DNA of 64,000 nt from Streptomyces sp. NRRL WC-3605. Its GTDB lineage: Bacteria > Actinomycetota > Actinomycetes > Streptomycetales > Streptomycetaceae. Below, piece after piece: positions 1 to 64,000 of the stretch. Where the stretch lies: NCBI RefSeq assembly GCF_001509795.1, contig NZ_LLZN01000001.1, positions 186,001 to 250,000 of the forward strand. The letters run 5' to 3'. Within the stretch, counting starts at the first letter, position 1. Every line of letters starts with the position of its first letter. Under the pieces are notes generated by a model. That model was not told the origin of the DNA. It ran no database searches and saw only the letters and a list, made by a program, of their open reading frames with translations. A program made the position numbers and the translations under genes.

Positions 1-192
1 CGCAAGGTCGAGGTGCAGGTGCTCGACTTCGAGGTCGGCGACTCGGTCACCGTCACCGACGGCCCGTTCGCCACGCTGCAGGCCACGATCAACGAGATCA
101 ACGCCGACTCGAAGAAGGTCAAGGGTCTCGTCGAGATCTTCGGCCGCGAGACGCCGGTCGAGCTGAGCTTCGACCAGATCCAGAAGAACTAG
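1..192 (+). CDS. nusG: Transcription termination/antitermination factor NusG, C-terminal part
   Basis: The window opens inside this gene; 63 codons and a TAG stop remain. They encode the KOW domain, with the typical core [15 protein letters not shown] followed by INEIN and a [12 protein letters not shown] strand. In the family this domain contacts ribosomal protein S10 or Rho while the missing N-terminal NGN domain binds RNA polymerase. Placement directly ahead of rplK is the common bacterial secE-nusG-rplKA order. The assignment is secure from these motifs and context; the 5' part lies outside the window. Confidence 0.95.
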
Positions 193-215
193 CTTCTTCA
201 GGAAGAGCTTCCGAA

Positions 216-257
216 CAGGTCAGACCGGCTGTCCCGCAGCCTGTCTGACCTGCTCGG
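216..257 (+). terminator. Terminator-like hairpin between nusG and rplK
   Basis: A 10-bp perfect arm pair (216-225 with 243-252) continues across one mismatch into an inner 5-bp stem (227-231 with 237-241) closed by a 5-nt loop. Only a weak T-containing stretch (CTCGGTTTC) follows, as is common for Streptomyces terminators. It separates secE-nusG transcription from rplK. A processing role is also possible. Confidence 0.7.
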
Positions 258-359
258 TTTCAGGCCGCGCATCTATACCCGTTATCGTTGTGCGGTATGC
301 CTGCGTCCAGGAACGCCATCTGGGGGCAGGTAGGACCCGAAGAGAGGAACCGGAGAGCA

Positions 360-794
360 ATGCCTCCCAAGAAGAAGAAGGTCACGGGGCTCATCAAGCT
401 CCAGATCCAGGCCGGTGCCGCGAACCCGGCCCCGCCGGTCGGCCCCGCGCTGGGTCAGCACGGCGTCAACATCATGGAGTTCTGCAAGGCCTACAACGCC
501 GCGACCGAGTCGCAGCGTGGCTGGGTCATCCCGGTGGAGATCACGGTCTACGAGGACCGCTCCTTCACCTTCATCACCAAGACGCCCCCGGCCGCCAAGA
601 TGATCCTCAAGGCCGCGGGCATCGAGAAGGGCTCCGGCGAGCCGCACAAGACCAAGGTCGCCAAGATCACCGAGGCGCAGGTCCGCGAGATCGCCCAGAC
701 GAAGCTGCCCGACCTCAACGCCAACGACCTGGACGCCGCGTCGAAGATCATCGCCGGCACCGCGCGTTCCATGGGCGTCACGGTCGAGGGCTGA
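360..794 (+). CDS. rplK: 50S ribosomal protein L11
   Basis: A 144-residue protein, the normal length for streptomycete L11, starting [19 protein letters not shown]. The N-terminal proline/glycine segment ([15 protein letters not shown]) is the thiostrepton-proximal domain and the C-terminal half binds the 23S GTPase-associated region. The ATG at 360 is chosen over in-frame starts further upstream because GGAG precedes it at about 8 nt and because the protein then matches family length. It is followed by rplA across an 83-nt gap that holds an L1-like RNA hairpin. L11 is also needed for RelA-dependent ppGpp synthesis (family knowledge). Confidence 0.97.
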
Positions 795-821
795 CCTCCA
801 CCCCCCGTACGACAAGCAGAA

Positions 822-851
822 CGTGGGAGGGCCTGCTCGGCCCCGACCACG
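822..851 (+). promoter_or_regulatory. Predicted ribosomal protein L1 binding hairpin in the rplK-rplA mRNA
   Basis: The stem CGTGG (822-826) pairs with CCACG (847-851). Inside it GA on the left and CGA on the right form an asymmetric internal loop. A 5-bp inner helix (829-833 with 839-843) is closed by TGCTC. Strand sequences GTGGGAGGG and GGCCCCGACC closely resemble the L1 site of 23S rRNA helices 76-77 (GGUGGGAGG and AGCCGACC in E. coli). L1 autoregulates its mRNA through such mimics in other bacteria, so this is probably a translational operator for rplA. Seen: the hairpin. Inferred: L1 binding. Confidence 0.72.
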
Positions 852-877
852 ACTCCTAAGAACACACAGGAGCAGTA

Positions 878-1603
878 GTGAGCAAGCGCAGCAAGTCTCT
901 CCGCGCTGCGGACGCCAAGATCGACCGGGAGAAGCTCTACGCCCCGCTCGAGGCCGTCCGTCTCGCCAAGGAGACCTCCACGACCAAGTTCGACGGCACC
1001 GTCGAGGTCGCCTTCCGCCTGGGTGTCGACCCGCGCAAGGCCGACCAGATGGTCCGTGGCACCGTGAACCTTCCGCACGGCACCGGTAAGACCGCCCGGG
1101 TCCTGGTCTTCGCGACCGGTGACCGTGCCGAGGCCGCGCGTGCCGCGGGCGCCGACATCGTCGGTGCCGACGAGCTCATCGACGAGGTGTCGAAGGGCCG
1201 TCTGGACTTCGACGCCGTCGTCGCCACCCCGGACCTCATGGGCAAGGTCGGCCGTCTCGGCCGCGTCCTCGGCCCCCGTGGTCTGATGCCGAACCCGAAG
1301 ACCGGCACCGTCACGCCGGACGTCGCCAAGGCTGTCAACGACATCAAGGGCGGCAAGATCGAGTTCCGCGTCGACAAGCACTCGAACCTGCACTTCATCA
1401 TCGGCAAGACGTCGTTCGACGACACCAAGCTGGTGGAGAACTACGGCGCGGCCCTGGAGGAGATCCTCCGTCTGAAGCCGTCCGCCGCGAAGGGTCGCTA
1501 CATCAAGAAGGCCGCCATCAGCACCACGATGGGCCCCGGCATTCCGGTCGACTCCAACCGCACCCGCAACCTCCTCGTCGAGGAGGACCCGGCCGCGGTC
1601 TGA
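878..1603 (+). CDS. rplA: 50S ribosomal protein L1
   Basis: A 241-residue L1 with a GTG start at 878 preceded by CAGGAG at 7 nt. The signature [12 protein letters not shown] lies near residues 135-146, and the two-domain L1 fold is expected. L1 forms the mobile L1 stalk of the large subunit and represses its own operon by binding an rRNA-like mRNA site; such a site is present just upstream. A strong terminator follows 27 nt after the stop, so rplK-rplA looks like a two-gene unit. Confidence 0.97.
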
Positions 1604-1629
1604 GCCTTCCAGCTCACCGAAGTCGGACA

Positions 1630-1664
1630 CGGGCCCCGCACCTTCTGGGTGCGGGGCCCGTTCC
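1630..1664 (+). terminator. Intrinsic terminator after rplA
   Basis: A perfect 13-bp GC-rich stem (1630-1642 with 1648-1660) with a 5-nt loop TTCTG is followed by TTCCC. This ends the rplK-rplA unit and insulates the lipoprotein gene downstream. Confidence 0.88.
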
Positions 1665-1731
1665 CTGTCCCCACCCGCTGTGTCCGTGCCCTGGGTTAAC
1701 GTGCCTTCACGGGAACCGCACGGGGGGACGC

Positions 1732-2538
1732 ATGACGAGCACGAGGGCACACCGGCCGGCGTCGTGGACCGCCCTGCCGGCCGCGCTGGCGGCTCTGGCC
1801 GCCTGCACCGCCCCCGACGGCTCCGCGGGCCCCGAGCGCACCGCGCCCGCCCCGGCCGTGACGGCCGCCCTGCGCCAGGCCGAGCGGTCCACCGACCGCG
1901 CCGCGTCCTCGTACGTGGAGTCCACGACCACCATGGGCTCCGCGCTCTCCATGACGGCCCGCGGCACCCTCGCCTGGCGCGGCCCTCTCACCGGCACCCT
2001 GCGCATCCGGTACACGGGCGGCAGCACGGCCGAGACGATGCGCCGCCTGGGCACGACGTCGATGGAGGCCCGCTACCTCCCCGACGCGTACTACGCGCGG
2101 ATGGGCGAGCTGTTCGCCGGCAAGACCGACGGCAGGCACTGGATCCGGTACGCCTACGACGACCTGGAGCGCCTCGCGGGCAGTTCCGGCGCCGACCTCG
2201 CCGACCGGATGCGCGACACCGCGCCGCACACCTCGGTGAAGCGGCTCCTCGCGTCCTCGGACGTCCGCAGGGTCGGCGAGGAGACCGTGCGGGGCACGCG
2301 GGCCACGCACTACTCCGGCACGGTGCCGGGGGAGGGCGCGGACGCGCAGACCGTCGACATCTGGGTCGACGACCGGCACCTGCTCGTCAAGAAGGTCGAG
2401 AAGGGCCGCACGGCCACGGGGGCGCTGACCCAGACCGCCTACTACCGCGGCTACGGCGTCGGGGTCACGGTCCGCAAGCCACCGGCCGGGGACACCGCCG
2501 ACCTGCAGGAACTCCTCGGGAGCGGGCCGCGGAGCTGA
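1732..2538 (+). CDS. Secreted lipoprotein of unknown function
   Basis: A 268-residue protein with a basic N-terminus, a short hydrophobic stretch and a lipobox (LAAC, Cys25), so it should be lipidated and displayed outside the membrane. An Ala/Pro-rich linker follows, then a domain of about 220 residues with alternating hydrophobic strands and motifs such as RGTLAWRG, VDIWVDDRHLLVKKVE and TAYYRGYGVGV. This pattern recalls LppX/LprG-type lipid-binding lipoproteins of actinobacteria, but I cannot confirm that family. It stands alone between two terminator-flanked ribosomal operons. The start ATG follows a GGGGGGA stretch. Confidence 0.8.
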   Translation: MTSTRAHRPASWTALPAALAALAACTAPDGSAGPERTAPAPAVTAALRQAERSTDRAASSYVESTTTMGSALSMTARGTLAWRGPLTGTLRIRYTGGSTAETMRRLGTTSMEARYLPDAYYARMGELFAGKTDGRHWIRYAYDDLERLAGSSGADLADRMRDTAPHTSVKRLLASSDVRRVGEETVRGTRATHYSGTVPGEGADAQTVDIWVDDRHLLVKKVEKGRTATGALTQTAYYRGYGVGVTVRKPPAGDTADLQELLGSGPRS

Positions 2539-2554
2539 TGCCGTAAGGGGCGAT

Positions 2555-2584
2555 TTGCCTGACGGCGACGGCGTCCCGTACTCT
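2555..2584 (+). promoter_or_regulatory. Predicted promoter of the rplJ-rplL unit
   Basis: TTGCCT (2555-2560) and TACTCT (2579-2584) are separated by 18 nt, in the right place for the long rplJ leader. Assigned from hexamer match only. Confidence 0.55.
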
Positions 2585-2826
2585 CCTACAGAAGCCAAAG
2601 ACCGCTGGTCGTTGCCGTGCGCTCGGATGAGGGTGCGGTGGCCGAAGGATCCGCTGATTAGCGGACGACCCGCGCAGGTGTCAGTGGAAGAACTCCCGGA
2701 GTGCGCACAGCCTGTGTGCAATACCGGTCGAGTCCGCCCCGTGCGCCTGCGCCGGGGCGTTTCGTTTTCCCCAGTCCTCCTTCGGGTCCGCGCGGTCAGA
2801 ATCACCCGGAAGGAGGCCGAGACTCT
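2585..2826 (+). ncRNA. L10-type leader RNA upstream of rplJ
   Basis: About 240 nt of untranslated leader precede rplJ. The proximal part contains GAAGCCAAAGACCGCTGGTC and further short helices, resembling the widespread L10 leader to which the L10-(L7/L12) complex binds to repress its own synthesis. The distal part contains a terminator hairpin. The gap holds no plausible gene. Identification as an L10 leader rests on position and partial sequence resemblance; a covariance-model search would settle it. Confidence 0.65.
2735..2768 (+). terminator. Terminator hairpin inside the rplJ leader (possible attenuator)
   Basis: CGCCCCG (2735-2741) pairs with CGGGGCG (2753-2759) and is followed immediately by TTTCGTTTT, the best T-tract in this part of the window. 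It lies about 60 nt before the rplJ start and after the proposed promoter, so it could terminate leader transcripts prematurely. Confidence 0.7.
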
Positions 2827-3357
2827 ATGGCGAGGCCCGACAAGGCTGCCGCAGTGGCGGAGTTGACGGAGCAGTTCCGCAACTCCAGCGCTGCCGTGCT
2901 GACCGAGTACCGCGGTCTCACCGTGGCGCAGCTCAAGACGCTGCGTCGTTCGCTCGGTGAGAACGCCCAGTACGCCGTGGTGAAGAACACGCTGACCAAG
3001 ATTGCGGCCAACGAGGCCGGGATCTCGACGCTGGACGACCTGTTCAACGGTCCGACGGCTGTCGCCTTCGTCACCGGTGACCCGGTGGAGTCGGCTAAGG
3101 GTCTGCGCGACTTCGCCAAGGACAACCCGAATCTCGTCATCAAGGGCGGTGTCCTTGACGGCAAGGCGCTGTCCGCCGACGAGATCAAGAAGCTTGCGGA
3201 CCTCGAGTCCCGCGAGGTTCTGCTCGCCAAGCTGGCGGGCGCTCTGAAGGGCAAGCAGACGCAGGCTGCTCAGGTCTTCCAGGCGCTCCCGTCGAAGCTC
3301 GTCCGCACCGTGGACGCGCTTCGTGCCAAGCAGGACGAGCAGGGCGGTGCCGAGTAA
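2827..3357 (+). CDS. rplJ: 50S ribosomal protein L10
   Basis: A 176-residue protein beginning [17 protein letters not shown], the normal actinobacterial L10 length. The N-terminal domain binds 23S rRNA with L11 and the C-terminal helix carries L7/L12 dimers. Motifs [13 protein letters not shown] and VVKNTL are characteristic. The ATG at 2827 has GGAAGGAGG 13 to 21 nt upstream, a slightly long spacing. It precedes rplL by 113 nt. The upstream leader suggests feedback control by L10-L7/L12. Confidence 0.97.
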
Positions 3358-3470
3358 TTCGGCTCGCACGATGACCGCCGCCGCCTGAGGCGGAGGTCGT
3401 AGCGGGCCAACGTACGCCCGCCAGCACATGTACATCCGGCACCTGCCGAATTAGTGGAAGGAAAGCCATC

Positions 3471-3851
3471 GTGGCTCTCACCCAGGACGAACTGCTCGCC
3501 GAGTTCGAGGGCATGACCCTCATCCAGCTCTCCGAGTTCGTGAAGGCGTTCGAGGAGAAGTTCGACGTCACTGCCGCTGCCGCCGTCGCCGTTGCCGGCC
3601 CGGCCGGTCCGGCCGCCGCCGCCGAGGCCCCGGAGGAGAAGGACGAGTTCGACGTCATCCTCACCGGTGCCGGCGACAAGAAGATCCAGGTCATCAAGGT
3701 CGTGCGTGAGCTGACCTCCCTCGGCCTGAAGGAGGCCAAGGACCTGGTCGACGGTGCGCCGAAGCCGGTTCTGGAGAAGGTCAACAAGGAGGCCGCGGAC
3801 AAGGCCAAGGAGTCCCTCGAGGGCGCCGGCGCCTCCGTCGAGGTCAAGTAA
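3471..3851 (+). CDS. rplL: 50S ribosomal protein L7/L12
   Basis: A 126-residue protein with a GTG start preceded by GGAAGGAAAG. The N-terminal dimerisation helices (residues 1 to about 35) are followed by an Ala/Pro/Val-rich hinge (about residues 36-55) and the factor-binding C-terminal domain containing [28 protein letters not shown]. It forms the flexible stalk that recruits EF-G, EF-Tu and IF2. A terminator 50 nt downstream separates it from rpoB. Confidence 0.97.
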
Positions 3852-3902
3852 GACCTTCACGAACGCAGCGGCCCGCTAGGGCTGTAACGCGAGCGTACCG
3901 AG

Positions 3903-3934
3903 GAGCGATCATCCATTCGGGTGGTCGCTCTTCG
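3903..3934 (+). terminator. Intrinsic terminator after rplL
   Basis: A 12-bp stem with two G-U pairs (3903-3914 with 3919-3930) and a 4-nt loop is followed by TTCGGCGTTC. Placed between rplL and the rpoB promoters. Confidence 0.78.
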
Positions 3935-3962
3935 GCGTTCCCGGGGTGTGGCCGCGGTTGCC

Positions 3963-3990
3963 TTGCACCGCGTTCGTCGGGGGGTATGGT
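3963..3990 (+). promoter_or_regulatory. Candidate upstream rpoB promoter
   Basis: TTGCAC (3963-3968), 16 nt, TATGGT (3985-3990). A reasonable principal-sigma promoter just after the rplL terminator. Confidence 0.5.
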
Positions 3991-4194
3991 GATCTTCGTC
4001 GTGTCCCTGGTCGGCCCGGGGTTCGGGTATGAGGGCCTTGACGAACCGCACGCAGCGCGCAATTCTCAGGACGCGTCGTCACAAGGATCCGTATCCGAGG
4101 CATGGATCGGCGACGAAGAGGGCAGTATCAACGTGCGTTGAAGGCAGGCATGGCGCAGGCGTTGAGAACAATGAGGGTCTCTGAAAACCGGGAC

Positions 4195-4223
4195 TGGACA
4201 TCAGTGTGCCAAGTGGCTACACT
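4195..4223 (+). promoter_or_regulatory. Candidate main rpoB promoter
   Basis: TGGACA (4195-4200), 17 nt, TACACT (4218-4223), the better of two candidates in the 474-nt rplL-rpoB gap between the terminator and the gene. Transcription would start near 4230, leaving about 175 nt of leader that includes the motif TTTGCGCTGCCTGTTAGCTG and a 6-bp hairpin (4250-4255 with 4264-4269). Confidence 0.6.
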
Positions 4224-4405
4224 GACCCTTTGCGCTGCCTGTTAGCTGTCCCCTGCCCGTCACCAGGGGTCTGCCCTCGCCTCAGTATCGCCGACCGGAC
4301 ATCTCCGACCTGGCCCAACAGCCGGATCGGACGAGGTCTGTCCCGATGTGGGAGTGAGGGGCCGGTACGCGCGTAGTGAGTCCGAGCCCTCGGAAGGACC
4401 CCCTC

Positions 4406-7400
4406 TTGGCCGCCTCGCGCAACGCCTCGACCGCGAATACGAACAACGGCGCCAGCACCGCCCCGCTGCGCATCTCTTTTGCAAAGATCAAGGAGCCCCT
4501 CGAGGTTCCGAACCTGCTCGCGCTGCAGACCGAGAGCTTCGACTGGCTGCTCGGCAACACCGCCTGGCAGAGTCGGGTCGAGGCGGCTCTGGAGTCCGGT
4601 CAGGACGTCCCCACCAAGTCCGGCCTCGAGGAGATCTTCGAGGAGATCTCCCCGATCGAGGACTTCTCCGGGTCGATGTCGCTGACGTTCCGCGACCACC
4701 GTTTCGAGCCCCCGAAGAACAGCATCGACGAGTGCAAGGAGCGCGACTTCACGTACGCGGCCCCGCTCTTCGTCACCGCCGAGTTCACGAACAACGAGAC
4801 CGGCGAGATCAAGTCCCAGACGGTCTTCATGGGCGACTTCCCGCTCATGACCAACAAGGGCACCTTCGTCATCAACGGCACCGAGCGTGTCGTGGTGTCG
4901 CAGCTGGTCCGCTCGCCCGGCGTCTACTTCGACTCCTCCATCGACAAGACGTCCGACAAGGACATCTTCTCCGCCAAGATCATCCCGTCCCGTGGTGCCT
5001 GGCTCGAGATGGAGATCGACAAGCGCGACATGGTCGGTGTGCGCATCGACCGCAAGCGCAAGCAGTCCGTCACCGTCCTCCTGAAGGCGCTCGGCTGGAC
5101 CACCGAGCAGATCCTCGAGGAGTTCGGCGAGTACGAGTCGATGCGCGCCACCCTGGAGAAGGACCACACCCAGGGCCAGGACGACGCGCTGCTCGACATC
5201 TACCGCAAGCTGCGTCCGGGCGAGCCCCCCACGCGTGAGGCCGCGCAGACGCTGCTCGAGAACCTCTACTTCAACCCCAAGCGCTACGACCTCGCCAAGG
5301 TCGGCCGCTACAAGGTCAACAAGAAGCTGGGTGCGGACGCTCCGCTGGACGCGGGCATCCTGACCGTCGAGGACGTCATCTCGACGATCAAGTACCTGGT
5401 CAAGCTGCACGCGGGCGAGACCGAGACGGTCGCCGACAGCGGTCAGAGCATCGTCGTCGAGACCGACGACATCGACCACTTCGGCAACCGTCGTCTGCGC
5501 AGCGTCGGCGAGCTCATCCAGAACCAGGTCCGTACGGGTCTGGCTCGTATGGAGCGCGTCGTGCGCGAGCGCATGACCACCCAGGACGTCGAGGCGATCA
5601 CGCCGCAGACCCTGATCAACATCCGGCCGGTCGTCGCCTCCATCAAGGAGTTCTTCGGCACCAGCCAGCTGTCGCAGTTCATGGACCAGAACAACCCGCT
5701 GTCCGGGCTGACGCACAAGCGTCGTCTGTCCGCGCTCGGCCCGGGTGGTCTGTCCCGTGAGCGGGCCGGCTTCGAGGTCCGTGACGTCCACCCGTCGCAC
5801 TACGGCCGCATGTGCCCGATCGAGACGCCCGAAGGCCCGAACATCGGTCTGATCGGTTCGCTCGCCTCGTACGGCCGCGTCAACGCGTTCGGGTTCGTCG
5901 AGACCCCGTACCGCAAGGTCGTCGACGGTCAGGTCACCGACGAGGTGGACTACCTGACGGCCGACGAGGAGGACCGCTTCGTCATCGCGCAGGCCAACGC
6001 CACGCTCAACGACGACATGCGGTTCGAGGAGGCCCGGGTCCTGGTCCGCCGTCGTGGCGGCGAGGTCGACTACGTCCCCGGTGACGACGTCGACTACATG
6101 GACGTGTCGCCGCGCCAGATGGTGTCGGTCGCGACCGCCATGATCCCCTTCCTCGAGCACGACGACGCCAACCGTGCCCTCATGGGCGCGAACATGATGC
6201 GTCAGGCCGTGCCGCTGATCAAGAGCGAGGCCCCGCTCGTCGGCACCGGCATGGAGTACCGCTCCGCCGTCGACGCCGGCGACGTCGTCAAGGCCGAGAA
6301 GGCCGGTGTGGTCCAGGAGGTCTCCGCGGACTACATCACCACCGCCAACGACGACGGCACGTACATCACGTACCGCCTGGCCAAGTTCGCCCGCTCCAAC
6401 CAGGGCACCTCGGTCAACCAGAAGGTCATCGTCCACGAGGGCGACCGGATCATCGAGGGCCAGGTCCTGGCCGACGGTCCGGCCACCGAGAACGGCGAGA
6501 TGGCCCTCGGCAAGAACCTGCTCGTGGCGTTCATGCCGTGGGAGGGTCACAACTACGAGGACGCGATCATCCTGTCGCAGCGCCTCGTGCAGGACGACGT
6601 CCTCTCCTCGATCCACATCGAGGAGCACGAGGTCGACGCCCGTGACACCAAGCTCGGCCCCGAGGAGATCACCCGGGACATCCCGAACGTCTCCGAGGAG
6701 GTCCTCGCCGACCTCGACGAGCGCGGCATCATCCGCATCGGTGCCGAGGTCATCGCCGGTGACATCCTCGTCGGCAAGGTCACGCCCAAGGGTGAGACCG
6801 AGCTGACGCCGGAGGAGCGCCTGCTCCGCGCGATCTTCGGTGAGAAGGCCCGTGAGGTCCGTGACACCTCGCTGAAGGTGCCCCACGGCGAGACCGGCAA
6901 GGTCATCGGCGTGCGCGTCTTCGACCGCGAGGAGGGCGACGAGCTTCCCCCCGGTGTGAACCAGCTGGTGCGCGTCTACGTCGCGCAGAAGCGCAAGATC
7001 ACCGACGGTGACAAGCTCGCCGGCCGTCACGGCAACAAGGGCGTCATCTCCAAGATCCTGCCGATCGAGGACATGCCGTTCCTGGAGGACGGCACCCCGG
7101 TCGACATCATCCTCAACCCGCTGGGTGTCCCGTCCCGAATGAACCCGGGACAGGTCCTGGAGATCCACCTCGGCTGGCTCGCCAGCCGCGGCTGGGACGT
7201 CTCCGGCCTCGGCGAGGAGTGGGCGCAGCGCCTCCAGGCCATCGGCGCCGACCAGGTCGCCCCCGGCACCAACGTCGCGACCCCGGTCTTCGACGGTGCG
7301 CGGGAGGACGAGCTGGCGGGTCTGCTGCAGCACACCATCCCGAACCGGGACGGCGAGCGCATGGTGCAGCCGACCGGTAAGGCGCGGCTGTTCGACGGCC

Positions 7401-7891
7401 GCTCCGGTGAGCCGTTCCCGGACCCGATCTCCATCGGGTACATGTACATCCTGAAGCTGCACCACCTGGTCGACGACAAGCTGCACGCCCGTTCGACCGG
7501 CCCCTACTCGATGATCACCCAGCAGCCGCTGGGTGGTAAGGCCCAGTTCGGTGGCCAGCGGTTCGGCGAGATGGAGGTGTGGGCGCTGGAGGCGTACGGC
7601 GCCGCCTACGCCCTCCAGGAGCTGCTGACCATCAAGTCCGACGACGTCACCGGCCGCGTGAAGGTCTACGAGGCCATCGTCAAGGGCGAGAACATCCCCG
7701 AGCCCGGCATCCCCGAGTCCTTCAAGGTGCTCATCAAGGAGATGCAGTCGCTCTGCCTGAACGTGGAGGTGCTGTCCAGCGACGGTATGTCCATCGAGAT
7801 GCGTGACACCGACGAGGACGTCTTCCGCGCTGCGGAGGAGCTCGGCATCGACCTGTCCCGGCGCGAGCCGAGCAGCGTCGAAGAGGTCTGA
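4406..7891 (+). CDS. rpoB: DNA-directed RNA polymerase subunit beta
   Basis: The beta subunit of core RNA polymerase. A TTG start at 4406, with GGAAGG at 4392-4397, gives 1161 residues, matching the streptomycete protein, which begins at the same place ([14 protein letters not shown]). An in-frame GTG at 4376 would add ten residues but has a poorer ribosome site. The rifampicin region (about residues 416-455, [15 protein letters not shown] and [14 protein letters not shown]) is wild type, so resistance is not predicted. Other landmarks are the [16 protein letters not shown] segment and the active-site Lys region [18 protein letters not shown]. It is co-oriented with rpoC, 97 nt away. Confidence 0.98.
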
Positions 7892-7899
7892 CGGGAGTC

Positions 7900-7930
7900 C
7901 GGCGGGGCCCTCACCCACAGGGCCCCGCCG
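7900..7930 (+). other. Large GC hairpin in the rpoB-rpoC intercistronic region
   Basis: A perfect 12-bp stem (7900-7911 with 7919-7930) with a 7-nt loop begins 9 nt after the rpoB stop. No T-tract follows. It could act as a partial terminator, an RNase-processing site or an mRNA stabiliser between subunits that must be made in equal amounts. Confidence 0.75.
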
Positions 7931-7988
7931 ACCCCCAGGCCCCCGTTTCAGACCACAGACTTACAACCCTGAGAGGGATTGACGCATA

Positions 7989-11888
<3,900 letters not shown>

Positions 11889-11902
11889 GCGAGCGATCGT
11901 GT

Positions 11903-11940
11903 GAAGGGCGGTCACCCCTCGGGGTGGCCGCCCTTCGGCG
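11903..11940 (+). terminator. Intrinsic terminator after rpoC
   Basis: A 16-bp stem with one G-U pair (11903-11918 with 11921-11936) and a minimal loop, beginning 15 nt past the rpoC stop. The following sequence is CGGCGTGTCC, without a T-run. Confidence 0.85.
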
Positions 11941-12066
11941 TGTCCGGGGCCGGCTCGGGGGTCTCTCAGGGGATCTCTCGGCAACTCTCAGGGTGCGACC
12001 CCGATGCCCGGACCGCCGGTTCGGCGCATGATGGAGGGACTCCGACCGTTACGGGGGAGGTGCTCC

Positions 12067-12645
12067 ATGACTCAGCCGTCGTGGCCGCCGTGGAAGCCCT
12101 GGCAGGGGCCCGGACCGCAGCCGTGGCAGAAGGGCGCGGGCGGTGCGCCGCAGCCCTGGGCCCAGGCCGCCGCCCCCGCGATGCTCGCCTCGCACGCCGA
12201 CCGTGAGCGCGCCGTGGACGTGCTCAGGGCCGGGTTCGGCGAGGGGCGCCTGGAGAAGCCCGAGTTCGAGCAGCGGGTCGCGAGGGCCTACGCGGCCCGT
12301 ACGGTGGGGGAGCTGGCCCTGCTGGTGGCCGACCTGCCCCAGGGGCCCATGCCGCTGCCGGCGCCCGTCACGCCGGTGCCGCGGACCTTCCTGCCGTACG
12401 ACCGGCCGCGGACCAACGGCAAGGCGGTCGGTTCGGCCGTCTGCGGGGTGCTCTGCCTGATGAGTTTCGGCCTGGCCGGCATACCGGCCGTCGTGCTGGG
12501 GCACTCGGCCCGCGCCGAGATACGGCGCACGGGGGAGAGCGGTGACGGGCTCGCCCTGACGGGGCTCGTTCTCGGCTGGCTGTCGAACGCGGCGTGGGCG
12601 GCGCTGCTGACGCTGATGATCGTGGCCGCGGCCGTGTCCGCGTGA
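12067..12645 (+). CDS. DUF1707/DUF4190-type small membrane protein
   Basis: A 192-residue protein. Residues 1-35 are rich in Pro, Trp and Gln. A DUF1707-like segment follows (about 39-83: SHADRERAVDVLRAGFGEG continuing into RLEKPEFEQRVARAYAART), a short domain that recurs in actinobacterial membrane proteins. Two hydrophobic segments lie near residues 118-142 and 165-191, separated by GHSARAEIRRTGESGDG, as in DUF4190 proteins. The ATG at 12067 is preferred over an upstream in-frame ATG at 12004 because GGGGGAGG precedes it. Function unknown. It lies alone between the rpoBC terminator and the str operon promoter. Confidence 0.85.
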   Translation: MTQPSWPPWKPWQGPGPQPWQKGAGGAPQPWAQAAAPAMLASHADRERAVDVLRAGFGEGRLEKPEFEQRVARAYAARTVGELALLVADLPQGPMPLPAPVTPVPRTFLPYDRPRTNGKAVGSAVCGVLCLMSFGLAGIPAVVLGHSARAEIRRTGESGDGLALTGLVLGWLSNAAWAALLTLMIVAAAVSA

Positions 12646-12763
12646 CGGTGGGCGGGTGCGCGGTGAGAGGGCTGTGACGTGGCCGGATCGACCGGACGAA
12701 GATCGTCTACGCCGTGTGGTCTTGACATCGGCCGTATGGCGATGCGGGCGAGACCCATTTGTT

Positions 12764-12792
12764 TTGACCGCAGCGAATGCGATAGGTACGCT
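12764..12792 (+). promoter_or_regulatory. Predicted str operon promoter
   Basis: TTGACC (12764-12769), 17 nt, TACGCT (12787-12792). A transcript from here would carry a leader of about 190 nt before rpsL. The rest of the 341-nt gap upstream of rpsL shows no gene. Confidence 0.7.
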
Positions 12793-12911
12793 CAGACCTT
12801 GTGCCTGGGGTGTGCCCTGGCTCTTGTGCGTGCCTTCAGACCGTACAGCGAGCTGTGAGCGGCCACCGTGATCTGTGCTCTTTTCGCCTCGCGGCGGGAG
12901 TCCGCCGGATT

Positions 12912-12936
12912 CGACACACCCGACCGCGTGGGTCGG
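12912..12936 (+). promoter_or_regulatory. Leader element shared with the rpsJ leader, copy 1
   Basis: A 25-nt block centred on CCCGACCGCGTGGGTCGG, able to fold as a 6-bp hairpin (CCGACC, GCGTG loop, GGTCGG). The same block with one substitution occurs at 23471-23495 ahead of rpsJ. It ends 50 nt before the rpsL start and is preceded in both leaders by ATCTGTG and GCGGGAG blocks. A shared RNA regulatory site is the likeliest reading. Confidence 0.65.
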
Positions 12937-12986
12937 TGACGTTCCAGGTTAGCTTCACCATTCGGCACACAGAAACCGGAGAAGTA

Positions 12987-13358
12987 GTGCCTACGATCCA
13001 GCAGCTGGTCCGCAAGGGCCGGCAGGACAAGGTCGAGAAGAACAAGACGCCCGCACTCGAGGGTTCCCCTCAGCGTCGTGGCGTCTGCACGCGTGTGTTC
13101 ACGACCACCCCGAAGAAGCCGAACTCGGCCCTGCGTAAGGTCGCGCGTGTGCGTCTGACCAGCGGGATCGAGGTCACCGCTTACATTCCGGGTGAGGGAC
13201 ACAACCTGCAGGAGCACTCCATCGTGCTCGTGCGCGGCGGCCGTGTGAAGGACCTGCCGGGTGTTCGCTACAAGATCATCCGCGGCTCCCTCGACACCCA
13301 GGGTGTCAAGAACCGCAAGCAGGCCCGCAGCCGCTACGGCGCCAAGAAGGAGAAGTAA
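12987..13358 (+). CDS. rpsL: 30S ribosomal protein S12
   Basis: A 123-residue S12 with GTG start after CCGGAGAAGTA. It sits at the decoding centre. The streptomycin-sensitive residues Lys43 ([12 protein letters not shown]) and Lys88 (GGRVKDLP) are both unmutated, so neither the drug-resistance nor the antibiotic-overproduction rpsL alleles known in Streptomyces are present. First gene of the str operon, 2 nt ahead of rpsG. Confidence 0.98.
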
Positions 13359-13360
13359 GA

Positions 13361-13831
13361 ATGCCTCGTAAGGGCCCCGCCCCGAAGCGCCCGGTCATCA
13401 TCGACCCGGTCTACGGCTCTCCTCTGGTGACCTCCCTGATCAACAAGGTGCTGCTGAACGGCAAGCGCTCCACCGCCGAGCGCATCGTCTACGGCGCCAT
13501 GGAGGGTCTGCGTGAGAAGACGGGCAACGACCCGATCATCACGCTGAAGCGCGCGCTTGAGAACATCAAGCCGACCCTCGAGGTCAAGTCCCGCCGTGTC
13601 GGTGGTGCGACGTACCAGGTTCCGATCGAGGTCAAGCCCGGTCGCGCCAACACGCTCGCGCTGCGCTGGCTGGTCGGTTACTCCCGCGCCCGTCGCGAGA
13701 AGACCATGACCGAGCGTCTGCTCAACGAGCTCCTCGACGCCTCCAACGGCCTGGGTGCCGCTGTGAAGAAGCGCGAGGACACGCACAAGATGGCCGAGTC
13801 CAACAAGGCCTTCGCGCACTACCGCTGGTAG
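13361..13831 (+). CDS. rpsG: 30S ribosomal protein S7
   Basis: A 156-residue S7, the usual bacterial length, beginning [18 protein letters not shown] and containing the signature [16 protein letters not shown]. It organises the 3' major domain of 16S rRNA. Its ribosome site (AAGGAGAAG) lies within the end of rpsL, and the two genes are 2 nt apart, consistent with translational coupling. In E. coli S7 is the str operon autorepressor; no equivalent site was recognised here. Confidence 0.98.
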
Positions 13832-13870
13832 TCGCTACCCACATCGAGACCGAGAGAAGACTGAAGCCTT

Positions 13871-15997
13871 ATGGCTACCACTTCACTTGACCTGGCCAGG
13901 GTCCGAAACATCGGGATCATGGCCCACATCGACGCGGGCAAGACGACCACCACCGAGCGGATTCTGTTCTACACCGGTGTGTCCTACAAGATCGGTGAGG
14001 TCCACGACGGCGCTGCCACCATGGACTGGATGGAGCAGGAGCAGGAGCGTGGCATCACGATCACGTCTGCTGCCACCACCTGTCACTGGCCGCTCGAAGA
14101 CAACGACTACACCATCAACATCATCGACACCCCGGGGCACGTCGACTTCACCGTCGAGGTGGAGCGATCCCTGCGTGTGCTCGACGGTGCTGTGACGGTG
14201 TTCGACGGTGTCGCCGGTGTCGAGCCGCAGTCCGAGACGGTGTGGCGTCAGGCCGACCGTTACGGCGTCCCCCGCATCTGCTTCGTCAACAAGCTGGACC
14301 GTACCGGCGCCGAGTTCCACCGCTGCGTGGACATGATCTCGGACCGCCTGGGCGCCCAGCCGCTCGTCATGCAGCTCCCGATCGGCGCCGAGGCCGACTT
14401 CAAGGGCGTCGTGGACCTGGTCCGCATGAAGGCGCTCGTGTGGTCCGCCGAGGCCGCCAAGGGCGAGATGTACGACGTCGTCGACATCCCGGCCACGCAC
14501 ACCGAGGCCGCCGAGGAGTGGCGCGGCAAGCTGGTCGAGGCCGTCGCGGAGAACGACGAAGAGATCATGGAGCTGTACCTCGAGGGCCAGGAGCCCACCG
14601 AGGAGCAGCTGTACGCCGCGATCCGTCGCATCACCATCGCGTCCGGCAAGTCCAGCGACACCACGGTCACCCCGGTGTTCTGTGGCACCGCGTTCAAGAA
14701 CAAGGGCGTCCAGCCCCTGCTCGACGCGGTCGTGCGCTACCTGCCGACCCCGCTCGACGTCGAGGCCATCGAGGGCCACGACGTGAAGGACCCCGAGCTG
14801 GTCGTCAAGCGCAAGCCGTCCGACGACGAGCCGCTGTCCGCGCTGGCGTTCAAGATCATGAGCGACCCGCACCTCGGCAAGCTCACCTTCGTCCGGGTCT
14901 ACTCGGGCCGCCTGGAGTCCGGCACCGCCGTGCTGAACTCCGTCAAGGGCAAGAAGGAGCGCATCGGCAAGATCTACCGCATGCACGCGAACAAGCGTGA
15001 GGAGATCGAGTCGGTGGGCGCCGGCGACATCGTCGCCGTCATGGGCCTGAAGCAGACCACCACCGGTGAGACGCTGTCCGACGACAAGCAGCCGGTGATC
15101 CTGGAGTCCATGGACTTCCCGGCGCCGGTCATCCAGGTCGCGATCGAGCCCAAGTCCAAGGGTGACCAGGAGAAGCTGGGTGTCGCCATCCAGCGTCTCG
15201 CGGAGGAGGACCCCTCCTTCCAGGTTCACTCGGACGAGGAGACCGGCCAGACCATCATCGGCGGTATGGGCGAGCTGCACCTCGAGGTGCTGGTCGACCG
15301 TATGCGCCGTGAGTTCAAGGTCGAGGCGAACGTCGGCAAGCCGCAGGTCGCCTACCGCGAGACGATCCGCAAGGCCGTCGAGCGCGTCGACTACACGCAC
15401 AAGAAGCAGACTGGTGGTACCGGCCAGTTCGCCAAGGTGCAGATCGCGATCGAGCCGATCGAGGGCGGCGACGCCTCGTACGAGTTCGTGAACAAGGTCA
15501 CCGGTGGCCGTATCCCGAAGGAGTACATCCCTTCGGTCGACGCCGGTGCGCAGGAGGCCATGCAGTTCGGCATCCTCGCGGGCTACGAGATGACCGGCGT
15601 GCGCGTCACGCTGATCGACGGTGGCTACCACGAGGTCGACTCCTCCGAGCTCGCGTTCAAGATCGCCGGCTCGCAGGCCTTCAAGGAGGCCGCGCGCAAG
15701 GCCAGCCCCGTGCTGCTCGAGCCGATGATGGCCGTCGAGGTCACCACGCCCGAGGACTACATGGGCGAGGTCATCGGTGACATCAACTCCCGCCGTGGCC
15801 AGATCCAGGCCATGGAGGAGCGGGCGGGTGCTCGCGTCGTGAAGGGCCTCGTGCCCCTCTCGGAGATGTTCGGTTACGTCGGCGACCTGCGCAGCAAGAC
15901 GTCCGGCCGGGCCAGCTACTCCATGCAGTTCGACTCCTACGCCGAGGTTCCGCGGAACGTCGCCGAGGAGATCATCGCGAAGGCCAAGGGCGAGTAA
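13871..15997 (+). CDS. fusA: Translation elongation factor G
   Basis: A 708-residue EF-G. The P-loop AHIDAGKT lies at residues 18-25, switch I includes [10 protein letters not shown], the G3 motif DTPGHVDF and the NKLD guanine-recognition motif are present, and domains II-V follow to [12 protein letters not shown]. It catalyses GTP-driven translocation and, with RRF, ribosome recycling. It begins 39 nt after rpsG with only a weak GAGAGAAGA ribosome site. It precedes tuf by 155 nt. Confidence 0.98.
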
Positions 15998-16040
15998 CGC
16001 ACCGCGTTCACACGCTTTAGGCTTGACTCCGGAGCCTCAG

Positions 16041-16075
16041 GGGGCATTCCACCGCAACAGCGGGCGGAATGCCCC
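16041..16075 (+). other. Hairpin in the fusA-tuf intergenic region
   Basis: Ten perfect base pairs (16041-16050 with 16066-16075) enclose an inner 4-bp helix (16052-16055 with 16060-16063). A TTGACT box lies just upstream at 16023-16028 but lacks a good partner at -10. In Streptomyces a separate tuf promoter is known in this intergenic region, so the element may be part of that control or a processing hairpin. Confidence 0.7.
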
Positions 16076-16152
16076 CGGGCCCGGGCTTTCCAGCAAAGAT
16101 CACCTGGCGCCGATGAAGCAAGGCGTTCAGAACCACTCCACAGGAGGACCCC

Positions 16153-17346
<1,194 letters not shown>

Positions 17347-17386
17347 TCTTGTCGGTCTGACCTGGTAGCTCCAGCGCGAGCACCTG

Positions 17387-17422
17387 AAGGGGCCCGCACG
17401 ACTTCGGTCGTGCGGGCCCTTT
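17387..17422 (+). terminator. Intrinsic terminator of the str operon
   Basis: A 13-bp perfect GC stem (17390-17402 with 17407-17419) closed by a TTCG tetraloop, extended by flanking A/G-T pairs and followed by TTTCGC. Confidence 0.93.
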
Positions 17423-17455
17423 CGCATGCCCGGAGACAGGTCCGGACGCGGTCCG

Positions 17456-18046
17456 TCAGGGAGTGCGGCGCAGCCCGTCGACCAGGACCGCGGCCAGCCG
17501 GCGGGCGTCGTAGCCGGGGTCGTTCTCGGCGCCGATGCAGAGGTTGCCGACGCCGCGCAGCAGGGTGAGGGCCTGGACGTCGTCGCGGATCTCGCCGGCG
17601 GCGACGGCCGCGGACAGCAGGTCGGCGCAGACGGGCACCAGGCGGTCCAGGAAGTAGTCGTGCAGGGCGGTGAAGCCGGACTGGTCGGAGCGCAGCACGG
17701 CGGCGAGGCCGTGCTTGGTGACCAGGAAGTCCACGAACAGGTCGATCCACCGCCGCAGAGCCGCGTGCGGGGTCGCGGCCTCGGCGAGCAGCGCGGGGCC
17801 GGCCTCGGCGCAGGCGTCCACCTGGTGCCGGTAGACGGCGATGATCAGGTCCGCGCGAGTCGGGAAGTGCCGGTAGAGGGTGCCCGTGCCGACGCCGGCC
17901 CGGGCGGCGATGTCACGCACCGGGGCGTCCACGCCCGAGGTGACGAAGACCGCGGCGGCCGCGTCGAGCAGCGTCTCCTTGTTGCGCCGGGCGTCCTTCC
18001 GCCGGGACGGGGCCGCGCTCGTGCCGCGCTGCTCGCTCTCGCTCAC
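17456..18046 (-). CDS. TetR-family transcriptional repressor
   Basis: A 196-residue regulator read from a GTG at 18046, chosen because GAGGAG precedes it at 7 nt; an upstream ATG at 18082 lacks a comparable site. The N-terminal helix-turn-helix is typical: [18 protein letters not shown] with the following TRADL. The C-terminal half is an all-helical ligand and dimer domain with a [19 protein letters not shown] tail. It is divergent from the reductase gene at 18200. Two identical-core palindromes in the 153-bp gap are probably its operators, so it likely represses both itself and the reductase until an unknown small molecule binds. Confidence 0.9.
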
Positions 18047-18122
18047 CGCGTCGCTCCTCGCTCTCTCACCGGGTCTCCGCATGGTCTCACGCAGGCGGGA
18101 ACCAGCCGTCGCACGCCGGCGC

Positions 18123-18152
18123 TTGCAGAAACGGAACAACGTTCCGTATCGT
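18123..18152 (+). promoter_or_regulatory. Predicted promoter of the aldo/keto reductase gene
   Basis: TTGCAG (18123-18128), 18 nt, TATCGT (18147-18152). The spacer is almost filled by the first TetR operator, an arrangement in which bound repressor excludes RNA polymerase. Confidence 0.55.
18131..18147. promoter_or_regulatory. Predicted TetR operator O1
   Basis: A 17-bp palindrome, ACGGAAC-N3-GTTCCGT, with its centre at 18139. Confidence 0.75.
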
Positions 18153-18163
18153 GGGAGGCGTAC

Positions 18164-18178
18164 CGGAACGCTGTTCCG
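18164..18178. promoter_or_regulatory. Predicted TetR operator O2
   Basis: CGGAAC-N3-GTTCCG, the same 12-bp core as O1, centred at 18171. The 32-bp centre-to-centre distance is about three helical turns, which would place two repressor dimers on the same DNA face. Confidence 0.75.
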
Positions 18179-18199
18179 TTTCCAGTGTAGGAGGCTCCC

Positions 18200-19219
18200 A
18201 TGCAGTACCGCACGCTCGGCCGCACCGGCGTCCAGGTCAGCACCCTCGCGCTCGGCGCCATGAACTTCGGCGCCATCGGGCGCACCACCCAGGACGAGGC
18301 CACCGCCATCGTCGACGCGGCCCTGGAGGCCGGCGTCAACCTCATCGACACCGCCGACTTCTACGGCGAGGGCGAGTCCGAGGAGATGGTCGGCAAGGCC
18401 ATCGCGGGCCGCCGCGACGACATCGTGCTGGCCACCAAGGCGACCATGCCGATCGGGGAGGAGCGCAATCATCGGGGCAGCTCCCGCCGCTGGCTCTACA
18501 AGGCCCTCGACGACAGCCTGCGCCGCCTCGGCGTGGACCACGTCGACCTGTTCCAGATCCACCGCTGGGACCCCACCACCAGCGACGAGGAGACCCTGTC
18601 GGCCCTCACCGACCTCCAGCGCGCCGGGAAGATCCGCTACTTCGGCTCCTCCACCTTCCCCGCGTACCGCATCGTGCAGGCGCAGTGGGCCGCCCGCGAG
18701 CTGCGGCTCGGCCGGTACGTCACCGAGCAGCCCAGCTACTCGATCCTCCAGCGCGGCATCGAGTCGCACGTCCTGCCGGTGACCCAGGAGTACGGCCTCG
18801 GGGTGCTCGTGTGGAGCCCGCTCGCCTCGGGCTGGCTGTCCGGCGCGGTCCGCAAGGGACGTGAGGTGACCACGAGCCGGTCGCGGATGCTGCCCGAGCG
18901 GTTCGACCTCTCGGTCCCCTCCAACCAGGCCCGCAGCAAGGCCGTGGAGCGGCTGGCCGAGGTCGCCGACCAGGCCGGTCTCACCCTGATCCAGCTGGCC
19001 CTGGGATTCGTGAACGCGCACCCCGCCGTGACCGCCGCGCTCATCGGCCCCCGCACGCTCGACCACCTGCGCTCGCAGCTCGCCGCAGCCGACACCGTGC
19101 TCCCCTCCGACGTCCTCGACGCGATCGACGAGATCGTCGCCCCCGGCACGGATCTGGCCCCGCAGGAGAAGTTCGACACGCCGCCCGCCCTGCTCGACGC
19201 GTCCCTGCGCCGCCGCTGA
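18200..19219 (+). CDS. Aldo/keto reductase
   Basis: A 339-residue (alpha/beta)8-barrel oxidoreductase of the aldo/keto reductase superfamily. The catalytic tetrad is visible: Asp50 and Tyr55 (LIDTADFYGEGES), Lys80 (VLATKAT) and His121 (LFQIHRW). The C-terminal NADP(H)-binding region contains AALIGPRTLDHL. Substrate is not predictable. The ATG at 18200 has TAGGAGG at 8 nt. It lies under two TetR operators and is followed 18 nt later by a luciferase-like monooxygenase gene, so the pair looks like an inducible detoxification or modification unit. Confidence 0.93.
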   Translation: MQYRTLGRTGVQVSTLALGAMNFGAIGRTTQDEATAIVDAALEAGVNLIDTADFYGEGESEEMVGKAIAGRRDDIVLATKATMPIGEERNHRGSSRRWLYKALDDSLRRLGVDHVDLFQIHRWDPTTSDEETLSALTDLQRAGKIRYFGSSTFPAYRIVQAQWAARELRLGRYVTEQPSYSILQRGIESHVLPVTQEYGLGVLVWSPLASGWLSGAVRKGREVTTSRSRMLPERFDLSVPSNQARSKAVERLAEVADQAGLTLIQLALGFVNAHPAVTAALIGPRTLDHLRSQLAAADTVLPSDVLDAIDEIVAPGTDLAPQEKFDTPPALLDASLRRR

Positions 19220-19237
19220 CCGGGACGGACGGCCCTG

Positions 19238-20119
19238 ATGTCCAGCACCCCCCGGCCGAGCTTCGGGATCATGACCGCACCCTCCCAGGTCGGCTACGAC
19301 GACGTCGTGCGCGTCTGGCGCGAGGCGGACGCGCTGCCGGAGATCGAGCACGCCTGGCTCTTCGACCACCTCATGCCCATCTTCGGCGACCCCGAGGGCC
19401 CGGTGTTCGAGGGCTGGACGCTGCTCGCGGCCCTCGCGGCGCAGACCGAGCGGCTCCGGCTCGGCGTGATGGTGACCAGCAACCGGTTCCGCGCGCCCGC
19501 GCATCTGGCCAAGATCGCGACGACCGTCGACGTCGTCTCCGGCGGCCGGCTCGACTTCGGCATCGGGGTCGGCTCACGGCCCCACCCGCCGGAGGCCCGG
19601 CGCGAGTACCCCGCCCACGGGCTGCCCTTCCTGGAGCCGGCCCAGGCGGTGGAGAGCCTCGCCGAGGCGTGCACGGTGATCCGCCGGCTGTGGACCGCGG
19701 AGGAGCCGTTCGACTTCCACGGCACCCATCACCGGCTGACCGGCGCCTTCGCCGGCCTCAAGCCCGTGCAGCGACCGCACCCGCCGATCCTCGTCGGCGG
19801 CCGCGCGGCCACGACCCTGCGGGTGGCCGCCGAGCACGCGGACCTGTGGAACATCCCCGGCGGCGGGGACATCGAGGACGTGGCCGGCCGCAGCCGGCTG
19901 CTGGACCGCCACTGCATCGAGATCGGGCGTGACCCGGCCTCGCTCGTCCGCTCGGTCCACCTGCCCGTGGACGTCGGCCGGCCCGCCGCCGTGCGGGCGT
20001 CCGTCGGGCAGGCCCTCGACGCCGGCTTCCGGCACATCGTGCTCGGGCTGCCGGTGCCGTTTCCCGAGGGCATCGCCCCATGGGTGGCGGAGGAGGTGAT
20101 CCGTCCGTCGGCGGGATGA
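19238..20119 (+). CDS. Luciferase-like (LLM class) flavin/F420-dependent oxidoreductase
   Basis: A 293-residue TIM-barrel oxidoreductase of the bacterial luciferase superfamily. Family segments include EHAWLFDHLMPIFGD, LAKIATTVDVVSGGRLDFGIG and HPPILVGGRAATTLRVAAEHAD. In actinobacteria such proteins commonly use coenzyme F420 rather than FMN, but the cofactor cannot be assigned from sequence alone. The gene starts 18 nt after the reductase stop and should be cotranscribed with it under TetR control. Confidence 0.9.
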   Translation: MSSTPRPSFGIMTAPSQVGYDDVVRVWREADALPEIEHAWLFDHLMPIFGDPEGPVFEGWTLLAALAAQTERLRLGVMVTSNRFRAPAHLAKIATTVDVVSGGRLDFGIGVGSRPHPPEARREYPAHGLPFLEPAQAVESLAEACTVIRRLWTAEEPFDFHGTHHRLTGAFAGLKPVQRPHPPILVGGRAATTLRVAAEHADLWNIPGGGDIEDVAGRSRLLDRHCIEIGRDPASLVRSVHLPVDVGRPAAVRASVGQALDAGFRHIVLGLPVPFPEGIAPWVAEEVIRPSAG

Positions 20120-20152
20120 GCGCGGGCTGAACACCTCGCGCGTGCACGGGTA

Positions 20153-20182
20153 TTGACGTGCCGCTCGGCCAGACCATACCGT
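20153..20182 (+). promoter_or_regulatory. Predicted xylanase promoter
   Basis: TTGACG (20153-20158), 18 nt, TACCGT (20177-20182), followed after 13 nt by a large inverted repeat. Confidence 0.6.
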
Positions 20183-20195
20183 CCGCCCCATCCCT

Positions 20196-20223
20196 AATGT
20201 TTCGGTAGCGTGTTCGAAACATT
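20196..20223. promoter_or_regulatory. Inverted repeat, predicted xylanase operator
   Basis: Perfect 9-bp arms AATGTTTCG-N10-CGAAACATT. The right part, CGAAACATTCG, is one base from the CGAAACTTTCG motif reported upstream of several Streptomyces xylanase genes. It lies at the predicted transcription start, where a bound repressor would block initiation or elongation. Confidence 0.72.
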
Positions 20224-20254
20224 CGAGAATGACGACGGGAATGGAAGCCCTCGT

Positions 20255-21436
20255 ATGAGACCCCTTCGCTTCGCCACCGCGGCCCTCGCCACCGCAGCAC
20301 TGGCCCTGCCGCTCCTGGGCGGTTCGGCGTCCGCCGCCTCGCCGGCCGGTCCCAAGGCGCCACTGCACTCCCACGCTTCACCCGACAAGCTGCGCGCGGC
20401 CGCCCCCGAAGGTTTCGTGATCGGCACGGCGGTGGCCGGCGGCGGTCACCACCTGGAGCAGGACTACCCGGACCCCTTCACGTACGACCAGGAGTACCGG
20501 AAGGTCCTGGGGCGGGAGTTCAGCTCGGTCTCGCCCGAGAACCAGATGAAGTGGGAGTACATCCATCCCGAGCGCGACCGCTACGACTTCGGGCAGGCGG
20601 ACGCGATCGTCGAGTTCGCCCGCAGGAACCACCAAGTGGTGCGCGGCCACACGCTGTTGTGGCACAGCCAGAACCCCGGGTGGCTGGAGAAGGGCGACTT
20701 CACCAAGGAGGAGCTGCGCGGCATCCTGCGCGAGCACATCACCAAGGTGGTCGGCCGGTACAAGGGCAGGATCCAGCAGTGGGACGTGGCGAACGAGATC
20801 TTCGACGACCAGGGCAACCTGCGCACTCAGGACAACATCTGGATCCGTGAGCTCGGCCCCGGCGTCGTCGCGGACGCGTTCCGCTGGGCGCACAAGGCGG
20901 ACCCGAAGGCGAAGCTGTTCTTCAACGACTACAACGTCGAGAGCGTCAACGCGAAGAGTGACGCGTACTACGCCCTGGTGAAGGAGCTGCGCGCGCAGCG
21001 GGTGCCGGTGCACGGCTTCTCCGTGCAGGGCCACCTGAGCACGCGCTACGGCTTCCCCGGCGACCTCGCCGACAACCTGCGCCGGTTCGACGCGCTCGGT
21101 CTGGAGACCGCGGTCACGGAGCTGGACGTCCGCATGGACGTGCCGGAGGGCTCGCTCCCGACCCCGGCCCAGGAGAAGCAGCAGGCCGAGTACTACCAGC
21201 GGATGCTGCGGGCGTGCCTGGAGGTCGACGGCTGCAACTCGTTCACCATCTGGGGCTTCACCGACAAGTACTCGTGGGTCCCGGTGTTCTTCCAGGGCGA
21301 GGGCTTCGCGACGGTCATGACGGACGACTTCGACCGCAAGCCGGCGTACTACGCGCTGCGCGACACCCTGAAGGACGCCCGTCAGGACGGCTGCGGCAAG
21401 GGCGGCCCGAAGGGCCCGAAGCACCGCGAGCACTGA
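20255..21436 (+). CDS. Secreted GH10 endo-beta-1,4-xylanase
   Basis: A 393-residue glycoside hydrolase family 10 enzyme. The ATG at 20255, with GGAAG at 20242-20246, opens a signal peptide (MRPLRFATAALATAALALP) with a predicted cut after an Ala-rich ASA-type site. An upstream in-frame ATG at 20210 lies inside the operator and is rejected. The acid/base Glu181 lies in DVANEIFD and the nucleophile Glu289 in TELDVRMD. Other GH10 marks are SPENQMKWEYIHPE and GHTLLWHSQNPGW. There is no carbohydrate-binding module; the protein ends in a short Gly/Lys/Pro/His tail. It is monocistronic with its own terminator. Confidence 0.95.
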   Translation: MRPLRFATAALATAALALPLLGGSASAASPAGPKAPLHSHASPDKLRAAAPEGFVIGTAVAGGGHHLEQDYPDPFTYDQEYRKVLGREFSSVSPENQMKWEYIHPERDRYDFGQADAIVEFARRNHQVVRGHTLLWHSQNPGWLEKGDFTKEELRGILREHITKVVGRYKGRIQQWDVANEIFDDQGNLRTQDNIWIRELGPGVVADAFRWAHKADPKAKLFFNDYNVESVNAKSDAYYALVKELRAQRVPVHGFSVQGHLSTRYGFPGDLADNLRRFDALGLETAVTELDVRMDVPEGSLPTPAQEKQQAEYYQRMLRACLEVDGCNSFTIWGFTDKYSWVPVFFQGEGFATVMTDDFDRKPAYYALRDTLKDARQDGCGKGGPKGPKHREH

Positions 21437-21448
21437 GTCCTCCGAACC

Positions 21449-21490
21449 ACCGCCCCGGCCCGGTCGTCCGCCACCGGTCCGGGGCGGTTC
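21449..21490 (+). terminator. Intrinsic terminator after the xylanase gene
   Basis: Ten perfect base pairs (21449-21458 with 21479-21488) with an inner CCGGT/ACCGG helix (21460-21464 with 21473-21477). Confidence 0.8.
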
Positions 21491-21555
21491 CATGCTCACG
21501 CGGGTGGCGCGGTGGCTTCCGTGCGCATCCGAACCGTGTCCACAGTCCGCACACG

Positions 21556-21574
21556 ATGTCCAGATAGCGGACAT
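21556..21574. promoter_or_regulatory. Inverted repeat upstream of gdhA promoter
   Basis: ATGTCC-N7-GGACAT, ending 13 bp before the predicted -35 box. A plausible regulator site; the protein is unknown. Confidence 0.5.
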
Positions 21575-21587
21575 TCGGGCCCGCCCC

Positions 21588-21616
21588 TTGGTATCCGCGA
21601 AACACAGGGGTAACAC
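21588..21616 (+). promoter_or_regulatory. Predicted gdhA promoter
   Basis: TTGGTA (21588-21593), 17 nt, TAACAC (21611-21616), leaving about 130 nt of leader before the GTG start. Confidence 0.55.
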
Positions 21617-21617
21617 T

Positions 21618-23110
<1,493 letters not shown>

Positions 23111-23146
23111 CACGCCGGGGGAGGCGCGCGCACGGCGGCCCAGGGT

Positions 23147-23174
23147 TTGACCTGCGTCACGCTCGGGGTATTCT
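23147..23174 (+). promoter_or_regulatory. Predicted S10 operon promoter
   Basis: TTGACC (23147-23152), 16 nt, TATTCT (23169-23174), a near-consensus principal-sigma promoter. It implies a leader of about 375 nt ahead of rpsJ. Confidence 0.72.
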
Positions 23175-23180
23175 CTCCGG

Positions 23181-23554
23181 CTCGATTGGCCAGGCCCCTG
23201 CCCCGTATGGCAGACTAGCGGGGTTGCTCGGTCGAGTGTTGATGCTGCGCGCCTCCCGCCGGGAGGACCGGAAGCGAGTCCCACAGTACTCGTCGCCCTA
23301 ACTGCCATCACGGCAGCGCTGGGGCGGACGTACGGGAATCTTTCGGGAAGTGTCAGTGCGGCACCGGCCAGGCACCCGGTGGGCCTCCTAGCTCCCGGCT
23401 TGCGGTTCCGGAAGGGCCGTGTTCCCACGCAGGGATGTTCGAACAAGGGACATCTGTGTCAGCGGGAGCGCGACACGCCCGACCGCGTGGGTCGGAGGAG
23501 GTCAAGGGAACACCGGGTTCCAGAGCGTATGAGAGACAGGACTACTGAGTAGCC
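23181..23554 (+). ncRNA. Long structured leader of the S10 operon mRNA
   Basis: About 370 nt without a credible gene. Visible elements are a 6-bp hairpin CCTCCC-GCC-GGGAGG (23252-23266), GC-rich inverted segments around 23310-23420, and the 25-nt block at 23471-23495 shared with the rpsL leader. A leader of this length ahead of rpsJ suggests autogenous control, but it shows no obvious resemblance to the gamma-proteobacterial S10 leader bound by L4. Confidence 0.5.
23471..23495 (+). promoter_or_regulatory. Leader element shared with the rpsL leader, copy 2
   Basis: Differs from 12912-12936 at one of 25 positions and folds into the same CCGACC/GGTCGG hairpin. It ends 59 nt before the rpsJ ATG. 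The ATCTGTG and GCGGGAG blocks precede it with shorter spacing than in the rpsL leader. Confidence 0.65.
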
Positions 23555-23863
23555 ATGGCGGGACAGAAGATCCGCATCCGGCTCAAGGCCTACGACCACG
23601 AGGTCATCGACTCTTCGGCGAAGAAGATCGTCGAGACGGTGACTCGCACTGGTGCGTCGGTCGCGGGCCCGGTGCCGCTGCCCACTGAGAAGAACGTGTA
23701 CTGCGTCATCAAGTCGCCGCACAAGTACAAGGACTCGCGCGAGCACTTCGAGATGCGCACGCACAAGCGCCTGATCGACATCCTCGACCCGACCCCCAAG
23801 ACCGTTGACTCTCTGATGCGACTCGACCTCCCGGCCGGTGTCGACATCGAGATCAAGCTCTGA
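23555..23863 (+). CDS. rpsJ: 30S ribosomal protein S10
   Basis: A 102-residue S10, first gene of the S10 operon, beginning [19 protein letters not shown] and containing [19 protein letters not shown]. It belongs to the 30S head and doubles as NusE, the partner of NusB and of the NusG KOW domain in antitermination. It is followed by rplC after 17 nt. Confidence 0.98.
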
Positions 23864-23880
23864 GGCCGGTGATCTGAACG

Positions 23881-24525
23881 ATGGCTAAGCAGATCAAGGG
23901 CATCCTGGGCGAGAAGCTCGGCATGACGCAGGTGTGGGACGCGAACAACCGCGTCGTCCCGGTCACCGTCGTCAAGGCGGGCCCCAACGTCGTCACCCAG
24001 GTCCGTACGAACGACGTCGACGGCTACGAGTCGGTCCAGATCGCCTTCGGCGAGATCGACCCGCGCAAGGTGAACAAGCCCCTCAAGGGCCACTTCGCCA
24101 AGGCCGACGTCACCCCCCGTCGCCACCTCGTCGAGATCCGCACCGCTGACGCCTCCGAGTACACGCTCGGCCAGGAAGTCACGGCCGAGGTCTTCGAGGC
24201 CGGCGTGAAGGTCGACGTCACCGGCAAGAGCAAGGGCAAGGGCTTCGCCGGTGTCATGAAGCGTCACAACTTCAAGGGCCTCGGCGCCGGTCACGGCACC
24301 CAGCGCAAGCACCGCTCGCCCGGTTCCATCGGTGGCTGCGCCACCCCGGGCCGTGTGTTCAAGGGCCTCCGCATGGCGGGTCGCATGGGCAACGAGCGGG
24401 TCACCACCCAGAACCTGACCGTCCACGCCGTTGACGCGGAGAAGGGTCTGCTGCTCATCAAGGGCGCGGTTCCCGGTCCGAACGGCGGCCTCGTCCTGGT
24501 CCGCACCGCGGCCAAGGGGGCCTGA
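23881..24525 (+). CDS. rplC: 50S ribosomal protein L3
   Basis: A 214-residue L3 with ATG start. The long loop that reaches toward the peptidyl-transferase centre is recognisable ([17 protein letters not shown] and [19 protein letters not shown]). L3 is an early 23S assembly protein. Genes rplC and rplD are 8 nt apart. Confidence 0.98.
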
Positions 24526-24533
24526 GGTAACCG

Positions 24534-25190
24534 ATGAGCACTGTTGACATCCTTTCGCCTGCTGGCGACAAGGCCGGTTCCGTCGAGCTCCCCGCGGAGA
24601 TCTTCGACGTAGAGAAGATCAGCGTTCCGCTGCTCCACCAGGTCGTCGTCGCCCAGCTGGCCGCTGCCCGTCAGGGCACGCACAAGACCAAGACCCGTGG
24701 CGAAGTCCGTGGTGGCGGCAAGAAGCCGTACCGCCAGAAGGGCACCGGTCGCGCCCGTCAGGGTTCGACCCGCGCGCCGCAGTTCGCCGGTGGTGGCGTC
24801 GTGCACGGTCCCGTGCCGCGTGACTACTCGCAGCGGACCCCGAAGAAGATGAAGGCCGCGGCCCTGCGCCACGCCCTCACCGACCGGGCCCGCAACAACC
24901 GCATCCACGTCGTCTCCGGCGTGATCGAGGGCGACAACCCGTCCACGAAGGCCGCGAAGAGCCTGTTCGGCAAGATCTCGGAGCGCAAGAACCTGCTCCT
25001 GGTCGTCGAGCGCGCCGACGAGGCCGCGTGGCTGTCCGCCCGCAACCTGCCCCAGGTCCACATCCTGGAGCCGGGCCAGCTGAACACGTACGACGTTCTC
25101 GTCTCGGACGACGTGGTCTTCACCCAGGCCGCGTTCGAGTCCTTCGTGTCGGGCCCGAAGGCCGATGACACCGAAGGGAGCGAGGCCTGA
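24534..25190 (+). CDS. rplD: 50S ribosomal protein L4
   Basis: A 218-residue L4 containing the loop [22 protein letters not shown], broken here only by normal variation, which lines the exit tunnel. In E. coli L4 represses the S10 operon; whether that holds here is unknown because the leader differs. Its TGA overlaps the rplW ATG by one base, indicating translational coupling. Confidence 0.98.
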
Positions 25191-25609
25191 TGGCTATCCG
25201 TCACCCCGCTATTGCCTCCAAGGCCGCGAAGAAGGCCAAGGCCGCTCGCGTCGCCAAGGCGCGCCGCCACGCCGCCGAGGGCAAGAACACCGTCGTCACC
25301 CCGGTCAGCAAGGCGTACACGGACCCCCGTGACGTCCTGCTGAAGCCGGTCGTGTCGGAGAAGAGCTACGCGCTCCTCGACGAGAACAAGTACACGTTCA
25401 TCGTCGACCCGAACGCCAACAAGACCCAGATCAAGCAGGCCGTCCAGGCGGTCTTCGACGTCAAGGTCACTGGGGTCAACACGATCAACCGCGCCGGCAA
25501 GCGCAAGCGGACCCGCACCGGGTTCGGCCAGCGTGCCGCCACCAAGCGCGCGATCGTGACCCTCGCCGAGGGCGACCGTATCGACATCTTCGGCGGTCCG
25601 ACCGCGTAA
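25190..25609 (+). CDS. rplW: 50S ribosomal protein L23 with N-terminal Lys/Ala extension
   Basis: A 139-residue L23. Residues from about 44 onward ([19 protein letters not shown]) match the standard protein of about 95-100 residues that forms the docking site at the tunnel exit for trigger factor and SRP. The first 40 or so residues form an Ala/Lys/Arg-rich extension ([20 protein letters not shown]) seen in streptomycetes. The ATG overlaps the rplD stop. Confidence 0.97.
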
Positions 25610-25647
25610 GCGGGTCGGATCGTCCGATATCGGACGAGGACTGAGAA

Positions 25648-26484
25648 ATGGGAATCCGCAAGTACAAGCCGACTACGCCGGGCCGCCGTGGCTCCAGCGT
25701 CGCCGACTTCGTCGAGGTCACGCGGTCCACGCCGGAGAAGTCGCTGGTCCGCCCCCTGCACAGCAAGGGCGGCCGTAACAACGCCGGTCGTGTGACCGTT
25801 CGCCACCAGGGTGGCGGACACAAGCGCGCCTACCGCGTGATCGACTTCCGTCGTCACGACAAGGACGGCGTGCCGGCGAAGGTCGCGCACATCGAGTACG
25901 ACCCCAACCGCACCGCGCGCATCGCGCTGCTGCACTACGCCGACGGCGAGAAGCGCTACATCCTCGCCCCGCGCAACCTGCAGCAGGGTGACCGCGTCGA
26001 GAACGGTCCCGGGGCCGACATCAAGCCGGGCAACAACCTGGCGCTCCGCAACATCCCGGTCGGTACCACGATCCACGCGATCGAGCTCCGTCCCGGTGGC
26101 GGCGCCAAGTTCGCCCGCTCCGCCGGTGCCTCCGTGCAGCTGCTCGCGAAGGAGGGCCAGATGGCCCACCTCCGCATGCCGTCCGGTGAGATCCGCCTGG
26201 TCGACGTGCGCTGCCGCGCCACCGTCGGCGAGGTCGGCAACGCCGAGCAGAGCAACATCAACTGGGGCAAGGCCGGCCGCAAGCGCTGGCTGGGCGTCCG
26301 CCCGACCGTTCGCGGTGTGGCGATGAACCCGGTTGACCACCCGCACGGTGGTGGTGAGGGCAAGACCTCCGGTGGTCGCCACCCGGTCTCCCCGTGGGGT
26401 CAGAAGGAAGGTCGTACTCGTGCTCCCAAGAAGGCGAGCAACAAGTACATCGTCCGCCGCCGCAAGACGAACAAGAAGCGCTAG
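25648..26484 (+). CDS. rplB: 50S ribosomal protein L2
   Basis: A 278-residue L2, an essential protein near the peptidyl-transferase centre and subunit interface. The conserved [13 protein letters not shown] loop, containing the histidine linked to peptidyl transfer, is intact. Start ATG at 25648, 38 nt after rplW, preceded by GAGGACTGAGA. Confidence 0.98.
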
Positions 26485-26496
26485 GAGCGGGTTTAG

Positions 26497-26778
26497 ATGC
26501 CGCGCAGTCTCAAGAAGGGGCCCTTCGTCGACGACCACCTGATCAAGAAGGTGGAAGCCCAGAACGAAGCCGGCACCAAGAACGTCATCAAGACCTGGTC
26601 CCGTCGCTCCATGATCGTGCCGGCCATGCTCGGCCACACGCTCGCGGTGCACAACGGCAAGACCCACATCCCGGTGTTCGTCACCGAGTCGATGGTCGGC
26701 CACAAGCTCGGCGAGTTCTCGCCGACGCGCACCTTCCGGGGCCACGTCAAGGACGACCGGAAGTCGAAGCGCCGCTAG
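26497..26778 (+). CDS. rpsS: 30S ribosomal protein S19
   Basis: A 93-residue S19, beginning [19 protein letters not shown], with [23 protein letters not shown]. It lies in the head of the 30S subunit with S13. It follows rplB by 12 nt; rplV follows after 43 nt. Confidence 0.98.
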
Positions 26779-26821
26779 TAGCGGATCGCATTCAGACACG
26801 TAAGAAACTGAAGGGACAACC

Positions 26822-27169
26822 ATGGAAGCCAGGGCCCAGGCGCGGTACATCCGCGTCACGCCCATGAAGGCCCGCCGCGTGGTGGACCTCATCCGTGGCA
26901 TGGACGCCACGGAGGCCCAGGCTGTTCTGCGATTCGCTCCGCAGGCAGCCTCCGTGCCGGTCGGCAAGGTGCTCGACAGCGCCATCGCCAACGCCGCGCA
27001 CAACTACGACCACACGGACGCCTCCTCGCTGTTCATCAGCGAGGCGTACGTCGACGAGGGCCCGACCCTGAAGCGGTTCCGGCCGCGCGCCCAGGGCCGT
27101 GCCTACCGGATCCGCAAGCGGACCAGCCACATCACCGTGGTCGTCGCCAGCAAGGAAGGAACCCGGTAA
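26822..27169 (+). CDS. rplV: 50S ribosomal protein L22
   Basis: A 115-residue L22 whose long beta-hairpin (containing [20 protein letters not shown]) lines the exit tunnel, the site of macrolide-resistance changes in other bacteria. No deletion is seen there. The TAA overlaps the rpsC ATG by one base. Confidence 0.98.
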
Positions 27170-27990
27170 TGGGCCAGAAGGTTAACCCGCATGGGTTCCG
27201 GCTCGGTGTCACCACGGACTTCAAGTCCCGGTGGTACGCCGACAAGCTGTACAAGGACTACGTCAAGGAAGACGTCGCCATCCGTCGGATGATGACGTCC
27301 GGCATGGAGCGCGCCGGCATCTCGAAGGTGGAGATCGAGCGCACCCGTGACCGCGTCCGTGTGGACATCCACACCGCTCGCCCGGGCATCGTCATCGGCC
27401 GCCGCGGCGCCGAGGCCGACCGCATCCGCGGTGACCTGGAGAAGCTGACCGGCAAGCAGGTCCAGCTGAACATCCTCGAGGTCAAGAACCCGGAGACGGA
27501 CGCTCAGCTGGTGGCCCAGGCCGTCGCCGAGCAGCTCTCCTCCCGCGTCTCCTTCCGCCGTGCCATGCGCAAGAGCATGCAGTCGGCGATGAAGGCCGGC
27601 GCCAAGGGCATCAAGATCCAGTGCGGTGGCCGCCTCGGTGGCGCCGAGATGTCCCGCTCGGAGTTCTACCGCGAGGGCCGCGTGCCCCTGCACACGCTCC
27701 GCGCGAACGTGGACTACGGCTTCTTCGAGGCCAAGACGACCTTCGGCCGCATCGGCGTGAAGGTCTGGATCTACAAGGGCGACGTCAAGAACATCGCCGA
27801 GGTCCGCGCCGAGAACGCCGCTGCCCGTGCGGGTAACCGCCCGGCGCGCGGCGGTGCCGACCGCCCGGCCCGTGGTGGCCGCGGTGGCGAGCGGCGCGGT
27901 CGTAAGCCGCAGCAGGCTGCCGGCGCCGAGGCCCCCAAGGCCGAGGCTCCCGCCGCCGCTCCGGCTGAGAGCACCGGAACGGAGGCCTGA
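27169..27990 (+). CDS. rpsC: 30S ribosomal protein S3 with basic low-complexity tail
   Basis: A 273-residue S3. The first 210 residues hold the KH domain ([25 protein letters not shown]) and the C-terminal S3 domain; S3 helps form the mRNA entry helicase. The last 55 or so residues are Ala/Arg/Gly/Pro-rich ([14 protein letters not shown]), an extension typical of actinobacterial S3. The ATG overlaps the rplV stop. Confidence 0.98.
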
Positions 27991-27995
27991 CCGTC

Positions 27996-28415
27996 ATGCT
28001 GATCCCCCGTAGGGTCAAGCACCGCAAGCAGCACCACCCGAAGCGCAACGGTATGTCCAAGGGTGGAACGCAGGTTGCGTTCGGCGAGTACGGCATCCAG
28101 GCGCTGACCCCGGCCTACGTGACGAACCGCCAGATCGAGGCGGCTCGTATCGCGATGACCCGCCACATCAAGCGTGGCGGCAAGGTCTGGATCAACATCT
28201 ACCCGGACCGTCCCCTCACCAAGAAGCCGGCCGAGACCCGCATGGGTTCCGGTAAGGGTTCGCCGGAGTGGTGGATCGCCAACGTCAAGCCCGGACGCGT
28301 CATGTTCGAGCTGTCGTACCCCAACGAGAAGATCGCCCGTGAGGCCCTGACTCGCGCAGCCCACAAGCTGCCGATGAAGTGCCGGATCGTCAAGCGCGAG
28401 GCAGGTGAAGCGTGA
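27996..28415 (+). CDS. rplP: 50S ribosomal protein L16
   Basis: A 139-residue L16 starting [19 protein letters not shown], with [20 protein letters not shown]. It contacts A-site tRNA and the avilamycin/evernimicin binding region. It is five bases after rpsC, and its stop overlaps the rpmC start. Confidence 0.98.
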
Positions 28416-28639
28416 TGTCGGCCGGTACCAAGGCGTCCGAGCTGCGCGAGCTGGGCAACGAGGAGCTTCTGGCGAAGCTCCGCGAGGCCAAGGAAGAGCT
28501 GTTCAACCTCCGCTTCCAGGCGGCCACGGGTCAGCTCGAGAACCACGGTCGGCTGAAGGCCGTCCGCAAGGACATCGCGCGGATCTACACCCTGATGCGC
28601 GAGCGTGAGCTGGGCATCGAAACGGTGGAGAACGCATGA
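28415..28639 (+). CDS. rpmC: 50S ribosomal protein L29
   Basis: A 74-residue two-helix protein beginning [18 protein letters not shown]. The ATG at 28415 overlaps the rplP TGA by one base; a GTG three bases upstream is the alternative. It is located by the tunnel exit beside L23. Its final bases overlap rpsQ (ATGA). Confidence 0.97.
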
Positions 28640-28920
28640 GCGAGAGCAACGTGACTGAGAACAAGGAAGCTCGCGGTTTCCGCAAGACCCGTGAGGGTCT
28701 GGTCGTCAGCGACAAGATGGACAAGACCGTCGTCGTCGCCGTCGAGGACCGCGTCAAGCACGCGCTGTACGGCAAGGTCATCCGCCGTACCAACAAGCTC
28801 AAGGCGCACGACGAGCAGAACGCCGCGGGTGTCGGCGACCGCGTCCTCCTCATGGAGACCCGGCCGCTGTCCGCCACGAAGCGCTGGCGTGTCGTCGAGA
28901 TCCTCGAGAAGGCCAAGTAA
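28636..28920 (+). CDS. rpsQ: 30S ribosomal protein S17
   Basis: A 94-residue S17 with a short N-terminal extension before the OB-fold ([22 protein letters not shown]). It binds helix 11 of 16S rRNA early in assembly. As in E. coli it is the last S10-operon gene, followed by a 97-nt gap holding a large hairpin before rplN. Confidence 0.98.
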
Positions 28921-28960
28921 TTCCTGCGGGACAAACCCGGCAGGTCAGTTCCGCCAGGCT

Positions 28961-28989
28961 CCGGGAGCCGCTCACTGAGCGGCTCCCGG
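28961..28989 (+). other. Hairpin at the S10/spc operon boundary
   Basis: A 13-bp perfect GC stem (28961-28973 with 28977-28989) with a 3-nt loop, no T-tract. It coincides with the boundary where E. coli ends its S10 operon and begins spc, so it may attenuate or process read-through transcript. Confidence 0.75.
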
Positions 28990-29017
28990 GGAACCGGCAG
29001 ACAAACAGGAGATAGAC

Positions 29018-29386
29018 GTGATCCAGCAGGAGTCGCGACTGCGTGTCGCCGACAACACTGGTGCGAAGGAGATCCTTTGCATCCGTGTGCTCGGTGGCTC
29101 CGGTCGCCGCTACGCGGGCATCGGTGACGTCATCGTCGCCACCGTCAAGGACGCGATCCCCGGTGGCAACGTGAAGAAGGGTGACGTCGTCAAGGCGGTC
29201 ATCGTTCGCACCGTCAAGGAGCGCCGCCGTCCGGACGGCTCGTACATCCGCTTCGACGAGAACGCCGCCGTCATTCTGAAGAACGACGGCGACCCTCGCG
29301 GCACCCGTATCTTCGGCCCCGTCGGCCGTGAGCTGCGCGAGAAGAAGTTCATGAAGATCATCTCGCTCGCGCCGGAGGTGCTGTAA
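29018..29386 (+). CDS. rplN: 50S ribosomal protein L14
   Basis: A 122-residue L14 with a GTG start after ACAGGAG. It begins [19 protein letters not shown] and is a subunit-bridge protein next to L19. It is the first gene of the spc section, separated from rplX by 2 nt. Confidence 0.98.
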
Positions 29387-29388
29387 GC

Positions 29389-29712
29389 ATGAAGATCAAG
29401 AAGGGCGACCTGGTCCAGGTCATCACCGGTAAGGACAAGGGCAAGCAGGGCAAGGTCATCGCGGCCTTCCCCCGCGAGGACCGTGTCCTGGTCGAGGGTG
29501 TCAACCGGGTCAAGAAGCACACCAAGGCCGGCCCGACCGCCAGCGGTTCGCAGGCCGGCGGCATCGTCACGACCGAGGCGCCGATCCACGTCTCCAACGT
29601 CCAGCTGGTCGTTGAGAAGGACGGCAACAAGGTCGTCACGCGTGTCGGTTACCGCTTCGACGACGAGGGCAACAAGATCCGCGTTGCCAAGCGGACGGGT
29701 GAGGACATCTGA
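29389..29712 (+). CDS. rplX: 50S ribosomal protein L24
   Basis: A 107-residue KOW-domain protein ([20 protein letters not shown]) that initiates 50S assembly near the tunnel exit. Its TGA overlaps the rplE ATG by one base. Confidence 0.98.
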
Positions 29713-30269
29713 TGGCTACCACCACGACTCCGCGTCTCAAGACGAAGTACCGCGAGGAGATCGCGGGCAAGCTGCGTGACGAGTTCAAGTACGAGAACGT
29801 CATGCAGATCCCCGGCCTCGTCAAGATCGTGGTCAACATGGGTGTGGGCGACGCCGCCCGCGACTCCAAGCTGATCGAGGGCGCCATCCGCGACCTCACC
29901 ACGATCACCGGTCAGAAGCCGGCCGTCACCAAGGCCCGTAAGTCCATCGCGCAGTTCAAGCTGCGTGAGGGTCAGCCGATCGGTGCCCACGTCACGCTCC
30001 GTGGCGACCGCATGTGGGAGTTCCTGGACCGCACCCTGTCGCTCGCGCTGCCGCGCATCCGCGACTTCCGCGGTCTGTCCCCCAAGCAGTTCGACGGCCG
30101 TGGCAACTACACCTTCGGTCTCACGGAGCAGGTCATGTTCCACGAGATCGACCAGGACAAGATCGACCGCGTCCGGGGTATGGACATCACCGTGGTCACC
30201 ACGGCGACCAACGACGCTGAGGGCCGCGCGCTCCTTCGTCACCTCGGCTTCCCCTTCAAGGAGGCGTGA
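29712..30269 (+). CDS. rplE: 50S ribosomal protein L5
   Basis: A 185-residue L5, part of the central protuberance with 5S rRNA and L18. Marks include [16 protein letters not shown] and the [19 protein letters not shown] block. Start overlaps rplX; rpsN begins 5 bases after the stop. Confidence 0.98.
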
Positions 30270-30274
30270 GCGAG

Positions 30275-30460
30275 ATGGCGAAGAAGGCTCTGATCGCTAA
30301 GGCTGCTCGCAAGCCCAAGTTCGGTGTGCGTGGCTACACCCGCTGCCAGCGCTGCGGCCGTCCGCACTCCGTGTACCGCAAGTTCGGCCTGTGCCGCGTG
30401 TGCCTTCGTGAGATGGCTCACCGTGGCGAGCTGCCGGGCGTGACCAAGAGCTCCTGGTAA
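30275..30460 (+). CDS. rpsN: 30S ribosomal protein S14, zinc-binding short form
   Basis: A 61-residue S14 of the zinc ribbon type: two CxxC pairs in [27 protein letters not shown]. The ATG at 30275 gives the canonical [11 protein letters not shown] start; an in-frame GTG at 30266 overlapping the rplE stop is less likely. Streptomycetes usually carry a second, zinc-free S14 elsewhere under Zur control (family knowledge), so this copy is the zinc-replete version. Confidence 0.97.
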
Positions 30461-30511
30461 TCCCCGCTTTCAGGGATAACCAAGGCTCTCGGTAAGCAGA
30501 CAGGGCGGCAG

Positions 30512-30553
30512 GACGCCCAGCCCGCATGCCTTAGGCTTGTGGGGTTGGGCGTC
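30512..30553 (+). other. Extended hairpin between rpsN and rpsH
   Basis: Twelve base pairs with one G-U (30512-30523 with 30542-30553) enclose an 18-nt apical part with a further GCC/GGC pairing (30528-30530 with 30534-30536). It lies in an unusually long 213-nt gap inside the spc operon. The remainder of the gap contains a short GGCC-GAA-GGCC hairpin next to the rpsH ribosome site. No gene is seen. Confidence 0.65.
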
Positions 30554-30673
30554 TGTCGCCGCCCGTACGACTTACTACGCCGTAGGTCCACCGCGCCGCA
30601 CCCGTCCCGTCTCGGATCGGGGAGAGGGATGGCGCACCAGGAAACCCCGGCGAGAGAGGCCGAAGGCCAATTC

Positions 30674-31072
30674 ATGACCATGACTGATCCGATCGCAGAC
30701 ATGCTTACGCGTCTGCGGAACGCGAACTCGGCGTACCACGACACCGTGGCGATGCCGCACTCGAAGATCAAGTCGCACATCGCGGAGATCCTCCAGCAGG
30801 AGGGCTTCATCACGGGCTGGAAGGTCGAGGACGCCGAGGTCGGCAAGAGCCTCGTTCTCGAGCTGAAGTTCGGCCCGAACCGTGAGCGCTCCATCGCGGG
30901 CATCAAGCGGATCTCCAAGCCCGGTCTCCGGGTGTACGCGAAGTCCACCAACCTGCCGAAGGTGCTCGGCGGCCTGGGCGTGGCCATCATCTCCACGTCC
31001 CACGGTCTCCTCACCGACAAGCAGGCCGGCAAGAAGGGCGTGGGTGGGGAAGTCCTCGCCTACGTCTGGTAG
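30674..31072 (+). CDS. rpsH: 30S ribosomal protein S8
   Basis: A 132-residue S8 beginning [20 protein letters not shown] and ending [13 protein letters not shown]. It binds helix 21 of 16S rRNA and, in E. coli, represses the spc operon by binding an mRNA mimic at rplE. The start at 30674 is the first of two close ATGs. Upstream is a 213-nt structured gap, unusual inside this operon. Confidence 0.97.
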
Positions 31073-31096
31073 CAGAAGGGAACGGAGGAAACAGCT

Positions 31097-31636
31097 ATGT
31101 CGCGCATCGGCAAGCTCCCCATCGCGGTTCCCGCCGGCGTGGACGTCACCATCGACGGCCGTACGGTCAAGGTCAAGGGCCCCAAGGGCGAGCTGACCCA
31201 CACCGTCTCGGCGCCGATCGAGGTCGCCAAGGGCGAAGACGGCACCCTGTCGGTGACCCGCCCGAACGACGAGCGTCAGAACAAGGCCCTGCACGGCCTG
31301 TCCCGCACGCTGGTGGCGAACATGATCACCGGCGTGACCCAGGGTTACGTGAAGAAGCTCGAGATCAGCGGTGTCGGTTACCGCGTGACCGCCAAGGGTT
31401 CGAACCTCGAGTTCGCGCTCGGTTACAGCCACCCCATCACGGTCGAGGCCCCCGAAGGCATCACCTTCAAGGTCGAGGCGCCCACGCGTTTCTCGGTCGA
31501 GGGCATCGACAAGCAGAAGGTCGGCGAGGTCGCGGCCAACATCCGCAAGCTGCGCAAGCCCGACCCGTACAAGGCCAAGGGCGTCAAGTACGAGGGCGAA
31601 GTCATCCGCCGCAAGGTCGGAAAGGCGGGTAAGTAA
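31097..31636 (+). CDS. rplF: 50S ribosomal protein L6
   Basis: A 179-residue L6 beginning [20 protein letters not shown], with the second domain ending in [20 protein letters not shown]. It lies at the base of the L7/L12 stalk near the sarcin-ricin loop. GGAGGAAACAGCT precedes the ATG. rplR follows after 3 nt. Confidence 0.98.
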
Positions 31637-31639
31637 GCC

Positions 31640-32023
31640 ATGGCATACGGACAGAAGATCCTCAAGGGCGACGCCTACAAGCGCGCCGCGATCAAGCGCC
31701 GCCACATCCGGATCCGTAAGCACATCAACGGAACGGCGGAGCGTCCGCGTCTGGTCGTTACCCGCTCGAACCGCCACATCGTGGCCCAGGTGATCGACGA
31801 CATCAAGGGTCACACCCTGGCGTCCGCGTCCACCCTGGACACCTCGATCCGCGGTGGCGAGGGCGACAAGTCCGCGCAGGCCAAGCAGGTCGGCGCCCTG
31901 GTCGCCGAGCGCGCCAAGGCCGCCGGTGTCGAGGCTGTCGTGTTCGACCGTGGTGGCAACCAGTACGCCGGGCGCATCGCCGCCCTGGCGGACGCCGCCC
32001 GCGAAGCCGGGCTCAAGTTCTGA
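31640..32023 (+). CDS. rplR: 50S ribosomal protein L18
   Basis: A 127-residue L18, starting [21 protein letters not shown], with [26 protein letters not shown] split by normal variation. It anchors 5S rRNA with L5. Its ribosome site lies within the end of rplF. Confidence 0.98.
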
Positions 32024-32062
32024 GCCTGCCGTAGCTAGCGGAAACAGAGAGAGGTAAATCCA

Positions 32063-32668
32063 ATGGCTGGACCCCAGCGCCGCGGTGGCGGTGCCGGTGG
32101 CGGCGAGCGGCGGGACCGGAAGGGCCGTGACGGCGGCGCAGCTGCCGCCGAGAAGACCGCGTACGTTGAGCGCGTTGTCGCGATCAACCGCGTCGCCAAG
32201 GTTGTGAAGGGTGGTCGTCGCTTCAGCTTCACCGCGCTGGTCGTGGTGGGCGACGGTGACGGCACCGTGGGTGTCGGTTACGGCAAGGCCAAGGAGGTGC
32301 CGGCCGCCATCGCCAAGGGTGTTGAGGAGGCCAAGAAGCACTTCTTCAAGGTCCCCCGTATCCAGGGCACCATCCCGCACCCCATCCAGGGTGAGAAGGC
32401 TGCCGGCGTCGTGCTGCTCAAGCCCGCGTCGCCCGGTACCGGTGTTATCGCCGGTGGTCCGGTGCGCGCCGTGCTCGAGTGCGCCGGTATCCACGACGTG
32501 CTGTCGAAGTCGCTCGGCTCCGACAACGCCATCAACATCGTGCACGCGACCGTGGAGGCCCTGAAGGGCCTGCAGCGTCCCGAGGAGATCGCGGCCCGCC
32601 GTGGTCTGCCGCTCGAGGACGTCGCCCCCGCGGCCCTGCTGCGTGCGCGTGCCGGGGCGGGTGCGTAA
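32063..32668 (+). CDS. rpsE: 30S ribosomal protein S5
   Basis: A 201-residue S5 with a Gly/Arg-rich N-terminal extension of about 30 residues ([19 protein letters not shown]) before the double-stranded-RNA-binding S5 domain ([20 protein letters not shown]). The loop associated with spectinomycin resistance is intact. It follows rplR by 39 nt and precedes rpmD by 2 nt. Confidence 0.98.
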
Positions 32669-32670
32669 TC

Positions 32671-32853
32671 ATGGCGCAGCTGAAGATTACGCAGGTCAAG
32701 TCCTACATCGGCAGCAAGCAGAACCACCGCGACACCCTGCGCTCCCTTGGTCTCAAGGGCATCAACACGCAGGTCGTCAAGGAGGACCGCCCCGAGTTCC
32801 GCGGCATGGTGCACACCGTCCGCCACCTCGTGACGGTCGAGGAGGTCGACTGA
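32671..32853 (+). CDS. rpmD: 50S ribosomal protein L30
   Basis: A 60-residue protein, the usual L30 length, with [20 protein letters not shown] and [11 protein letters not shown]. The ATG at 32671 directly follows the rpsE stop. rplO begins two bases after its stop. Confidence 0.97.
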
Positions 32854-32855
32854 TC

Positions 32856-33311
32856 ATGGCGGAGCAGAACCCGCTCAAGATCCACAACCTCCGTCCGGCC
32901 CCCGGTGCCAAGACCGCGAAGACCCGTGTCGGTCGTGGTGAGGCGTCGAAGGGTAAGACGGCCGGTCGTGGTACCAAGGGCACCAAGGCCCGTTACCAGG
33001 TTCCGGAGCGCTTCGAGGGTGGCCAGATGCCCCTCCACATGCGTCTCCCGAAGCTGAAGGGCTTCAAGAACCCGTTCAAGACCGAGTACCAGGTCGTCAA
33101 CCTGGACAAGCTCGCCTCCCTCTACCCCGAGGGCGGCGAGGTCACGGTCGCGGACCTGGTCGAGAAGGGTGCCGTTCGCAAGAACAGCCTCGTCAAGGTG
33201 CTCGGCCAGGGCGAGATCTCCGTGGCGCTGCAGGTGACGGTCGACGCCGTCTCCGGCTCCGCCAAGGAGAAGATCACCGCCGCCGGCGGCAGCGTCACCG
33301 AGCTCGTCTGA
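32856..33311 (+). CDS. rplO: 50S ribosomal protein L15
   Basis: A 151-residue L15 with the Gly/Lys-rich N-terminal arm ([19 protein letters not shown]) that threads into the 50S core, then a globular domain. The gene is the last ribosomal-protein gene of spc and is followed by a strong terminator before secY. Confidence 0.98.
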
Positions 33312-33346
33312 TTGCATCAGGCGTCTCGATGACTTGAGCGATCCCG

Positions 33347-33390
33347 ACCGGGGATACCCCACAAATGGGGTATCCCCGGTTGGTCGTTCC
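33347..33390 (+). terminator. Intrinsic terminator between rplO and secY
   Basis: A perfect 14-bp stem (33347-33360 with 33367-33380) with a 6-nt loop ACAAAT, followed by TGGTCGTTCC. Confidence 0.85.
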
Positions 33391-33470
33391 TAGGGGGGCG
33401 GTCTCGCCGGTAAGGTGGCCTGCACTGCCCACTTTCACGGGTGCGTCACATGAGGCACTCTGAGCGGCAG

Positions 33471-33500
33471 TTGACCGTTAGCTAAGTCGTTCCCTATCAG
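33471..33500 (+). promoter_or_regulatory. Predicted secY-adk-map promoter
   Basis: TTGACC (33471-33476), 18 nt, TATCAG (33495-33500), 55 nt upstream of secY and downstream of the terminator. It would let secretion genes be expressed independently of ribosomal proteins. Confidence 0.6.
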
Positions 33501-33555
33501 TCGAACCTCAGACCGTCACCCTTGACGCAGTTGCGCGGGGGTCGCAGGAGGCACC

Positions 33556-34869
33556 GTGCTCACCGCGTTCGCCCGGGCGTTCAAGACGCCCGACCTGCGC
33601 AAGAAGCTGCTCTTCACGCTCGGCATCATCGTGATCTACCGGATCGGTACCCACATCCCGATCCCCGGCGTCGACTACCGGGCCGTTCAGGTCTGTATCG
33701 ACCAGGCGAGCACGAACCAGGGCATCTTCGGCCTGGTCAACATGTTCAGTGGCGGCGCGCTGCTGCAGATCACGATCTTCGCGCTCGGCATCATGCCGTA
33801 CATCACGGCGAGCATCATCCTGCAGCTGCTGACCGTCGTGATCCCGCGTCTGGAGGCCCTGAAGAAGGAGGGCCAGGCGGGTACCGCGAAGATCACGCAG
33901 TACACCCGCTACCTCACGGTCGCGCTCGCCATCCTCCAGGGCACCGGCCTGGTCGCCACCGCCCGCAGCGGCTCGCTGTTCCCGCAGTGCGCCGTCGCCG
34001 GCCAGATCGTCCCGGACCGCTCCATCTTCACGACCATCACGATGGTCATCACCATGACCGCCGGTACGGCCGTCGTCATGTGGCTCGGTGAGCTCATCAC
34101 CGACCGCGGCATCGGCAACGGCATGTCGATCCTGATGTTCATCTCGATCGCCGCGACCTTCCCGGCCGCGCTGTGGGCCATCAAGCAGCAGGGCGACCTG
34201 GCGGACGGCTGGATCGAGTTCGGCACGGTGATCCTCGTCGGCCTGGTCATGGTCGGCCTGGTGGTCTTCGTCGAGCAGGCGCAGCGCCGCGTACCCGTCC
34301 AGTACGCGAAGCGCATGATCGGCCGCCGTTCCTACGGCGGTACGTCCACGTACATCCCGCTCAAGGTGAACCAGGCGGGTGTGATCCCCGTCATCTTCGC
34401 GTCGTCGCTGCTCTACATCCCGGCACTGATCGTGCAGTTCTCCGGATCGAACGCCGGATGGGCCGCCTGGATCCAGCAGAACCTGGCCAGTACGTCGGCC
34501 CCGGTTCACATCGCTCTGTACTTCCTGCTGATCGTCTTCTTCGCGTTCTTCTACGTGGCCATCTCGTTCAACCCCGAGGAAGTCGCGGACAACATGAAGA
34601 AGTATGGTGGCTTCATCCCGGGCATCCGGGCTGGCCGACCGACCGCTGAGTACCTGTCGTACGTACTCAACCGGATCACGTGGCCGGGCTCGCTGTACTT
34701 GGGTCTGATCGCTCTCGTGCCGACGATGGCGTTGGCTGGTTTTGGGGCAGACCAGAACTTCCCGTTCGGCGGGACCAGCATCCTCATCATCGTGGGTGTG
34801 GGTCTTGAGACGGTGAAGCAGATCGAGAGCCAGCTCCAGCAGCGCAATTACGAAGGGTTCCTCCGCTGA
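33556..34869 (+). CDS. secY: Preprotein translocase subunit SecY
   Basis: A 437-residue membrane protein with GTG start after CGCAGGAGGCACC. Ten hydrophobic segments are visible; motifs include [38 protein letters not shown] and [19 protein letters not shown]. It forms the channel of the Sec translocon with SecE and SecG. The TGA overlaps the adk ATG by one base. Confidence 0.98.
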
Positions 34870-35531
34870 TGCGAATCGTCCTCGTCGGGCCGCCGGGTGC
34901 CGGTAAGGGAACGCAGGCCGCGTTCCTGGCCAAGAACCTGTCGATCCCGCACATCTCCACGGGCGACCTGTTCCGCGCCAACATCAGCCAGCAGACGGAC
35001 CTCGGCAAGCTCGCGAAGTCCTACATGGACGCGGGCAACCTGGTTCCGGACGAGGTCACCATCGGGATGGCCAAGGACCGCATGGAGCAGCCGGACGCCG
35101 AGAACGGCTTCCTGCTCGACGGCTTCCCGCGCAACGTGTCGCAGGCCGAGGCGCTCGACGAGATGCTCCGCTCCGAGAGCATGAAGCTCGACGCGGTGCT
35201 GGATCTCGAGGTCCCCGAGGACGAGGTCGTCAAGCGGATCGCCGGGCGGCGGATCTGCCGCAAGGACTCCGCGCACGTCTTCCACGTCACGTACAGCCGG
35301 CCGAAGCAGGAGGGCGTCTGCGACGTCTGCGGCGGCGAGCTGTACCAGCGGGACGACGACTCCGAGGAGACGGTCCGCAAGCGGCTCGAGGTCTACCACA
35401 CGCAGACCGAGCCGATCATCGACTACTACAAGGCGCAGGGGCTGGTCGTGACCATCTCCGCCCTCGGCAAGGTCGAGGAGGTCACGGCTCGCGCCATGCA
35501 GGCGCTGAAGCGTGACGAGGACGCCAAGTAG
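34869..35531 (+). CDS. adk: Adenylate kinase
   Basis: A 220-residue kinase interconverting ATP plus AMP and two ADP. The P-loop [10 protein letters not shown] spans residues 7-16, the AMP-binding DGFPRN is present, and the LID domain is the long form with a probable zinc site ([13 protein letters not shown] and GVCDVCGG). Start overlaps secY, so the two are coupled. Confidence 0.98.
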
Positions 35532-35663
35532 GAGTCACCAGCTCGTACGGCGCAGCCGCGGTTCCCGGTCAGGGGGCCGCGGCTGCTGCGTGGGGCGGGG
35601 TGTGGCTCCGCCCTTATGGTTGAGAAAAGTCCCGCAGTCCGGTCCGAGAAAGGCCCCGCCGCC

Positions 35664-36500
35664 ATGGTGCAGATCAAGAACCCCGAGCAGATCGCCAAGA
35701 TGCGCGAGGCGGGGCTGGTCGTCGCCGCCATCCACGCGGCCACCCGGGAGGCCGCGGTGCCCGGGGCCAGCACCAAGGATCTGGACGAGGTCGCGCGCAA
35801 GGTGCTCGCCGAGCACGGTGCCAAGTCGAACTTCCTGGGGTACGGCGGCTTCCCGGCGACGATCTGCACGTCCGTGAACGACGTGGTCGTCCACGGCATC
35901 CCCTCGGAGGACGTCGTCCTCAAGGACGGCGACATCATCTCCATCGACTGCGGTGCCATCGTCGACGGCTGGCACGGCGACGCCGCCTACACGGCGTTCG
36001 TGGGCTCCGGGCACGCCCCCGAGCTGGTGGAGCTGTCCCGGGTGACCGAGGAGTCGATGTGGGCCGGCATCGCGGCCATGAAGCCGGGCAACCGCCTCGT
36101 GGACGTCTCCCGTGCCATCGAGACGTACATCCGCCGCCAGCCCAAGCCGGGCGGCGGCCGCTACGGGATCATCGAGGACTACGGCGGCCACGGCATCGGC
36201 ACCGAGATGCACATGGACCCGCACCTGCTGAACTACGTGGAGCGCCGGCGCGGCAAGGGCCCCAAGCTGGTCCCCGGCTTCTGCCTGGCCATCGAGCCGA
36301 TGGTCTCCCTGGGCACCCCGAAGACCGAGGTCCTCGAGGACGACTGGACGGTCATCACGACGGACGGCACCTGGTCCTCGCACTGGGAGCACTCGGTCGC
36401 CCTGACCGAGCAGGGCCCGCTGGTCCTCACGGCCCCGGACGGCGGCAAGGCCAAGCTGGCGGAGCTGGGCGTGACGGCGGCGCCCGATCCGCTGGGGTGA
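35664..36500 (+). CDS. map: Methionine aminopeptidase, type I
   Basis: A 278-residue enzyme that removes N-terminal methionine from new proteins. The dinuclear metal ligands are in the expected motifs: two Asp in ISIDCGAIVDGWHGDAAYT, His in GGHGIGTEMH and Glu in CLAIEPMV and ALTEQGPLVLT. The ATG at 35664 (MVQIKNPEQIAKM) is chosen over an in-frame ATG 48 nt upstream because GAGAAAGG precedes it. The last 19 codons and stop are duplicated 168 nt downstream. Confidence 0.96.
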   Translation: MVQIKNPEQIAKMREAGLVVAAIHAATREAAVPGASTKDLDEVARKVLAEHGAKSNFLGYGGFPATICTSVNDVVVHGIPSEDVVLKDGDIISIDCGAIVDGWHGDAAYTAFVGSGHAPELVELSRVTEESMWAGIAAMKPGNRLVDVSRAIETYIRRQPKPGGGRYGIIEDYGGHGIGTEMHMDPHLLNYVERRRGKGPKLVPGFCLAIEPMVSLGTPKTEVLEDDWTVITTDGTWSSHWEHSVALTEQGPLVLTAPDGGKAKLAELGVTAAPDPLG

Positions 36501-36697
36501 CCGACGGCCTGAGGCCAGGACGCCGGTCGGAGGCCGGCGCAGCCGCGCGAAGCTTGTGAGGCGCCCTGGGCGCCGAGCCCGCGAGGGCGGCGTCGAGAAG
36601 GGCCAGCCGGCGGCAAGGCCAAGCTGGCGGAGCTGGGCGTGACGGCGGCGCCCGATCCGCTGGGGTGACCGACGGCTGAGGCCCGGACGCCGGTCGG
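36440..36697 (+). repeat. Tandem duplication of the 3' end of map
   Basis: Segment 36440-36530 (91 bp) recurs at 36608-36697 (90 bp) with one single-base indel and one substitution. Copy 1 contains the last 19 codons and stop of map; copy 2 repeats those codons without a start. The copies are separated by 77 bp, so the unit length is 168 bp. This occupies most of the 352-bp map-infA gap. Confidence 0.95.
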
Positions 36698-36741
36698 ATC
36701 CGCTTGCGTAAGGATCACCCCTGTGGGGCAGACTTCCCCGA

Positions 36742-36771
36742 TTCGTCTTTCCGGGTGCGCTGACGTAGACT
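36742..36771 (+). promoter_or_regulatory. Candidate infA promoter
   Basis: TTCGTC (36742-36747), 18 nt, TAGACT (36766-36771), the -10 box being strong and the -35 box weak. It lies just after the duplicated map segment. Confidence 0.5.
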
Positions 36772-36852
36772 GACTCGTCGGCTCTCGTGTACCCGCATGT
36801 CCGCATGCGCTCGCAGAGAGTCGATCAAGGTAGTCGATTCGAAGGGCGAAGC

Positions 36853-37074
36853 GTGGCCAAGAAGCAAGGTGCCATCGAGATCGAGGGCACTGTCGTCGAG
36901 TCTCTTCCGAACGCCATGTTCAAGGTCGAGCTCCAGAACGGCCACCAGGTCCTGGCACACATCAGCGGCAAGATGCGTATGCACTACATCCGCATCCTCC
37001 CTGACGACCGGGTCGTGGTGGAGCTGTCTCCGTACGACCTGACGCGTGGCCGGATCGTCTACCGCTACAAGTAG
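36853..37074 (+). CDS. infA: Translation initiation factor IF-1
   Basis: A 73-residue OB-fold factor ([19 protein letters not shown] to RGRIVYRYK) that occupies the 30S A site during initiation. A GTG start at 36853 with GAAGGGCGAAGC upstream gives the canonical N-terminus. It is followed by rpmJ, rpsM, rpsK, rpoA and rplQ, the common infA-alpha order. Confidence 0.97.
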
Positions 37075-37133
37075 ATCTTGCCCGGGCCCCGGTTCTTCCG
37101 GGGCGTTGGCACTGACCCGGAGAACCTCACCCC

Positions 37134-37247
37134 ATGAAGGTCAAGCCGAGCGTCAAGAAGATCTGCGACAAGTGCAGGGTGATCCGCCGTCACGGTCGGG
37201 TCATGGTCATCTGCGACAACCCGCGCCACAAGCAGCGCCAGGGCTGA
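37134..37247 (+). CDS. rpmJ: 50S ribosomal protein L36, zinc-binding form
   Basis: A 37-residue protein beginning [20 protein letters not shown]. The Cys-Cys-Cys-His zinc site is complete (Cys11, Cys14, Cys27 and His32). It is the zinc-requiring paralogue; zinc-free copies occur elsewhere in streptomycetes under Zur control (family knowledge). The ATG lies 59 nt after infA. Confidence 0.97.
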
Positions 37248-37439
37248 CGCACGACCACACCCCTCTGCACCGCTATCGCAGAGATTCGCGCGACGCGAGC
37301 TGAATTGTTCATACGCAGAGCCCTGGCGAGCTGTCGCCAGACACCCCCGGTTCGGAGGCCGGGGACCCAGTTCGTACCTGGTACGGCGGCTGGGAACCGG
37401 TTCTGCGGAAGACCTCCGACAACCACCAGGAGCCATTGA
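37248..37439 (+). ncRNA. Structured leader of rpsM
   Basis: The 192-nt gap holds several hairpins: CTGGCGA-GCTG-TCGCCAG (37323-37340), a CCCCGG/CCGGGG pairing around 37345-37364, and further GC segments next to the ribosome site CCAGGAG. No gene is seen. In E. coli the leader of this operon is bound by S4; here rpsD lies outside the operon, so any such control would act in trans. Confidence 0.45.
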
Positions 37440-37820
37440 ATGGCACGCGTTTCCGGTGTTGACATCCCGCGCGAAAAGCGCGTGGAGATCGCCCTCACCT
37501 ACGTGTTCGGCATCGGCCGGACCCTTTCGCAGCAGACGCTGGCCGCCACCGGCGTCGACCCGAACACCCGCGTTCGCGACCTCTCCGAGGAGCAGCTCGT
37601 CGCGATCCGCGAGTACGTCGACAACAACATCAAGACCGAGGGTGACCTCCGTCGCGAGATCCAGGCCGACATCCGCCGCAAGGTCGAGATCGGTACCTAC
37701 CAGGGTCTGCGTCACCGTCGCGGCCTGCCCGTCCGCGGTCAGCGCACCAGCACGAACGCCCGTACCCGCAAGGGCCCGCGTCGCGCCATCGCCGGCAAGA
37801 AGAAGCCGGGCAAGAAGTAG
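37440..37820 (+). CDS. rpsM: 30S ribosomal protein S13
   Basis: A 126-residue S13, starting [20 protein letters not shown], with the basic C-terminal tail ([13 protein letters not shown]) that reaches toward P-site tRNA. It forms intersubunit bridge B1 with L5 and L31. rpsK follows after 64 nt. Confidence 0.98.
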
Positions 37821-37884
37821 TCCGCAGCGGACACCGTCCAGCGGTCTTCGCTGTAGGACCGACCACCTCCCGTAGGAGTAATAG

Positions 37885-38289
37885 ATGCCCCCCAAGGGTC
37901 GTCAGGGCGCTGCCAAGAAGGTGCGCCGCAAGGAAAAGAAGAACGTCGCTCACGGCCACGCGCACATCAAGAGCACGTTCAACAACACGATCGTCTCGAT
38001 CACGGACCCGTCCGGCAACGTGATCTCCTGGGCCTCCGCCGGCCACGTCGGCTTCAAGGGCTCCCGGAAGTCCACGCCGTTCGCCGCGCAGATGGCCGCC
38101 GAGTCGGCTGCCCGCCGCGCCCAGGAGCACGGCATGCGCAAGGTCGACGTGTTCGTGAAGGGCCCGGGTTCCGGTCGTGAGACCGCGATCCGCTCCCTGC
38201 AGGCCACGGGCCTCGAGGTCGGCTCCATCCAGGACGTCACCCCGACCCCGCACAACGGCTGCCGTCCGCCGAAGCGCCGCCGCGTCTGA
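37885..38289 (+). CDS. rpsK: 30S ribosomal protein S11
   Basis: A 134-residue S11 beginning [20 protein letters not shown], with [19 protein letters not shown] and the rRNA-binding tail [11 protein letters not shown]. It forms part of the 30S platform. In most bacteria rpsD follows; here rpoA does, after a hairpin-containing 155-nt gap. Confidence 0.98.
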
Positions 38290-38320
38290 TCGTCTGACGC
38301 ACGCGCTTCACCGGGCTTTT

Positions 38321-38354
38321 CGGGCGGTACGGCTCCTCGGGGCCGTATCGCCCG
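38321..38354 (+). other. Hairpin between rpsK and rpoA
   Basis: A 13-bp stem with one G-U (38321-38333 with 38342-38354) and an 8-nt loop, in the position where rpsD stands in many other bacteria. No clear T-tract follows. Confidence 0.72.
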
Positions 38355-38444
38355 TACCCTTGCAGTACCCGTCCCTCTTGCCGGGGGCGGTTTCCGTCGG
38401 GCGTCAAATAGCGGGCGTCCACGAAAGAAGGATCTGATCCACAC

Positions 38445-39467
38445 ATGCTGATCGCTCAGCGTCCCTCGTTGACCGAAGAGGTCGTCGACGAATTCCGCTC
38501 CCGGTTCGTGATCGAGCCGCTGGAGCCGGGCTTCGGCTACACCCTCGGCAACTCCCTGCGCCGCACCCTCCTCTCGTCGATCCCCGGCGCTGCTGTCACC
38601 AGCATCCGCATCGACGGTGTCCTGCACGAGTTCACCACCGTGCCGGGCGTCAAGGAGGACGTCACCGACCTGATCCTCAACATCAAGCAGCTGGTCGTCT
38701 CCTCGGAGCACGACGAGCCCGTCGTGATGTACCTGCGCAAGCAGGGCCCGGGTCTGGTCACCGCCGCCGACATCGCGCCCCCGGCCGGTGTCGAGGTGCA
38801 CAACCCCGACCTCGTCCTCGCCACGCTCAACGGCAAGGGCAAGCTGGAGATGGAGCTGACGGTCGAGCGCGGCCGCGGTTACGTCTCCGCCGTGCAGAAC
38901 AAGCAGGTGGGCCAGGAGATCGGCCGTATCCCGGTCGACTCCATCTACTCGCCGGTGCTGAAGGTCACGTACAAGGTCGAGGCCACGCGTGTCGAGCAGC
39001 GCACCGACTTCGACAAGCTGATCGTCGACGTCGAGACCAAGCAGGCGATGCGTCCCCGTGACGCCATGGCCTCCGCCGGTAAGACCCTGGTCGAGCTGTT
39101 CGGTCTCGCCCGCGAGCTGAACATCGACGCCGAGGGCATCGACATGGGTCCGTCCCCGACGGACGCGGCGCTGGCGGCCGACCTCGCGCTCCCGATCGAG
39201 GAGCTCGAGCTGACCGTCCGCTCGTACAACTGCCTCAAGCGCGAGGGCATCCACTCCGTGGGTGAGCTCGTGGCGCGTTCCGAGGCCGACCTGCTCGACA
39301 TCCGCAACTTCGGTGCGAAGTCGATCGACGAGGTCAAGGCGAAGCTCGCGGGTATGGGCCTGGCGCTCAAGGACTCGCCTCCCGGGTTCGACCCCACCGC
39401 CGCCGCGGACGCCTTCGGGGCGGACGACGACGCGGACGCCGGGTTCGTGGAGACCGAGCAGTACTGA
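38445..39467 (+). CDS. rpoA: DNA-directed RNA polymerase subunit alpha
   Basis: A 340-residue alpha subunit. The N-terminal assembly domain includes [20 protein letters not shown] and the C-terminal domain ([21 protein letters not shown] and [13 protein letters not shown]) binds UP elements and activators. An acidic tail of about 25 residues ends the protein. It has its own AGAAGGATC ribosome site. Confidence 0.98.
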
Positions 39468-39516
39468 GAGCTCGGGCTTTCCGGTCCGTACTCGGGTGCG
39501 GGTGTGCTGTGGTTTC

Positions 39517-39571
39517 TCGCGCAGTTCCCCGCGCCCCTTCCGGGCACGGCCCCTTTCGGGGCCTGTGCCCG
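39517..39571 (+). repeat. Streptomyces-type dispersed intergenic repeat with hairpin, rpoA-rplQ gap
   Basis: The core TCGCGCAGTTCCCCGCGCC (39517-39535) and CCT match 54311-54332 at 21 of 22 positions, and I recognise this block as common between Streptomyces genes. It is followed by a hairpin of 13 base pairs with one bulged T (39541-39553 with 39558-39571), loop TTTC. Confidence 0.7.
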
Positions 39572-39651
39572 GATCTCCGACGGGCGACCGCCCGCTCGGA
39601 TACTGACCCCGGTACCTGATACGGCCGGGGCAGACACACAGGAGAAAGAAC

Positions 39652-40143
39652 ATGCCGAAGCCCACCAAGGGTGCCCGTCTGGGCGGCAGCGCCGCGCACG
39701 AGAAGCTCCTCCTCGCGAACCTGGCGAAGAGCCTCTTCGAGCACGGCCGGATCACCACCACCGAGGCGAAGGCCCGCCGTCTGCGGCCGTACGCCGAGCG
39801 TCTGATCACCAAGGCGAAGAAGGGCGACCTTCACAACCGCCGTCAGGTGCTCCAGGTCATCACGGACAAGGGCATCGTCCACACGCTCTTCACCGAGATC
39901 GGCCCGCGGTACGAGAACCGTCCGGGTGGCTACACCCGGATCACCAAGGTCGGTAACCGCCGTGGCGACAACGCGCCCATGGCTGTCATCGAGCTGGTCG
40001 AGGCGCTGACGGTCGCCCAGGAGGCCACCGGTGAGGCCGAGGCCGCCACCAAGCGTGCCGCCAAGGACGCCGACGCCGCCGAGACCAAGGTCGACACGAC
40101 CAAGGCCGACGAGGCTCCCGCCGAGGAGTCGAAGGACGCCTAG
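39652..40143 (+). CDS. rplQ: 50S ribosomal protein L17 with acidic C-terminal extension
   Basis: A 163-residue L17. The first 118 or so residues match the normal protein ([20 protein letters not shown] to [10 protein letters not shown]). The remaining 45 are Ala/Glu/Lys/Asp-rich ([19 protein letters not shown]), an actinobacterial feature. It sits by the tunnel exit. A terminator follows. Confidence 0.97.
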
Positions 40144-40160
40144 TCCGGGGCTGTTCGATC

Positions 40161-40196
40161 GCGGGTCCGTCCCTTCCGGGGGGCGGGCCCGCTTTC
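40161..40196 (+). terminator. Intrinsic terminator after rplQ
   Basis: Thirteen pairs with two G-U (40161-40173 with 40180-40192) and a 6-nt loop, followed by TTTCGTGT. Confidence 0.8.
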
Positions 40197-40218
40197 GTGT
40201 CGCTGAGAGGATCTACGG

Positions 40219-41076
40219 GTGAGTGACGAAGTGGAACCCGGGTACGTACGGCTGCGCCTCGACCTGTCGTACGACGGCACCGAGTTCTCCGGGTGGGCCA
40301 AGCAGGCCGGCGGGCGTCGGACCGTGCAGGGGGAGATCGAGGACGCGCTGCGGACCGTCACCCGGTCCGGGGGCACCACGTACGAGCTGACCGTCGCGGG
40401 GCGGACGGACGCCGGGGTGCACGCGCGCGGGCAGGTCGCCCACGTGGATCTGCCGCGCGCGGTGTGGGCCGAGCACAGCGAGAAGCTGCTCAAGCGGCTC
40501 GCCGGGCGGCTGCCCAGGGACGTGCGCGTGTGGGCGCTGCGCGAGGCGCCCGCCGGGTTCAACGCCCGGTTCTCCGCGGTGTGGCGGCGGTACGCCTACC
40601 GCGTGACCGACAACCCCGGGGGCGTCGATCCGCTGCTGCGCAACCACGTCCTGTGGCACGACTGGCCGCTCGACGTGGACGCCATGAACGAGGCGGCCCA
40701 AGGGCTCCTCGGGGAGCACGACTTCGCCGCCTACTGCAAGAAGCGGGAGGGCGCGACGACCATCCGCACTCTCCAGGAGCTGAGCCTGGTGCGCGGGGAC
40801 GACGGGATCGTCACCGCGACCGTGCGGGCGGACGCCTTCTGCCACAACATGGTGCGCTCGCTCATCGGGGCGCTGCTGTTCGTGGGGGACGGGCACCGGC
40901 CCCCGGACTGGCCCGGCAAGGTGCTCGCCGCCGGTGTCCGGGACTCCGCCGTGCACGTCGTACGGCCGCACGGGCTGACCCTCGAAGAGGTCGGCTATCC
41001 GGCGGACGAGCTGCTGGCCGCGCGGAACAAGGAGGCGCGCAACAAGCGGACGCTGCCCGGCGCCGGCTGCTGCTGA
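40219..41076 (+). CDS. truA: tRNA pseudouridine(38-40) synthase TruA
   Basis: A 285-residue synthase with GTG start after GAGAGGATCTACGG. The catalytic Asp lies in [15 protein letters not shown], and [26 protein letters not shown] and [14 protein letters not shown] are TruA landmarks. It converts uridines 38-40 of several tRNAs to pseudouridine. It is convergent with a minus-strand lipoprotein gene whose stop is only 2 bp away. Confidence 0.97.
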
Positions 41077-41078
41077 GC

Positions 41079-42065
41079 TCAGTCCCGGTCCAAGGTGGCC
41101 AGCGTGTCGGCGAGGGCGCCGGCGGCGGAGTCGGCGTCGCGGCCGTCGCCGCGCGCGACGGCGGCGAGCTCCACGTGCAGGAACAGGGCGTGCCGGCGCT
41201 CGGCCGTCCTGCCCTGCACGTTGGCCGTGCCCTCCAGCGGGCAGCGGGCCGACCAGCCGCGGCAGACCCGCAGGCCGTCGGCCTCCAGCCGGTCGGCCAG
41301 GGCGGTGGCCTCGCCGGGTGCGCTGCCGGCCGCGCCGCCGGACACGATGGCCTCGTAGGGGCGCTCGCGGGTCCGGGAGAAGCCGTGCAGCTGCAGGCCG
41401 GGCACCCCGCGCTTCTGCAGTTCCTCGACGACCGTGTGGAAGGCGCTGTCCTCGCGGTGCGCCACGTCCGCGGAGCCGGAGCGGCCGGCCCTGCGGTGGG
41501 CGCCGGCCAGGACCAGCGCGCCGGACGGGGTGTCCTCCAGCAGCCGGACGCCCAGTTCCTCGGTGTCGCGGTCGGAGACCGGATGGGGCACCTGGACGTT
41601 CCAGCGCAGGGTCGAGTCGGCGTTCAGGTAGAGGCGTCCCCAGTGCGCGGCGTCGCCGTCGGGCTCGGTCGCGGCTATCTCGTCGTAGCGGCGGCCGGAG
41701 TCGGTGTCGGTGAGGCGGGTCACGGAGAGGCCGAGCGGGGAGAGCCGGCGCTCGGCCTCCGCCGCGTCACCGTCGAGCAGCGCGCCCACCCCGTCCGCCA
41801 GCCGCTCGCGCTCGTCGGTGCCGGGCGGGCTGTAGTGGCCGTCGGGTGCGAAGTCCGCCGTGTACGTGAGGACGCGGCTGCGCAGATCGACGAGTTCGCG
41901 GGCCTGCGGAGCCGACGGTTCCGTGCGGTCGGCGGATGCCGAGTCGCAGGACGCGAGTGCGAGGGTCAGAACCGCCGGGGCAAGAATGCGAGTGAAACGT
42001 GATGCTCTTGTGATGAATGACGGCGATTGAGATGTGAGTGGCATGTGAGTATGTCGCGGTGACAT
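41079..42065 (-). CDS. Lipoprotein of unknown function
   Basis: A 328-residue protein from the ATG at 42065 (GGAGAG about 9 nt upstream) or 321 residues from the ATG at 42044. It has a basic/hydrophobic signal and lipobox LASC (Cys40 or Cys33). The mature part is acidic and Arg-rich with no family I recognise; segments include RVLTYTADFAPDGHYSPPG, LYLNADSTLRWNVQVPHP and LQLHGFSRTRERPYEAIVSG. It ends 2 bp from truA and its start abuts or overlaps that of the divergent capA gene. A link with that surface-polymer cluster is possible from position only. Confidence 0.82.
   Translation of the reverse strand: MSPRHTHMPLTSQSPSFITRASRFTRILAPAVLTLALASCDSASADRTEPSAPQARELVDLRSRVLTYTADFAPDGHYSPPGTDERERLADGVGALLDGDAAEAERRLSPLGLSVTRLTDTDSGRRYDEIAATEPDGDAAHWGRLYLNADSTLRWNVQVPHPVSDRDTEELGVRLLEDTPSGALVLAGAHRRAGRSGSADVAHREDSAFHTVVEELQKRGVPGLQLHGFSRTRERPYEAIVSGGAAGSAPGEATALADRLEADGLRVCRGWSARCPLEGTANVQGRTAERRHALFLHVELAAVARGDGRDADSAAGALADTLATLDRD
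42027..42055 (+). promoter_or_regulatory. Candidate promoter of the capA/pgs-like cluster
   Basis: TTGAGA (42027-42032), 17 nt, TATGTC (42050-42055), ending only 3 nt before the predicted capA GTG. If real, the transcript would be leaderless or nearly so, and the promoter would lie inside the start of the divergent lipoprotein gene. Confidence 0.4.
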
Positions 42066-43267
42066 TCCGTAAGTCTCTCCGTATAGGTCGCTCGGTGGCG
42101 GTTCTGGGGGCTTTGGCGGGCCTCGTGACCGCCTGTTCCTCCTCCGAGCCGTCCGGGGCCCAGGTGAAGCCGGGGGGCCGCTCGTTCACCGTCGCCGCCG
42201 CGGGTGATGTGCTCATCCACCCCGAGCTGGTCGACCAGGCGGCCAAGGACGCCAAGAAGACCGGTGAGGGGCGGGCCGGGCTGGACTTCGGACCGCTGAT
42301 GGCGGGTGTGAAGCCCATCATCAGCAAGGCCGACCTGGCCATCTGTCACATGGAGACGCCCGTCGGCACTCCCAAGGGACCCTTCGAGGGGTACCCCGAA
42401 TTCCTGGTCCCCCCGCAGATCCTCACAACCCTCAAGGACGTGGGGTACGACACCTGCTCGACGGCCTCCAACCACACCTTCGACCACGGCCTCAAGGCCG
42501 TGAAGCGCACCCTGGACGCGATGGACAAGGTGGGTCTGGGACACACCGGGTCCGCGCGTACGCCCAAGGAAGCAGAGCAGATCAACATCCGGGACGTCAA
42601 CGGCGTCAAGGTCGCTCACCTGGCGTTCTCGTGGGAGTCGTTCCTGAACCCCACGCCCGAGAAGCAGAAGTGGGCGTTCAACCGGCTCGGTACCGACGAG
42701 ATCAAGAAGGCCGAGGCTCGCGCCCGAAAGAAGGGCGCCGAGGTCGTGATCCTCTCCGTCCACTGGGGTCTGGAGCACTACAACGAGCCCAGCGTGCCGC
42801 AGCTGGAGCTGGCCGAGCGGATCACCAAGGAGACCGGGGTCGACCTGGTGATCGGCCACCACGCGCACGTCGTGCAGCCCATCCAGAAGGTCAACGGCAC
42901 CTGGGTCGCCTACAGCCTGGGCAACCAGGTGGCCCGTCACTCCTCGCCGACCGGCCTCACGGAGGAGGGCGCGATCGGCTGGTTCGAGTTCAAGGAGACG
43001 TCGGACGGCGGCTGGAAGGTCGACGCGCGCTACCGGACCACGCTGGTCGACATCCCGCCGGAGCTGGAGGCGGGGGAGAAGGCCCCCGAGGGCGCGGTCG
43101 TCGACCACCGGCTCGTGGACGTGCAGAACGCGCTGGACCACCCCGGTGACCTGTCCGAGGACCGGATGGCCCGCTACCGGCTGGCCGCCGACCGGACGCG
43201 CGGCTTCCTCTACAACCGCGGCGCACCCGGCGGCGACGGCCTCGAGCAGTTGTCCCTGGGGAAGTGA
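42059..43267 (+). CDS. capA: CapA/PgsA-family lipoprotein (poly-gamma-glutamate synthesis, metallophosphatase fold)
   Basis: A 402-residue protein with GTG start, signal peptide and lipobox LVTAC (Cys26). The body is a CapA-type calcineurin-like domain: FTVAAAGDVLIH, DLAICHMETPVG, STASNHTFDHG, VVILSVHWG, VIGHHAHVVQP and YSLGNQVA carry the Asp, Asn and His metal-ligand positions. In Bacillus, PgsA/CapA is the extracellular membrane-anchored partner of PgsB and PgsC, needed for polymer transport. Here it heads a run of five co-oriented genes that includes PgsB and PgsC homologues. A start conflict exists with the divergent lipoprotein gene, and no ribosome site is visible. Confidence 0.9.
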   Translation: MTFRKSLRIGRSVAVLGALAGLVTACSSSEPSGAQVKPGGRSFTVAAAGDVLIHPELVDQAAKDAKKTGEGRAGLDFGPLMAGVKPIISKADLAICHMETPVGTPKGPFEGYPEFLVPPQILTTLKDVGYDTCSTASNHTFDHGLKAVKRTLDAMDKVGLGHTGSARTPKEAEQINIRDVNGVKVAHLAFSWESFLNPTPEKQKWAFNRLGTDEIKKAEARARKKGAEVVILSVHWGLEHYNEPSVPQLELAERITKETGVDLVIGHHAHVVQPIQKVNGTWVAYSLGNQVARHSSPTGLTEEGAIGWFEFKETSDGGWKVDARYRTTLVDIPPELEAGEKAPEGAVVDHRLVDVQNALDHPGDLSEDRMARYRLAADRTRGFLYNRGAPGGDGLEQLSLGK

Positions 43268-43384
43268 CAAGGGACACAGCAAGCACTTTCGCGCCGGAGC
43301 CCAACCTCCGCGCGTGTCGGAAGTCTTTTAGAGCGACGGCGTCTCATGCCCGCGTCAGCGGTGGCTCCTGCGAGCGCCTGAGTA

Positions 43385-45742
43385 GTGAAGAGGCGAAGGA
43401 AACCACCGGTGACTCCAACCCAAGCTTCCGCGCGTCCCGGACGCGGCGGTCGGCGGCGCATGCGCAGACGCGCGGACATGCCGCTGCTGGGCGGCGTTCG
43501 ACCGCCGATCGCGCTGCTGTGCCTGCTGATCGTCGCCCTGGCCGGGCTGACGGCGAAGGTGCTGGGCCCGGCCGGCGACCCCGTCGTGCCGAAGGCGGTG
43601 CTGGGCTCGCAGCAGCACTTCGCGGAGGACGGCGCCATCGCCCTGCGCGCGTCGATCGACGAGCGGGTCACCGATCTGAACCGCACCGCGGCCGTGCTGA
43701 ACGCCGCCGGGTCCGCGGACCCGGAGCAGGTGCTGTCGGACCTGAGCAACACGTACCAGAAGTGGACCGGCACCACCGTCCTGGACCTGGAGAGCGGCAA
43801 GGTGCTCGCCGCTAGAGGAGAAACGATTCCTCTGGCCTGGCTGGACAAGGACGTGCTCCGGGGCGACAACGCCCTCACCCCGCGCATGGTCCGGCTGAAG
43901 ACCGGCGACGTGCGGCTGATGACCATGGCGCTCCTCGACTGGAAGGACCGCCCGCAGCAGCTCCTCATCGCCTCCAACAGCCTGTCCGTGCCCGCCATCA
44001 ACCTGGGCCCGTTCCGCTCCATGGCGGTCGTCGCCCGGGGCGGCGAGGTCCTCGCCACGGCCGGTTTCGAGCAGGCCGAGGCGCTGAACTCCGACGCCGA
44101 GCGCGACGAGCTGACCTTCCTCCAGAAGCAGATGGGCCGTCTCTCCGAGGAGGCCGCCAAGGAGACCGAGCAGGACCCGGTCAGCGCCAAGGAGCCCGGC
44201 TCACGCGGCTACCCCGGTGTCAGCGGGACCCTGCTCGGCGACTCCTACAACGGCCGGATCGCCACCGCCGGCTACGCCTCCCTCGCCTCCGCCGATCCCG
44301 AGCAGCGCAAGAGCGTCGGCGCCGGCCTCGGCCTGACCGTCGTCGCCATGCTGCCCGTCGTGCAGGAGGAGGCCGCCGGCCAGGAGCGGGAGCTGTACGG
44401 GCTGATCGCGGCGGGCGTGCTCGTCGTCGTCGGCCTGCTCGCGGCCGCCCTGCTCTGGCGGGCCGTGCAGCGCCCCCTGCTCGCCCTCTTCCTGGAGTCC
44501 CGCCGGCTCGCCCGCGGCGATCTGACCCGGCCCGTCGCCGTGCCCCGCTGGGGCGAGGCCGCCCGGGTCGGCGCCGCCCTGGAGCGGCTGCGCGCGCAGC
44601 TGGCCGGCGGGGACGTGGAGCCCTCCACGCAGCGCACCCCCCGCCGCGGCCGGCTCGGGCTGCGGGTGCCGCTCGGCCTGACGGCCGTCCTGCTCCTGCT
44701 GTGGTGCGTCCCGGTCGGGCTGCTGCTCAACCGCACGGACGCCTCGGTCAGCGTGCCCAGCACCATGGTCAACGACCAGCGCGACCGCACCGACCTGGTC
44801 GCCGACCGGGTCCGCCGGGCGCTGAACGAGGCGCAGGCCGACCTCGCGTCCATGACCCGGCTGATCGACCCGGCCGACCCCGACGCCGCCTCCGGCGCGC
44901 TGTCCGACGCCCTGCGCAAGCACACCCGCTACGCCTCCCTCTACGTCATCGACCGGGGCGGCGAGGTGATCGCGCGGGCCGGCGCCGATCCGCACGCCGC
45001 CTGGGGCGACGACGAGGAGACCAAGGGCGAGGACGCCCGCCTGATCCGGGTGACCGGCGAGGGTGGCAAGAAGCCGGTCGTCCAGGCCGCGGCCGCCGTA
45101 CCGGACCACAAGGGCATGACGCTGGTCGGCGAGATCCGCGTCGAGTTCCTGAACTCGCTGCTGGCCCGGCCGGGCCTCGGCGAGGTCCGCGTGGTCGACG
45201 CCGAGGCCAGGACCATCGCCGCGAGCGACGGCTTCCTCGCCTTCGAGGACCTGCCGCGCGACGCGCTCACCGACCTCGTACGGGCCGGCGGCGTCAAGGT
45301 CGGCGCCGGACCCGTGGAGAACGGGCTGCTCATCCGCGAGGGCCGCTCCGTCACCGTCGCCGCGGCGGCCCCCTTCTCCGGCGGCGGTGTGGCCTCCGAC
45401 GTCGGCTGGACCGTCGTGAGCTGGCAGAACGCCAAGCACTTCGAGATCGCCGCGTATGAGCGCGAGGACCGCAGCGTGCTCGCCGGGATGCTCGGGCTCG
45501 CCCTGATCGTGGTCTGCCTGGGCTGGATCCACCTGGTCGTGGTCCGGCCGCTGCGCGCCCTCGCGAGCAGCGCCGAGAAGCTGGCCGACGGCGACCTCAA
45601 GACCGTGCTGTACCCCCGCTACCACGACGAGGTGGGGGCCGTCGTCCGCAGCCTCGAACTGGTCCGCCAGCAGTTGCAGGCCCGCAGGCAGAACCAGGCG
45701 CGCCGGAGTGCCGAGCCCCGGCTCGGCGCCGGAGGAAGGTGA
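43385..45742 (+). CDS. Tandem sensor protein: two TM-extracellular-TM-HAMP modules, no output domain
   Basis: A 785-residue membrane protein with GTG start. Four transmembrane segments lie near residues 41-60, 338-360, 427-447 and 698-720. They bracket two extracytoplasmic domains (about 61-337 and 448-697) with Cache-like features such as YASLYVIDRGGEVIARAGAD and VVDAEARTIAASDGFL. Each second TM is followed by a HAMP-like segment (PLLALFLESRRLARGDLTRP and PLRALASSAEKLADGDLK). No kinase, cyclase or methyl-accepting domain follows. It sits 6 nt before the PgsB homologue, so it is probably a dedicated part of the polymer machinery, perhaps a scaffold or signal input. Function is inferred from context. 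Confidence 0.85.
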   Translation: MKRRRKPPVTPTQASARPGRGGRRRMRRRADMPLLGGVRPPIALLCLLIVALAGLTAKVLGPAGDPVVPKAVLGSQQHFAEDGAIALRASIDERVTDLNRTAAVLNAAGSADPEQVLSDLSNTYQKWTGTTVLDLESGKVLAARGETIPLAWLDKDVLRGDNALTPRMVRLKTGDVRLMTMALLDWKDRPQQLLIASNSLSVPAINLGPFRSMAVVARGGEVLATAGFEQAEALNSDAERDELTFLQKQMGRLSEEAAKETEQDPVSAKEPGSRGYPGVSGTLLGDSYNGRIATAGYASLASADPEQRKSVGAGLGLTVVAMLPVVQEEAAGQERELYGLIAAGVLVVVGLLAAALLWRAVQRPLLALFLESRRLARGDLTRPVAVPRWGEAARVGAALERLRAQLAGGDVEPSTQRTPRRGRLGLRVPLGLTAVLLLLWCVPVGLLLNRTDASVSVPSTMVNDQRDRTDLVADRVRRALNEAQADLASMTRLIDPADPDAASGALSDALRKHTRYASLYVIDRGGEVIARAGADPHAAWGDDEETKGEDARLIRVTGEGGKKPVVQAAAAVPDHKGMTLVGEIRVEFLNSLLARPGLGEVRVVDAEARTIAASDGFLAFEDLPRDALTDLVRAGGVKVGAGPVENGLLIREGRSVTVAAAAPFSGGGVASDVGWTVVSWQNAKHFEIAAYEREDRSVLAGMLGLALIVVCLGWIHLVVVRPLRALASSAEKLADGDLKTVLYPRYHDEVGAVVRSLELVRQQLQARRQNQARRSAEPRLGAGGR

Positions 45743-45748
45743 CCGGAC

Positions 45749-47521
45749 GTGCTCTACCTCTACTTCGTGCTGCTGATCGGCGGGGTCTTCCTGCTGGTCG
45801 CCGGCATCATCGAGCAGCGCAGGCACTACGCCGCCCTGCACACCATCCCCTCGCGGGTGCTGGTCAACGGCATCCGCGGCAAGTCCTCCATCACCCGGCT
45901 GTGCGCGGGCGCCCTGCGCGGCGGTGACCTGGTCACCGTGGCCAAGACGACGGGCACCGCGGCCCGCTTCATCCACCCGGACGCCACGGAGGAGCCGGTC
46001 TACCGCAAGTTCGGCATCGCCAACGTCGTCGAGCAGATCGGCATCGTCCGCAGGGCCGCCACCTACCGCCCCGACGCCCTTGTCATCGAGTGCATGGCGG
46101 TCATGCCGGCGCTGCAGGAGGTCAACCAGAGCAAGCTGATCCGCTCCACGATCGGCGTGCTGTGCAACGTCCGCGAGGACCACCTCGCCGAGATGGGCCC
46201 GACCCTGGACGACGTGGCGCGCTCGCTGTGCCGCTCCATGCCGGAGAACGGCATCTGCGTCACCGCCGAGAAGGAGCGCTTCCACATCCTGCAGGAGGAG
46301 GCGGACGCCCGGAACTGCAAGCTGATCTACGCCGACCCGGAGACCGTCAGCGACGAGGAGCTGCGCGGCTTCAGCTGGTTCACCTTCAAGGAGAACGTGG
46401 CGATCGCCCTGGTCGTCGCCGAGCTGCTGGGCGTCGAGCGCAAGGTCGCGCTGCAGGGCATGTACGACGCCCCGCCGGACCCGGGCGTGCTCTCCGTGGA
46501 GCGGTATGTCGCCCCCGACGGCAAGCGGCTCTCCTTCGCCAACGTGTTCGCGGCCAACGACCCCGAGTCGACGCTGATGAACATCAACCAGCTGCTCGAC
46601 CTCGGCGCGATCCGCCGCCCGCTGAACGTCGTGATCAACTGCCGCCCGGACCGGGTGGAGCGCAACGGCCAGATGGGCGAGATCATCCCGGACCTGCAGC
46701 CGGACAACGTCTTCGTCATCGGCCACCCGTCCAAGAGCGCCATCGACGCCATCCCCGCCGACTGGCGCGACCGCGCGGTCGACCTCGGCGGCGAGCGCCG
46801 CGCGGCGGACGAGTTCATGCCGACGCTGCTGGGCCGGATGGCCGACGGCTCCTCCCTGGTCGCCATCGGCAACATCCACGGACAGGGCGAGGAGCTGCTG
46901 GAGTACCTGGCCGAGCTCCCCGCCGACGAGAGCGCGGTGGAGGAGGCCCCGGAGGCGGTGGTCAGCGCACCGCAGCAGGCCCAGCGCCTCGACCCGTACG
47001 CCTCCTACCCGACGGCCTACGAGGAGCGGTACCAGGCCACGCAGACCCAGGAGATCCCGGTGGTCCGCATCCCGCAGCAGCCGGCCGCGTCGCACGGGGA
47101 CACCGCGGCGGCCTACGCCGGCGCTCCCGGTCAGCAGCGGGCGGACGGCTGGGGCGCGCGGGACGGGGCGTACGCGGCGCAGGGCGGACACGGCCAGGCG
47201 GCGGCGCCGTACGGGCAGCAGCCACCGGCGCAGCGGCAGCCGCGGCAGCCGCGGCAGCCCGGCCCCGGTCAGGGGCACGGCGCGGAGCCCGCGCCCGAGC
47301 CGCAGGCGTCCGCCTGGTTCCAGGCCCCGCCGGTGCGCCGGCCGAGCGCACCGCAGCAGCAGCCCGCGCGTCCGCAGCTGCCGCAGGGCACCGGCCCCGA
47401 CGGGCACCCCGGGCAGCCCTACGGCACGGGCCGGGCGCCACGGCAGCCGCACCCCGACGAGCACCAGGGCAGGCCACCGCGCCCGCCGGCCGGCGACGGC
47501 GGACACCCCCCGCGCGCCTGA
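45749..47521 (+). CDS. pgsB: PgsB/CapB-type poly-gamma-glutamate ligase with long disordered tail
   Basis: A 590-residue protein with GTG start. An N-terminal membrane segment (residues 4-20) is followed by the Mur-ligase-like ATP motif VNGIRGKSSITR (about 39-50). Segments line up with Bacillus PgsB: VAKTTGTAARFI, IECMAVMPALQEV, NVREDHLAEMGPTLDD, DAPPDPGVL, FAANDPESTL, NCRPDRVER and GNIHGQGEELLEYL. PgsB ATP-dependently adds glutamate through gamma-amide bonds. After residue 395 or so there is a 190-residue Pro/Gln/Ala/Arg-rich tail without hydrophobic order, absent from Bacillus PgsB (about 390 residues). It starts 6 nt after the sensor gene. Substrate is inferred. Confidence 0.92.
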   Translation: MLYLYFVLLIGGVFLLVAGIIEQRRHYAALHTIPSRVLVNGIRGKSSITRLCAGALRGGDLVTVAKTTGTAARFIHPDATEEPVYRKFGIANVVEQIGIVRRAATYRPDALVIECMAVMPALQEVNQSKLIRSTIGVLCNVREDHLAEMGPTLDDVARSLCRSMPENGICVTAEKERFHILQEEADARNCKLIYADPETVSDEELRGFSWFTFKENVAIALVVAELLGVERKVALQGMYDAPPDPGVLSVERYVAPDGKRLSFANVFAANDPESTLMNINQLLDLGAIRRPLNVVINCRPDRVERNGQMGEIIPDLQPDNVFVIGHPSKSAIDAIPADWRDRAVDLGGERRAADEFMPTLLGRMADGSSLVAIGNIHGQGEELLEYLAELPADESAVEEAPEAVVSAPQQAQRLDPYASYPTAYEERYQATQTQEIPVVRIPQQPAASHGDTAAAYAGAPGQQRADGWGARDGAYAAQGGHGQAAAPYGQQPPAQRQPRQPRQPGPGQGHGAEPAPEPQASAWFQAPPVRRPSAPQQQPARPQLPQGTGPDGHPGQPYGTGRAPRQPHPDEHQGRPPRPPAGDGGHPPRA

Positions 47522-47593
47522 CCCCGCGGGGCCGCTGCCGCGCAGGCCGCCCGCCCCGCCCACGAACCCGCACCCCTCTGTCCGGAGACCCCG

Positions 47594-48076
47594 TTGACCA
47601 CCGCCGCCCTGACCCCCGAGATGGCCGCCCTGGGCATCGCCATCGGCCTGTTCTTCTCGCTGCTGTGCTATCTCACGACCAACCTGTCGCCCGGCGGAAT
47701 GATCACGCCCGGCTGGATCGCGCTGACCCTCATCGAGGACCTCCAGCGCGCGGCCATGGTGGTCGGCGTCACCGCCCTCACCTACGGCGGCACCAAGATC
47801 ATGCAGCGGCTGGTGATCCTCTACGGCAAGCGGCTGTTCGCCGCGGTGGTGCTGCTCGGCGTGCTCCTGCAGGCCACGGTGATGATCGTGCTCTCGCTGG
47901 AGTTCCCGCTGCTCTACGGCAACCAGACCCTCGGCTTCATCGTGCCGGGCCTGGTCGCCTACCAGATGGTGCGCCAACCGAAGGGGGCCACGCTGCTGGC
48001 CACCGGAACGGTGTCCCTGATGGCCTACATCGTCGTCGCCGCCGGCCTGCTGCTCGGCGTCATGCCGACCGTCTGA
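47594..48076 (+). CDS. pgsC: PgsC/CapC-type membrane subunit of polyglutamate synthase
   Basis: A 160-residue integral membrane protein, close to the 149 residues of Bacillus PgsC, with about five hydrophobic segments. Shared segments are LVILYGKRLFAAVVLLG, LGFIVPGLVAYQMVRQ, and a Gly/Pro-rich turn (SPGGMITPGWIALTL). A TTG start at 47594 with CCGGAGACCCC upstream is used; an internal ATG is a shorter alternative. PgsB and PgsC together form the catalytic ligase in Bacillus. It is 72 nt after pgsB and 17 nt before the peptidase gene. No pgsE-like small gene is seen. Confidence 0.9.
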   Translation: MTTAALTPEMAALGIAIGLFFSLLCYLTTNLSPGGMITPGWIALTLIEDLQRAAMVVGVTALTYGGTKIMQRLVILYGKRLFAAVVLLGVLLQATVMIVLSLEFPLLYGNQTLGFIVPGLVAYQMVRQPKGATLLATGTVSLMAYIVVAAGLLLGVMPTV

Positions 48077-48093
48077 GATCCGAGGAGCAAACG

Positions 48094-49164
48094 ATGGCAG
48101 GGAAGAAGAAGTCGAGGCCCGTCGTCACCGGCCTGGTGCTGCTGGCGCTGGTCGGCACCTCCGGCTACCTCACGGTGGAGCTGCGCAAGCAGGAGGACCC
48201 GGGCATCACCGAGGTGCGCAACGTGGGCGTCCTGGAGGGCGGCCGCAGCACGGGGGAGAGCGAGGGCAAGGCGACCTGGTCGCGGCTGGAGAACCCGGCG
48301 CGCTCGGTGCTGCGCGGGGCCGACGGCCAGATCAAGGCCGTCTTCACGGACGGCGCCCGCATGGCGACGCTGACCGGCCCGGCCCGCACCTTCCAGGAGC
48401 CCGCGTCCACCGCGTCCAAGGTCAGCACCACGGACTGGGTGCGGCTGATGCCGGAGAAGTGGACCAAGGGCGCCGAGAACAAGAAGTGGTTCAAGGACTG
48501 GTACGCCGAGTACAAGGACAGCAAGGAGGACGACGTCTTCGCGTTCGCCTTCCAGTACGTGGCGGGCGCCCCGGACAAGAAGGACGAGCAGGGCGTCGTC
48601 TACGCCGGTGACGCCAACTTCGGGCCGCTGAACACCACGGGCGCCGAGGGCGGCGACCTGCGTCTGGAGCAGTCCGACTTCTACGACTTCCTCCAGGTGC
48701 CCTACCCGTTCCGGGACGGCACCGTCGGGCAGCCGGAGGCGAAGCGCGCCAGGTCCATCGACTGCTCGGGCTTCATGCGCATGGTGCTGGGCTACCGGGC
48801 CCGCTTCCCGCTGATGTCCTCCGACGCCTCAGGCGACGGCCTGCCCCGCACCGCCAACGGCATGGCCCGGTCCAAGGTGGGCGTCGACATCCTGCCGCTG
48901 ACCGGGATCTCCGCGAAGGACCGGCCCTCCGCGATCGACCAGCTCCAGCCGGGCGACCTCGTCTTCTTCAAGCTGGACACCCGCACCGGCGAGCGTCTGG
49001 ACCACGTCGGCATGGTCCTCGGCCACGACACCGAGGGGCACCTGATCTTCGTGTCCAGCCGCGAGGAGGTCAACGGGCCCACCATCGGCGACGTCGGCGG
49101 TGTGTCCCGGCTCGACGGCAACGGCTACTACGCGAAGACGCTGCGCAGCGCCAAGCGGCTCTAG
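48094..49164 (+). CDS. Membrane-anchored NlpC/P60-family peptidase
   Basis: A 356-residue protein with ATG after CCGAGGAGCAAACG. A single N-terminal membrane helix (about residues 10-27, VVTGLVLLALVGTSGYL) anchors an extracytoplasmic region. The C-terminal NlpC/P60 domain has Cys224 (SIDCSGFMRMVLGY) and His304 (RLDHVGMVLGHD) as the catalytic pair. In B. subtilis the gene next to pgsBCA encodes PgdS, an NlpC/P60 gamma-DL-glutamyl hydrolase that releases and trims the polymer. By analogy this enzyme may cut the polymer or attach it to the wall. Last gene of the cluster. Confidence 0.88.
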   Translation: MAGKKKSRPVVTGLVLLALVGTSGYLTVELRKQEDPGITEVRNVGVLEGGRSTGESEGKATWSRLENPARSVLRGADGQIKAVFTDGARMATLTGPARTFQEPASTASKVSTTDWVRLMPEKWTKGAENKKWFKDWYAEYKDSKEDDVFAFAFQYVAGAPDKKDEQGVVYAGDANFGPLNTTGAEGGDLRLEQSDFYDFLQVPYPFRDGTVGQPEAKRARSIDCSGFMRMVLGYRARFPLMSSDASGDGLPRTANGMARSKVGVDILPLTGISAKDRPSAIDQLQPGDLVFFKLDTRTGERLDHVGMVLGHDTEGHLIFVSSREEVNGPTIGDVGGVSRLDGNGYYAKTLRSAKRL

Positions 49165-49165
49165 G

Positions 49166-49188
49166 CCGGGCCGGGGTCCCCGGCCCGG
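49166..49188. terminator. Bidirectional terminator between convergent genes
   Basis: A self-complementary stretch, 11-bp arms 49166-49176 and 49178-49188, directly after the peptidase stop and 26 bp from the stop of the convergent gene. Confidence 0.7.
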
Positions 49189-49213
49189 TGGAGCCCGCCG
49201 GTACGGCGGCCGG

Positions 49214-50098
49214 TCACTCTCCGGCCGCCGCCGACGCCTGCGCCTCGCCGCGCCGGCGGATCTGACGGAACGTGAACTCGGCGAGGTCGTCACCGGCCTT
49301 GAAGGCGGCGGTGTCCTTGTCCGTCATGTTCCGGCCGCTGGTGAAGCCCGTGATGGTGAAGTAGGCGTACCGGCCGTAGGAGTTGGAGGTCGAGCGGCAG
49401 ACCGCCGCCGTGCAGAAGTCCTTGACGCCCTTGCCGGACAGCGAACGGACGATGTCCTTCTTGGTGTCGACCTTGCTCTTGGCCTTCTGGGCCTTCGCCT
49501 CGGTGTCGAAGACGGCCACGCCGACGGTCACCGCGATGCCGTCCTTGAGGTAGGAGACCCGCATGAAGCGGGTGCAGCCGCCCTCGGCGAGGATCTTCGG
49601 CAGCCCGCCCTTGGTGGCGGCCGAACAGTTCTTCGTGTCGTCCGTCGCGCCCTTCTTGTAGACCGTCTCCCCCATGGTCAGCTGGGTGCCGGGGAAGAGG
49701 ATCTGGGCGCCGAGCGGGGCCGTGTCCTTGTCCTTGCCGGAGATGAAGTCCTTGGGGTCCAGCGGCGGCGGGGCGCTGGTCGGCGCGAACGACGGGACGG
49801 CCGCCGACTCGCCCGGCAGGTCCGCCGTCGAGGGCAGGCCGGAAGCCGGTGCGCCGGACGCCGAGTCGTTCCCGTTCGCCGACACCACCGCCACGGCCAC
49901 GGCCGCACCGATGGCGACGGTGGCCAGTGCGCCACCGCCGATGAACAGCAGCCGGCGCCGCTTGTTGCGGGTCTCCGACGCCTCGGCCAGCGCGGCCCAG
50001 TCCGGGGTCTGGTCGGTGCCGCCGTTCCACGGCTGCTGGGAATGCGGTTTCCAGGGATCCCACTGGGACGGGGGTCCCCCCTGCTGCCCGTAGCTCAT
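49214..50098 (-). CDS. Conserved hypothetical single-span membrane protein
   Basis: A 294-residue protein starting MSYGQQGGPPSQWDPWKP; an ATG three codons upstream at 50107 is the alternative. Residues 1-45 are Gln/Trp/Pro-rich and cytoplasmic, a membrane helix follows RNKRRR near residues 50-75, then a Ser/Ala/Pro linker and an exported domain of about 190 residues with four cysteines (NCSAATKGGLP, GGCTRFMRV, DFCTAAVCRS), suggesting two disulfides. No function is recognised. It is convergent with the peptidase gene and divergent from the GT87-like gene. Confidence 0.85.
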   Translation of the reverse strand: MSYGQQGGPPSQWDPWKPHSQQPWNGGTDQTPDWAALAEASETRNKRRRLLFIGGGALATVAIGAAVAVAVVSANGNDSASGAPASGLPSTADLPGESAAVPSFAPTSAPPPLDPKDFISGKDKDTAPLGAQILFPGTQLTMGETVYKKGATDDTKNCSAATKGGLPKILAEGGCTRFMRVSYLKDGIAVTVGVAVFDTEAKAQKAKSKVDTKKDIVRSLSGKGVKDFCTAAVCRSTSNSYGRYAYFTITGFTSGRNMTDKDTAAFKAGDDLAEFTFRQIRRRGEAQASAAAGE

Positions 50099-50171
50099 GG
50101 GGCGCATCTTAGACGGACCTCGGGTGTGCCGGTCCGCCCCAAAGGGCCCTTCGCCACCTAGCGTTCAGGGG

Positions 50172-51380
50172 GTGAGCGAGCGCAAAAGCGACATCTCCGG
50201 GTGGTTGGTACGACGGGCGTCCTGGCCGCTGTGGGTCGCGCTGGTCGCCGTGCTGGGGGCCCTCGTGGCGCGCACGGCCCGGCTGACCTCGCGCGGAGGG
50301 ATGGACAACGCCATCGTCGTACGCGCGGCGAAGGCGTGGCTGGACGGCGGCTCGCCGTATGACGACCCCCACTTCCTCTATCTGCCGAGCGCGGTGCTGG
50401 CGGCGGCCCCGCAGGTGCTGGTTCCGCAGGACGTGCTGTGCGTGCTGGCGCCCCTCGTGGTGACCGGGTGCCTGGTGGGCGGGTGGGTCTGCGCGCTGCG
50501 GCTGCACGGCGTCCCCCTGCGCAGCCGCTTCGCGGTCCTCGGCCTGCTCGCGCTCGCGGCGGGCTTCGCCCCGTTCGCCCATCTCGTCTGGCTGGGTAAC
50601 TGGACGGCGACCGCGGCCCTGGCCCTGCCCCTGGTGCTGCTGCTCGCGGAACGCGGGCGGTGGGTGGCCGCGGCGGCGGTGCTCGGCGCGGCGGTGGCGC
50701 TGAAGCCGCTGCTCGCGCCGATGGCCCTGCTGTTCGTGTTCGCCCGGCGGTGGCGGGCCCTGGGCGTGCTGGTCGCGGTGCCGGTGGCGGCCTCGGCCGG
50801 CGCGGCCCTGACACTGCCGGACCCCGCCGGGTTCTTCACCCGGACCGTGCCGTTCCTGCTCAGCGGCGACGACCGGTTCGTCCGGCTCTACGAGGCGTCC
50901 CCGGCGGCCGTGCTGCCCCGGCTGGGGGTGCCCGGGGCATTGGCCGGGGCGCTGGCGTTCGCGCTCGCCGCGGCGGGCCTGGTGTGCGCCCGACGGCGCT
51001 GGCGCGGCGGCGGGGGCCCGCTGCGGTACGCCGAGACCGGGGCGCTGCTGATGCTCTCGGCCTTCCTGGTCTCCAGGCCGTCGTACGACCACTATCTGCT
51101 GGTCCCGCTGCCGCTGCTGCTGGCGGGGCTGCCGTACGCGGCGTCGGTGACCCGCACGGTCTGGTTCTGGATGGCCCTGGTGCCGCAGCTGCCCGGGGTG
51201 ACCTGGCCCTATCTGGAGGCGGGGGAGCGGCGGGCCTTCCGGGACGCCGTGACGCTGTGCGCCCTCGCGGTGACGGTGGGCCTGCACTCCTGGCGGCGGG
51301 CCGGCCTGGAGGCGGCGCCCGCCGTGCCCGTCCCGCCCTCGCGCGGGGCCGCGGCGCCGAGCAGCGCGTCCGGCGTGTGA
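50172..51380 (+). CDS. GT87-like (DUF2029) membrane glycosyltransferase
   Basis: A 402-residue polytopic protein from the GTG at 50172 (AGGGGG upstream); an in-frame ATG at 50097 would extend it into the divergent gene. About ten hydrophobic segments are seen. An early acidic loop (MDNAIVVRAAKAWLDGGSPYDDPHF) and VALKPLLAPMALLFVFARRW resemble the polyprenyl-phosphate-mannose-dependent GT87 family, and SYDHYLLVPLPLLLAGL follows. These enzymes mannosylate lipids or polymers on the outer membrane face. Whether it serves the neighbouring surface-polymer cluster is unknown. Confidence 0.75.
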   Translation: MSERKSDISGWLVRRASWPLWVALVAVLGALVARTARLTSRGGMDNAIVVRAAKAWLDGGSPYDDPHFLYLPSAVLAAAPQVLVPQDVLCVLAPLVVTGCLVGGWVCALRLHGVPLRSRFAVLGLLALAAGFAPFAHLVWLGNWTATAALALPLVLLLAERGRWVAAAAVLGAAVALKPLLAPMALLFVFARRWRALGVLVAVPVAASAGAALTLPDPAGFFTRTVPFLLSGDDRFVRLYEASPAAVLPRLGVPGALAGALAFALAAAGLVCARRRWRGGGGPLRYAETGALLMLSAFLVSRPSYDHYLLVPLPLLLAGLPYAASVTRTVWFWMALVPQLPGVTWPYLEAGERRAFRDAVTLCALAVTVGLHSWRRAGLEAAPAVPVPPSRGAAAPSSASGV

Positions 51381-51446
51381 CGGGCGGACCCCGGGGGTCG
51401 ACTACTCTGGACCCGGAACAGCGACGCCGGCCGTGGGCAACCCGTT

Positions 51447-51476
51447 TTGACCCGGCTGGGGCGCCGCAGGTATCCT
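51447..51476 (+). promoter_or_regulatory. Predicted rplM-rpsI promoter
   Basis: TTGACC (51447-51452), 18 nt, TATCCT (51471-51476). It leaves a leader of about 170 nt before rplM, with GC pairing around 51516-51541 but no gene. Confidence 0.7.
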
Positions 51477-51653
51477 GCATGTTCGTTGTGTATTGGCTTG
51501 CTCATTCTCACGGGACGGGCCCTTACACCGGTCCACCGGGCCGATGACCAGCAACCCCACGTACGCGGTATGCGTCGCCGCAGTGGCTCAGGCTGTCGTG
51601 ATCGTTTCGGTGACCTGTTCAGGACCATTCACTCGAAGCGAAGGCTACGAACC

Positions 51654-52097
51654 GTGCGTACGTACAGCCCCAAGCCCGGCGATGTGACGCGCCAGTGGCA
51701 CGTCATCGACGCTCAGGACGTCGTCCTGGGTCGTCTCGCCACCACTGCCGCGACGCTCCTCCGGGGCAAGCACAAGCCGATCTACGCGCCGCACGTCGAC
51801 GCTGGTGACTTCGTCATCATCATCAACGCCGACAAGGTGCACCTCTCCGGCAACAAGCGGACCCAGAAGATGGCGTACCGCCACTCCGGCTACCCGGGTG
51901 GTCTGCGCTCCGTCCGTTACGACGAGCTCCTCGACAAGAACCCCGAGAAGGCCATCGAAAAGGCCGTCAAGGGCATGCTCCCCAAGAACACGCTGGGCCG
52001 TCAGATGCTCTCGAAGCTGAAGGTCTACAAGGGTGACCAGCACCCGCACGGCGCGCAGCAGCCGCAGCCGTACGAGATCACCCAGGTCGCGCAGTAA
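51654..52097 (+). CDS. rplM: 50S ribosomal protein L13
   Basis: A 147-residue L13 with a GTG start, beginning [19 protein letters not shown], and containing [19 protein letters not shown]. It is one of the first proteins in 50S assembly. Upstream in-frame starts are rejected because this one gives the conserved N-terminus. rpsI follows after 42 nt. Confidence 0.98.
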
Positions 52098-52139
52098 GTC
52101 CGGCCACCCCCTAAGACTGAAGAGAATCTGAGGAGAATC

Positions 52140-52652
52140 GTGGCCGAGACCACTGCCGAGCAGCCGCTCGAAGAGCTTGACATCGACAGCTACACCACCG
52201 AGTCCGAGGTTCCGGTGGAGGGCGAGTACACCTCCGAGTCCCTCGCCTCGCGCTTCGGTGAGCCCCAGCCGGCCGCCGGCCTGGGCCGTCGCAAGAACGC
52301 CATCGCCCGTGTCCGGATCGTCCCGGGCACCGGCAAGTGGAAGATCAACGGTCGCACCCTCGAGGACTACTTCCCGAACAAGGTGCACCAGCAGGAAGTC
52401 AACGAGCCCTTCAAGGTGCTCGAGCTCGAGGGCCGTTACGACGTCGTCGCCCGCATCTCCGGTGGCGGTGTCTCCGGTCAGGCCGGTGCGCTCCGTCTCG
52501 GTGTCGCCCGCGCGCTGAACGAGGCCGACGTCGACAACAACCGCGGCCCGCTGAAGAAGGCCGGCTTCCTCAAGCGCGACGACCGTGCGGTCGAGCGCAA
52601 GAAGGCCGGTCTCAAGAAGGCCCGCAAGGCCCCGCAGTACAGCAAGCGCTAA
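52140..52652 (+). CDS. rpsI: 30S ribosomal protein S9 with acidic N-terminal extension
   Basis: A 170-residue S9. The core begins near residue 45 ([20 protein letters not shown]) and ends in the P-site tail [11 protein letters not shown]. The first 44 residues are acidic ([19 protein letters not shown]), an extension typical of streptomycetes. GTG start after CTGAGGAGAATC. Confidence 0.97.
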
Positions 52653-52686
52653 GCGCCAGCTGCCTCTGCACGTACTCCGGTACTCC

Positions 52687-52730
52687 GAACGCCCCGGCGG
52701 CACGCCACTGTGCCACCGGGGCGTTCGTCT
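52687..52730 (+). terminator. Intrinsic terminator after rpsI
   Basis: A stem of 17 positions with one mismatch (52687-52703 with 52710-52726), 6-nt loop, followed by GTCTTAT. Confidence 0.85.
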
Positions 52731-52748
52731 TATCACCGGGCGCGGGCG

Positions 52749-52809
52749 TATAACGGCACAAGACGTTCAAAGGCTTGTGCGATCCGATGCCCAGGCATGG
52801 AATGCCTGG
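52749..52809 (+). promoter_or_regulatory. Candidate glmM promoter -10 box and leader hairpin
   Basis: TATAAC (52749-52754) is a good -10 box without a convincing -35 partner. A perfect 8-bp hairpin CCAGGCAT-GGA-ATGCCTGG (52791-52809) lies in the putative leader about 80 nt before glmM. Confidence 0.4.
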
Positions 52810-52886
52810 AAGCGGGAGCCACCGGCGGCAGGCGGCAGGTCGGGCCGGATCCGCTTCCCGGTTGTGAAGTTTCCTCAGGAGGACAA

Positions 52887-54245
52887 GTGGGACGACTCTT
52901 CGGCACGGACGGCGTGCGGGGTGTCGCCAACGCGGATCTGACGGCCGAGATGGCCCTCGGTCTCTCCGTGGCGGCGGCGCACGTACTGGCCGAGGCGGGC
53001 ACCTTTGAAGGCCACCGGCCGACCGCGGTGGTCGGGAGGGACCCGCGCGCGTCCGGGGAGTTCCTGGAGGCCGCCGTGGTCGCCGGCCTCGCGAGCGCCG
53101 GGGTGGACGTCCTGCGCGTCGGTGTGCTGCCGACGCCCGCGGTGGCGTATCTCACGGGCGCGCTCGGCGCCGACCTCGGTGTCATGCTCTCCGCCAGCCA
53201 CAACGCCATGCCCGACAACGGGATCAAGTTCTTCGCCCGCGGCGGCCACAAGCTCGCCGACGAACTGGAGGACAGGATCGAGTCGGTGTACGACTCGCAC
53301 CGGCACGGCGAGCCGTGGGAGCGGCCGACCGGCGCGGGCGTCGGCCGGGTGCGCGACTACGACCAGGGCTTCGACGACTACGTCGGGCACCTCCTCGGCG
53401 TGCTGCCCCACCGCCTGGAGGGCCTGAAGATCGTCCTCGACGAGGCGCACGGTGCCGCGGCCGGGGTGTCACCGGAGGCGTTCCGGCGGGCCGGCGCCGA
53501 GGTCGTCACCATCGGGGCCGAGCCGGACGGGCTCAACATCAACGACGGCTGCGGATCCACCCACCTGGACAAGCTGAAGGCCGCCGTCCTCGAGCACGGC
53601 GCCGACCTCGGTGTCGCGCACGACGGCGACGCCGACCGCTGCCTGGCCGTGGACCACACCGGTGACGAGGTCGACGGCGACCAGATCCTCGCCGTGCTCG
53701 CGCTGGACATGCGGGAGCGGTCCGTGCTGCGGTCCGACACCGTGGTGGCGACCGTGATGTCCAACCTGGGCTTCAAGCTGGCGCTGGAGCGCGAGGGCCT
53801 GAAGCTGGTGCAGACGTCCGTCGGCGACCGGTACGTGCTGGAGGAGATGAAGGAGCACGGCTACGCCCTCGGCGGCGAGCAGTCCGGGCACGTCATCATC
53901 CTCGACCACGCCACCACCGGCGACGGCACGCTGACCGGACTCCTGCTCGCGGCCCGCGTCGCGCAGACGGGACGTTCGCTGCGGGAACTGGCCGGAGTCA
54001 TGGACCGGTTGCCGCAGGTGCTGATCAACGTCCCCGACGTGGACAAGTCGCGGGTGAGGACGTCGGCGGAGCTCGCGACGGCCGTCACCGAGGCCGAGCG
54101 CGAACTCGGTGCCACCGGCCGGGTGCTGCTGCGTCCGTCGGGCACCGAACCGCTGGTCCGCGTGATGGTCGAGGCGGCCGACATCGAGCAGGCGCAGTCC
54201 GTGGCGGGGCGGCTGGCCGACGTCGTGAAGTCCGCGTTGGGGTAG
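52887..54245 (+). CDS. glmM: Phosphoglucosamine mutase
   Basis: A 452-residue enzyme interconverting glucosamine 6- and 1-phosphate on the route to UDP-GlcNAc. GTG start after a perfect AGGAGG. It begins [19 protein letters not shown]. The phosphoserine motif [15 protein letters not shown], the metal loop DGDADRC and the substrate loop [11 protein letters not shown] are all present. glmS, the preceding step, is about 2.2 kb downstream. Confidence 0.98.
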
Positions 54246-54310
54246 TCGGCCGTGCCGGGTCGGGGCGGGGGGTTTCCATCCGTCGCGGGCTGACCGTTGT
54301 CCGTGGTCGG

Positions 54311-54332
54311 TCGCGCGGTTCCCCGCGCCCCT
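54311..54332 (+). repeat. Streptomyces-type dispersed intergenic repeat, second copy
   Basis: Matches 39517-39538 at 21 of 22 positions. It lies between the convergent glmM and DUF389 genes. No strong hairpin follows this copy. Confidence 0.65.
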
Positions 54333-54344
54333 GACGGCGCTGTC

Positions 54345-55283
54345 CTACGCGGCGACTTCGCGTCGGCGTTGCTTCGACCACAGCCATTTCTGGGTCAGCA
54401 GGGTGAGGGTGCCCGCCAGGGTGATGCCCAGGAGATTCAGGAGCAGTTGCTCAGTCGAGAGCCAGGTCTGCCTGCCGTCGCCGTAGATCAGGGCCACCGA
54501 CGCGTTGGCGGCGGCGGGGACCGTCGTCACCGAGATGGCGACGCCGACCAGGGCGCCGGACTTGGCGGACGTCAGGGAGAGAGTGCCCGCGGCGCCGGCC
54601 AGCACCGCCACGACGAACGAGAACCAGTCGGGGGCGTAGATGAATCCGGTGTTGGGCCGGTCCGCCTCCAGTCTGGCCTCGGTGAACAGGCCCACGGCGT
54701 CCATGAAGAAGCTGAAGCCGACCGTCACCGTCATCGCCACCGCGAAGCCCACCAGCAGCGCGATCAGCGAGCGCAGCGCCAGACGGGGCGCCCGCTGGAC
54801 GATGGCCGTGGAGATCCCCGCGAGCGGGCCGAACTCCGGCCCGACCGCCATCGCGCCGACGATCAGGATCGCGTTGTCGAGCACGACACCGCAGGCCGCG
54901 ATCATCGTCGCGAGGGACAGGAAGGCGAGGTAGGTGACGGAGAGGGTCGACTCCTCGTGCGTCGCCTCCGTCAGGTGCTCCCACAGCACCGCGTCCGCGC
55001 CCTCGCCCGGCGCGTCCGCCTCGGCCTCGTCGGCGCGCTTCGACAGGGACAGGTCGATGTTCTCGACGGCGATGGAGCCCTGCTTGTCGAGGCCCAACTC
55101 CTGGAGTCGGCTCAGGAGTTCGTCGCCCGCCTCACGCGCCACGTCGCAGGTGACCACGTCCCCGGCGGGGTTGCGGGCGGCGCCCGGCAGCACGACGAGA
55201 TGCGTGGTGCCGACGGTGCTCTCGATCAGGCGGACCACGTCGTCCGTCGTGTCGGACGGTGTGATCAGGCGCAGGTGCAGCAT
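54345..55283 (-). CDS. DUF389 family membrane protein
   Basis: A 312-residue protein. An N-terminal soluble domain of about 110 residues (MLHLRLITPSDTTDDVV, with DVVTCDVAREAGDELL) precedes six or so membrane helices containing the family segment AILIVGAMAVGPEFGPLAGIS and SAKSGALVGVAISVTTVPAAANASVAL. Function of DUF389 is unknown; transport or channel activity is often suspected. It begins 16 nt after coaA on the same strand and is likely cotranscribed. Confidence 0.9.
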   Translation of the reverse strand: MLHLRLITPSDTTDDVVRLIESTVGTTHLVVLPGAARNPAGDVVTCDVAREAGDELLSRLQELGLDKQGSIAVENIDLSLSKRADEAEADAPGEGADAVLWEHLTEATHEESTLSVTYLAFLSLATMIAACGVVLDNAILIVGAMAVGPEFGPLAGISTAIVQRAPRLALRSLIALLVGFAVAMTVTVGFSFFMDAVGLFTEARLEADRPNTGFIYAPDWFSFVVAVLAGAAGTLSLTSAKSGALVGVAISVTTVPAAANASVALIYGDGRQTWLSTEQLLLNLLGITLAGTLTLLTQKWLWSKQRRREVAA

Positions 55284-55299
55284 GGCGGCAGAGTAGCCG

Positions 55300-56289
55300 T
55301 CACAGCTTGCGCAGGCTCAGGCGCTGCACCTTGTGGTCCGGGCCCTTGCGGACGACGAGGGTGGCGCGGCCGCGGGTGGGGGCGATGTTCTCCACCAGGT
55401 TGGGCTTGTTGATGGTCCGCCACATCGTGCCGGCGTAGTCCAGGGCCTCCTCCTCGGACACCTGGGTGTACTTGCGGAAGTACGACGACGGGTTCTGGAA
55501 GGCCGTCTCCCGCAGGCGCTTGAAGCGGTGCAGGTACCAGCTCTCGATGTCCTCGGTGCGGGCGTCGACGTACACGCTGAAGTCGAAGTAGTCGGCGAGA
55601 CCGACGCGGGTGCGGCCGTCCTTGCCCGGCAGGGCGGGCTGGAGCACGTTCAGGCCCTCGACGATCAGGATGTCGGGGCGGCGGACCGTGAGCCGCTTGT
55701 CCGGGACGATGTCGTAGATCAGGTGCGAGTAGACGGGGGCGGTGACCTCGTCCTTGCCCGCCTTGATGTCGGCGACGAAACGGGTGAGCGCCCGCCGGTC
55801 GTACGACTCCGGGAAGCCCTTGCGGGACATCAGGCCGCGCGCCTGCAGCTCCCGGGTGGGCAGCAGGAAGCCGTCCGTGGTGACCAGTTCGACGCGCGGG
55901 TGCTCGGGCCAGCGCGACAGCAGTGCCTGGAGCAGGCGGGCCACGGTGGACTTGCCCACCGCGACCGAGCCGGCGACCCCTATGACGAAGGGTGTGCCGG
56001 ACTGGGAGCCCTGCTCCCCGAGGAAGGTGTTCAGCGCGCCGCGCAGGCCGTCGGTCGCACCGACGTAGAGATTGAGCAGGCGGGAGAGCGGGAGATAGAT
56101 GTCCCGCACCTCATCGAGGTCGATGACGTCACCGAGACCGCGCAGCTTCTCGACCTCCTCCGCCGTGAGCGGCAGCGGGGTCTTGTCACGCAGCGCGCTC
56201 CACTCCGAGCGGGTGAGGTCCACGTAGGGAGTCGCCTCCGGCCGCTGCCGGTGGGCGCTCCGGGGCATCGAGGAGACCGGAGAGATCAC
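55300..56289 (-). CDS. coaA: Pantothenate kinase, type I
   Basis: A 329-residue kinase phosphorylating pantothenate, the first step of coenzyme A synthesis. The P-loop [17 protein letters not shown] lies near residues 103-119 and the family blocks [20 protein letters not shown] and [14 protein letters not shown] are present. GTG start at 56289 is used; an in-frame ATG 21 nt downstream is possible. It heads a two-gene unit with the DUF389 gene and is divergent from glmS. Confidence 0.96.
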
Positions 56290-56440
56290 AGTCCATTGTT
56301 ACGGCAGTACGAACGGACGGCAGGGTGGGATCCGTCACTCGGCGCCGATCCGGCTGCCTCCGGTCGCGGGAGCGTTCGTACCACCGTAGGAATTTCCGAA
56401 ATCGGGCACGATTCGCCCCTTCGCGCTCAGGGTTCGGCCC

Positions 56441-56446
56441 TAAGCT
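56441..56446 (+). promoter_or_regulatory. Candidate -10 box of leaderless glmS mRNA
   Basis: TAAGCT, separated by 7 nt from the ATG that has no Shine-Dalgarno sequence. This spacing matches leaderless starts common in Streptomyces. Confidence 0.45.
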
Positions 56447-56453
56447 GCCGCGC

Positions 56454-58301
<1,848 letters not shown>

Positions 58302-58349
58302 GCGTCGGGAACCCCCCCCGGCGCGCGGGCGCACCCGCTGCCTACGCTC

Positions 58350-58553
58350 GTGGCCTTCCTCCTCGACACGATGGTCGCCTCGGACCTGCGGGGGAGGGGC
58401 GTCGGGACCGAGCTCGTGGCCGTCGCCGCCGAGGGGGCGCGCACGGCGGGCTGCCAGTGGCTGCACGTCGACTTCGAGGAACGGCTGCGCCCCTTCTACT
58501 TCGAGGCGTGCGGGTTCAGGCCGACCGACGCGGGGCTGATCGCCCTGCGCTGA
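58350..58553 (+). pseudogene. Truncated GNAT acetyltransferase remnant
   Basis: The open frame of 67 codons carries the GNAT acetyl-CoA signature (DLRGRGVGTELVAVAAEGAR) and the C-terminal FYFEACGFRPTDAGLIAL strand. The N-terminal 70-80 residues of a normal GNAT domain (about 140-150 residues) are missing, and only 48 bp lie between it and glmS. It could be a decayed gene or a minimal acetyltransferase fragment. A GTG at 58350 without ribosome site is the only start available. Confidence 0.7.
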
Positions 58554-58565
58554 CCCGCCGCCCGC

Positions 58566-60002
58566 TCACCCCACCACGTCCCGCCACGCCTCCGGGACGC
58601 CCTCCGCGACGTCGTGGGCGGCCAGCGGGGCGCCGTCCGCCGCGAACCGGGCCGACAGACCGTGCAGATAGGCCCCGGCGCTCGCCGCGTCCAGCGGGGC
58701 GAGGCCCGCCGCCAGGAGGGAGCCGGCGAGGCCCGACAGGACGTCACCGCTCCCCGCCGTGGCCAGCCAGGAGGTGCCCGTCGGGTTCACCCGGACCGGG
58801 CCGGTCCCCCCGGCGCCGGCCACCAGGGTCGTGGACCCCTTCAGCAGCACGGTCGCCGTGTAGCGCGCCGCCAGCTCCCGGACCGACGCCAGCCGGGCCG
58901 CCTCGACCTCCTCGCGGGTGACGCCGAGCAGTGCCGCCGCCTCCCCGGCGTGCGGGGTCATCAGGGTCGGCGCCGTCCGCGCCCGTACCGCCTCCGGATC
59001 GGCCAGCCGCAGCCCGTCGGCGTCGATCAGCACCGGCACGTCCGTCGACAGGACCTCCGCGACCGTCGCCGCGTCGTCCCCGGCGCCCGGCCCGACCACC
59101 CAGGCCTGGACCCGCCCGGCCTTCCGCGGCCCCCGGTCCGACACCAGGGTCTCCGGGAACCGGGCGATCACCGCGTCGGCGGCCGGGCCGACGTACCGCA
59201 CCGCGCCGGCCCCGCCGCGCAGGGCCCCCGACACCGCGAGTACGGCGGCCCCCGGATAGCGCACCGAACCGGCCGCGATGCCGACCACGCCCCGGCGGTA
59301 CTTGTCGGACTCCGCCGCCGGCACCGGCAACAGCTGGGCCACGTCCGCGTGTTGCAGCGCCTCCAGCTCCACCGCGTCGTGCGGCAGGGCCAGCCCGATG
59401 TCGACGAGCCGCACCACACCCGCGTGTTCGCGGGCCGGGTCGATGAGCAGCCCCGGCTTGTGCGTGCCGAACGTGACGGTGAGGTCCGCCCGCACCGCCG
59501 TCCCGCGCACCTCGCCCGTGTCGGCGTCCACGCCGCTCGGCAGGTCCACCGCCACCACCGGCACCCGGGCCCGCTCCGCCGCGTGCGCGAGCGCCGCCGC
59601 CTCCGGGCGCAGCCCGCCCTTGCCGCCGATCCCGACGATGCCGTCCACGACGAGGTCGGCGCGCCCGACCAACTCCCCGCCCGCGTCGGCGCCGGCGCTG
59701 CGGCCGCCCGCCCTGCGCAGCGCGGCCAGGCCACCGGGGTGCGCCCGCTCCGGGGACAGCAGCACCGCGGTGACGCCCGCCCCGCGCCGGGCCAGCCGGG
59801 CGCCGGCGTACAGGGCGTCACCGCCGTTGTCGCCGCTGCCGACCAGCAGCACGATCCGGCGGCCGTACACCCGGCCCAGCAGGTCCGCGCAGGCCGCGGC
59901 GAGTCCGGCCGCCGCCCGCTGCATCAGCGCGCCCTCCGGGAGCCGTGCCATCAGCTCCCGTTCGGCCGCCCTCACCGTCTCCACGCCGTAAGCAGTCCGC
60001 AT
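58566..60002 (-). CDS. nnrDE: Bifunctional NAD(P)HX epimerase / ADP-dependent dehydratase
   Basis: A 478-residue fusion that repairs hydrated NADH and NADPH. The N-terminal YjeF_N domain (about residues 1-215) has VGSGDNGGDALYAGARL and VVAVDLPSGVDADTGEVRG. The C-terminal ribokinase-like dehydratase has KYRRGVVGIAAGS, LMTPHAGEAAALLG and the catalytic Asp in GSGDVLSGLAGSLLAAG. ATG start at 60002. It is followed upstream in the same direction by acpS, 42 bp away, so acpS and nnrDE probably share a transcript. Confidence 0.95.
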   Translation of the reverse strand: MRTAYGVETVRAAERELMARLPEGALMQRAAAGLAAACADLLGRVYGRRIVLLVGSGDNGGDALYAGARLARRGAGVTAVLLSPERAHPGGLAALRRAGGRSAGADAGGELVGRADLVVDGIVGIGGKGGLRPEAAALAHAAERARVPVVAVDLPSGVDADTGEVRGTAVRADLTVTFGTHKPGLLIDPAREHAGVVRLVDIGLALPHDAVELEALQHADVAQLLPVPAAESDKYRRGVVGIAAGSVRYPGAAVLAVSGALRGGAGAVRYVGPAADAVIARFPETLVSDRGPRKAGRVQAWVVGPGAGDDAATVAEVLSTDVPVLIDADGLRLADPEAVRARTAPTLMTPHAGEAAALLGVTREEVEAARLASVRELAARYTATVLLKGSTTLVAGAGGTGPVRVNPTGTSWLATAGSGDVLSGLAGSLLAAGLAPLDAASAGAYLHGLSARFAADGAPLAAHDVAEGVPEAWRDVVG

Positions 60003-60044
60003 ACGACCGAGTCTGACGCACCGGGCGCCGCCCGGCGCACCGAA

Positions 60045-60416
60045 TCAGCCCTCGGCGATCACCACCGCCGAGGCGACCCCGGCGTCATGGCTGAGCGACA
60101 CGTGCCAGGACCGCACGCCGAGTTCGGCCGCGCGGGCCGCCACCGTGCCGCGCACCCGCAGCCGGGGCCGCCCGCTGTCCTCGACGTAGACCTCGGCGTC
60201 GGTCCACAGCAGGCCCGCCGGGGCGCCGAGCGCCTTCGCCAGGGCCTCCTTGGCGGCGAAGCGCGCGGCGAGCGAGGCGATGCCCCGGCGTTCACCGCCG
60301 GCCAGCAGCAACTCGCTCTCCAGGAACAGCCGTTCGGCCAGGCCGGGCGTGCGGCGCAGCGCCGCGTCGAACCTGTCGATCTCGGCCACGTCGATGCCGA
60401 CCCCGATGATGCTCAT
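60045..60416 (-). CDS. acpS: Holo-[acyl-carrier-protein] synthase
   Basis: A 123-residue AcpS transferring phosphopantetheine from coenzyme A to acyl carrier proteins. The magnesium and CoA residues Asp9 ([14 protein letters not shown]) and Glu57 ([13 protein letters not shown]) are present, as is [11 protein letters not shown] at 60416 gives the canonical MSIIGVGID start. It is divergent from the L,D-transpeptidase-like gene. Confidence 0.97.
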
Positions 60417-60501
60417 GGCGAGCACCTTACGGTTCCTCCTTCGGGTGACCCCGCCGCGCGGCGCCCCCCACCGGGCCCCGCGCACACGCTTCCCTGTGCG
60501 C

Positions 60502-61389
60502 ATGATCAGCGGACGTATCGCCTGCCGGAGCATCGCCGTGATGCTCGCGGCGGCCTCCCTGCTGCCCGTCGGCAGCGCCTCGGCGGACCCCGAGCCCCCG
60601 GCCACCGGACCGGGTGCCGGCCTCGTACCGGGTGTCCCCCTCGACATGCTCCAGCTCGCCCCGGCCGACACCGCGGACCAGGCCCTTGCGCCGAAGGTGT
60701 ACGAGCCCAGCGCCGAGGAGGACGCCGTCGAGCCGAAGGACGCCCCCGACGCGACGCACGATCTCGTCGAGTACGTCACTCCGATGGACGCCCTCGGGGG
60801 CGTGAAGTGCAGCGACGAGGACGGGCCGTACCAGCGGGAGGCCGAGCGGTGGCTCGGGCGGAAGGCCGACGGCGAGCAGTCGCCCGCCGACTGCCGGGCC
60901 ATCCGCCGCTTCCAGGTCAAGCACAGGATCAAGCCGGCGATCGGCTTCGCCGGTCCCGTCACCTGGGCCACCATGCGGCTGGAGTCGGCGCGCAAGAACC
61001 CCAACGCCGCGAAGAAGTGCCCCGTGCGGGCGTACCGGGTCGCCTGCGTGGACCTCGACCGGCAGATCGCCTGGGTGCAGACGGGCCGCAAGGTCGTCTT
61101 CCAGCCGGTGTCCGTGCGCAGCGGACGCAAGGGCTACGGCACCCGCACCGGATGGCACCGGATCTACTGGCGGCACAAGAACCACGTGTCGACGCTCTAC
61201 AACAGCCCGATGCCGTACGCGCAGTTCTTCGACGGCGGCCAGGCCTTCCACGGCGTCTACGGCGGCATCTTCACCGAGGTCGGCTCCATGGGCTGCGTCA
61301 ACATGCGCCTGGACGACGCCCGCGCCCTGTGGAAGCTGCTGAGGAACGGCGACCGCGTCTACGTGTGGGGCCACCGCACGGAGGGCTGA
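60502..61389 (+). CDS. Secreted L,D-transpeptidase (YkuD) family protein with peptidoglycan-binding-like domain
   Basis: A 295-residue exported protein. The ATG at 60502 opens a signal peptide cut near residue 28 (VGSASA). A Pro/Ala-rich linker leads to a peptidoglycan-binding-like helical domain (about residues 112-160, [15 protein letters not shown] and [14 protein letters not shown]). The C-terminal YkuD domain has the motif FHGVYGG to SMGCVNMRL with His250 and Cys265 as the expected catalytic pair. Such enzymes form 3-3 cross-links or anchor proteins in the wall. A terminator follows before alr. Confidence 0.9.
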
Positions 61390-61400
61390 GAGACACCCCC

Positions 61401-61433
61401 AGGGGCCCGGCACGGCGGCGCCGCCGGGCCCCT
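61401..61433 (+). terminator. Intrinsic terminator between the L,D-transpeptidase gene and alr
   Basis: An 11-bp perfect stem (61401-61411 with 61423-61433) with an inner GGC/GCC helix (61414-61416 with 61420-61422), followed by CTGAGAC. It ends 19 bp before the alr start. Confidence 0.8.
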
Positions 61434-61452
61434 CTGAGACACTGGGGGCGCG

Positions 61453-62619
61453 ATGAGAGAGACAGCACCACAGCGGACCGCGCCCGCGCGTGCCCGCGCC
61501 GAGATCGACCTGGCCGCCCTGCGGGCCAACGTGCGGACCCTGCGCGGCCGCGCCCCCGGCGCCGCCCTGATGGCCGTGGTCAAGGCGGACGCGTACGGCC
61601 ACGGGGCGCTTCCCTGCGCCCGCGCCGCGCTGGAGGCCGGGGCGACCTGGCTGGGCACGGCCACCCCGGAGGAGGCGCTCGCGCTGCGGGCCGCCGGCAT
61701 CCAGGGCGTGCGGATGATGTGCTGGCTGTGGACGCCCGGCGGACCCTGGCAGGAGGCGATCGAGGCCGACCTCGACGTCTCCGTCAGCGGCATGTGGGCG
61801 CTGCGCGAGGTCACCGCGGCCGCCCGGCGGGCCGGGACGCCCGCGAGGGTGCAGCTCAAGGCCGACACCGGCCTCGGGCGAGGCGGCTGCCAGCCCGGGG
61901 ACGACTGGGCCGAACTGGTCCGCGAGGCGCTGCGCGCCGAGGCCGACGGGCTGATCCGGATCACCGGGCTGTGGTCCCACTTCGCCTGCGCCGACGAGCC
62001 GGGCCACCCCTCCATCGCCGCCCAGCTCGACCGCTTCCGGGAGATGACCGCGTACGCCGAGGAGCGGGGCGCGCGCCCCGAGGTGCGGCACATCGCGAAC
62101 TCCCCGGCCACGCTCACGCTCCCCGAGAGCCACTTCGACCTGGTCCGCACCGGCATCGCGGTCTACGGCATCTCGCCGAGCCCCGAGCTGGGCAGCGCCG
62201 CCGACCTGGGGCTGCGTCCGGTGATGACGCTCTCGGCGTCGCTGGCCCTGGTCAAGCAGGTGCCCGGCGGGCACGGCGTCAGCTACGGGCACCACTACGT
62301 CACGCCGGGCGAGACCACCCTCGGTCTCGTCCCGCTCGGCTACGCCGACGGCGTCCCGCGGCACGCCTCCGGCGCCGGGCCCGTCCTGGTCGGGGGCAAG
62401 TGGCGGACGGTCGCCGGGCGGGTCGCGATGGACCAGTTCGTCGTCGACCTCGGCGGGGACGAGCCCGCGGCTGGCGAGCGGGCGGTGCTGTTCGGACCCG
62501 GCGACGGCGGGGAGCCCACGGCCGAGGACTGGGCACAGGCCGCGGGGACCATCGCCTACGAGGTGGTCACACGCATCTCCGGGCGCGTTCCCCGCGTCTA
62601 TGTGGACGAGAGCCGGTAG
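61453..62619 (+). CDS. alr: Alanine racemase
   Basis: A 388-residue PLP enzyme converting L- to D-alanine for peptidoglycan. The PLP lysine is Lys44 (AVVKADAYGHGALP), and the second catalytic residue is the Tyr of LGYADGVPRHAS. ATG at 61453. There is little room for a ribosome site (GGGGGCGCG) or promoter after the terminator, so a promoter may lie in the end of the upstream gene or the mRNA may be leaderless. Confidence 0.97.
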   Translation: MRETAPQRTAPARARAEIDLAALRANVRTLRGRAPGAALMAVVKADAYGHGALPCARAALEAGATWLGTATPEEALALRAAGIQGVRMMCWLWTPGGPWQEAIEADLDVSVSGMWALREVTAAARRAGTPARVQLKADTGLGRGGCQPGDDWAELVREALRAEADGLIRITGLWSHFACADEPGHPSIAAQLDRFREMTAYAEERGARPEVRHIANSPATLTLPESHFDLVRTGIAVYGISPSPELGSAADLGLRPVMTLSASLALVKQVPGGHGVSYGHHYVTPGETTLGLVPLGYADGVPRHASGAGPVLVGGKWRTVAGRVAMDQFVVDLGGDEPAAGERAVLFGPGDGGEPTAEDWAQAAGTIAYEVVTRISGRVPRVYVDESR

Positions 62620-62798
62620 CCGCGGCCGCCGGTTCCGCGCGAACCGCGGTGTGTGCCGCCACGCGGTTGCTACCAGTGAGTACATTCATGTGAAAGAGGA
62701 ACGAGAGGGGTAACCCGTAGCGGGACCCCGCTCGCACCACGGGCACCGTCCACCACCGTCGTCACACCGGCACCGGACCCAGCGAAGAGGAGCGGTAC

Positions 62799-64000
62799 GT
62801 GAGCGAGAGCAGCGCGGAGGCCGCCGTCGCGGCCGTCGCCTCCGCCACGGGGGCGGCCGCGAGCTGGCGCAGGGCGACCGGTCTCGCCGGCGCCGCGATA
62901 GGCGTGATCGCGGCCGGCGCGGCCGCCGGTGTCGCCATAGAGCGGATGACCGTGGGCCGGGGCATGCGCCAGAAGGCGCGTCTCGCCCTGGACTCGGCGG
63001 GACCGTACGGCTCGCTGCGCGGCATGCCCGGCAAGGCGTACGCCGACGACGGCACCGAGCTGTACTACGAGGTCGACGACGTCGACCCCGAGTCCGCACC
63101 CGCGCTCAGCCCCCGCCGGCGCCGCCTGTTCGGGCGCAAGGCGCCGGCCCCCGTCACCGTCGTCTTCAGTCACGGCTACTGCCTCAGCCAGGACTCCTGG
63201 CACTTCCAGCGGGCGGCGCTGCGGGGCGTCGTGCGCACCGTGCACTGGGACCAGCGCAGCCACGGGCGGTCCGGGCGCGGGGTGGCCCAGACGCAGGAGG
63301 GCCGGCACGTCGACATCGAGCAGCTGGGCCGGGACCTGAAGGCCGTCATCGACGCGGCGGCGCCCGAGGGGCCGCTCGTGCTGGTCGGGCACTCCATGGG
63401 CGGGATGACCGTGATGGCGCTCGCCGACCAGTACCCCGAGCTGATCCGCGAGCGCGTCGTCGCCACCGCCCTCGTCGGTACGTCGTCCGGGCGGCTCGGC
63501 GAGGTCAACTTCGGGTTGCCCGTCGCGGGGGTGAACGCCGTGCGCCGTGTGCTGCCGGGCGTCCTCAAGGCGCTGGGACAGCGGGCGGAACTGGTCGAGA
63601 AGGGGCGGCGGGCCACCGCCGACCTGTTCGCGGGCATCATCAAGCGGTACTCGTTCTCGTCGCGGGACGTGGACCCGGCCGTCGCCCGGTTCGCCGAGCG
63701 GATGATCGAGGGGACGCCGATCGACGTGGTCGCCGAGTTCTACCCGGCCTTCGCCGACCACGACAAGACCGAGGCGCTCGCCCTGTTCACCGACATGCCG
63801 GTCCTCGTACTGGCCGGTGTGGGCGACCTGGTCACGCCGAGCGAGCACAGCGAGGCCATCGCCGACCTGCTGCCCGAGGCCGAACTGGTGCTGGTGCCGG
63901 ACGCCGGGCACCTGGTCATGCTGGAGCACCCGGAGGTGGTCACCGACCGCCTCGCGGACCTGCTCACCCGCGCGGGCGCCGTGCCCGCAGGGGCTACGGT
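62799..64000 (+). CDS. Alpha/beta hydrolase, 3' end outside window
   Basis: An open frame from the GTG at 62799 (GAAGAGGAG upstream) to the window edge, 400 codons seen. An Ala/Gly-rich N-terminal hydrophobic stretch (about residues 25-50) may anchor it. The hydrolase domain follows with oxyanion HGYCLSQDSW, nucleophile Ser199 in LVGHSMGGMTV, an Asp in GVGDLVTPSEH and His371 in DAGHLVMLEH, a complete catalytic triad. Substrate unknown. In streptomycetes this position after alr usually carries such a hydrolase followed by tsaE. Confidence 0.9.
   Translation, partial: MSESSAEAAVAAVASATGAAASWRRATGLAGAAIGVIAAGAAAGVAIERMTVGRGMRQKARLALDSAGPYGSLRGMPGKAYADDGTELYYEVDDVDPESAPALSPRRRRLFGRKAPAPVTVVFSHGYCLSQDSWHFQRAALRGVVRTVHWDQRSHGRSGRGVAQTQEGRHVDIEQLGRDLKAVIDAAAPEGPLVLVGHSMGGMTVMALADQYPELIRERVVATALVGTSSGRLGEVNFGLPVAGVNAVRRVLPGVLKALGQRAELVEKGRRATADLFAGIIKRYSFSSRDVDPAVARFAERMIEGTPIDVVAEFYPAFADHDKTEALALFTDMPVLVLAGVGDLVTPSEHSEAIADLLPEAELVLVPDAGHLVMLEHPEVVTDRLADLLTRAGAVPAGAT

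Follow-up and report, generated by a model that had tools for sequence, protein, structure and literature searches.

The poly-gamma-glutamate genes of Bacillus are arranged as pgsBCA(E)-pgdS. The same layout is drawn in excerpts of PMC10897055 and PMC5880399, and the excerpt of the latter gives PgdS three NlpC/P60 domains. A block of genes in our window, the 64,000-nucleotide stretch of Streptomyces DNA analysed here, shares with this system PgsB, a CapC family protein, a CapA/PgsA protein and a downstream NlpC/P60 peptidase. It differs from Bacillus in its order (capA-receptor-pgsB-pgsC-nlpC), in a double dCache-HAMP receptor and in a divergent PghP-like gene (here called lip), and its short gaps (72 bp between pgsB and pgsC, 17 bp between pgsC and nlpC) leave no room for PgsE beside pgsC. 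No GGT/CapD gene was found within the stretch of DNA covered at any of the 80 named loci (tblastn with the GGT of L141) or by Pfam among the nine genes of the block and its flanks. An initial sequence-only reading had proposed a layout unlike that of Bacillus and free of a CapD-like transpeptidase, and both points agree with these comparisons of gene order, receptor and GGT/CapD content.

Also related are the GGT-linked pgsB-pgsC-capA operons of actinobacteria. GGT is present in 12 of 16 other actinobacterial loci (L138 to L153); among the four that lack it, L146 is receptor-linked, and GGT was likewise found in none of seven further receptor-linked loci. The GGT-linked operons have PgsB, PgsC and CapA in common with the block, and L141, L142 and L147 also have a related NlpC/P60 gene alongside. 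Their PgsB, however, is 34-39% identical to that of the window, and tblastn found no match to the receptor or to lip in them. In our reading, the block represents a separate lineage of PgsBC systems. Its parts are of known kinds and their combination looks like a distinct variant: probably, at about 60% by our estimate, a sensor-coupled PgsBC polymer synthase with two surface hydrolases and an output-less receptor.

Gene content and distribution of the block

Five co-oriented genes, capA, a double-HAMP gene, pgsB, pgsC and an NlpC/P60 gene, lie between truA (40219-41076) and rplM (Table 1). They are positioned as the sequence-only reading had them, with family scores far above chance. Together they make up a full gene set for the predicted synthesis and trimming of a polyglutamate-like surface polymer. 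The reading overlooked the divergent sixth gene, lip, which accompanies the block.

Table 1. Genes of the block, in coordinates of the window
Gene	Position	Strand	Features
lip (divergent sixth gene)	41079..42065	-	328 aa from 42065; predicted PghP-like zinc gamma-glutamyl hydrolase
capA	42059..43267	+	CapA/PgsA-type; PF09587 223.9 bits; lipobox VTAC; GTG start
Tandem dCache-HAMP membrane receptor (modelled)	43385..45742	+	785 aa; HAMP residues 715-766
pgsB	45749..47521	+	Mur-ligase-type poly-gamma-glutamate ligase; TIGR04012 374.8 bits
pgsC/capC	47594..48076	+	Membrane subunit, 160 aa; PF14102 119.7 bits
NlpC/P60 cysteine peptidase gene	48094..49164	+	One catalytic domain; PF00877 32.5 bits

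The start of capA is retained in 24/24 aligned rows, and it overlaps or almost abuts that of lip. For lip, two starts are possible. The codon at 42065 is ATG or GTG in all 17 rows of the window's branch, which is not decisive because capA codons overlap it; the alternative at 42044, 14 bp from capA, is ATG in 9 of the 17. A non-ATG start at a conserved Ile/Val-Thr position was rejected because many of 45 rows have a codon there that cannot serve as a start, such as GTC or ATA.

PgsB is found in 45 of 150 genus genomes, about 30% of those sampled, so the system is not peculiar to this genome. The presence of PgsB in Streptomyces is itself not new, because databases already name the protein PgsB there. 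Among openly licensed PMC papers, we found no description of such a system or of a polyglutamate-like polymer in Streptomyces.

Gene presence was counted by tblastn at 80 loci of the closest named relatives, a set that excludes the window itself. All five partners of pgsB are present at 68 of these; individually, the receptor gene occurs at 80, nlpC at 79 and lip at 77. One carrier of the cluster is the culture-collection strain S. coeruleorubidus ATCC 13740 (locus L050). capA is missing inside the cluster at eight loci, and we reject CapA as an obligate neighbour. Genes with PF09587 exist elsewhere in the genomes with capA-less clusters; because the PgsB-negative genomes G013 and G016 also carry some, such genes neither prove nor exclude a replacement of capA in trans. 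This core is also seen in three other families, as lip, receptor, pgsB, pgsC and nlpC (L185), as lip, receptor, pgsB and pgsC (L186), and as receptor, pgsB and pgsC with two lip homologues (L146).

Around truA, none of the 10 PgsB-negative genus genomes inspected has the block, compared with three of six PgsB-positive ones. The truA-rplM placement is true of this genome, but it is one site among several: we rejected it as a special home of the system because truA-site markers accompany 25 of the 80 named loci.

The receptor and its likely partner

The product of the second co-oriented gene had been called a tandem sensor, and it models as two dCache-HAMP units without an output domain. Its AF2 model (pLDDT 73.6) ends after the second HAMP, and a Foldseek search with this model retrieved dCache-type structures at E 1e-6 to 1e-8, among them a dCache chemoreceptor and KinD sensor domains. 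Pfam gives HAMP only (54 bits), with no kinase, receiver, cyclase, MA or other output domain; sub-cut-off matches to dCache_1 appear only in L146 and L186, and NCBIfam matches are confined to the HAMP region, far under the cut-off. The protein would resemble dCache chemoreceptors and KinD-type sensor kinases in its extracellular dCache fold and HAMP, but differ from them in being duplicated and in stopping at the second HAMP, without a signalling output.

The receptor stop codon lies 3-9 bp ahead of pgsB at 77 of the 80 named loci; at L037, L099 and L103 the gap was unreadable, with values of 200 and 2328 bp that probably reflect a problem of stop or frame, and these loci were scored as misses. 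Such tight spacing favours a local partner. It speaks against an alternative in which the receptor, as an ordinary orphan input unit, relays its signal through kinases or response regulators encoded elsewhere, or acts on gene expression, and leaves the synthase untouched. In favour of this alternative, L146 has two response-regulator genes immediately ahead of its receptor gene, and L186 has a response regulator together with an Hpt gene next to pgsC. Against it stand the receptor's lack of a kinase, receiver or methyl-accepting domain and a Pfam scan of the window's block and its flanks, in which none of the nine genes encodes a kinase or response regulator. We regard it as rather unlikely, while taking it seriously.

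Two putative surface hydrolases

The peptidase consists of one NlpC/P60 domain behind a hydrophobic N-terminal stretch. It passes the PF00877 cut-off in a single stretch (residues 225-334), and C229 and H309 are invariant, and H321 nearly so, across 13 close and three distant actinobacterial homologues (numbered from 48079). It had been said to mirror PgdS. An NlpC/P60 gene does stand beside the synthase, but the likeness is loose: because PgdS, as described in the excerpt of PMC5880399, has three NlpC/P60 domains and the peptidase one, we do not ascribe a PgdS-like architecture to it.

According to an excerpt of PMC6506827, PghL has His41, Glu46 and His102 as zinc ligands, Glu165 as catalytic residue, and His77 and Arg171 contacting the substrate, Arg171 anchoring a polyglutamate carboxylate. 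Six members of PF05908, the family of PghP and PghL (YndL), keep H63, E68, H126, E188, H101 and R194 invariant. In lip, H161, D165, H203, H227, E299 and R305 (numbered from 42065) are invariant in 11 diverse sequences. By motif, not superposition, they correspond in order to the PghL residues given in that excerpt (H161/H41, D165/E46, H227/H102, E299/E165, H203/H77, R305/R171), and the Glu-to-Arg distance is six in both. By hhalign, lip matches PF05908 members at P 3.5e-4 (probability 37%) and, in another comparison, at 0.0094, with controls at 0.57, 0.62 and 0.87; a fold search points to a weak similarity to PghP/PghL hydrolases.

We predict from these sequence features that lip is a PghP-like zinc gamma-glutamyl hydrolase. 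It differs from PghP/PghL in having Asp where the zinc-ligand Glu stands, 66 rather than 61 residues between both zinc-ligand histidines, an N-terminal lipobox (LASC-like in the window) or hydrophobic stretch, a location beside the synthase, and no Pfam match. In 45 lip members PF05908 gave no match at E up to 10, a range in which HMMER filters drop most hits above 0.1. A deeper search with the lip profile (A8) likewise showed no Pfam assignment among the best 120 of 234 proteins, and the names given were those of Streptomyces. Some UniRef names make lip an N-formylglutamate amidohydrolase proper, which we reject because its hhalign P is far better to PF05908 than to PF05013 (0.54 and 0.57). 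E169 was also considered as a zinc ligand; D165 is preferred because it alone stays invariant when distant homologues are added.

The profile resemblance of lip to the gamma-PGA hydrolases of PF05908 (P 3.5e-4), and the retained position of Arg171, an anchor of the polymer carboxylate in the excerpt cited above, argue against a role in the cell wall. Under that explanation peptidoglycan would be the target or the beneficiary of the gamma-glutamyl chains added by PgsBC, and both hydrolases, NlpC/P60 and zinc, would be ordinary wall enzymes. We consider this improbable.

The synthase and a proposed mechanism

The TIGR04012 score of PgsB in the NCBIfam scan exceeds the equivalog cut-off of 222.7 by 152 bits, and it reaches 376.4 bits in a search of the whole genome. 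NCBIfam lists only TIGR04012 for this protein, with no better fit to unrelated Mur-ligase or transporter families; in Pfam, PF08245 is passed at 26.2 bits (cut-off 24). The P-loop NGxRGKS, E114, D144-H145 and R299/D301/R302 are invariant in 13 aligned sequences. These results support the proposed PgsBC-type synthase. The core of PgsB comprises residues 1-390, followed by a variable proline/glutamine-rich tail (about 46919-47518). Sequence searches of solved structures with PgsB and with the NlpC protein returned no matches. CapA passes PF09587 and PgsC passes the Pfam CapC family PF14102 (both cut-offs 27), and PgsC stays under the TIGR04011 equivalog cut-off (69.0 against 96.45 bits); on these profile scores, PgsC is assignable to the CapC family and not to the PgsC equivalog.

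This shortfall of PgsC, together with the 34-39% identity to the GGT-linked PgsB type, would suit another gamma- or amide-linked poly-amino acid in place of polyglutamate, a product that we judge unlikely in view of the wide margin of PgsB over its own equivalog cut-off and of the PghP-like gene that travels with pgsB. A standard PgsBCA capsule locus with incidental neighbours, for which the presence of PgsB, PgsC and CapA speaks, is highly improbable given that the receptor (80/80), lip (77/80) and nlpC (79/80) accompany the named loci at the truA site and elsewhere and that the core is kept in three further families.

For the sensor-coupled synthase, we propose that PgsB would act as an ATP-dependent ligase anchored by its N-terminal helix and, with the membrane protein PgsC, would build a gamma-linked chain resembling polyglutamate and export it, with CapA helping outside the membrane. 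The receptor, encoded directly upstream of pgsB and apparently devoid of an output domain, may read an extracellular ligand and adjust the synthase, most likely by direct membrane contact. At the cell surface, two enzymes, the PghP-like zinc protein and the peptidase, may cut the polymer and so release or recycle it, and the resulting oligomers or amino acids could be what the receptor senses. More tentatively, the receptor might gate the ligase directly, through tandem dCache, HAMP and then PgsB/PgsC, with the hydrolases making the very fragments that it reads, a self-contained loop of synthesis, degradation and sensing in a distinct PgsBC lineage.

If the sensor-coupled reading is true, about 30% of the sampled genus genomes hold a PgsB that belongs to regulated machinery for making a polyglutamate-like polymer, whether secreted or at the surface. 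lip would then represent an overlooked gamma-polyglutamate hydrolase family without a Pfam model, and the block would offer a testable case of a receptor controlling a polymer synthase without a kinase. At least two types of actinobacterial PgsBC system, one linked to GGT and one to the receptor, would share a single annotation name.

The block and its proteins

The block is on contig C1, one of the 136 contigs of a 7.58 Mb genome; its features and those of its flanks are collected in the table. We assigned its proteins to families by Pfam and NCBIfam scans: PgsB, CapA and the NlpC/P60 peptidase (NlpC) fall within their families, and catalytic residues are conserved. Databases already call Streptomyces proteins PgsB, and the nearest relatives of the window's protein on the PgsB tree are from Streptomyces. 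In the NCBIfam scan PgsC scored 69.0 bits against an equivalog cut-off of 96.45 (TIGR04011), and because it misses this cut-off we place it, by sequence, in a divergent branch of the CapC family. This score and a polymer chemistry that is predicted are our main reservations on reading the block as a variant PgsBC system.

Features of the block and its flanks (window positions)
Feature	Position	Strand	Evidence or remark
L17 ribosomal protein leader, upstream of rplQ	39577-39633	+	RF03132, 73.6 bits
rpoA, rplQ, truA	truA end 41076		precede block; ORF listing
lip (predicted PghP-like zinc gamma-glutamyl hydrolase)	41079-42065	-	ORF listing
capA	42059-43267	+	ORF listing; PF09587 223.9 bits
double-HAMP receptor gene, 785 aa	43385-45742	+	ORF listing; HAMP 54 bits
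pgsB	45749-47521	+	ORF listing; TIGR04012 374.8 bits, cut-off 222.7
pgsC	47594-48076	+	ORF listing; PF14102 119.7 bits
NlpC/P60 gene (nlpC)	48094-49164	+	ORF listing; PF00877 32.5 bits
unk2	49214-50107	-	one hydrophobic stretch, no Pfam match; between block and rplM
GT87 glycosyltransferase gene	50097-51380	+	after unk2, between block and rplM

PgsB has a tail rich in Pro, Gln and Gly, about 200 residues long (window 46919-47518); this tail differs in length among relatives (ORFs of 439-692 aa), and it is missing in L146 and L186, two loci with a single-unit receptor. In L069, L074, L079, L083, L096 and L101 about 20 bp separate the ATG of lip from the GTG of capA, and this spacer contains a conserved near-palindrome around TATAAAGATA (in some, TATCAAGATA), which looks like a single element shared by the two divergent starts.

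The receptor and two kinds of actinobacterial PgsBC

The receptor model (pLDDT 73.6, pTM 0.61) has two units, each composed of a long helix, a mixed sheet, a helix and a helical hairpin. Its Foldseek matches are the dCache domains of amino-acid chemoreceptors (Tlp3, CtaA, PctA) and the sensor domain of KinD, at E values of about 1e-6 to 1e-5 and TM scores of about 0.6 on the target. Pfam gives a single HAMP match (residues 715-766) and none C-terminal to it. The homologues in L146 and L186 are single units of 395 and 374 aa, with HAMP above and dCache_1 below cut-off; no output domain was found in these either. The receptor may signal through a relay in trans, as stand-alone response regulators adjoin the receptor-pgsB-pgsC core in these two loci (L146:2450-3192; L186:5816-6498), the latter also with an Hpt gene.

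Among 16 fetched actinobacterial loci (L138-L153), 12 encode a gamma-glutamyltranspeptidase (GGT; PF01019 385 bits in L141), usually after pgsB-pgsC-capA; the four others are L146, which is receptor-linked, and L151, L152 and L153. PgsB of receptor-linked loci is 63-97% identical to that of the window, whereas the values are 34-39% for GGT-linked loci and 39-43% for L151-L153. No GGT was found within the locus sequence covered in the 80 named loci (the closest relatives with names), nor in seven further receptor-linked loci (L121, L146, L185, L186, L189, L191, L194). Receptor-linked rows group together on the PgsB tree with a support of 94, below the 95 mark and with long branches present. The peptidase accompanies PgsBC more broadly than this kind, because an NlpC/P60 protein related to it (33-35% identical over the aligned region) is encoded beside the GGT-linked PgsBC-CapA operons L141, L142 and L147. 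There its gene lies on the strand opposite to the operon.

Conservation, location and copy number

PgsB exceeds the cut-off in 45 of 150 genomes of the genus sample, own genome counted, and in 21 of 396 of the phylum sample, where 180 have any match at E 0.001, mainly weak Mur-ligase matches. In the class sample 14/394 match the window PgsB at E 1e-40, 11 of them within the genus. The named-genome scan retained the best 80 of 309 relatives (79 titled Streptomyces, one Microtetraspora), and counts over these loci therefore describe close relatives. The gene set is conserved among them: pgsB is accompanied by the receptor gene in 80/80, nlpC in 79, pgsC in 78, lip in 77 and capA in 71, and by all five in 68. 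Receptor stop and pgsB start are 3-9 bp apart in 77, the gap not being readable in L037, L099 and L103. Eight of the 12 incomplete loci lack capA from an otherwise intact block; in L051 and L063 the sequence ends near the absent genes (pgsC and nlpC in L063), L066 has no pgsC match, and L102 and L063 have no lip with 9 kb of upstream sequence covered.

Besides the window, truA, rplM or unk2 lies near the block in 25 of the 80 loci; in the other 55 none was found in the locus sequence covered, some of these contigs being short. Of the 19 genomes with a truA match, we compared the truA surroundings in 16. Among ten PgsB-negative genomes, unk2 lies near truA in nine (within about 0.3 kb after it in eight) and was not found in the remaining one. 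Of six PgsB-positive genomes, three (G007, G009, G066) have the block at truA, and G004 and G089 show the empty arrangement, with the system elsewhere. The truA-unk2 interval is a variable site that also receives other cargo, since about 8 kb (L181, PgsB-positive genome G040) or 7 kb (L173, PgsB-negative G010) of other DNA occupies it. The block moves as one unit. On the PgsB tree, a quick tree in which 31 of 93 inner forks are open, the truA-site label needs three changes, versus a mean of 23 after shuffling.

Two or three PgsB systems occur together in some genomes (L189, L190 and L191 in G145; L194 and L195 in G089; L192 in G094). The extra copies L189 and L194 have no lip or capA match, and may thus depend on a complete copy in the genome; L194 also lacks an nlpC match. 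These absences count against strict linkage of the parts. The L191 sequence stops too close to the receptor to judge its lip and capA content. A lip homologue annotated on a Streptomyces finlayi plasmid (P0095) hints at transfer of the block. Genome G493 (L201) has a PgsB above cut-off, and a PF05908 gamma-PGA hydrolase-family protein (98.5 bits) is encoded elsewhere in it.

Relation to known systems and proposed function

Most phyla are reported to include PGA-type systems (PMC5542703), and a term search of a 2024 gamma-PGA review returned neither Streptomyces nor actinobacteria from its text (PMC10897055). Searches of openly licensed papers turned up neither the receptor-linked layout nor a gamma-polyglutamate hydrolase role for the lip family, and yielded no report of the polymer in Streptomyces.

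We propose that PgsB-PgsC would synthesise a gamma-linked chain resembling polyglutamate and export it, that the receptor would tune this synthase, probably through contact, and that Lip and NlpC would cut the polymer. A published capsule classifier treats CapB and CapC as mandatory and CapA as accessory, and holds a releasing depolymerase to exclude a capsule (PMC5542703). Because of this last rule, the polymer of such a two-hydrolase system may, by analogy, be released or recycled rather than kept as a permanent capsule.
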